Below are positions 1 through 33,566 of a DNA stretch of 33,566 nt, one piece after another. Below the pieces are notes generated by a model. The model searched no databases, had not been told where the DNA came from, and saw nothing but the letters and a program-made list of their open reading frames with translations. A program made the translations under genes and the position numbers. The DNA is taken from NCBI GenBank assembly GCA_029005175.1, contig JAQXFQ010000196.1, forward strand, positions 1 through 33,566, written 5' to 3'. How positions within the stretch are numbered: the first letter of the stretch is position 1; the number at the start of each line of letters is the position of its first letter. The DNA is from Bacillota bacterium (GTDB lineage: Bacteria > Bacillota > Clostridia > Oscillospirales > Acutalibacteraceae).

Positions 1-197
1 CTGGTCCTCTTGGCGGGGTCAAGGGGCAGCGCCCATTGTGGGGGCGTGGGGGCAAAGCCACCACAAAGCTAAAGTGCAAGAAAAACCAGCAATAGGAAAA
101 ATGCGAAGCCCTATCATATGCTTTGCATATGATAAAAAATCTAACGAGAAAATCGAAGATTTGCGAGTGGACGTTGCGCATATAAATTATGATTTAT
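1..197 (+). repeat. Dispersed repeat, copy A (left end cut by window)
   Basis: This matches copies B (6241-6429) and D (13492-13672) almost base for base outside one variable block. It has a GC-rich half (ctggtcctcttggcgggg onward), then the block aaagctaaagtgcaagaaaaa, then aaatcgaagatttgcgagtgg, ending in taaattatgatttat. The variable block here holds the palindrome TATCATATGC-TTT-GCATATGATA (112-134), which copies B and D lack. The copy ends at the stop codon of the metallo-hydrolase gene on the opposite strand. About 15 bp of its left end fall outside the window. It has no coding potential that I trust; ORF 38..772 is a chance reading. Confidence 0.9.
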
Positions 198-982
198 CAG
201 AAAACCATGGATTTAAGCCCGTCCACTCCTGCTACAGACAGCAGGTAATCGCTGCCCTCACGGATACCGTATTTGCTGAACTCACACACCGCCGTCTGAC
301 GAGCCAGAAGAGGCATATTGTTTTCCGCGCTGAGATGCCCCAGTACAAACCGCGTGGTGCCGCCGCGAGCCAATGTGGGCAGCTCCGCCGCGCAGACCTC
401 GTTGCTCAGGTGCCCTTTGTCCGAGGCAATTCGCTGCTTGAGCGGGTAGGGATAAGACCCCGCGTACAGCATGGAAATATCATGGTTCGATTCGATATAA
501 ACCAGATCCGCGCCGTCCATCGCGCTGTGTATCTCGGGTGTGATGATGCCGGTGTCGGTAGCGAGCGTGATTTTGCGCCCGTCACGGCAGTTCACGGTGT
601 ATCCGCAGCTTTCGGCAGCATCGTGGGAGGTGCGGAAATGTGTTATTGCCATATCGCCCAAATCCACCCCGCCCGAGGGCATTATGCGCAAGTCAACCTT
701 TTTAGCATGTCCGCCCGCCTCCATGCATTCCGCTGTGCCCTCGGTAGCATACACGGGGATTTTGAGCGATGAAGCCAGCACGCGGACGCCCGAAATGTGG
801 TCGGTGTGTTCATGCGTGACAAATATCGCGCAGACATCCTCGGGCGCGATGTCTTCCTGCGCCAGACGTTCTTTAATTTTTTTCGCACTGCGCCCGGCAT
901 CGATCAATATGTATTTTCCTCCGCAGCCTATTGCAACACTGTTGCCGCTGCTGCCGCTGAAAAGTGAGCAAAATCTAGCCAT
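197..982 (-). CDS. MBL-fold metallo-hydrolase, WalJ/YycJ-like
   Basis: This 261-residue cytoplasmic protein has the metallo-beta-lactamase fold. The metal-binding motif THEHTDH places H57, H59, D61 and H62 as ligands. Further conserved points are SGSSGNS near the N terminus, the DTG segment in the middle and the late LGHLS histidine. The N-terminal pattern FSGSSGN...LIDAG is typical of the YycJ/WalJ group (COG1235), thought to be a DNA exonuclease or phosphodiesterase linked to cell-wall control in Bacillus. The walRK neighbours found there are absent, so I give no gene symbol. The ATG start follows AGAAGGGGAG. The gene lies 83 bp downstream of murA on the same strand and may be cotranscribed with it. 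The family is sure; the substrate is unknown. Confidence 0.85.
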   Translation of the reverse strand: MARFCSLFSGSSGNSVAIGCGGKYILIDAGRSAKKIKERLAQEDIAPEDVCAIFVTHEHTDHISGVRVLASSLKIPVYATEGTAECMEAGGHAKKVDLRIMPSGGVDLGDMAITHFRTSHDAAESCGYTVNCRDGRKITLATDTGIITPEIHSAMDGADLVYIESNHDISMLYAGSYPYPLKQRIASDKGHLSNEVCAAELPTLARGGTTRFVLGHLSAENNMPLLARQTAVCEFSKYGIREGSDYLLSVAGVDGLKSMVF

Positions 983-1010
983 GCCTCTCCCCTTCTCATG
1001 TCAAAATTTA

Positions 1011-1052
1011 ACCGCCTGCCGAATTAATTCAGAGGCGGTTTTTGATTTTTTA
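1011..1052. terminator. Hairpin between murA and the metallo-hydrolase
   Basis: AACCGCCT (1011-1018) pairs with AGGCGGTT (1033-1040) around a GAATTAATTC core. On the plus strand it is followed by TTTGATTTTTT, a good U-tract. On the minus strand, which carries the genes, only TAAATTTTG follows. It may be a weak partial terminator after murA, or stop antisense transcription. Confidence 0.45.
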
Positions 1053-1065
1053 TGCTTGTGAAAAA

Positions 1066-2352
1066 TTATTTTTCATCCTTATCCGGCGGGTCAGGAACAG
1101 TCTTGCGTGTAATGCTTGCGCCCACGCCCACAAGCTTGTCGATAAGCTGTTCATAGCCTCGTTCGATGTGGAATATTTCCCTGATGGATGACTCGCCCTG
1201 CGCCGCCAATGCCGCAATTACCATTGCCGCGCCGCCGCGAAGGTCGGTAGCCTTGACGCTTGCGCCATTGAGCTGCTCCACGCCCGAAAACGTGGCAACC
1301 CTGCCGTGAACATCCGCCTTGGCTCCGAACTTTACAAGCTCGGCGATGTATTGGAAACGATTTTCCCAAACGCCCTCTGTTATCGAGCTTGTGCCCGACG
1401 CCAGAGCCATTACTGCCGCCATCTGCGGCTGCATGTCGGTGGGAAAGCCGGGGTGAGGCATTGTGATAACGCTGCAGGCCTTCAGACCGCCGTCGCGTAT
1501 GATGCGTATGGAATCGTCATATTCGTAAACGCTCACACCCATTTCGACCAGTTTTTTTGAAATACATTCCATGTGCTTGGGAATAATATTGTTGACAGTC
1601 ACATCTCCGCCGGTAGCAGCTGCGGCCAGCATGTATGTGCCCGCCTCAATCTGGTCGGGAATAATGGAATAGGTTGTGCCGTGAAGTTCCTTAACTCCGC
1701 GAATCTTGATTACGTCAGTTCCCGCGCCTCTCACGTCTGCGCCCATTGAGTTGAGGAAGTTGGCCAAATCGACAATGTGCGGCTCTTTGGCCACATTTTC
1801 GATAATGGTCAGCCCCTCGGCCTTGACCGACGCAAGCATGACGTTGATAGTAGCGCCGACTGAAACAACATCCATAAAAATATGGTTGGCTTTAAGTCCG
1901 TTGGGAGCATTGAGTGAAACCACACCGTCGCGCAGTCCCACGTCTGCCCCCAGAGCCTCAAAGCCCTTGAGGTGCTGGTCAATGGGGCGCACTCCGAAAT
2001 AGCAGCCTCCCGGCATGGGAACCCTGGCGCGATTGAATCTGCCAAGCAGTGCGCCGAGCAGGTAGTAGGAGGCGCGCATGTTTTTGGCAAGCTCCTGACT
2101 TACCTGAAAGCCGGTTAAATTTCTGGAGTCTATTTCAATAACGGAATTACTAATTTGAGTGACCTTTGCACCAAGCTGAACGAGAATCTGTGATATTACA
2201 CTCACATCACTGATGGTAGGGAGGTTTTCTATTCTGCAAATGTCACCTGAAAGAATAGCGGCGGGAATGATTGCCACGGCGGCATTTTTTGCACCGCCGA
2301 CGGTAATGGAACCCTCAAGTCGTTTACCGCCTTCAACAACAAAAATATCCAA
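1066..2352 (-). CDS. murA: UDP-N-acetylglucosamine 1-carboxyvinyltransferase
   Basis: MurA transfers the enolpyruvyl group of PEP to UDP-GlcNAc in the cytoplasm, the first committed step of peptidoglycan synthesis. The protein has 428 residues, the usual length, and spans both EPSP-synthase-like domains. It shows GGAKNAA near the N terminus, the catalytic-loop motif MPGGCYFGVRP with the fosfomycin-target Cys, and DLRGGAAMVIAALAA near the C terminus. The start codon is TTG, chosen because GGAGG lies 7 nt upstream and the MDIFVVEGG start aligns with the family. An extended -10 (TGC-TATAAT) lies about 35 bp upstream. Many Firmicutes carry two MurA copies; I cannot tell which one this is. Confidence 0.97.
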   Translation of the reverse strand: MDIFVVEGGKRLEGSITVGGAKNAAVAIIPAAILSGDICRIENLPTISDVSVISQILVQLGAKVTQISNSVIEIDSRNLTGFQVSQELAKNMRASYYLLGALLGRFNRARVPMPGGCYFGVRPIDQHLKGFEALGADVGLRDGVVSLNAPNGLKANHIFMDVVSVGATINVMLASVKAEGLTIIENVAKEPHIVDLANFLNSMGADVRGAGTDVIKIRGVKELHGTTYSIIPDQIEAGTYMLAAAATGGDVTVNNIIPKHMECISKKLVEMGVSVYEYDDSIRIIRDGGLKACSVITMPHPGFPTDMQPQMAAVMALASGTSSITEGVWENRFQYIAELVKFGAKADVHGRVATFSGVEQLNGASVKATDLRGGAAMVIAALAAQGESSIREIFHIERGYEQLIDKLVGVGASITRKTVPDPPDKDEK

Positions 2353-2386
2353 GGATATACCTCCAATTCATAATCAGAACAAATAA

Positions 2387-2395
2387 ATTATAGCA
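2387..2395 (-). promoter_or_regulatory. Extended -10 promoter for murA
   Basis: Read on the minus strand this is TGC-TATAAT, a full consensus -10 with the TGn extension. No recognisable -35 lies 16-18 nt upstream; a long T-run is there instead. It sits about 35 nt before the murA start. Seen in sequence; activity is inferred. Confidence 0.6.
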
Positions 2396-2601
2396 TGCAT
2401 TTCCGAAAAAAAAAAGCACTAATTAAATTAAGTTGGCATGCTTTATTGATTTTTACACTTTATTCATATTGTGTGTGACTTATAATACCATAAATTGAAC
2501 AAAATTTTGTCGACTTTTACAATTTTCATTAAGATAAAAGTTTATATAATGTAAATTTAATAATACATAATGATTCAGAATTTTTAAGGAAACGCTGAAT
2601 A

Positions 2602-2704
2602 ATACTAATTTTCAATAAAAGTACGACAAAAAATCTTCGCAAAAAACCATATACGCAAGTTTTTTGCTCGATTTTTTTGTACTTTTTTAATTGAAAATTA
2701 GTAT
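2602..2704. repeat. 103-bp inverted-repeat (hairpin) element
   Basis: The left arm ATACTAATTTTCAAT-AAAAGTAC matches the inverse of the right arm GTACTTTTTTAATTGAAAATTAGTAT with small insertions. Further in, GCAAAAAAC pairs with GTTTTTTGC. The whole segment could fold into one long imperfect hairpin. It resembles a small MITE or an intergenic RNA hairpin. No second copy was noticed in this window, and I see no clear target-site duplication. Confidence 0.7.
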
Positions 2705-2839
2705 AAGTAAATTCACGCGCTGCGGCAATTGTACTTTCTGAATTTTGAATAACACTTTATATAAAAATATATTTATATAAAAATATAAAAATAAAATTAA
2801 AAATTATATAAATTAGCAGTAGCATTTCAGGCGTTTTGT

Positions 2840-2848
2840 TGCTATAAT
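2840..2848 (+). promoter_or_regulatory. Extended -10 promoter for the SH3b protein gene
   Basis: TGC-TATAAT (TATAAT at 2843-2848) is a consensus extended -10 without a visible -35. It lies about 112 nt before the ATG at 2961, which leaves an untranslated leader of roughly 105 nt. Confidence 0.55.
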
Positions 2849-2960
2849 TAATGTATATTGTTTATTATGCGCATGTTGTAAATTCCGGTCAAAACCTCGC
2901 TCAATGTTGTAAGTAATATTATTCCGGGTATCAAAATCACAGGGACAGGAGGCTTTTTAT

Positions 2961-4319
2961 ATGTTTAACGAATCTTTAAAGCATAAAAATAAAATACTGT
3001 CGGCAATTCTGGTGCTGGGTTTGTTAATAACCGCATGTGTACCCACGGTGTTTGCCGAGGCTCTCGGTCAGTCATCGTCCGAAAGCGGAGCAGTGTCGGA
3101 GGGCGGCTTTGCTTCGCTGGAGGTGGACGGAGGAATGCTGCTTGTGGGAACTGCCGAAGTGCCTGTAAACAGCTCGGAACGCGCTGCTGTCAAATATATA
3201 TACAGTGACAGCTTTGTGTTAAACGAAAAATCCGCAGAACTCATCCTCCGCGAACTCAAAAGCCTTGGCATAACCATATCTGAGGAAATGCTGGTGAGCG
3301 ACAGCGATGTTCCCGCCGAGCTTATCGGCAAAAACGGCCGCCGCGCAATATTCGCCTGCGGGTCGGCGGAAAAGCCCTCTGAGCTTATATCCTATACTCC
3401 CGGCAAAACTGCCGAGGATTCCTTCAAACTGCTCTATCCGGCCTATAATTTCAGCACCTCGGGATATAGCTCACTGAAATCATTGTTCAGCGGAAGCGAC
3501 ACCGTGACCCTCTCGGAGGACGGTCAGACAGCTTACTGCTCGGTGGCTATGGACGAGAGCTACACAGAGAAAATCATAAACGGCAAGCCTGTTACTATTC
3601 TTATGATAAATTCCGAATACAAATACTCATTTCGCGCGCCGAAAATGACATTTGTTGAAGACTATGGTTATATCACGCCGTCAGATGTCATTTCTCCCGG
3701 CGATAATACCGTTTCTGATGATCCTGCTTCAACTACTGCGACGACCTCTCAGACCGCCGCTGAAACAGACTCACTGACTGCCGCTGCAACCGCGCCGTCT
3801 GCTGCTTCAACCACGGCGGACACCACAGCTTCACAAAGCTCAACAACGGTTTCAACTACCACATCCGCTGTCACAACGCAGACCAGCCGCACGACGTCCA
3901 CATCGGCAACCACAGCCTCCTCAAAAACTACGACGCAGACCGGCGTCACAACTCAAAAATCAACGGCATCTGCCACGACTTCAAAAACCTCGGTCAGGAC
4001 AACAACGTCTACCACATCGGAATCCAATAAATACATCAAGCCCTCTGTGCCTTCAGCAACACCCACTACCACAAACACCAATCCTGTATTCAACCGCACA
4101 ACGATAAACGCACTCTCGTCACAGCGCGGCATAGTAAATACCCGTCGCCTGCCGCTGAATGTCCGCTCAGGTCCGGGCAAGAGCTATATGGTAGTCACCG
4201 TGCTGCCCAAGGGAGCTTATGTGACGGTGCTCAGCACTGAGAATCCCGACTGGTACATGATAAAGACCATGGGTAAGGTGGTAGGCTACGCTTACAGCGA
4301 ATATATAAGAATAATGTAA
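2961..4319 (+). CDS. Secreted SH3b-domain protein with Ser/Thr-rich linker
   Basis: This 452-residue protein is exported. It has a basic N terminus, a hydrophobic core at about 12-31, and two possible processing sites: signal peptidase I at VFA/EA (32/33), or a lipobox LITAC with C26. Residues 40-235 form a domain I do not recognise. Residues 235-360 are almost entirely Ser, Thr, Ala and Gln, a flexible and probably wall-spanning linker. Residues 375-452 are a bacterial SH3 domain (LNVRSGPGKSY, WYMIKTMGKVVGYAYSEYI), a fold that usually binds peptidoglycan. No catalytic domain is evident, so a structural or wall-sensing role is inferred. The ATG is preceded by AGGAGG at 8 nt. The gene stands alone and ends at a bidirectional terminator. 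Confidence 0.8.
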   Translation: MFNESLKHKNKILSAILVLGLLITACVPTVFAEALGQSSSESGAVSEGGFASLEVDGGMLLVGTAEVPVNSSERAAVKYIYSDSFVLNEKSAELILRELKSLGITISEEMLVSDSDVPAELIGKNGRRAIFACGSAEKPSELISYTPGKTAEDSFKLLYPAYNFSTSGYSSLKSLFSGSDTVTLSEDGQTAYCSVAMDESYTEKIINGKPVTILMINSEYKYSFRAPKMTFVEDYGYITPSDVISPGDNTVSDDPASTTATTSQTAAETDSLTAAATAPSAASTTADTTASQSSTTVSTTTSAVTTQTSRTTSTSATTASSKTTTQTGVTTQKSTASATTSKTSVRTTTSTTSESNKYIKPSVPSATPTTTNTNPVFNRTTINALSSQRGIVNTRRLPLNVRSGPGKSYMVVTVLPKGAYVTVLSTENPDWYMIKTMGKVVGYAYSEYIRIM

Positions 4320-4338
4320 TCTGACAGCATGACAAATA

Positions 4339-4380
4339 ACGGTAAACAAAAGCAAAATTCTTTTGTTTACCGTTTTGTTT
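4339..4380. terminator. Bidirectional intrinsic terminator
   Basis: ACGGTAAACAAAAG (4339-4352) pairs perfectly over 14 bp with CTTTTGTTTACCGT (4360-4373) around a 7-nt loop, followed by TTTGTTT on the plus strand. It lies between convergent genes ending at 4319 (+) and 4379 (-), and can serve both. The minus gene's stop codon overlaps the tail of the plus-strand T-run. Confidence 0.88.
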
Positions 4381-4819
4381 ATGCGCAATATTCACTCAGC
4401 ACAGCAAGGTTGTGCGAGGATACTTTGCAGGTTTGCGGAATGTACACAAAAAATTTATTTTCCACAGGCTGAATATCAAGCTGCGATGTGTTAAAATACT
4501 CATTGAAGTTTAATTTATTTATCGCGTCAAGCAGGCTGTCGGCGGTGTCGAATATGTAAAGCCGCCTGCTCGGCTCGTCCGCAAAGTGAAATTCCAGACG
4601 GCAGCCTCCGTTGAGATAGGGGCGGCACTCCACCAGCGCAAAGTTGCCGTCGCGCCGCAGACCGCAGAAATCCTCAAGCGCGTCAAATATCAGCGACATC
4701 ATTCTGCGCTCGCTGCCGCCGTCAAAGGAAAGATTCTCAGCATTTACACCCAGATTGAGCAGCTCCTCGTAATCAATCAGCACCTCGGCATCTCCCGGTG
4801 AAATAAATTTAATCTTCAT
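4379..4819 (-). CDS. Small MecA-like (adaptor-type) protein
   Basis: The protein has 146 residues from the ATG at 4819. The ORF track's upstream GTG lies beside the GGGGGG ribosome site, so I reject it. It is acidic and has no signal peptide or membrane segment. The arrangement recalls MecA adaptors, which present substrates to ClpC and repress competence: an N-terminal domain with an IDYEELLNLGV-type segment, and a C-terminal half with SLLDAINKL, a beta segment NKFFVYI and a final LSEYC. It is shorter than typical MecA proteins (about 200 or more residues), mainly in the middle linker. The likeness is by eye only, so an unrelated small domain is possible. It is divergent from the RnfC-like gene across about 115 bp of AT-rich DNA. 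Confidence 0.5.
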   Translation of the reverse strand: MKIKFISPGDAEVLIDYEELLNLGVNAENLSFDGGSERRMMSLIFDALEDFCGLRRDGNFALVECRPYLNGGCRLEFHFADEPSRRLYIFDTADSLLDAINKLNFNEYFNTSQLDIQPVENKFFVYIPQTCKVSSHNLAVLSEYCA

Positions 4820-4935
4820 TAAAATTCCCCCCACAAATAAATATCAGCAATTTAAATTATGCATTATAAAATTATAAATTTATATTAATATGATACCTTG
4901 ATTCTGTTCGTTATTCAAGAGGTGAATATAGGTAA

Positions 4936-6210
4936 ATGAATATACGATTTTTCAACACAGGCAAATATGTTGACCTTGACCAGCACAAGGAACCTGCATT
5001 TTCGGCGCCGCTCAATTCCGTGCCGCTGATGGACTGCGCCTATGTTCCGCTTTACGACCCGTGCGGCGGCCATCTTTATCCCGTGGTACATGCCGGGGAC
5101 AGGTGCGCGCGTTTTTCGCTGCTGGCGCGCACCAAAAGCGCAACCAACCGCATAGGTCCGTCGTGGCTTATGTCGCCGCTGTCAGGCTATGTCAGGGAGA
5201 TAATGGGAATAGACCACCCCATAATCGGGCGCACACTCTGCGCGGTAATATCCCCCGATGACACCATTCCGCCTATACCGCCCACCTCGCACGATCTGAA
5301 CGCTATGACTGAGGACGGAGTGCTGCGCACCATTCATCAGGCGGGGATAATTGATGAATTTGACGGACTCCCGCTGGTGGAAAAGATTCTGGAGGCAAAG
5401 GAAAACGGCATACGCGAGATTGCCGCCATTGCGCTGGACGACAGCCCGTATATCAGCAGCGCGCTCAAGACCGTTTCGGAATTCGGCGCGGAGGTAAACG
5501 ACGGAATTTCGATAGTGCTCAAGGCACTCAACGGCGGCAGCGCAAAGCTGGCGGTGTACGACTGCGATGAAATTGACCTCAGGCTCGACGCCGACCGATT
5601 CGGATTTGTCGAGCTGATAAGGATGAAGGGCGGCTTTCCGCTCATCTCGAAATTCAAAAGGCAGTATTATCCAAAGGGCAATTTTCTGCCCATAGGGGTG
5701 CAGGCTCTGAGAAGCGCGGCGCAGGCTTTGACCCGAGGTTTACCGCAGACAAATTCAATCATCACGGTGTCGGGAGACTGCGTGAAGCATCCGCGCAATG
5801 TCGTGGTGGTAAACGGCACGCCGATAGAGGATGTGCTGCGATTTGTCGGCGTCGGCAAGGCGCCGAATTATGTGATTGCGGGCGACACCATGACGGGGGT
5901 TACGGTGAGCGACATAAAAACTCCCATTATTGCAGGTATGCGCGCAATTACGGTAATGCATTCGCTGAACCGCTCCGAGCGCGGCAAATGCACACGCTGC
6001 GGCAGGTGCGTTAATGTCTGCCCGATGGAGCTGCTGCCGAGCGAGGCTATGCGCCTGTATGAACTGGGGGAAGCCGACAAGGCGGCGGATTTCGGTGCGG
6101 AGCATTGCACAGGCTGCGGAGCGTGCAGCGCGGTGTGTCCCTCCTCGCTGGAGGTCGCAAAAACCATGCGTAAATTAAAGCAGCTAAAACGGCGGCAAAG
6201 AATTTTATAA
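4936..6210 (+). CDS. Orphan RnfC-type 4Fe-4S protein
   Basis: This 424-residue protein has the domain order of RnfC/PduS electron-transfer subunits: an N-terminal sandwich-hybrid region (about 25-115), a region related to the 51-kDa complex I subunit (about 120-260), an SLBB-like segment around VNGTPIEDVLRFVG, the IAGDTMTG turn (GGPMMG in RnfC), and a C-terminal double ferredoxin. The iron-sulfur ligands are C352, C355, C358, C362 and C391, C394, C397, C401, in two full CxxCxxCxxxCP motifs. The glycine-rich nucleotide/FMN loop of classical RnfC is poorly kept (AGIIDEFDGLP). No rnfD, G, E, A or B gene is in the window and the gene is monocistronic, so its partner is unknown. It probably passes electrons between a flavin or NADH enzyme and a soluble acceptor (inference). 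Confidence 0.82.
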   Translation: MNIRFFNTGKYVDLDQHKEPAFSAPLNSVPLMDCAYVPLYDPCGGHLYPVVHAGDRCARFSLLARTKSATNRIGPSWLMSPLSGYVREIMGIDHPIIGRTLCAVISPDDTIPPIPPTSHDLNAMTEDGVLRTIHQAGIIDEFDGLPLVEKILEAKENGIREIAAIALDDSPYISSALKTVSEFGAEVNDGISIVLKALNGGSAKLAVYDCDEIDLRLDADRFGFVELIRMKGGFPLISKFKRQYYPKGNFLPIGVQALRSAAQALTRGLPQTNSIITVSGDCVKHPRNVVVVNGTPIEDVLRFVGVGKAPNYVIAGDTMTGVTVSDIKTPIIAGMRAITVMHSLNRSERGKCTRCGRCVNVCPMELLPSEAMRLYELGEADKAADFGAEHCTGCGACSAVCPSSLEVAKTMRKLKQLKRRQRIL

Positions 6211-6240
6211 ATGATAATTTAACATAGAGTACGCAACGCC

Positions 6241-6429
6241 GGGAATCCAAGGGGACTGGTCCTCTTGGCGGGTCCAGGGCAGCGCCTTGGTGGGGGTGTG
6301 GGGGCAGCGCCCCTACAAAGCTAAAGTGCAAGAAAAACTCGCAATAGGAAAAATGCGAAGCACATAGAAAACTAACGAGAAAATCGAAGATTTGCGAGTG
6401 GACGTCACGCAGCTAAATTATGATTTATT
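6241..6429 (+). repeat. Dispersed repeat, copy B
   Basis: This full copy of about 189 bp runs from gggaatccaaggggactggt to aaattatgatttatt. The first half is very GC-rich and can form short hairpins; the second half is AT-rich and ends with AAATC-GAA-GATTT and gcgagtggacgtcacgcag. In place of the ATATGC palindrome of copies A and C it has a short cacatagaaaa block. It lies 30 bp after the RnfC-like gene. Confidence 0.92.
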
Positions 6430-6473
6430 TAACAGAGTTTTTTTAATTTACGGTATCATTTTTTACTGTAAAG

Positions 6474-6482
6474 TGATATAAT
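6474..6482 (+). promoter_or_regulatory. Extended -10 promoter
   Basis: TGA-TATAAT lies about 87 nt before the ATG at 6569 and beyond repeat copy B. No -35 is recognisable at the right spacing. It would drive the membrane protein and the FAD oxidoreductase. Confidence 0.55.
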
Positions 6483-6568
6483 CATTATTAAAATGCGGTC
6501 GAATTATGTCGGCTTTCTTTGGCAGACGGAAATTTGTAATGTTTATGTGTGTAAGGGGCGATTTAATT

Positions 6569-7114
6569 ATGAAAAAACAATACAGAAAGGTTGTACGGTA
6601 TTATTTTAAAAACCTTTTTCAGAATACCATTCTCAAGGCAGTGCTGTTCACGGCGGGGTTTGTGCTTGCATGTATATTGAGAGGAGTTCATGTGATAAAT
6701 TGGATCCTACTGCTTTGCGGAGCGGCGGCAATCGCTATAGACTACAATTTATTCAAGATGTATTTTCAGGTAAAGAGGGATTTGAAGCAGGGTGATGTCG
6801 TATCACGCAATATATTTGTAAAGGAGCTGACGCCCGACCACAGACGAAATTATTACAAGCGCGACGGCTCGGTGAAGGGCAATGATAAATATATATTGAC
6901 TGATTCGCGCAACAGGCAGTATTTTTTCTGTGTAAAGGGGCACAATGGCAGAGAAATCTGGGATGAGGACGAGAAATTTAACAACGTAAAAATGAAAATA
7001 TCGTATCTGCCCGAAAGCAGGCTGATAGTGTCGATAGACTGCGATTCATTCGGTAAAATAACCTCCGAAAGCCTGTCGCAATATATCAGCAAAAAAGGAG
7101 AGTCGCAAGAATGA
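6569..7114 (+). CDS. Small membrane protein of unknown function
   Basis: I read 181 residues from the ATG at 6569, preceded by AAGGGG. The ORF track's earlier start has no ribosome site. Residues 1-20 are basic (KKQYRKVVRYYFK). Two adjacent hydrophobic segments follow (about 22-40 and 45-60), then a soluble tail of about 120 residues rich in charge and tyrosine. With both ends cytoplasmic by the positive-inside rule, the tail would face the cytoplasm. I do not recognise the family. Its stop overlaps the next start (ATGA), so it is translationally coupled to the FAD oxidoreductase. Confidence 0.7.
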   Translation: MKKQYRKVVRYYFKNLFQNTILKAVLFTAGFVLACILRGVHVINWILLLCGAAAIAIDYNLFKMYFQVKRDLKQGDVVSRNIFVKELTPDHRRNYYKRDGSVKGNDKYILTDSRNRQYFFCVKGHNGREIWDEDEKFNNVKMKISYLPESRLIVSIDCDSFGKITSESLSQYISKKGESQE

Positions 7115-8511
7115 AAAAATATGACGTCATAATCGTGGGCGCAGGTCCTGCGGGTATATTCACCGCACTGGAAATGGTGCGCCACAAAACCAAAAAGAGT
7201 ATTCTTATCGTAGAAAAGGGTCATTCGGTGGAAAAAAGATCCTGCCCAAAGCAAAAGACCGGGCATTGTGTGGGATGCAAGCCGTATTGCAATATCACTA
7301 CCGGATTTTCCGGCGCGGGTGCGTTCTCTGACGGCAAGCTTTCGCTCAGCTATGAGGTGGGCGGCGATCTGCCCAGCCTGATTGGTGAAACGCTGGCGCA
7401 GGAAACTATAGATTATACCGATAAAATCTATCTCGAATTCGGTGCGGACAGTAAAATCGAGGGCATATCCAATCCCGACAAGGTAAAGGACATACGCAAA
7501 AAGGCGATAGTTTCGGGGCTTAAGCTTGTTGACTGTCCCATACGACATCTCGGCACCGAAAAGGCGCACAGCCTTTACCTCGCGATAGAAAAATATCTCA
7601 CAGCCAACGGCGTTGAGATAATGTTTGAAACCATATGCAACGACGTCATCATAAATGACGATGTATGCACGGGCGTCAGGATAACCCGCCTCGACCGCCC
7701 CGAGGAATGTATTGAGATAGCGGCGGAAAGCATAGTTGTCGCCACGGGGCGCAAGGGTGCCGACTGGCTGGAGCGCGTCTGCAACGAGCACGATATTGCC
7801 CACGCCCCCGGCACGGTTGACATAGGCGTGCGCGTGGAGGTTCGCAACGAAATAATGGAGGAGGTCAACGAGGTTCTCTATGAATCCAAGCTGATAGGCT
7901 ACCCTCTCCCCTTCAAAAACAAGGTGCGCACTTTCTGTCAGAATCCCGGCGGTTTCGTCAGTCAGGAAAATTATGACAACAATCTCGCCGTGGTAAACGG
8001 TCACAGCTATAAGGATATTAAATCCAACAACACCAATCTCGCCATTCTGGTGAGCCATAATTTCAGCTATCCCTTCAATCAGCCGATTGCCTACGCGCAG
8101 AAAGTCGGCGAGCTGACAAATATGCTCGCCAACGGGCAAATATTGGTGCAGAGATACGGCGATATTCTCGACGGTAAGCGCACATGGGAAAAGGAGCTGG
8201 CGCAGTCCAACGTCCGCCCGACCATACCCGACGCCGTGGCGGGAGACATCACCGCCGCTATGCCCTACCGCGCAATGACCAACATTATCAATTTCATCAA
8301 GGCGGTGGATAATGTAGTTCCCGGCTTTGCCGCAAGGGAAACTCTGCTGTATTCGCCCGAATTGAAATTCTACAGCAACCGCGTCAAGATGGACGAGAAT
8401 TTCAACACCAACATCAAGGGGCTGCACTGTCTGGGCGACAGCTCCGGCTGGACGCGCGGTCTGATGATGGCGTCGGTAATGGGCGTGCTTATGGGCAGGA
8501 TATTGGCATAA
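7111..8511 (+). CDS. FAD-dependent oxidoreductase (COG2509-type)
   Basis: This 466-residue cytoplasmic flavoprotein has the dinucleotide-binding motif VIIVGAGPAGIFTALEM at its N terminus and the second FAD motif LHCLGDSSGWTRGLMMAS at its C terminus. Early cysteines CPKQKTGHCVGCKPYC precede the GFSGAGAFSDGKLSL stretch typical of the uncharacterised FAD-dependent dehydrogenase group COG2509. The middle NPGGFVSQEN segment is also typical. The substrate is unknown for the family. The length is normal for the group. It starts within the stop of the small membrane protein gene and ends before a strong terminator at 8607. The 561-aa antisense ORF over it is a shadow. Confidence 0.88.
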   Translation: MKKYDVIIVGAGPAGIFTALEMVRHKTKKSILIVEKGHSVEKRSCPKQKTGHCVGCKPYCNITTGFSGAGAFSDGKLSLSYEVGGDLPSLIGETLAQETIDYTDKIYLEFGADSKIEGISNPDKVKDIRKKAIVSGLKLVDCPIRHLGTEKAHSLYLAIEKYLTANGVEIMFETICNDVIINDDVCTGVRITRLDRPEECIEIAAESIVVATGRKGADWLERVCNEHDIAHAPGTVDIGVRVEVRNEIMEEVNEVLYESKLIGYPLPFKNKVRTFCQNPGGFVSQENYDNNLAVVNGHSYKDIKSNNTNLAILVSHNFSYPFNQPIAYAQKVGELTNMLANGQILVQRYGDILDGKRTWEKELAQSNVRPTIPDAVAGDITAAMPYRAMTNIINFIKAVDNVVPGFAARETLLYSPELKFYSNRVKMDENFNTNIKGLHCLGDSSGWTRGLMMASVMGVLMGRILA

Positions 8512-8540
8512 AAGTAATGACATAAGATGACTGCGCAACG

Positions 8541-8602
8541 ATGCGAAGCCCTATCATATGCTTTGCATATGATAAAAACCTAAAGAGAAAATCGAAGATT
8601 TG
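8541..8602 (+). repeat. Dispersed repeat, partial copy C
   Basis: Only the central module is present: atgcgaagccc, then the palindrome TATCATATGC-TTT-GCATATGATA (8552-8574), then agagaaaatcgaagatttgc. The GC-rich first half and the gtggacgt tail are missing. The palindrome is identical to that in copy A. Confidence 0.85.
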
Positions 8603-8606
8603 CTAT

Positions 8607-8654
8607 AACCCCCCGCCTTGGAATGATACAGGAAGTCCAAGGCGGGGGTTTGTT
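8607..8654 (+). terminator. Intrinsic terminator after the FAD oxidoreductase
   Basis: AACCCCCCGCCTTGGA pairs with TCCAAGGCGGGGGTTT across a 13-nt loop, followed by GTTACCC. The stem is very stable, though the U-tract is short. It ends the 6569-8511 unit before the rimO promoter. Confidence 0.75.
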
Positions 8655-8719
8655 ACCCTCATAAAAATAAAAAATATTTTAAAAATATACAAAAATATAT
8701 ATGAAAAACGCCCGATGTA

Positions 8720-8728
8720 TGATATAAT
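8720..8728 (+). promoter_or_regulatory. Extended -10 promoter for rimO
   Basis: TGA-TATAAT is a full extended -10 about 75 nt before the rimO ATG. No -35 hexamer is visible 17 nt upstream. Confidence 0.55.
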
Positions 8729-8802
8729 AAATCAATAAGCGTTTTGCGGTCAGATGATTGTCTGCAATCTGTAACTAAAATTTAAGGAGCAATTAACAAA
8801 TT

Positions 8803-10134
8803 ATGTCTGTAAGAGTTGGAATGGTTAGTCTCGGATGTCCCAAAAATCAGGTTGACGCCGAGTTGATGCTCGGCTTTTTGGCCGATGCGGGATATAAACT
8901 GGTTGAAGACGCGGCAATGGCGGACGTCGCCATTGTGAACACCTGCGGATTTATCGAGAGCGCAAAGGCTGAGGCTATCGAGGAAATCCTTGAGCTTGCC
9001 ACCCTCAAAAAAGAGGGCAAAATTAAAACGCTCATCGTCACGGGATGTATGGCTGAGCGTTACCGCGACGATATTCTCGAGGAAATCCCCGAGGTTGACG
9101 CGGTGGTTGGTATCGGCGCTAACCACAAGATCGTCGAGGTCGTGGAGCGTTCACTTAAGGAGCAGGGCTTCGGTCTTTACGGCGAAAAGGAAGATTTGGT
9201 GCTGTGCGGCAGAAGAGTTCAGACCACTCTCCCCTACTATTCATACCTCAAAATTGCCGACGGCTGCAACAATAAATGCACCTACTGCGCAATTCCCATG
9301 ATACGCGGAAAATTCCGCTCACGCCCGATGGAGGAGCTTGTGGAGGAAACCGAAAAGCTCGCCAAGTGGGGCGTTAAGGAATTGACCGTAGTCGCTCAGG
9401 ATACCACAGAATACGGCTCGGACATCTATGGCAGGAGAATGCTGCCCGAGCTGCTCAATAAGCTGTGCGAGGTTGAGGGCATCGAGTGGATTCGCGTGCT
9501 CTACTGCTATCCCGAAAAAATCACGGATGAGCTGCTGGATGTCATAGCCAATCAGCCAAAAATGTGCAAATATCTTGACATGCCGATACAGCATGTCAGC
9601 AAGAATGTCCTCCGCGCAATGCACCGTCCGGGTGACCGCGAGACATTGACCGCGCTGATTAAGCATATACGTGAAAAGGTGCCGGGCATAACCCTGCGCA
9701 CCACACTGCTCACAGCCTTCCCGGGCGAAACGCAGGAGGATTTCGAGGAGCTTATCAGCTTTGTGCGCGAGGTCAAATTTGAGCGGCTGGGCTGCTTTGT
9801 CTGGTCGGCGGAGGAGGATACTCCCGCCTATGACCTGCCCGACAGAGTGGATGAGGAAACAGCCGCCCAGCGCGAGGAATCCATAATGGATGAGCAGTCA
9901 CGCGTGACCGACGAATGGTGCGAGAGCATGGTGGGCAAAAAGCTCAGGGTCATAGTCGAAGGCTACGACCGACTGGCGGAATGCTGCTACGGACGCTCAC
10001 AGGGCGAGGCTCCCGACATAGACGGCAAGATATTCTTCGACACCGACGGCAAAAAATTCACTATGGGTGAATTTACCACAGTTGAAATCACCGACTTCAT
10101 GGGCTGTGACCTTGTAGGCAAAACCGCAGAATAA
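8803..10134 (+). CDS. rimO: Ribosomal protein S12 methylthiotransferase
   Basis: RimO adds a methylthio group to the conserved aspartate of S12 using radical SAM chemistry. The 443-residue protein has an N-terminal UPF0004 domain with three cluster cysteines (GCPKN, NTCGF, TGCMAE). The radical SAM motif CNNKCTYC follows at C155, C159, C162, and a C-terminal TRAM domain (about 375-443) binds the substrate. The C-terminal GRSQGEAPDIDG segment distinguishes RimO from MiaB. The start is ATG with AAGGAG upstream at a slightly long spacing. pgsA follows after 123 bp, a pairing common in Clostridia, although the usual cinA-recA continuation is missing. Confidence 0.96.
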   Translation: MSVRVGMVSLGCPKNQVDAELMLGFLADAGYKLVEDAAMADVAIVNTCGFIESAKAEAIEEILELATLKKEGKIKTLIVTGCMAERYRDDILEEIPEVDAVVGIGANHKIVEVVERSLKEQGFGLYGEKEDLVLCGRRVQTTLPYYSYLKIADGCNNKCTYCAIPMIRGKFRSRPMEELVEETEKLAKWGVKELTVVAQDTTEYGSDIYGRRMLPELLNKLCEVEGIEWIRVLYCYPEKITDELLDVIANQPKMCKYLDMPIQHVSKNVLRAMHRPGDRETLTALIKHIREKVPGITLRTTLLTAFPGETQEDFEELISFVREVKFERLGCFVWSAEEDTPAYDLPDRVDEETAAQREESIMDEQSRVTDEWCESMVGKKLRVIVEGYDRLAECCYGRSQGEAPDIDGKIFFDTDGKKFTMGEFTTVEITDFMGCDLVGKTAE

Positions 10135-10148
10135 TTCAAATAACAGAT

Positions 10149-10230
10149 ATAGTGAATAACAGAAAAAATAGTTGTATAAAAAATTATAATAAAATTGCGG
10201 CGAAACCGCTTTACTGCCACTATTCACTAT
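10149..10230. promoter_or_regulatory. Inverted repeat between rimO and pgsA
   Basis: ATAGTGAATA (10149-10158) and TATTCACTAT (10221-10230) are exact inverse copies about 62 nt apart. A small GCGG-CGAAA-CCGC hairpin lies between them. It could be an RNA fold sequestering the pgsA leader or a regulator site; nothing more specific can be said. Confidence 0.45.
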
Positions 10231-10257
10231 TATCTAGTATATCCGGGGGCATGAAAA

Positions 10258-10827
10258 TTGAATTTACCCAATAAACTTACAATACTTAGAGTGCTGTTTA
10301 TACCGTTTATTATGCTGTTTATTCTGATAGACGGCATACCCTACGGCTGGCTGCTCGGAGGAATATGCTTCGGGCTGGCGTCAATTACCGATATGCTGGA
10401 CGGCAGAATCGCCCGCAGCCGCAACCTCGTCACCGACTTCGGCAAGCTGATGGACCCTGTGGCTGATAAAATGCTGGTCATGTCAACGCTGATATGCTTT
10501 GTGCAGCAGGGCATATGCGGCGCATGGGTGGTGGCTGTGATTCTTTTCCGGGAATTTCTTGTGACCTCAGTGCGAATGGTGGCGGCAGAGAAGGGAATCG
10601 TAATTCCCGCAAATATCTGGGGCAAGGTCAAGACTGTCACCCAGATGATAGCTATTTCGGGCATATTTTGCGGTCACGCGGCATATGAATTTACGTTCAT
10701 CCCGCCTGTTGTGGGCGATGTGCTTATAATGGTGTCGACATTTATGCTGTATGTGGCTGTAATCGCCACCATACTTTCGGGCGCGGTGTATGTGTACGAT
10801 TCCAGGGATCTTTTTAAAGACGCATAA
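10258..10827 (+). CDS. pgsA: CDP-diacylglycerol--glycerol-3-phosphate 3-phosphatidyltransferase
   Basis: PgsA makes phosphatidylglycerol phosphate in the membrane, the committed step to phosphatidylglycerol and cardiolipin. The 189-residue protein has several membrane segments. It carries the complete CDP-alcohol phosphotransferase motif DGx2ARx8Gx3Dx3D, seen as DGRIAR, then G, then DPVAD. The start is TTG at 10258 with GGGGG 8 nt upstream; MNLPNKLTILR aligns with the family N terminus. The nearby ATG at 10251 opens only a 7-codon frame. It lies downstream of rimO. Confidence 0.94.
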   Translation: MNLPNKLTILRVLFIPFIMLFILIDGIPYGWLLGGICFGLASITDMLDGRIARSRNLVTDFGKLMDPVADKMLVMSTLICFVQQGICGAWVVAVILFREFLVTSVRMVAAEKGIVIPANIWGKVKTVTQMIAISGIFCGHAAYEFTFIPPVVGDVLIMVSTFMLYVAVIATILSGAVYVYDSRDLFKDA

Positions 10828-11034
10828 TATCACACAATGCGAAAGTTATTCGTTGTCCATGCTTGTTACATTGAAAAATTTATGTGTTTTACAATAAAAG
10901 TATTGCCTTTTAGCTTATTATATGAGAAAATATATTCAGGTTCAATTTTCCTGTCAGTCGCGATGTCTCCGTCTGACTGAGTAAAAAATTATAATTAAAA
11001 TAAAAATCCACTGCGAGAGGGGTAAATTAAGATA

Positions 11035-12552
11035 ATGGCAAAGAAAGATAAAAAGCCTTCCAAGAAAGTTGAGAAGGATATAAAAGAGGTAAAGGAAATA
11101 AAGGAAGTTGAAGCAACAGAGGAGTCCAAGGCTGCTGAGATCTCCGAAGCTCCCGAAATTTCGGAAACAGCCGACGGGAACGCCGTTGAACTGGTTGAAG
11201 ATACCGAAGCAGTAACTGAGGAAGCCGAAGAAGCCGTTTCCGACGAAATCGCCGAGGACGAGGACGTACCCGAGGAAGTTGCCGAGGACGAAGAAGTATC
11301 CGAGGAAGTTGCCGAGGACGAAGAAGTATCCGAGGAAGTTGCCGAGGACGAGGACGTATCCGAGGAAGTTGCCGAGGACGAGGACGTATCCGAGGAAGTT
11401 GCCGAGGACGAATCCGTTTCCGACGAAGCCGCCGAGGATGAAGCCGTTTCCGACGAGGTCGACGAGGACGAAGCCGTTTCCGACGAGGTCGACGAGGACG
11501 AAGAAGTTTCCGACGAGGTCGACGAGGACGAAGAAGTTTCCGACGAAGTCGACGAGGACGAAGAAGTTTCCGACGAGGTCGACGAGGACGATGCCGAGGA
11601 AAAGGACGAATTTGACTTCATTGATGACGATACACCAATTGAAGAAATTCATTTTGAAAATGAAGATGACAATGAAGAAGTAGTAGATCTCTTTGAAGAG
11701 GCTGCGGCGGCGGAAGCTGATACATCTGAAGATGAAGAGGATGAAACCGAGGAATCCGGTGAAGATGCAGCCCCCGAAATCGAAACTGTCGATGAAGATG
11801 ATTATCTTGACTATGACGATGATAAAAAGGTTAAACGTCCCAAGAAAATAGTATCAGGCAGGGCGGCCGTCGTTACAATGCTCCTTACATTTTTGGCTAT
11901 GATCGGTATAACCTCCGGCATATTCGCGTTTTTGACATATTATCAGAAGCCTATGGAGCTTTTGCTTGTATCATACACCGACAGATTCAACGCGTGTGAC
12001 ACAAACTCTTTTGCATACAGCGCTATGCTCGGACTGGACAATGTATCCTACAGTGACGCTGAAATGACGCTTTCTAAAAATGATATAAAGGCTCTCAGCA
12101 GCGGCAAAACTGTCACAAAGTTCAATGGAATGGCTGACATCACAGCAGACGTTCGCTTTGGCAAGCTGGTATCTATTGACTTTACATTCAGCGATGAGCT
12201 GAACAATGCAGCTAATCCCTCCGGATATTACATGATGCTCGCCGGCAATGTTATGTCGGGTCTGGCAGACGGCGTGATTAACAGCGATTACGGCTTTATG
12301 TTTGCCTACTCTATAATCAGCTACGCTACCGCAGTGACAGGCAAGGAAGATGTTTACTGCTATCAGATCGACGATATGAATATTTACGTCGATTACACAG
12401 ATGCAGTTGCCACAGGTCTGCTTTCCAAGCTCAAAATTCACGTCGAAAGGGCTGATCCCCATTACATCGACTGGTCAGAGGTAGATCTCTCATGGCTCCC
12501 GTGGAAAAATAATGACGTGTCAGCCTCCGATGTTTCAGGCACTGATGCGTAA
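11035..12552 (+). CDS. Acidic-repeat single-pass membrane protein
   Basis: I do not recognise this 505-residue protein. Residues 1-25 are Lys-rich (KKDKKPSKKVEKD). Residues 30-265 are overwhelmingly Glu, Asp, Val and Ser and include eleven tandem 10-residue units (about 73-182) of the type AEDEEVSEEV, later DEDEEVSDEV. A basic stretch KKVKRPKKIV precedes one membrane segment at about 277-302. A soluble domain of about 200 residues follows, with few cysteines and no known motif, ending WLPWKNNDVSASDVSGTDA. By the positive-inside rule the acidic arm is cytoplasmic and the C-terminal domain extracellular. The length of the arm should vary with repeat copy number without frameshift. The ATG is preceded by GAGAGGGG at a rather long distance. 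A hairpin follows the gene. Confidence 0.75.
   Translation: MAKKDKKPSKKVEKDIKEVKEIKEVEATEESKAAEISEAPEISETADGNAVELVEDTEAVTEEAEEAVSDEIAEDEDVPEEVAEDEEVSEEVAEDEEVSEEVAEDEDVSEEVAEDEDVSEEVAEDESVSDEAAEDEAVSDEVDEDEAVSDEVDEDEEVSDEVDEDEEVSDEVDEDEEVSDEVDEDDAEEKDEFDFIDDDTPIEEIHFENEDDNEEVVDLFEEAAAAEADTSEDEEDETEESGEDAAPEIETVDEDDYLDYDDDKKVKRPKKIVSGRAAVVTMLLTFLAMIGITSGIFAFLTYYQKPMELLLVSYTDRFNACDTNSFAYSAMLGLDNVSYSDAEMTLSKNDIKALSSGKTVTKFNGMADITADVRFGKLVSIDFTFSDELNNAANPSGYYMMLAGNVMSGLADGVINSDYGFMFAYSIISYATAVTGKEDVYCYQIDDMNIYVDYTDAVATGLLSKLKIHVERADPHYIDWSEVDLSWLPWKNNDVSASDVSGTDA
11251..11580 (+). repeat. 30-bp tandem repeat, 11 units
   Basis: The units are gccgaggacgaagaagtatccgaggaagtt and relatives, exactly 30 bp each. 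Two subtypes exist: an AEDE(E/D)VSEEV block on the left and a DEDE(E/A)VSDEV block on the right, with transition units between. One diverged unit precedes at 11221. Several neighbours are identical in DNA, which points to recent duplication or slippage. Confidence 0.95.
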
Positions 12553-12580
12553 TTAACTGAGTTTTGTTTTTGCAATTTAA

Positions 12581-12634
12581 TCAAGCCCTGTATGAATTCG
12601 CGGACTGACACGGATAATACAGGGCTTGAATTTT
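12581..12634 (+). terminator. Hairpin after the acidic protein gene
   Basis: TCAAGCCCTGTAT (12581-12593) pairs perfectly with ATACAGGGCTTGA (12617-12629), followed by ATTTTAAG. The U-tract is weak, so partial termination is likely. The next ribosome site lies about 15 nt beyond. Confidence 0.6.
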
Positions 12635-12653
12635 AAGAAAGAGGTTTTGTAAA

Positions 12654-13448
12654 ATGCCCGAAAAAGTACAGGAATTGAAAGCCGCGCAGCAGCCGCAGAA
12701 TAAGCGCATTGTGATTATCGACACCCTGCGCGGTCTTGCACTGGTGTATATGGTATTCTTTCATTTTGTTTATGACATGGCTTTTCTCATTCAAAGTGAG
12801 TGGGGCATGTCTGCCTATGAGTTTCATTCCCAAATCGCGATATTCGACACTGCCTCATTCATTTTGCTGGCAGGCATATCCAGCGCCTTCAGCCGAAACA
12901 ATTGCAAACGCGGCGGCAAGCTGCTCGCCATAGGAATATTGTTTACACTCGCAACAGCTTTTATATTCCCGGGACAGGCGATCTATTTCGGTATACTCCA
13001 GCTTCTCGGAAACTGCATGGTGCTCTACGGCGCGTTTGAAGAAAAGCTCCGCAAGATTCCCGCAATTCCGATGATTATAGTGAGCGCGATTCTATTTGTA
13101 TTTACATACTTCATTCAGCTTGGATTTGTGGGAATAAAAGGTCTGTTTGAAATAAGACTGCTTCCGGAATTGGTAGACAACAATATGCTGTATCCCTACG
13201 GCATACTCGAAAGCCCGTTTGCGACGGTTGATTACGAGCCTCTGCTTCCGTGGTTCTTCCTGTACTTCGGCGGCACATACATAGGCGGCTTGATAGTGAA
13301 GTACCGTGATAAGCTCCCAAAATTCTGCTACGCAAACCCGCTTCCGCCGATAAGCTTTCTGGGGCGGCACTCTCTGATGATATATGTATTCCACCAGCCG
13401 GTAATTCTCGCAGTGGTGTACGCGATACAATTTTTGATGGGGTTGTAA
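12654..13448 (+). CDS. DUF1624 / HGSNAT-like multi-pass membrane protein
   Basis: This 264-residue protein has about seven membrane segments. It starts with a soluble tail and the motif RIVIIDTLRGLALVYMVFFHF, typical of the YeiB/heparan-alpha-glucosaminide N-acetyltransferase-like group (DUF1624), in which membrane proteins move acyl groups to extracellular sugars or polymers. Later conserved points are the PWFFLYFGGTYIGG segment and FLGRHSLMIYVFHQPV near the C terminus, whose histidines resemble acyltransferase positions. The substrate is unknown. The start is ATG after AAGAAAGAGG. It follows the acidic protein gene beyond a hairpin, so readthrough is possible. Confidence 0.8.
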   Translation: MPEKVQELKAAQQPQNKRIVIIDTLRGLALVYMVFFHFVYDMAFLIQSEWGMSAYEFHSQIAIFDTASFILLAGISSAFSRNNCKRGGKLLAIGILFTLATAFIFPGQAIYFGILQLLGNCMVLYGAFEEKLRKIPAIPMIIVSAILFVFTYFIQLGFVGIKGLFEIRLLPELVDNNMLYPYGILESPFATVDYEPLLPWFFLYFGGTYIGGLIVKYRDKLPKFCYANPLPPISFLGRHSLMIYVFHQPVILAVVYAIQFLMGL

Positions 13449-13491
13449 GATAAAGCAGCACTAAAGTAGGACACCTACAATGGGAATCCAA

Positions 13492-13672
13492 GGGGACTGG
13501 TCCTCTTGGCGGGTCCAGGGCAGCGCCTTGGTGGGGGCGTGGGGGCAACGCCACCACAAAGCTAAAGTGCAAGAAAAAACTTGCAATAGGAAACAATGCG
13601 AAGCTCGCGGAAAACTAACGAGAAAATCGAAGATTTGCGAGTGGACGTCACGCAGCTAAATTATGATTTATT
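13492..13672 (+). repeat. Dispersed repeat, copy D
   Basis: This full copy of about 181 bp is nearly identical to copy B from gggaatccaaggggactggt to aaattatgatttatt. Its variable block is ctcgcggaaaa, again without the palindrome. It lies 43 bp beyond the DUF1624 gene and just before the bidirectional terminator. Confidence 0.92.
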
Positions 13673-13693
13673 GGTATACTTTACGCCCACACA

Positions 13694-13734
13694 CCAAAAA
13701 ACCTCCGCGCGTTCTTGGCACGGAGGTTTTTTGG
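13694..13734. terminator. Bidirectional terminator of the ribosomal operon
   Basis: CCAAAAAACCTCCG (13694-13707) pairs perfectly over 14 bp with CGGAGGTTTTTTGG (13721-13734) around a 13-nt loop, with U-runs in both directions. It can end the rpsJ-rplQ unit from the right and the DUF1624 unit from the left. The DNA from 13735 to 13850 holds nothing I recognise. With repeat copy D, this accounts for the 13449-13850 gap. Confidence 0.92.
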
Positions 13735-13850
13735 TTAATATAAGCAATCACCATATGACCGAGCGGCTTTTCCACGGATGCTTACCTAGGACGCCCATCT
13801 CTGTCGGCGAATAAAAGTTTTAAATCGGAATTCAATCCTTCAGCGAGGCA

Positions 13851-14225
13851 TTACTCAGCCTTTGCTTCTTCCTTGGATTCCTTTGTCACGAGCTCAATAA
13901 TGCACATCTCAGCAGCGTCGCCTCTGCGGGGACCCTTCTTGATGATGCGTGTGTAACCGCCGTTTACGTCTGCGTAAGCAGGTGCGATTTCATCAAACAG
14001 CTTCTTTGCAACACCTTCCTTGGTCACAAAAGCCATAACATTTCTCTTGCTTGCAAGGCTGTTGTCCTTAGCCATAGTAATCATTTTTTCAGCCAGAGGT
14101 CTTACTTCCTTTGCGCGTGTAACGGTTGTCTCGATCTTGCCGTTTTCAAAAAGGAAAGTTACCATTGCTCTGAGCATTGCCAGTCTGTGGTCGGAAGTTC
14201 TTCCGAGCTTTCTTGTACCGGGCAT
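13851..14225 (-). CDS. rplQ: 50S ribosomal protein L17
   Basis: L17 binds 23S rRNA near the exit tunnel. I read 124 residues from the ATG at 14225 ([14 protein letters not shown]). The ORF track's GTG lies 9 nt upstream within the AAAGGAGTG ribosome site, so it is rejected. The core is complete, with the [22 protein letters not shown] block and a basic middle. The C terminus adds an acidic tail [11 protein letters not shown]. This is the last gene of the alpha segment, 48 bp after rpoA, and is followed by the operon terminator. Confidence 0.97.
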
Positions 14226-14273
14226 GGAATTCACTCCTTTACTCTGTTTGTCATATTGATGTCGGGGTGAGGA

Positions 14274-15242
14274 TTATTCCTCGTCCTTGCGCAGCTTGTA
14301 GCCAAGGGATTCGAGCTTTTCCACGACTTCCTCAAGGCTCTTTCTGCCGAGGTTTCTGACCTTCATCATATCGTCTTCCGTCTTGCTGATGAGGTCCTCA
14401 ACCGTATTTATTCCCGCACGCTTGAGACAGTTGAAGGAGCGGACGCTGAGGTCAAGCTCTTCAATGGTCATCTGAAGAACCTTTTCGCTGCCTGTGTTGT
14501 TAGTCTCAACCATGATTTCCTGTGAAGATACGCTCTCGGAAAGATTTACAAACAGGTTGAGATGCTCTGTGAGCACCTTTGCGCCCAGAGAAACCGCCTC
14601 CTGCGCATTGATAACGCCGTTTGTCCATACTTCCAGCGTAAGTTTGTCGTAATTGGTTACATTGCCGACGCGGTAATCGTCAACCTTGTAGTTTACCTTT
14701 ACGACAGGTGTATATATTGAATCGACAGCGAGTATTCCGATGACATTCTGCTGCATATTGAGCTTGTTCTTCTGAGCGGAAACATAGCCGCGGCCCGTAT
14801 CCAGCACAATCTCCATGTGGAGAGACGCGCCTTCGGCCAATGTGGCAATATGCATATCGGGATTCAGGATTTCCACTTCACTGTCACATCTGATTGAACC
14901 GGCAGTTACTTCAAGCTCACCTTCGCCCTCGGCACAGGCGGCATCAATCTGCACAGTCTTTGGACCTTCGCCGTGAAGCTTGGCAGTAAGGCCTTTCAGG
15001 TTGAGTATAATCTCGGCAACGTCCTCCTTGACGCCGGGGACGGTCGAAAACTCATGCAACACGCCGTCGATCTTGACCGAATTGACAGCAACGCCGGGAA
15101 GCGATGACAGCAGAACTCTTCTGAGCGAATTGCCCAAAGTGGTTCCGTAGCCGTTTTCCAGCGGCACTACGACAAAGCGTCCGTAAGTGCCGTCGGCGGC
15201 CAACTCTTCTGTCTCGATTCTGGGCTTCTCAATCTCCAACAT
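14274..15242 (-). CDS. rpoA: DNA-directed RNA polymerase subunit alpha
   Basis: RpoA dimerises to seed RNA polymerase assembly. The 322-residue protein has the N-terminal assembly domain (about 1-230, with [14 protein letters not shown]) and the C-terminal domain (about 245-322, with [18 protein letters not shown] and [11 protein letters not shown]) that contacts UP elements and activators. The length is normal. AAGGAGGG precedes the ATG. A possible internal promoter lies in the 78-bp gap from rpsD. Confidence 0.98.
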
Positions 15243-15287
15243 TCAAAACCCTCCTTATCGTTTAAGTACAACGAATGCAGTACTTTC

Positions 15288-15296
15288 AGTATATCA
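15288..15296 (-). promoter_or_regulatory. Possible internal promoter before rpoA
   Basis: On the minus strand TGA-TATACT is an extended -10 in the 78-bp rpsD-rpoA gap, about 46 nt before the rpoA start. No good -35 is seen. It could give rpoA-rplQ some independent transcription. Confidence 0.35.
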
Positions 15297-15320
15297 CAAA
15301 TGCAATGTCGAAAAAGAACA

Positions 15321-15947
15321 TTACTTGGAGTACAACTCGACGATAAGTGTTTCTTCGACATCGAGGTCGATGTCTGCTCTCTCGGGAACAGCAACAACCT
15401 TTGCCTTGAGGTTTGTCTTGTCAAGATCAAGCCACTTAACTACAGGCTTTGCCGAATTCTTCTCGACAATTTCCTGAATCTTTGCGCTTTCGCGGCTCTT
15501 TTCAGCAATAGCGATTTCCTCGCCGACCTTTGTGAGGTAAGAGGGGATATCTACCTTTTTGCCGTTTACAGTGAAGTGACCGTGAACAACGAGCTGACGG
15601 GCTTCGGCTCTGGAGCTTGCCCAGCCGAGTCTGTAAACTACGTTGTCAAGGCGGCTTTCGAGGATAGCAAGCAGGTTTTCACCTGTGATACCGCTCTTGC
15701 GGGTAGCCATCTCATAGTAGTGACGGAACTGACCCTCGAGCACACCGTAATAACGTCTGGTCATCTGCTTAGCACGGAGCTGGACACCGTACTCAGAGGA
15801 CTTCTTGCGTCCCTGGCCGTGCTGACCGGGAGCGTAATTTCTGCGCTGGATCGCGCACTTGTCAGTTGTGCATCTCTCACCCTTGAGGAAGAGCTTCTTG
15901 CCTTCGCGGCGGCAGAGCTTGCAAACTGCGCCTGTATATCTAGCCAT
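15321..15947 (-). CDS. rpsD: 30S ribosomal protein S4 (zinc-binding form)
   Basis: S4 nucleates assembly of the 30S body and is a known translational repressor in other bacteria. The 208-residue protein has an N-terminal zinc site with C9, C12, C26 and C31 (the C+ form), the APGQHGQGR motif, and an S4 RNA-binding domain starting around [14 protein letters not shown]. In several Firmicutes rpsD lies elsewhere; here it is in the alpha segment, as in many Clostridia. AGGTGC precedes the ATG. Confidence 0.98.
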
Positions 15948-15982
15948 TGATTATAGCACCTCCGTAATAATGCTTCTGTCGA

Positions 15983-16387
15983 TTAGACACGTCTTCTTTT
16001 GGGAGGACGGCATCCGTTATGGGGAATCGGAGTAACATCCTTGATCATTGTGACCTGAAGGTCTGCGCCCTGCAATGCTCTGATTGCAGCTTCACGACCT
16101 TGACCCGGACCCTTTACATAAACTTCAACTCTCTTAAGACCGTGCTCCTTGGCAGCGTTTGCAGCTGTCTCGGCAGCAGACTGAGCAGCAAAAGGAGTAG
16201 ACTTCTTGGAGCCTCTGAAGCCGAGCTCGCCGGCGCTTGCCCAAGAAATTACATTGCCTTCAGTGTCTGTGATAGTAACGATTGTGTTGTTGAAAGTAGA
16301 CTGGATATGAACTGCTCCGCTTTCGATGTTCTTACGTTCGCGGCGTCTGCGTACTGCGGCGCCTTTTTTGGCTGTTGCCTTTGCCAT
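15983..16387 (-). CDS. rpsK: 30S ribosomal protein S11
   Basis: S11 sits on the 30S platform at the mRNA exit. The 134-residue protein has a basic N terminus ([10 protein letters not shown]), the central [15 protein letters not shown] strand, and the typical C-terminal [18 protein letters not shown], whose NG site can carry isoaspartate in E. coli. It lies 18 bp after rpsM. Confidence 0.98.
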
Positions 16388-16405
16388 ATTAGCTGTCCCT
16401 CCTGC

Positions 16406-16774
16406 TTACTTCTTCTTGTTGGCAATAGTCTTCTTCGGACCCTTGCGTGTGCGTGCGTTTGTCTTGGTTCTCTGACCTCTTACGGGCAGACCCTTGCGAT
16501 GACGGACACCGCGGTAGCACTGAATGTCGATGAGTCTCTTGATGTTGAGAGAGACGTTACGGCGAAGGTCGCCTTCGACAACCAGGTTCTTATCAATATA
16601 TTCACGAAGCTTCTTCTCGTCTTCTTCTGTGAGATCGCGGACTCTGGTATCAGGATTTACACCTGTTGCGGCAAGAATTTCGCTTGCCTTCTTGCGGCCG
16701 ATACCGTAAACATAGGTAAGACCGATTTCTACCCTTTTATCTCTGGGCAGATCCACACCGGCTATACGAGCCAT
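16406..16774 (-). CDS. rpsM: 30S ribosomal protein S13
   Basis: S13 is in the 30S head and contacts P-site tRNA and L5. The 122-residue protein has the family start [21 protein letters not shown], the YGIGRKKA helix-hairpin-helix-like segment, and the C-terminal [18 protein letters not shown] tail that reaches the tRNA. It lies 33 bp after rpmJ. Confidence 0.98.
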
Positions 16775-16807
16775 TCGTTAGACACCTCCAAATTATGGCG
16801 TTCAGGA

Positions 16808-16921
16808 TTAGCCCTGACGCTGCTTGTGCTTGGGATTTTCGCAAATAACCATAACGCGACCCTTGCGCTTTATGATTTTGCACTTCTCGCAAATTTTCTT
16901 TACAGAAGGTCTGACTTTCAT
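16808..16921 (-). CDS. rpmJ: 50S ribosomal protein L36 (zinc form)
   Basis: This gene is too short for the ORF track. I read it directly as 37 residues, starting [20 protein letters not shown] and ending KHKQRQG. The C-x2-C...C...H zinc ribbon marks the C+ form. L36 is a late-assembly protein of the large subunit. The start ATG at 16921 follows GGGAGG. It lies in the usual place between infA and rpsM. Confidence 0.97.
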
Positions 16922-16954
16922 TTGTATTTGCCTCCCTTTATTTCAGCTCCTCGA

Positions 16955-17173
16955 TTACTTGGAGCGCCATGTTATTCTGGCCTTGGACAGGTCGTAAGGA
17001 GACATCTCCATCTTGACGCTGTCGCCCGGCAATATCTTAATAAAATTCATTCTGAGTTTACCCGAAATGTGTGCCAAAACCTCGTGGCCGTTTGGCAGCT
17101 CGACGATAAACTGTGCGTTCGGAAGCGCTTCCTTCACTATACCGTCAATTTCAATTACGTCTTCCTTTGCCAT
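16955..17173 (-). CDS. infA: Translation initiation factor IF-1
   Basis: IF-1 occupies the 30S A site during initiation. The 72-residue protein is a single OB fold with typical segments [37 protein letters not shown] and [18 protein letters not shown]. The length is exactly that of the family. A GAGGAGG site precedes the ATG. It follows the KOW gene in the order normal for Clostridia. Confidence 0.98.
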
Positions 17174-17220
17174 AAGAAAAACCTCCTCAAATCATCGTTC
17201 AATAATACGGACTGTTTTAA

Positions 17221-17469
17221 TCAATTGTCTTTTCCGAAATTGTACTTCCACAGCAGCTTTCTTACAGCCCTGTCGGAGGTCATGCAATCCGGAGCAATTT
17301 CATCCGTCGGCTCGACATGGCGCAAATTCTTGCGTTTCGGTGCTGCCAGCCTGCGGTGCTTGCCGTCGCAAATCATCACGCAGCCGTCGAGGCAGCTCAC
17401 CACCACGGAATATCTTCCGCAGTCCTTGCCGGCGATTGATCTGACCACCATACCCACTCTCATAGTCAT
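17221..17469 (-). CDS. KOW-domain RNA-binding protein
   Basis: This 82-residue protein has an N-terminal KOW motif (RVGMVVRSIAGKDCGRYSVVV) related to L14e/L24-type RNA-binding folds, and a basic LAAPKRKNLRHVEPT segment. Such a gene sits between map and infA in many Firmicutes; its function is not established, but ribosome or RNA binding is expected. The ATG overlaps the map stop (ATGA), showing translational coupling. A second ATG two codons in (17463) is an equally plausible start. Confidence 0.85.
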   Translation of the reverse strand: MTMRVGMVVRSIAGKDCGRYSVVVSCLDGCVMICDGKHRRLAAPKRKNLRHVEPTDEIAPDCMTSDRAVRKLLWKYNFGKDN

Positions 17470-18224
17470 TCGGGGTCGGGCATAGTGAGAATCACAGGAC
17501 CGTCTGCCGTAATGGCGACGGTGTGCTCAAAGTGGGCGGAAAGCGCACCGTCCGCGGTCACCACAGTCCAGCCGTCGCTGAGCTGCCTTACACGCGGGGT
17601 GCCGGCATTGATCATCGGCTCTATGGCTATGACCATGCCCTCTTCAAGTCGATAACCCCTGTGAGGAGTTCCGAAATTCGGTACATTGGGATCTTCGTGG
17701 ACACTTGCGCCTACTCCGTGGCCGGTGTATTCCCTCACCACCGAGTAACCGCGAGCCTCGACATACTCCTGTATGGCGTGACCTATATCACCGATCCGGT
17801 TGCCCTTGACCGCCTGCTTTATGCCCAGATAAAGGCTTTCGCGGGTGGCGTCCAGCAGCTTCTGTGCCTCGGGGGAAATCTCTCCGCAGGCAAAGGTGTA
17901 AGCCGAATCACCGTGGAATCCGTTTATACATGCGCCGACATCGACGCTTACTATGTCGCCGCTGCGAATAACCACGTCCTTGCTTGGTATGCCGTGGATG
18001 ACCTGATTATTGATTGAGATACACGCGCTTCCTTTGAATCCGTACAATCCGAGGAAAGAAGGCTTAGCTCCCTCTCCCTCGATGTAACGGCGAATAACGT
18101 TGTCCAGCTCCTTAGTGGTCATGCCGGGTTCAATAGCCCTGCCGGCCGCCTTGAGAGCGTTGCCCGTTATTCTGCCTGCCTCTCGCATAAGCATAATCTC
18201 TTTGCTTGTTTTTTGGATAATCAT
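17466..18224 (-). CDS. map: Methionine aminopeptidase, type I
   Basis: Map removes the initiator Met from nascent proteins. The 252-residue enzyme has the pita-bread fold with the usual ligands: the conserved His in NNQVIHGIP, the two Asp in VDVGACINGFHGDSAY, the His in GHGVGASVHE, and the Glu in IAIEPMI and the last strand. The N-terminal zinc-ribbon extension found in some types is absent (type Ia). It lies 14 bp after adk. Confidence 0.97.
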   Translation of the reverse strand: MIIQKTSKEIMLMREAGRITGNALKAAGRAIEPGMTTKELDNVIRRYIEGEGAKPSFLGLYGFKGSACISINNQVIHGIPSKDVVIRSGDIVSVDVGACINGFHGDSAYTFACGEISPEAQKLLDATRESLYLGIKQAVKGNRIGDIGHAIQEYVEARGYSVVREYTGHGVGASVHEDPNVPNFGTPHRGYRLEEGMVIAIEPMINAGTPRVRQLSDGWTVVTADGALSAHFEHTVAITADGPVILTMPDPE

Positions 18225-18238
18225 TCAATTACCTCAGA

Positions 18239-18871
18239 TTATTTTTCGAGAGCGCAGAATGTGAGATAAGTTGTCTGCTCGACCTGATCCTGACCCTCTA
18301 CCACGCGGAGCTTGCCTGTCTTGGCGTAGTACTCCTTGAGAGGCTCGGTCTGCTCGTGATAAACCTTAAGTCTATCGGCAACTGTATCGGGGTGGTCATC
18401 CTTGCGCTGAATAAGGGTGCCTCCGCACTTGTCGCAAACTCCCTCAACCGCAGGCTTTTTGAATTCCATGTGGTAGGAGCTGCCGCATGCTTCGCAGACA
18501 CGGCGACCGGACAATCTTGCAGCGATAACTTCATCGGCGACATTAATGTCAAGCACCTTGTCGATGGAGACGCCCATGTTGTCGAGTGCCTCGGCCTGAG
18601 CGATGGTTCTCGGGAAACCGTCGAGGATAAAGCCGTTTGCGCAGTCATCCTTAGCGATACGCTCCTTGATGATGTCGATTACGACCTCATCGGGAACGAG
18701 CTTGCCGCTTTCGATGTATTCCTTTGCCTTGAGACCAACCTCAGAGCCGCTTTTCAGTGCTTCTCTGATAATATTTCCTGTGGAAATCTGGGGGATATTC
18801 AGAGCCTCTGAAATCTTCTCGGCCTGAGTACCCTTGCCGGCGCCGGGTGCGCCCAAAAGTATAATCTTCAT
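18239..18871 (-). CDS. adk: Adenylate kinase (zinc-lid form)
   Basis: Adk interconverts ATP + AMP and 2 ADP. The 210-residue protein has the P-loop GAPGAGKGTQ (7-16), the AMP-binding QISTGNIIREA segment, GFPRTIAQAE, and a long LID with four cysteines (CEACGSSYH...CDKCGG) that bind zinc, as in Gram-positives. It lies 31 bp after secY. GGAGG precedes the ATG. Confidence 0.98.
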   Translation of the reverse strand: MKIILLGAPGAGKGTQAEKISEALNIPQISTGNIIREALKSGSEVGLKAKEYIESGKLVPDEVVIDIIKERIAKDDCANGFILDGFPRTIAQAEALDNMGVSIDKVLDINVADEVIAARLSGRRVCEACGSSYHMEFKKPAVEGVCDKCGGTLIQRKDDHPDTVADRLKVYHEQTEPLKEYYAKTGKLRVVEGQDQVEQTTYLTFCALEK

Positions 18872-18902
18872 GGATAAATCCTCCCTTTTTATCTGATGTT
18901 AA

Positions 18903-20219
18903 TTACTCAAGAAAACCTTTGTAGTGGCGCATGAGCATCTGACTCTCTATCTGAGTTACAGTCTCAAGGGCAACGCCCACAAGAATGATAACAGATGTGC
19001 CGCCGAAGTCTATGCCGATGTTTGTGAAAACATTTATCACGATCGGAACAACTGCGATAACACTGAGGAAGAGTGCGCCGAGCAAAGTAATGCGGGAAAT
19101 GATTTTGCTAAGATAAGCTATGGTGTTCTTGCCGGGACGAATACCGGGAATAGCACCGTTGTTTTTGTGAAGATTATTTGCTATTTCAATGGGATTATAC
19201 TGAATGGTTACATAGAAGTAAGCAAACAGGATAATGAGTATGAAATAAATCATAGGATAAATCATGGAGTTGTTGCTGAATACGCTCAGGAATTTGTACC
19301 AGAAGGTATCCGGCTGTTTGCTTCCGTAAACCAGAAGTCTTATTGTAGCGGGTATGGCAACTATAGAGGAAGCGAAGATGATAGGCATAACGCCGGACAT
19401 GTTTACCTTGATAGGAATGTACGACTTCTGACCGCCGACCATCTTTCTGCCCTGCACGCGCTTTGCGTACTGCACAGGCACCTTGCGCTCTGAATTCTGC
19501 ATAAAAACAATGAACCAGACTATCGCGAGGAATGCAATGCACACTGCGGGGATAACGAAATAATATCCCTTGCTGCCCGACTCGGCGAGGCTCCACCATG
19601 CTCTGAACTGGTTGATAACCTTAGGTCCGCTCGAGACGATACCCGCAAAGAGCAATATCGAAATGCCGTTGCCGATGCCTTTTTTGTTTATCTGCTCGCC
19701 CAGCCACATTACAAGGGCTGTGCCGGCGCAGAAGCATGCGACAATAAACACGCCTACATAGATGTTTACAAATTTGGAGTCATACTCCTTGACGACATTG
19801 CTGCTCTTGAGCATGAAGTAATACATAACGCCCTGCACAACACCGAGACCTATGGTTGTAAAGCGTGTTATGTTGTTCAGCTTTTTGCGGCCCTCTGTGC
19901 CTTCCTTAGCCAATCTCTCCAGAGGAGGAAGGGCTACGGTAAGGAGCTGAATGATAATCTGAGCCGTGATGTAAGGACTGATACCCATTGCAAACAGGGT
20001 TGCGTTTTCAAAAGCGCCGCCCGACATGAGGTTGACATAACCGAGCAGGTTGTTTTCGCCGCCGGTCATGTTGCTCATCAGAGTCTGGAGCGCGCCGGAA
20101 TCCAAAAACGGAACGGGTATCGCGGTACCTATACGGAATATGAATACGATAAAAATCGTGTATAAAATTTTCTTACGAAGATCGGGGATAGAAAAAGCGT
20201 TTCGTATAGTCTGAATCAC
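18903..20219 (-). CDS. secY: Protein translocase subunit SecY
   Basis: SecY is the pore of the Sec channel in the cytoplasmic membrane. The 438-residue protein has about ten membrane segments, the plug-region GGAFENATLFAMGISPYITAQ, LPPLERLAKEGTEGRKK, and the cytoplasmic loop around YAKRVQGRKMVGGQ. The start is GTG at 20219, with GAGGTGATG overlapping the end of rplO; only 2 nt separate the two genes, so coupling is likely. Confidence 0.97.
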   Translation of the reverse strand: MIQTIRNAFSIPDLRKKILYTIFIVFIFRIGTAIPVPFLDSGALQTLMSNMTGGENNLLGYVNLMSGGAFENATLFAMGISPYITAQIIIQLLTVALPPLERLAKEGTEGRKKLNNITRFTTIGLGVVQGVMYYFMLKSSNVVKEYDSKFVNIYVGVFIVACFCAGTALVMWLGEQINKKGIGNGISILLFAGIVSSGPKVINQFRAWWSLAESGSKGYYFVIPAVCIAFLAIVWFIVFMQNSERKVPVQYAKRVQGRKMVGGQKSYIPIKVNMSGVMPIIFASSIVAIPATIRLLVYGSKQPDTFWYKFLSVFSNNSMIYPMIYFILIILFAYFYVTIQYNPIEIANNLHKNNGAIPGIRPGKNTIAYLSKIISRITLLGALFLSVIAVVPIVINVFTNIGIDFGGTSVIILVGVALETVTQIESQMLMRHYKGFLE

Positions 20220-20221
20220 TT

Positions 20222-20662
20222 TTACATCACCTCAGTCTTTCCGCCGGCAGCTTCAATTTTCTTGACAGCTGACTCGGAGAAAGCTGCGGCTTTAACCGTA
20301 AGATTCTTTGTGAGCTCGCCGTTGCCGAGAATCTTTACACCGTCAAGCTCCTTCTTGATGATGCCCATCTCGATGAGTGCGATAGCATCAACTGTTGCTC
20401 CGTCTTCAAAGACGTTGAGCTTGCCCACGTTAACTTCTGCGTACTCTGTTGCAAAGATATTGTTGAAGCCTCTCTTAGGAATTCTTCTCTGGAGAGTCAT
20501 CTGACCGCCTTCAAATCCGGGGCGCATGCCGCGGCCGGCTCTTGCCTTCTGACCCTTGTGACCTTTGCCTGCGGTCTTGCCGTTGCCGGAACCGTGACCT
20601 CTGCCGATGCGCTTTACGTCGCGTACAGAGCCTTCAGCGGGAGAAAGATTGCTTAATTTCAT
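20222..20662 (-). CDS. rplO: 50S ribosomal protein L15
   Basis: L15 is a late large-subunit assembly protein. The 146-residue protein begins [20 protein letters not shown]. It has the Gly-rich RNA-binding arm [18 protein letters not shown] and the globular C-terminal domain ending GGKTEVM. The length is normal. Confidence 0.98.
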
Positions 20663-20682
20663 TGTCTTCGCACCTCCTTGCG

Positions 20683-20859
20683 TTATGCTTCGGTTACCTC
20701 GATGAGGTGGATAATCTTATTGATCTTGCCCTTTGTCTGAGCGTTGTCGGGCTGAACTGTTACGTCGCCCGGCTTCTTGAGACCGAGGGAGTTGGCGGTT
20801 GCGATCTGGTCCTTCTTGTAGCCGATGAGGCTCTTAACAAGTGTAATTTTGTAAGCCAT
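20683..20859 (-). CDS. rpmD: 50S ribosomal protein L30
   Basis: L30 is a small protein of the large subunit. I read 58 residues from ATG 20859 ([18 protein letters not shown]), 9 nt after GGAGG. The ORF track's GTG lies inside that ribosome site and is rejected. The central [20 protein letters not shown] is typical. Confidence 0.96.
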
Positions 20860-20875
20860 GCTGCACACCCTCCGA

Positions 20876-21376
20876 TTAACCTATGATTTCTTTTACGGTC
20901 TTGCCTCTGACAGCAGCGACCTCTTCCGCATTGCGGAGACTTGCCAAACCTGCAACTGTTGCTCTCACAACATTGTAGGGGTTGTTTGAACGCAGAGCCT
21001 TGGTTCTGATGTCCTTAACGCCTGCTGCTTCAACAACAGCACGAACAGCGCCGCCTGCGATAACACCGGTACCGGGGGCAGCCGGCTTGAGCAGAACCTC
21101 GCCTGCGCCGAACTTACCGATAACCTCGTGGGGGATTGTTGCGCCCTTGAGAGAAACCTTGATGAGGTTCTTCTTGGCATTCTCAATACCCTTGCGGATA
21201 GCGTCCGGAACTTCGCCGGCCTTACCGATACCGAAACCGATAATGCCGTTGCCGTCGCCGACTACGACGAGAGCTGCGAATTTCATGATACGACCGCCCT
21301 TAACAGTCTTGGAAACGCGGTTGATTGCAACAACTGTTTCCTTGAGCTCCATTTTGGATGCGTCAATTCTTGCCAA
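20876..21376 (-). CDS. rpsE: 30S ribosomal protein S5
   Basis: S5 helps decoding accuracy and forms the mRNA entry. The 166-residue protein has the double-stranded-RNA-binding-like N domain ([20 protein letters not shown]), [17 protein letters not shown], and the C-terminal [20 protein letters not shown] helix. The spectinomycin-loop region looks intact. Confidence 0.98.
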
Positions 21377-21391
21377 AGTTGCTCCTCCTCC

Positions 21392-21751
21392 TTAGAACTT
21401 GAGTCCACCCTCACGGGCGCCTTCGGCCAGTTCCTTAACACGGCCGTGATAAATGTATCCGCCTCTGTCGAAAACGACTTCTTCGATGCCTTTTTCAAGG
21501 GCGATCTTTGCGATCTTTTCGCCAACCTTGCGGGCTGCTTCCTTGTTGCCGCCGTTACCCTCGAAATCCTTATCGAGTGTAGATGCGGAGCAGAGTGTTA
21601 CGCCCTTTACATCATCGATGATCTGAGCATAGATGTTGGCAGCGGAGCGAAATACATTGAGACGGGGGCATTCAGCTGTACCCGAGATTTTGCCGCGCAC
21701 TCTTGCGTGACGGCGGATTCTTGCTTTGTTGGTATCAACCTTTTTAACCAT
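21392..21751 (-). CDS. rplR: 50S ribosomal protein L18
   Basis: L18 binds 5S rRNA and brings it to the large subunit. The 119-residue protein shows the basic start [38 protein letters not shown], and the C-terminal [20 protein letters not shown]. The length is normal. Confidence 0.98.
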
Positions 21752-21770
21752 TTCAGATTCACTCCTTTAC

Positions 21771-22319
21771 TTACTTCTTCTTGCCTTTACCGGTCTTGCC
21801 TTCCTTCTTGCGGACGTACTCACCGGTATATCTTATACCCTTGCCCTTATACGGCTCAGGCGGACGCTTTTCTCTGACTTCGGCGGCAAACTGACCAACC
21901 TGCTGCTTGTCGGGACCGGAAATGACAATCTTGTTTGCTGTGGGGCAGTCGATTGTGATGCCGGGAACTTCAGGCATGATGACCTGATGCGAATAACCGA
22001 GGTTCATAACAAGGTTCTTGCCCTGCTTCTGAACTCTGTAACCAACGCCGATAACGTCGAGCTCCTTAGAGAATCCCTTGCTTACACCGTCTACCATGTT
22101 GGAAATAAGTGTGCGGGTAAGACCGTGGAGCGAACGGTTGAGCTGCTCATCGTCGGGACGGCTTACGATAACGTGGCCGTCTTCTACGCTGATATTCATG
22201 TTAGCGTGAAATGTCTGAGTAAGTGTGCCCTTGGGGCCCTTGACTGTAACGGTGCTGCCGTCAACCTTGACCTCAACGCCGGCCGGTATTGCTATCGGCT
22301 TTCTGCCAATACGTGACAT
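21771..22319 (-). CDS. rplF: 50S ribosomal protein L6
   Basis: L6 sits near the factor-binding site of the large subunit. The 182-residue protein has two similar domains: the first begins [17 protein letters not shown] with [10 protein letters not shown]; the second carries GYSHQV and the rRNA-binding [14 protein letters not shown] Lys-rich tail [12 protein letters not shown] ends it. Confidence 0.98.
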
Positions 22320-22334
22320 GTTTGCGCTACCTCC

Positions 22335-22739
22335 TTACCAAATATATGCGAGGACTTCGCCGCCAACCTTTTCGGCTCTGGCCTTTTTGTCTGTCATAAC
22401 ACCCTTGGATGTGGACAGGATTGCGATGCCGAGTCCCTTGAGAACTCTGGGCATATCCTCTACGTTTGTATATACTCTGAGACCGGGCTTGGAAACTCTC
22501 TTGAGTCCGGTGATTGCAGGAGTCTTGCCTGCGCCGTACTTGAGAACGATTCTGATTGTGCCCTGTACATTGCCCTTGTCTTCGATGACAGTGTAGCTCT
22601 TGATGTAGCCTTCCTCAGCGAGGATCTGAACGATTGCCTTCTTCATGTTGGAAGCGGGAACATCTACTGTCTCATGCTTAGCTGTGCTAGCATTGCGAAT
22701 TCTTGTGAGCAGGTCTGCGATTGTATCAGTAATCTGCAT
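22335..22739 (-). CDS. rpsH: 30S ribosomal protein S8
   Basis: S8 binds the central domain of 16S rRNA and represses the spc operon in E. coli. The 134-residue protein has [14 protein letters not shown] at the start and the conserved C-terminal [19 protein letters not shown]. Whether it represses here is unknown. Confidence 0.98.
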
Positions 22740-22761
22740 TTAATTTACCTCCAATCCGACA

Positions 22762-22947
22762 TTACCAGCTTGCTTTTCTCACGCCGGGAATCTGACCCTT
22801 GTGAGCAAGCTCTCTGAAGCAGATACGGCAAACGCCGTACTTGCGGAGATAAGCATGTGGTCTGCCGCAAATCTTGCAGCGGTTGTATGCTCTTGTGGAA
22901 TACTTCGCAGGTCTCTGCTGCTTAACCTTCATTGATGTCTTTGCCAC
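22762..22947 (-). CDS. rpsZ: 30S ribosomal protein S14, type Z
   Basis: This is the short zinc form of S14, 61 residues, with [20 protein letters not shown] giving a four-Cys zinc ribbon, and the end [11 protein letters not shown]. It lies between rplE and rpsH, as in all Firmicutes with this form. The last residues overlap no other gene. Confidence 0.98.
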
Positions 22948-22959
22948 AATACTACCTCC

Positions 22960-23499
22960 TTATTTAGCGAAGGGAGCGCCCATGAGTTTGAGAAGCTCTC
23001 TTCCTTCTTCGTCTGTATTTGCTGTGGTCACAAAGCAGATGTCCATGCCTCTAACCTTGTCGATCTTATCGAACTCGATTTCGGGGAAGATGAGCTGCTC
23101 CTTAAGACCCATGTTGTAGTTGCCTCTGCCGTCAAAGGCGTTTGCGTTGATGCCTCTGAAGTCTCTTAATCGGGGCAGAGCCACGTTGAAGAGTCTGTCG
23201 AGGAATTCATACATTCTCTCGCCTCTGAGAGTGACCTTAACGCCGATCGGCACGCCCTCTCTGAGCTTGAAGTTAGCAACTGACTTTCTTGCGCGGCAGA
23301 CTGTGGGATGCTGACCTGTGATGGTCTCAATGTCCTTAACGATAGCGTCGATAATCTTTGAGTTATCCTTAGCTTCGCCGCAGCCGACGTTGATAACGAT
23401 CTTGTCGAGCTTCGGAATCTGCATTACGCTCTTGTATCCAAACTTTTCCATAAGAGCGGGAGCGACCTCACTCTTGTAGAAATCCTTCATTCTAGCCAT
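22960..23499 (-). CDS. rplE: 50S ribosomal protein L5
   Basis: L5 binds 5S rRNA and touches S13 and P-site tRNA. The 179-residue protein has [38 protein letters not shown], and [20 protein letters not shown] at the C terminus. The length is normal. Confidence 0.98.
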
Positions 23500-23510
23500 G
23501 ATTTACCTCC

Positions 23511-23828
23511 TTACAGCGTCTTGCCGCATTTGCCGCAAACGCGAACCTTCTTGCCGTCCTCAACCTTGTGAGCAACGCGCACGGGCTTTTTGCAGCTTGA
23601 GCAGTAAATCTGAACCTTGGAGGCATACATCGGAGCCTCAGCTTCAACAATGCCGCCCTTGTCACCCATCTTGCGGGGCTTTACGTGCTTCTTGACTTTG
23701 TTGAGGCCTTCTACGATAACCTTGCCTTCCTTCGGGCTGACTGCCAGCACCTTGCCGGTCTCGCCCTTGTCGTCACCGCTGATGATCATAACGGTGTCGC
23801 CTGTTCTGACGTGAAGCTTGTTTGCCAT
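23511..23828 (-). CDS. rplX: 50S ribosomal protein L24 with zinc ribbon
   Basis: L24 starts large-subunit assembly. I read 105 residues from ATG 23828 (MANKLHVRTGDTV), preceded by GGAGGG; the ORF track's TTG is rejected. The KOW motif is at the N terminus (VMIISGDDKGETGKVLAV). The C terminus has CSSCKKPVRVAHK...CGKCGK, a four-Cys ribbon common in clostridial L24. Confidence 0.97.
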   Translation of the reverse strand: MANKLHVRTGDTVMIISGDDKGETGKVLAVSPKEGKVIVEGLNKVKKHVKPRKMGDKGGIVEAEAPMYASKVQIYCSSCKKPVRVAHKVEDGKKVRVCGKCGKTL

Positions 23829-23843
23829 AACTGTCAACCCTCC

Positions 23844-24212
23844 TTACAGTACTTCGGGAGCGAGGCTGAGAATCTTGAGGTACTCGTGGTCACGAAGCTC
23901 TCTGGCGATCGGGCCAAAGATACGGGTTCCTCTGGGATTCTTGTCGTCCCTGATTATAACTGCTGCGTTCTCATCAAAGCGGATGTATGTGCCGTCTGCG
24001 CGACGAACACCGCTGCGTGAACGGACGATAACTGCCTTAACGACATCGCCCTTCTTTACAACGCCGCCGGGTGCTGCTTTTTTAACAGAGCACACGATGA
24101 CATCGCCTATATTACCGAATTTTCTGCCGGTACCGCCAAGCACGCGGATGCACATAAGTTCCTTTGCACCCGTATTGTCGGCTACCTTCAGAAGAGTTTG
24201 CTGCTGTATCAC
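23844..24212 (-). CDS. rplN: 50S ribosomal protein L14
   Basis: L14 forms an intersubunit bridge. The 122-residue protein begins [20 protein letters not shown] and has [20 protein letters not shown] and [20 protein letters not shown]. The start is GTG with AGGAGGAAAAG upstream. Confidence 0.98.
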
Positions 24213-24242
24213 AGTGCTTTTCCTCCTTTGATAAGGCTGAAC

Positions 24243-24500
24243 TTACTTTGCCTTTTCGATGATTTCAACCAATCTCCATCTCTTATCCTTAGAGAGAGGA
24301 CGGGTCTCCATAATGCGAACACGATCGCCGACACCGCACTCGTTCTTCTCATCATGAGCCTTGAACTTAACGGTGCGCTTGACTATCTTCTTGTAAAGCG
24401 GATGAGTAACGGAGTCCTCAATGGCTACAACGATTGTCTTATCCATCTTGTCGCTGACTACCTTACCCACTCTGGTTTTTCTAAGATTTCTCTCGCTCAC
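24243..24500 (-). CDS. rpsQ: 30S ribosomal protein S17
   Basis: S17 is a primary 16S-binding OB-fold protein. The 85-residue protein has [20 protein letters not shown] and the conserved [20 protein letters not shown]. The start is GTG, just after GGGAGG. Confidence 0.97.
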
Positions 24501-24520
24501 AGTCGTTTCCTCCCTTTCGT

Positions 24521-24724
24521 TTATGCGTTCTCTCCGCTAAGCTCGATCTCGCGGAGAACGGTCTTGATTCTGGCAATGTCCTTCTTGACAACCTTCAAAC
24601 GCATGGGATTTTCAAGCTGGTTGACTGCGTGCTGGAAACGCAGGTTAAAAAGCTCATCTTTAAGCTCGGCGAGCTTATCATTAAGCTCTGTTACTGACAT
24701 ATCTCTTACTTCAGATGCCTTCAT
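24521..24724 (-). CDS. rpmC: 50S ribosomal protein L29
   Basis: L29 sits by the exit tunnel. The 67-residue helical protein has the typical [20 protein letters not shown] and [20 protein letters not shown] segments. Its ATG shares one base with the rplP stop (TAATG). Confidence 0.97.
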
Positions 24725-25146
24725 TACTGCTCACCGCCTTCTTCCTTCTTAACAAACTTGCAGCGTACGGGAAGCTTGTTGGCTGCAAGGCGGAGAGCCT
24801 CGCGGGCAACTTCTTCGCTGACGCCTGCGATTTCAAACATAACTCTGCCGGGCTTAACCACAGCTACCCAATATTCGGGTGAACCTTTACCGGAACCCAT
24901 TCGAGTTTCGGCCGGCTTCTCTGTGATAGGCTTATCCGGGAAAATCTTGATCCAAACCTGACCGCCTCTCTTGATGTATCTTGTCATAGCGATACGAGCG
25001 GCCTCGATCTGGTTTGATGTTATCCATGCCGGTTCGAGAGACATAAGTCCGTACTCACCGTGGGAAACAAAATTGCCTCTGTCCGCCTTGCCCTTGAGAC
25101 GACCTCTCTGGACTCTGCGGTATTTAACTCTCTTAGGAAGCAGCAT
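24724..25146 (-). CDS. rplP: 50S ribosomal protein L16
   Basis: L16 contacts A-site tRNA and is needed late in large-subunit assembly. The 140-residue protein begins [19 protein letters not shown] and contains [20 protein letters not shown], the region that reaches the active centre. Its ATG shares one base with the rpsC stop, and its stop shares one base with the rpmC start, so three genes are coupled. Confidence 0.98.
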
Positions 25147-25895
25147 TATTTATTTCCTCCTTCCCTGCGTGCGGGTCTTCTGTCGCCGTCATTTCTTCTT
25201 CTCGGCTTTCTGTCGCCGAACTTCTTCTGCTGAGGAAGCTCGGGGCGCTTGTATGTGCCGTCCTTATCCTTCAGAACTTCACCGTTGTAGATCCACACCT
25301 TGACGCCGATGATACCGTATGTGGTATGTGCCTCGGCGAAGCCGTAGTCGATGTCTGCACGGATGGTCTGGAGGGGGGTTGTGCCTTCCTTGTACATTTC
25401 GCTTCTGGCGATTTCCGCGCCGCCTACACGGCCGGAGAGCATGATCTTGATGCCCTTTACGCCTGCGCTCATAGCTCTGCTGATGCTCATCTTCATAGCA
25501 CGGCGGAAGCTTACGCGCTTTTCAAGCTGCTGTGCAATGCTCTCTGCAACGAGAGTAGCGTCTGCATCGGGAACCTTGACCTCAACGATGTTGATGGATA
25601 CGGGCTTGCCGATCTTCTTCTCGCACTGCAGGCGGAGCTTTTCGATTTCTGCGCCCTTTTGGCCGATTACGATGCCCGGCTTTGCGCAGAAGATATGAAT
25701 GCGAACCTTGCCGGATACGCGTTCGATTTCAATTTTGGGAACACCTGCTGCCTTAAGCTGCTCCTTGAGCATCTTACGGAGGTTGTAGTCCTCAACGAGT
25801 GTATCGCCGAAGTCTTTTTTGCCTACATACCAGCGAGAATCCCAATCCTTAATCACGCCTACTCTGAGGCCGTGAGGATGAATTTTCTGACCCAT
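25146..25895 (-). CDS. rpsC: 30S ribosomal protein S3
   Basis: S3 lines the mRNA entry tunnel. The 249-residue protein starts [13 protein letters not shown] and has a KH domain with [14 protein letters not shown]. The C-terminal domain carries [19 protein letters not shown], then an Arg-rich tail ([17 protein letters not shown]) that lengthens it beyond many orthologs. Confidence 0.98.
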
Positions 25896-25911
25896 GTGCT
25901 TACCTCCTCAA

Positions 25912-26250
25912 TCAGTCTTCCATTTCCTTTACCACGAGGGTAACGTGTGATGTTTTCTTGTCGATGCGATATGCTCTGCCCTGTGCTCTGGGGCGCATAC
26001 GCTTGAGGATGGGTCCGGAGGTTGCGTAGCACTCCGAGATATAAAGCTTATCCTCATCCATGCTAAAGTTGTTTGTTGCGTTTGCCACGGCTGACTTGAG
26101 AAGCTTCTCAAGATATTCACATGCAGCCTTGGGCGTATTCTTCAGAATAGCTTCTGCTTCCTTAACAGACTTGTTTCTGATAAGGTCAAGCACTATCTGA
26201 ACCTTTGTGGGAGAAATGCGAGCGAATCTAAGCTCTGCTCTTGCTTCCAT
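25912..26250 (-). CDS. rplV: 50S ribosomal protein L22
   Basis: L22 lines the exit tunnel with its long hairpin loop. The 112-residue protein has RFARISPTKVQIVLDLIRNK and the loop region GPILKRMRPRAQGRAYRIDK, a site where macrolide resistance changes arise elsewhere; nothing unusual is seen here. Confidence 0.97.
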   Translation of the reverse strand: MEARAELRFARISPTKVQIVLDLIRNKSVKEAEAILKNTPKAACEYLEKLLKSAVANATNNFSMDEDKLYISECYATSGPILKRMRPRAQGRAYRIDKKTSHVTLVVKEMED

Positions 26251-26273
26251 TTCAGTACTCTCCTTTCAGCTGC

Positions 26274-26549
26274 TTACTTCTTGCTAGTCTTGCTGCCGGC
26301 ATGACCCTTGAAGGTTCTGGTGGGAACAAACTCGCCGAGCTTATGACCGACCATTTCTTCTGTGACAAATACCGGAACGTGATTCTTGCCGTTGTGAACA
26401 GCAATTGTGTGGCCTACGAAATCAGGGAATATTGTAGAAGAACGGCTCCATGTCTTGAGGACGGTCTTCTCATTCTTTTCATTCATTTCCTGGATTCTTT
26501 TGAGCAGCACCGGCTGCACGAAAGGACCCTTTTTAACGCTTCTTCCCAT
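26274..26549 (-). CDS. rpsS: 30S ribosomal protein S19
   Basis: S19 is in the 30S head with S13. The 91-residue protein begins [20 protein letters not shown] and has [20 protein letters not shown] and [14 protein letters not shown]. The length is normal. Confidence 0.98.
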
Positions 26550-26574
26550 TGTTAATCAAGTCTCCTTTCAACGA

Positions 26575-27411
26575 TTACTTGCCGTTTCTGCGTCTGACGA
26601 TCATCTTATCGGAAGCCTTCTTTGTGGCTCTGGTCTTATAACCGAGAGCAGGCTTGCCCCAAGGTGTGCAGGGACCGGGACGTCCGACCGGGCTCTTACC
26701 TTCACCACCGCCGTGCGGATGGTCGTTCGGGTTCATAACAGAACCTCTGACAGTCGGTCTCCAGCCCATAAGGCGTTTACGACCTGCCTTACCGATCTTG
26801 ACGTTCTCGTGGTCGATGTTTGACACCTGACCGATTGTTGCCATGCAGTCTATAGAGACATTTCTAAGCTCGCCGGAGGGCAGTCTGAGAAGTGCGTATG
26901 CGCCTTCCTTAGCCATGAGCTGAGCCTGGATGCCTGCTGCTCTGGCAAGCTGTGCGCCTCTGCCGGGGTAAAGCTCGATGTTGTGGATAAATGTACCTGT
27001 GGGGATAGCGGAAAGCGGAAGTGCGTTGCCGGGCTTGATGTCGGCGTTTGCGCCGCTTACTACTACATCACCCTTCTTCAGACCGTGAGGTGCTGTGATG
27101 TATGCCTTTGTGCCGTCCTCATACTGGATGAGTGCGATGAATGCCGAACGGTTGGGATCGTATTCAATGGACTGAACGGTTGCGGGCATATCAGCCTTCT
27201 GACGCTTGAAGTCGATGATTCTGTACTTTCTGCGAAGTCCGCCGCCTCTGTGGCGAACTGTGATTCTGCCGTAGCTGTTGCGACCGGAATTCTTCTTGAG
27301 CGGCTGGAGAAGGCTTCTCTCGGGAGCTACCTTATCGAGCTGTGAAGAATAATCGGTAACAGACATGTTGCGGCGGCCGTTTGATGTCGGCTTATATGTC
27401 TTAATTGCCAA
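26575..27411 (-). CDS. rplB: 50S ribosomal protein L2
   Basis: L2 is near the peptidyl-transferase centre and needed for subunit joining. The 278-residue protein has [17 protein letters not shown], the SH3-like middle, and the C-terminal [20 protein letters not shown] carrying the important histidines. The start is TTG at 27411 ([12 protein letters not shown]), with GAGGAGAG upstream; no ATG fits better. A TTG start on such a highly expressed gene is uncommon. The 83-bp gap from rplW holds two small hairpins. Confidence 0.97.
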
Positions 27412-27433
27412 TTTAAGTCACTCTCCTCGTTAT

Positions 27434-27483
27434 TCTCAGGCTTAGCGGAAACGCCATCTGTTTCCATACGTTGCCTGTATGCG
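27434..27483 (-). other. Two small hairpins between rplW and rplB
   Basis: On the minus strand CATAC-AGGCAAC-GTATG is followed at once by GGAAAC-AGATGGC-GTTTCC. Together they fill most of the 83-bp gap, which is wide for this operon. There is no U-tract. They may be RNA processing or protein-binding elements. Confidence 0.5.
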
Positions 27484-27494
27484 TTTAAATCAGA

Positions 27495-27800
27495 TTAGAT
27501 AAGACCCTCGAAGAACTCGATGGGCTTAGAATCGGGTGAAAGTGTTACGATGGCCTTTTTCCATGAGGGAGTAGTGCCCTCATATCTGCCCTGACGGCGA
27601 TGACGTCCTCTGACGTGCATTGTGTTGACCTTTATAACCTTTACGCCGGGGAAGCAAGCTTCCACAGCCTTTGCGATTTCGATTTTGTTGACATCAGCAA
27701 CTTCAAAGGTGTACTTTATGCATTCGCCCTCAGCGACCTGCATACCTGCCATCGATTTCTCTGTGATAATCGGGCGGATGATAATGTCCTTGGGATTCAT
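27495..27800 (-). CDS. rplW: 50S ribosomal protein L23
   Basis: L23 is at the exit tunnel, where trigger factor and SRP dock. The 101-residue protein has IIRPIITEKSMAGMQ, TFEVADVNKIEIAKAVEACF, and the basic VRGRHRRQGRYEG loop. Its ATG shares one base with the rplD stop (TAATG). Confidence 0.97.
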   Translation of the reverse strand: MNPKDIIIRPIITEKSMAGMQVAEGECIKYTFEVADVNKIEIAKAVEACFPGVKVIKVNTMHVRGRHRRQGRYEGTTPSWKKAIVTLSPDSKPIEFFEGLI

Positions 27801-28423
27801 TAGCAGTAAACCTCCTCAATCTGTGCTACTGCGTCCTTGACAACGATGAACTTATCTGCGTTCACTATGTCGTAGACGTTGAGTGTGTTGACAAGAGCTG
27901 TCTTAACACCGGGGATGTTTCTTGCGCTTGTGATGACCATGTCATTCTTTTCAGGCATGACCAGGAGAACCTTGCGGTCTGCGCCAAGAGCGTTAAGGAG
28001 CTTTACAACTTCCTTTGTCTTGTACTCTGTCATGTTGAAAGCGTCAAGAACGATCATATCATTCTCTACAACCTTAGCGGAAAGAGCGGACTTCATAGCG
28101 AGTCTGCGGAGCTTCTTGTTGAGAGTGTAGCGATAGCTTCTGGGCTTGGGGCCGAGAGCAATACCGCCGTGTCTCCACTGAGGTGAACGAGTGGAGCCCT
28201 GTCTTGCATGACCTGTGCCCTTCTGTCTCCAGGGCTTTCTGCCGCCGCCGGAAACCTCGCCGCGTGTCAGTGTGCTCTGTGTGCCCTGACGCTGGTTTGC
28301 AAGATAGTTTACTACAGCAGCATGAACTGCTGTTTCGTTGGGTTCTATACCGAATACAGCTTCTGAAAGCTCGATTGTGCCGACGTTTTCGTTAGCCGCA
28401 TTTACTACGTTGATGCTAGGCAT
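27800..28423 (-). CDS. rplD: 50S ribosomal protein L4
   Basis: L4 extends a loop into the exit tunnel and, in E. coli, represses the S10 operon through transcription attenuation and translation. The 207-residue protein has the conserved long loop GEVSGGGRKPWRQKGTGHAR and ALGPKPRSYRYTLNKKLRR. Given the attenuator-like leader upstream, L4 feedback is a possible model here but is not shown by the sequence. Confidence 0.98.
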   Translation of the reverse strand: MPSINVVNAANENVGTIELSEAVFGIEPNETAVHAAVVNYLANQRQGTQSTLTRGEVSGGGRKPWRQKGTGHARQGSTRSPQWRHGGIALGPKPRSYRYTLNKKLRRLAMKSALSAKVVENDMIVLDAFNMTEYKTKEVVKLLNALGADRKVLLVMPEKNDMVITSARNIPGVKTALVNTLNVYDIVNADKFIVVKDAVAQIEEVYC

Positions 28424-28440
28424 ATTGTATTCCTCCTCCC

Positions 28441-29127
28441 TTATGCTTTAACGCTGTCGCTGATGAGCACAACGCCGCCCTTAGGACCGGGAACTGCGCC
28501 CTTGATGGCGATGAGGTTGTTTTCAACATCAATCTTAACAACTGTGAGATTCTGAACGGTTACTCTCTCGTTGCCGAGGTGACCGGACATCTTCTTGCCC
28601 TTAAACACTCTGGAAGGATCGGAGCAGCAACCGATTGAGCCGCCGTGGCGGTGAACAGGACCTGTACCGTGTGATTCCTTGAGTCTTGCGAAGTTCCAGC
28701 GCTTGATAACGCCTGCCCAGCCCTTACCTTTGCTTGTGCCGACAACGTCAACCTTGTCGCCTACGGTAAAGGTGTCTGCCTTGATGACATCGCCGACGTT
28801 CACAGCGTCGATGGAGTCAAAGCGGAACTCTCTGAGATACTTCTTGGGAGCAACGTCGTTCTTTGCAAAGTGACCTGCAAGAGCGAGAGTGATGTTGCTG
28901 GGTTTCTCTTCAAACTTTGTGCTTCTGGAGCTTTTGCCGCCCTTCTTGTACTTGAGCTTGATGTCTCCGAAACCCATTTGAATGGCATTGTAGCCATCTG
29001 TCTCGACTGTCTTCTTCTGTGTGACGGTGCAGGGACCTGCTTCGATAACTGTTACCGGAATAACATTGCCCTTCTCGTCAAAAATCTGAGTCATGCCGAG
29101 TTTTTTGCCGATAATACCTTTCTGCAT
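28441..29127 (-). CDS. rplC: 50S ribosomal protein L3
   Basis: L3 is an early large-subunit assembly protein reaching the A-site region. The 228-residue protein begins [20 protein letters not shown] and has the conserved [20 protein letters not shown] with [21 protein letters not shown] 134-bp gap separates it from rpsJ, unusually long for the cluster. Confidence 0.98.
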
Positions 29128-29226
29128 TTTTACTACCTCCTGGTTAGGTTATTGGTTGAAAGAGCAGGTATTGCGCTTCCTTCAACTTGACCTCGACTGC
29201 TGTTGGTTAAAGTCGAATCCAGCGTT

Positions 29227-29260
29227 TACCGCTTGTAAGCGGATTACCGCTTGTAAGCGG
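29227..29260 (-). repeat. Tandem palindromes just after rpsJ
   Basis: The unit ACCGCTTGTAAGCGG (read on plus) occurs twice with an 18-bp period, 29227-29242 and 29245-29260. Each unit can form a CCGCT/AGCGG stem. They start 1 nt after the rpsJ stop codon. There is no U-tract, so this is not a plain terminator. Confidence 0.85.
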
Positions 29261-29261
29261 T

Positions 29262-29573
29262 TTAAAGCTTGATTTCGATTTCAACGCCCGCAGGGAGCTC
29301 TAATCCTTTAAGAGCCTCAACAACTTTGTTGGAAGGTCTCAGGATGTCAATAAGACGCTTGTGGGTTCTGTACTCGAACTGCTCACGGCTGTCCTTATAC
29401 TTGTGAACCGCACGCAGAATCGTGACGATCTGCTTCTCTGTGGGAAGCGGCACCGGTCCGGAAACCTGTGCACCCTCGCGCTTTGCGGCGTCAACAATCT
29501 TCTGTGCCGCCTGATCGGCGAGAGAATGATCGTAGCTCTTGATTCTGATTCTGATTTTTTCCTTGACTGCCAT
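29262..29573 (-). CDS. rpsJ: 30S ribosomal protein S10
   Basis: S10 is a 30S head protein and also NusE in antitermination. I read 103 residues from ATG 29573 ([20 protein letters not shown]), 8 nt after AGGAGG. The ORF track's longer form adds 34 residues not found in the family. The conserved [20 protein letters not shown] and C-terminal [11 protein letters not shown] are present. It is the first gene of the cluster. Confidence 0.98.
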
Positions 29574-30056
29574 AAAAAATCGCCTCCTGTTAAAATTTGC
29601 GGCGGGCCGCTGCTCATGATTTTTCGCCGAAATGCCCGGGAGTTTTTCAACAAGCCGGTGGATAATTTTCCACATTTTGTCAACAGTGAAGTCTTGCTCC
29701 TCTGTACACTCCCTCCGGGTGTTTCGCGCTCGGGCATTAAAAAACCGGAAGCCGTTGAACTTTTAGGGTTAATCGGTCTTCCGGGTCAGTGAAAACTCAT
29801 AGCAAGCGTTTACGCACAGTTCAAACATCAGACACCGAGCGCATTGGGACGCCCTTGTCCTACCATCCGCATGCATCGCAGACAGAGCCGCGAGCAACAT
29901 ACAGGATTATGTAACTGTGCACACTTTTTCGCCCGGTTTAAAATCGGACATACTCCATGGAAAAACCGTTCGTAACGAACGCAACCTCCCACTTCATCGC
30001 ATATCTCATGTGCAGTCGCTGCAATTTGTATGCACACTGCCTTTCGCAGCGCGCCT
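29574..30056 (-). promoter_or_regulatory. Structured rpsJ leader of about 480 nt
   Basis: This gene-free stretch runs from the promoter to rpsJ. In transcript order it has hairpin 1 GCGCGCTGC-GAAAG-GCAGTGTGC right at the 5' end (30032-30054), hairpin 2 TGCAG-CGA-CTGCA (30011-30023), hairpin 3 CGTTCG-TTA-CGAACG (29967-29981), a less clear central part, an intrinsic terminator (29739-29784), and then AATGCCCG pairing with CGGGCATT (29731-29738 with 29631-29638) around smaller hairpins. The rpsJ ribosome site follows. I see no T-box, tmRNA, SRP or RNase P hallmark. The layout suggests attenuation control of the cluster (inference). Confidence 0.65.
29739..29784 (-). terminator. Intrinsic terminator inside the rpsJ leader
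   Basis: On the minus strand CCGGAAG (29778-29784) pairs with CTTCCGG (29745-29751), with inner CCG/CGG and AAC/GTT pairs, followed directly by TTTTTT (29739-29744). It is about 165 nt before rpsJ and about 270 nt after the putative start site. It is either an attenuator for the operon or the end of a short independent RNA of about 315 nt. Confidence 0.75.
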
Positions 30057-30060
30057 AATT

Positions 30061-30089
30061 ATTATATCAGAACAAGTCCCATTTGGCAA
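30061..30089 (-). promoter_or_regulatory. Main promoter of the ribosomal cluster
   Basis: On the minus strand TTGCCA (30084-30089) and TATAAT (30061-30066) are separated by exactly 17 nt, and the spacer ends in TGA, so the -10 is also extended. This is the strongest promoter in the window by consensus. Transcription should start near 30055, at the first leader hairpin. Confidence 0.85.
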
Positions 30090-30165
30090 GCAATATTTAA
30101 AATTTAGTCGTAGAAATTTAAGGCTATTTCTCTGAAATTTATATCAATTATATACAAGATATTCA

Positions 30166-30591
30166 TCAGCAGTCATAGTCATCGTAATCCATCACGCCCA
30201 TTACCTTTATATAATTGTATCTTCGGGTGCGCCCGCTGACGGTCAGCCAGTCAAAGAGCATCAGTAATCCGCAGCCGCCCAGCGTGCACAGCTTTAGCAA
30301 GCCTATGCCCACATCGCCCAGCAGCATGCGGTCAATGCCGGTCCAGCCGAGTATCAGCGAAATGAACTGCATGCTGTAGACCCTGCGGCAGGTCATATTC
30401 TGCATTGCGGTGAGCTTGCGCAGCGAGCAGTGAAGCATTTTGTCGCGCAGCATAGGGATCTTATCATCGGGCAGATCCGCCTGATTTAGCACGAGAAAGC
30501 GGTCGGTGAGCGTTATCTTCTGCTTGCGGATATTCTCCCTTTCCTCTCTCTCAGCATCGCTGTAATATCTTTCATTTTCATAATCTGCCAT
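30166..30591 (-). CDS. TM2-domain membrane protein
   Basis: This 141-residue protein has a charged N-terminal region (about 1-68), then a TM2 domain: two membrane helices joined by a short loop with GWTGIDRMLLGDVGIGLLK, matching the G-x-H/D-R-F/M-Y/L-L-G pattern of the family. It ends in an acidic MDYDDYDC tail. TM2 proteins are widespread and mostly of unknown function. It lies 33 bp downstream of the DUF2752 gene, forming an operon with it, and 76 bp before the ribosomal promoter on the same strand. No terminator is obvious between the two. Confidence 0.85.
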   Translation of the reverse strand: MADYENERYYSDAEREERENIRKQKITLTDRFLVLNQADLPDDKIPMLRDKMLHCSLRKLTAMQNMTCRRVYSMQFISLILGWTGIDRMLLGDVGIGLLKLCTLGGCGLLMLFDWLTVSGRTRRYNYIKVMGVMDYDDYDC

Positions 30592-30624
30592 AAAACCATC
30601 CTCTTTTCTCTTAACCTATCATAA

Positions 30625-31005
30625 TTACGGTATTTCAAAAAATATCATTCTTATAATGTAAGTCGCGGCGGTTATTCCGAAGCCCGCGTATATTATCACA
30701 TTCACCAGCCGCCTGTTCAGCCTGCTCAGCATCCGGGTGTCCTTATGAATCGTGAAAAACAGCGCCGCCACGAACGGGAGCATTGCGGGATTGTGGTAAA
30801 AATACCCGCTCCAATTCCAATGCAGCAGGCTCACGGCTGCTCTGGACATACCGCAGCAGGCGCAGGGTATGCCCGTAAAGTGGCGCAGCGGGCAATATAT
30901 CTCCAGCTTCAGCATTAATATTATGTATGCGACTGCCGCCGCCGCGAAAAGCAGGTGATTTATCACCAGCTCCCTGACAGGCAGCCTTTTGGGTTTATCC
31001 TCCAT
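30625..31005 (-). CDS. DUF2752-family membrane protein
   Basis: I read 126 residues from ATG 31005, 9 nt after GAGGAG; the ORF track's TTG start lies upstream of that site and is rejected. It has three or so membrane helices and the family motif CPLRHFTGIPCACCGMSRA followed by HNPAM. The Cys-rich motif suggests metal or redox binding, but the function is unknown. It pairs with a TM2 gene downstream, an association seen in other Firmicutes (general knowledge). Confidence 0.82.
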   Translation of the reverse strand: MEDKPKRLPVRELVINHLLFAAAAVAYIILMLKLEIYCPLRHFTGIPCACCGMSRAAVSLLHWNWSGYFYHNPAMLPFVAALFFTIHKDTRMLSRLNRRLVNVIIYAGFGITAATYIIRMIFFEIP

Positions 31006-31121
31006 CAAGCCTCGCTCCTCACTCTGCCGCAATTACGATATAATTTTACCATATTTTTTTCATAACATCAAGATATGTTCCATACTTTTTGGATATACTA
31101 AGTAAAGTCGGCGCGTATAAC

Positions 31122-31174
31122 TAAGGCTTCGACAGTATGCGGAAGCTTTAAGTCCACACGAAGTCGAAGCCTTA
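31122..31174 (-). terminator. Long hairpin after the LRR gene
   Basis: TAAGGCTTCGAC (31122-31133) pairs perfectly over 12 bp with GTCGAAGCCTTA (31163-31174) across a 29-nt loop that contains GGAAGCTTTAAG. There is no clean U-tract on either side. It could end the LRR transcript or be a small repeat element. Confidence 0.5.
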
Positions 31175-31195
31175 AATTACATATTATTCTTCAAA

Positions 31196-33409
31196 TTACT
31201 TTGCGGAGCGCGCGAATTTCTTCCTGTAAACCACCGCGCCGATTGCCGCCAGCGAGAGCAGCGCAAGGCATGACGCAACTATCGTGAGCGCGATAGATTC
31301 GCCTGTACCCGGACCATTTTCGGTGTTGGTGGTACCGCCGGGAGTATCTGCGGGCGGTGTGGGGTCGGTAGGTTCATCCGTATCAGGCTCGGCAGTAGGA
31401 TTATCATTTGCCACTACTTCAACTACTGTAGTTTGGAGAGTTAAATAAGGTAAAACATCATTAGTCATAGTGCAATAGAGTTTTTTTCCTACAAATTCTT
31501 CACCAAATGTAAACACACCTTTTTCAGATTTAGTCGGTGTTACTTCAACCAATGACGCTGTAGATATTTCGCCTTGAGCTTCATCATACTCATACCAAGT
31601 ATAAACTGTATTAATTCCATCAACCTTAAATTCTGACGAAATCTGAGACACGGTTTCTCCAGCATATATAGTCTTAGGAATTGAAATGATTGCTTGAGGA
31701 GTATATGCAATAGTTGCACCGTTATCACATATTTGCAAATCGTTGGATATTTCACCATCAATCCAATTCGATGGATTGGATAAGTTTGCTGTTCCATCTA
31801 GTAAACCTTCTAAATATTCATTTAATTTAACTGTTGAAAATTTCAACGAATTGTCTCCACAATGCAATAAAACCATATTATGATGACCTGAAACATCTAA
31901 CTTTGATATATTGTTATTATTACAAATAAGATACCATAAATCTTTGTTTGATGAAATCTCAAGTTCAGACAGGTTATTATTTCCACAATCGAATATATAG
32001 AGTAATGGGTTTTTAGATACATCTAACTCTGATAATTGATTGTAATAACAATATAACTCACTAAGTTTAATATTATTACTAACATCAAGCTCAGTTAGTT
32101 GATTACCACTACATCCTAAAATTTCTAATTCAGTATTTTTAGAAACATCCAATGCAGATAAATTATTATATCCACAAGCTAAACTATTCAACATATTAAG
32201 ATGTGATACTTCTAATTGTGATAAATTATTATTACTACAGCCCAAGAAAGCTAATTCAATATTGTTAGAAATGTCCAATTCTGGCAAATTATTTAAGCCG
32301 CAATCCAACCATTTTAGTTTAACATTTCGAGAAATATCTAACACTGATAAATTATTGTCTCCACAATCCAAATAAACTAACTCAAGGTTGTTAGAAATAT
32401 CTAATTCTGATAAGTTATTATACGCACAGTCTAAATACGTTAAATTAGTATTTTTAGAAACATCTAATTCTGATAAATTGTTCCACCAACATTCCAAACG
32501 CGTTAAATACTTACAATTAGATATGTCTAAAGATGTCAAATTATTTGCATAACAAGCAATTTCCGTTAAAGACTCGCAATTAGATATATCTAAAGATGAT
32601 AAAGCATTTGTAGAACAAGTAATTTCTGTTATTGGAGCTTTACTGTAAATCTTTATAGTTCGATCTTTAGCATACTTAGTAATTTGTTCAGATGTATCTA
32701 TTTCTACTGGTATACTATCTCCTAAATCAACATAGACCTTACCATCTATATCATTTAACTTAAAGCTTATAGAACCATTACTACTTTCTTCACTTTTTGT
32801 TAGTGTAATCTGTAATGGTCCAAATATTTCTTCATCCCAATACGGAACGGGTATGCCAGTCATAATCATTACTCTAACTGCCAATATTCTTGGATAATTA
32901 TTAACATGGCCATTGACGAAAAACATACCACTATGTTTTTTGGCATCGACAGGTGAGCCATCAGGTTCCGTCCATGTAATAGGAACTTCTCCTATGGTAC
33001 CATCTGTAAATGTAGCGGTTATAAACTCAGGCAATTCAACGTCATAACCTGGATATACATAAAACGGACCAGGGAAGTCAACTGACTGAATATCTTTTGA
33101 CTGAGTATCTTTGCCATCTTTCTTCTCCTCGGTTTCAGAATCAAGATTATCTCCAATAGAATCTTTAATATCATCAAGAATATCATCAAGTAAACCTTTA
33201 TCTTTAATTTTATCAAGTAAATCTTTATCAGGTAAATCTTTACCTTCAAAATCAGTAAAAACATCATCAGTTATACTGACATCAGAGTTACTAACCACCG
33301 CCTCCGCCGCGCTTGTACCCATGAAAGTCGCCGTTGCCGCGAGCAGGGCAATTGTCAACAGCGACAAAAACGCTGCGCGAAGCTTGGTTTTGTTATACTT
33401 CTTGCGCAT
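31196..33409 (-). CDS. Secreted leucine-rich-repeat surface protein
   Basis: This 737-residue protein has a signal peptide (about 1-37, core LLTIALLAATATFMG), an Asp/Lys-rich region (about 48-110), a bacterial Ig-like group 4 domain (about 115-190, ATFTDGTIGEVPITWTEPDG), then about 13 leucine-rich repeats of 21 residues (about 258-530) with pattern LxxLxCxxNxLSxLDxSxN. This is the short nested class, with Cys in most units. A second Ig-like domain follows (about 545-680), then a Pro/Thr/Asp linker, GPGTGE, one membrane helix and RKKFARSAK. GPGTG fits a relaxed xPxTG sortase signal; plain membrane anchoring is the alternative. The LRR core is much more AT-rich than its ends. Adhesion or ligand binding is inferred. 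The start is ATG. Confidence 0.88.
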   Translation of the reverse strand: MRKKYNKTKLRAAFLSLLTIALLAATATFMGTSAAEAVVSNSDVSITDDVFTDFEGKDLPDKDLLDKIKDKGLLDDILDDIKDSIGDNLDSETEEKKDGKDTQSKDIQSVDFPGPFYVYPGYDVELPEFITATFTDGTIGEVPITWTEPDGSPVDAKKHSGMFFVNGHVNNYPRILAVRVMIMTGIPVPYWDEEIFGPLQITLTKSEESSNGSISFKLNDIDGKVYVDLGDSIPVEIDTSEQITKYAKDRTIKIYSKAPITEITCSTNALSSLDISNCESLTEIACYANNLTSLDISNCKYLTRLECWWNNLSELDVSKNTNLTYLDCAYNNLSELDISNNLELVYLDCGDNNLSVLDISRNVKLKWLDCGLNNLPELDISNNIELAFLGCSNNNLSQLEVSHLNMLNSLACGYNNLSALDVSKNTELEILGCSGNQLTELDVSNNIKLSELYCYYNQLSELDVSKNPLLYIFDCGNNNLSELEISSNKDLWYLICNNNNISKLDVSGHHNMVLLHCGDNSLKFSTVKLNEYLEGLLDGTANLSNPSNWIDGEISNDLQICDNGATIAYTPQAIISIPKTIYAGETVSQISSEFKVDGINTVYTWYEYDEAQGEISTASLVEVTPTKSEKGVFTFGEEFVGKKLYCTMTNDVLPYLTLQTTVVEVVANDNPTAEPDTDEPTDPTPPADTPGGTTNTENGPGTGESIALTIVASCLALLSLAAIGAVVYRKKFARSAK

Positions 33410-33479
33410 TATACATTACACCTTTCCTTTTACCTCGCAAATCACGCGCGAAGTGAGATTTATTAATATCCGAAACTGT

Positions 33480-33504
33480 ATAACGAAATCAATATTTCCG
33501 TTAT
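33480..33504 (-). promoter_or_regulatory. Inverted repeat in the LRR gene leader
   Basis: ATAACG-AAAT and ATTTC-CGTTAT form a nearly perfect inverted repeat with a 4-nt centre and one bulged base. It starts just downstream of the expected transcription start. It may be a repressor site or a 5' RNA hairpin that stabilises the message. Confidence 0.5.
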
Positions 33505-33516
33505 CTGTCTTATTTT

Positions 33517-33545
33517 ATGATATACCAAAACTATTGTCATGTCAA
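33517..33545 (-). promoter_or_regulatory. Promoter of the LRR protein gene
   Basis: On the minus strand TTGACA (33540-33545) and TATCAT (33517-33522) have a 17-nt spacer. The -35 is perfect and the -10 has one mismatch. It lies about 110 nt before the ATG at 33409, in AT-rich DNA. Confidence 0.8.
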
Positions 33546-33566
33546 TAATATTTTTGTATTTTATTC

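Follow-up and report, generated by a model that had tools for sequence, protein, structure and literature searches.

The leader of rpsJ in the window (the whole stretch of 33,566 nucleotides that was analysed) is, judged by sequence comparison, a member of a known family of ribosomal protein leaders and a putative transcription attenuator, ordinary but well conserved, to which is added a conserved extension, consisting of the helix P3, a post-terminator element and, at the level of the class, a long-range helix P4, that lies outside the Rfam model. It probably serves to switch off a ribosome operon of roughly 30 genes, and we put the probability that it acts as a feedback attenuator of the S10-spc-alpha operon at roughly 70%. 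The thirty or so genes that it precedes encode ribosomal proteins, SecY and RNA polymerase alpha. An earlier note on this DNA had proposed an attenuator-like leader for the whole ribosomal protein cluster, and in substance this proposal is supported: the S10-spc-alpha cluster is preceded by a ribosomal protein leader whose terminator is conserved and presumably regulated.

A described aptamer upstream of rpsJ

The leader and the genes that follow it are on the minus strand. The first gene of the cluster, rpsJ (30S ribosomal protein S10; 29262–29573; NCBIfam TIGR01049, E 5.3e-40), starts with an ATG at 29573–29571, and a Shine-Dalgarno sequence, AGGAGG, can be read at 29583–29588. The earlier note held that a regulated terminator here would set the output of 32 genes; HMM searches identified the S10-spc-alpha cluster at both of its ends (S10, L3, L4, L23, L2 ... 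SecY ... S4, RpoA, L17, all on the minus strand), which is the part of this claim that was checked. A near-consensus promoter had also been described, and the sigma-70-type promoter at 30061–30089 indeed matches the consensus at 11 of 12 bases, with a -35 box TTGCCA (30089–30084), a 17-nt spacer and an extended -10 box carrying TG (TGn-TATAAT, 30066–30061); the -10 box is kept across the genus alignment. Transcription is predicted to start near 30054, giving a leader of about 480 nt whose fold is more stable than that of shuffled sequence (z -2.9). An identical leader segment is present in relatives classed as uncultured Clostridia or as Ruminococcus, some of which come from goat stomach samples. 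Two further minus-strand ORFs were observed, one of them, 5' of the leader (30166–30591), encoding 141 aa with a hydrophobic GWTGIDRMLLGD segment that reads as TM2-type-like and has no NCBIfam match. The other (31196–33409) encodes a predicted surface protein of 737 aa that, as read from the ORF, has leucine-rich repeats of the LTELDVSNN type and a hydrophobic anchor at its C terminus.

An S10-Clostridia ribosomal protein leader aptamer, Rfam RF03136, was found by cmscan at 29926–30005 with a score of 50.7 bits against a gathering threshold of 35.1. The match is full length (model positions 1–81 of 81), is the sole Rfam match across the whole window, and sits in the 5' leader of rpsJ on the same strand, as it does in relatives; in the window about 350 nt separate the end of the aptamer from rpsJ. 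The comparison with Rfam ribosomal protein leaders that had been suggested earlier therefore returns a family above its gathering threshold, and the idea of an undescribed ribosomal protein leader RNA of Clostridia was wrong because the aptamer matches RF03136: the leader is a member of a described family, which it resembles in aptamer sequence and structure, in its place 5' of rpsJ and in lineage. Within the aptamer, whose second hairpin is P2 (GUCCG 29949–29945 / CGGGC 29935–29931), two pairs are changed on both sides within the genus, and a small hairpin just 5' of the aptamer, GCAG-CGA-CUGC (30012–30022), is invariant in 11 genus sequences.

The aptamer was detected in 14 of 18 genomes of the genus, 102 of 120 of the family and 125 of 147 of the order and, more widely, in 108 of 196 genomes of the class and 123 of 300 genomes sampled from the phylum. 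With a single exception, the first 57 loci have rpsJ close to the aptamer and downstream of it. The model also gives scores above its cut-off in Bacillus subtilis and Lactococcus lactis, whose genomes served as controls. Eckert and Weinberg (2020; PMC7247131) treated RF03136 as a Firmicutes S10 r-leader, with Clostridia examples added without discussion, and our literature search found no experimental study of the S10-Clostridia leader. According to the family annotation, itself a prediction, the aptamer would bind a ribosomal protein of the operon and mediate repression. In 23 loci outside the class (within L168–L193), the aptamer ends a few bases from the Shine-Dalgarno sequence of rpsJ (..GUCCG..CGGGCGAAAAGGAGG) and there is no terminator. 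These loci are a translational version of the same leader, and the position of P2 in them, a few bases from the Shine-Dalgarno sequence, points to P2 as the regulatory part. The family also shows one aptamer put to two uses, beside the Shine-Dalgarno sequence in many Bacillota and, in this class, ahead of a terminator.

A conserved terminator and the P3 helix

The RF03136 model has 81 positions and ends at the aptamer, so that P3, the terminator, the post-terminator element and the long-range helix of the class all fall outside it. The known model covers the aptamer alone, and the conserved terminator supplies a mechanism for the leader. An intrinsic terminator with a T6 run had been reported from the sequence, and it is present at 29784–29739 (CCGGAAG...CUUCCGG, stem 29784–29745, U6 29744–29739). 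With arms picked independently of any hairpin finder, the pairing of the segment before the U-run with its own upstream segment was compared with that of partners swapped between loci. In 106 loci of the order, native arms paired at -13.98 kcal on average and swapped partners at -10.14 kcal (sd 0.22; 0 of 5000 permutations), and in 44 loci of the wider class outside the order the values were -14.43 and -9.81 kcal (0 of 5000). The U-run is kept at a fixed place in 96 of the 106 order loci, and most of the order has a CCGG/CCGG outer stem enclosing a variable inner one. Thus the G+C-rich hairpin and U-run that mark an intrinsic terminator are both found here and are conserved in relatives far beyond chance. 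Five leaders of one family (f28: L165, L166, L167, L194 and L195) keep the element and the long-range helix and have no U-run terminator there.

Between the aptamer and the terminator lies a domain closed by P3, an 8-bp helix whose 5' strand, GCACAGUU, is at 29913–29920 and whose 3' strand, AACUGUGC, is at 29814–29821, just 5' of the terminator. Within the genus, four of the eight pairs have changes on both sides, 95.5% of cells are paired, and the covariation score over the whole tested structure was reached by 0 of 500 shuffles. Across the order, the 24 nt that follow the aptamer show specific pairing (z -5.3) with the stretch that precedes the terminator. The earlier proposal to look for covariation in relatives is answered by this helix as well as by the terminator arms. 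The "stack of hairpins" that had been noted before rpsJ is thus in part a domain that P3 closes.

A post-terminator element and the long-range helix P4

About 19 nt past the terminator stem is a conserved element with the consensus GAAAC[AG]CNCGG-N4-GUGU, represented in the window by GAAACACCCGG-(AGGGA)-GUGU (29706–29725), with N5 here in place of the usual N4. A close match to GAAAC[AG]CNCGG is found 3' of the terminator in all 115 loci of the order, with N4-GUGU next in most of them, and the terminator stem ends 19 +/- 1 nt before the element in 97 of the 115; both the GUGU and the fixed U-run spacing lay outside the search seed. The exact pattern gave 60 hits in 57 of 197 genomes, compared with 4 for a reversed control. 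Almost every rpsJ leader of the class carries the element, which in many other families of the class takes the form GANAC[AG]CNCGG-N4-GUGUAC, mostly after a U-run terminator. It is missing in the 23 non-class loci whose aptamer ends at the Shine-Dalgarno sequence; at one further locus outside the class (L179), a terminator-like hairpin and the element are both present. A covariance model of the element plus U-run, R1, matches 29701–29749 (E 2.6e-9, the window sequence being in its training set) and found few distant members, though the motif is plain in class loci, because R1 is too tied to its own order.

Several roles for the element were considered, and were either rejected or not supported. 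A leader peptide beginning at the AUG on its 5' side is contradicted by the variable base, which would be the middle position of a codon, by the stop that directly follows the AUG in some loci and by the U-run, which occupies the expected position of the ribosome site. Nearly all of the 60 exact hits are on contigs with an rpsJ leader, which is at odds with a multi-copy regulon signal; one second copy that was inspected lies in an unrelated region. A covarying hairpin is not supported, as the changes in the element are confined to A-U to G-U and RNAalifold gives no structure for it. Lacking structural covariation, it reads as a sequence-conserved motif, possibly bound by a protein. A search for mimicry of E. 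coli 16S and 23S rRNA gave as its best match to the element 23S nt 940–950 (L258), GAGACACACGG, which was not significant (P=0.10) and may be kept as a possible lead to the ligand. The best aptamer fragment gave P=0.03 in E. coli 16S, a value that loses its significance over the 12 comparisons made; a search of the assembly for the 23S rRNA of this genome found none.

In class loci outside the order, CGACAAGUCACUGUACA and its variants after the aptamer pair with UGUACAG...CUUGUCG and its variants after the element, forming the long-range helix P4 (native -16.46 kcal, swapped -12.16 kcal, 0 of 5000). P4 is clear in some families of the window's own order (L003, L008, L019 and L021), but in that order as a whole it does no better than a control region, and in the window itself it is not supported. 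As far as searched, P3, the element and the class-wide P4 are undescribed in searchable catalogues. The novelty claimed for this leader RNA therefore fails for the aptamer, which was already known, while these three features, absent from the catalogues searched, had been missed. The element and the long-range helix offer specific conserved targets.

The earlier note had singled out a second fold before rpsJ, AATGCCCG/CGGGCATT, as one that it did not recognize. The 8 bp are present (29738–29731 / 29638–29631), but as a functional feature this fold was rejected, since shuffled sequence does as well (P=0.084). Its 3' half is within an insertion that just one other sequence among the 11 of the genus shares, and then only in part. 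A GCCCG partner is absent from three members of the genus, and in some relatives the partner is another one, in which one A-U pair has become G-C. In other genera a significant partner (P<=0.05) was found in only 2 of 115 loci, which is no excess. An insertion at 29697–29640, between the post-terminator element and the Shine-Dalgarno sequence, carries a palindrome, GTGGATAATTTTCCAC, and a TTGACA box, and among 11 genus sequences it is partly shared with L128 only.

The proposed switch and its alternatives

The aptamer, P3, the terminator and the element are conserved in the alignments, as is their place before rpsJ. A possible mechanism for the feedback attenuator is that an operon-encoded ribosomal protein, when in excess over rRNA, would bind the aptamer (30005–29926) and hold P2 (GUCCG/CGGGC), so that the terminator at 29784–29739 would form and transcription would stop before rpsJ. 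In the absence of the protein, the 3' strand of P2 (CCGGG, 29936–29932) would be free to pair with CCCGG at 29785–29781, and read-through would follow. The switch would be kinetic, with the antiterminator competing with P2 until the terminator is complete. The Rfam family annotation suggests a ribosomal protein as the ligand; that its binding favours termination, and that the antiterminator forms by CCGGG/CCCGG pairing, we infer.

The candidate partner CCCGG (29781–29785) is made up of the 5' arm of the terminator and, just before it, an unpaired C that is conserved, faces a U and completes the match to the aptamer CCGGG; C is found at this position in 44 of 51 CCGG/CCGG stems, against a background frequency of C of 0.22. 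In an energy model, the antiterminator wins over P2 as long as part of the terminator is still missing (-97.2 vs -92.6 kcal at 29781; -100.4 vs -96.7 kcal at 29750) and gives way when the terminator has been completed (-103.4 vs -108.7 kcal), which fits a kinetic switch in which protein-held P2 favours termination. A swapped-partner test within the order found no native-specific pairing between the P2 3' arm and the terminator region; these segments are near invariant, so that covariation cannot test the antiterminator, and as CCGG is palindromic, complementarity is easy to find.

A more elaborate reading, which we consider possible but doubtful, is that the class S10 leader is a larger undescribed RNA with dual control. 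The aptamer would set termination, and in read-through transcripts the element would fold back by the aptamer, directly or via P4, completing a second half of the protein site and limiting rpsJ translation, so that two successive checkpoints, transcription and then translation, would answer to the same protein signal. The element is almost invariant and yet lies 3' of the terminator, where as RNA it cannot affect that termination event, and its 3' flank pairs with that of the aptamer in the class. Control of the E. coli S10 leader likewise acts on both transcription and translation (PMC10931766). However, the result for P4 in the order and the lack of the element in most non-class relatives both argue against dual control, and sequestration of the Shine-Dalgarno sequence is putative.

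The feedback attenuator could also be simplified to a constitutive terminator passing a fixed, unregulated fraction of transcripts, and this would agree with an antiterminator that has no covariation proof and with the terminator state being the most stable for the full leader in the energy model; the conserved outer CCGG stem, the unpaired C and the upstream aptamer make it unlikely. Least probable is a leader acting on translation only, with the hairpin and U-run a weak or incidental terminator, for while the same aptamer abuts the Shine-Dalgarno sequence in the 23 non-class relatives, here it ends far from rpsJ, and selection has preserved both the arms and the U-run of the terminator in the order and class.

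In E. coli, the S10 leader is controlled by L4 with NusA. That leader likewise has a terminator before rpsJ, and ribosomal protein feedback is plausibly common to both; by analogy only, an early operon product would be a reasonable first guess for the ligand of the leader described here. The two differ in that no leader family other than RF03136 matches the window, whether at the gathering threshold or with E values of up to 5, and one proteomic study of C. difficile found no evidence for control by L4 as in E. coli (PMC3933415). The rimP-leader (Naville and Gautheret 2010; PMC2965389) also has a conserved terminator with a conserved stem base before a translation/transcription operon. Its stem motif is GGGc...gCCC and no larger aptamer was found there, whereas the leader described here has a CCGG...CCGG or GCCC...GGG stem with an aptamer upstream.
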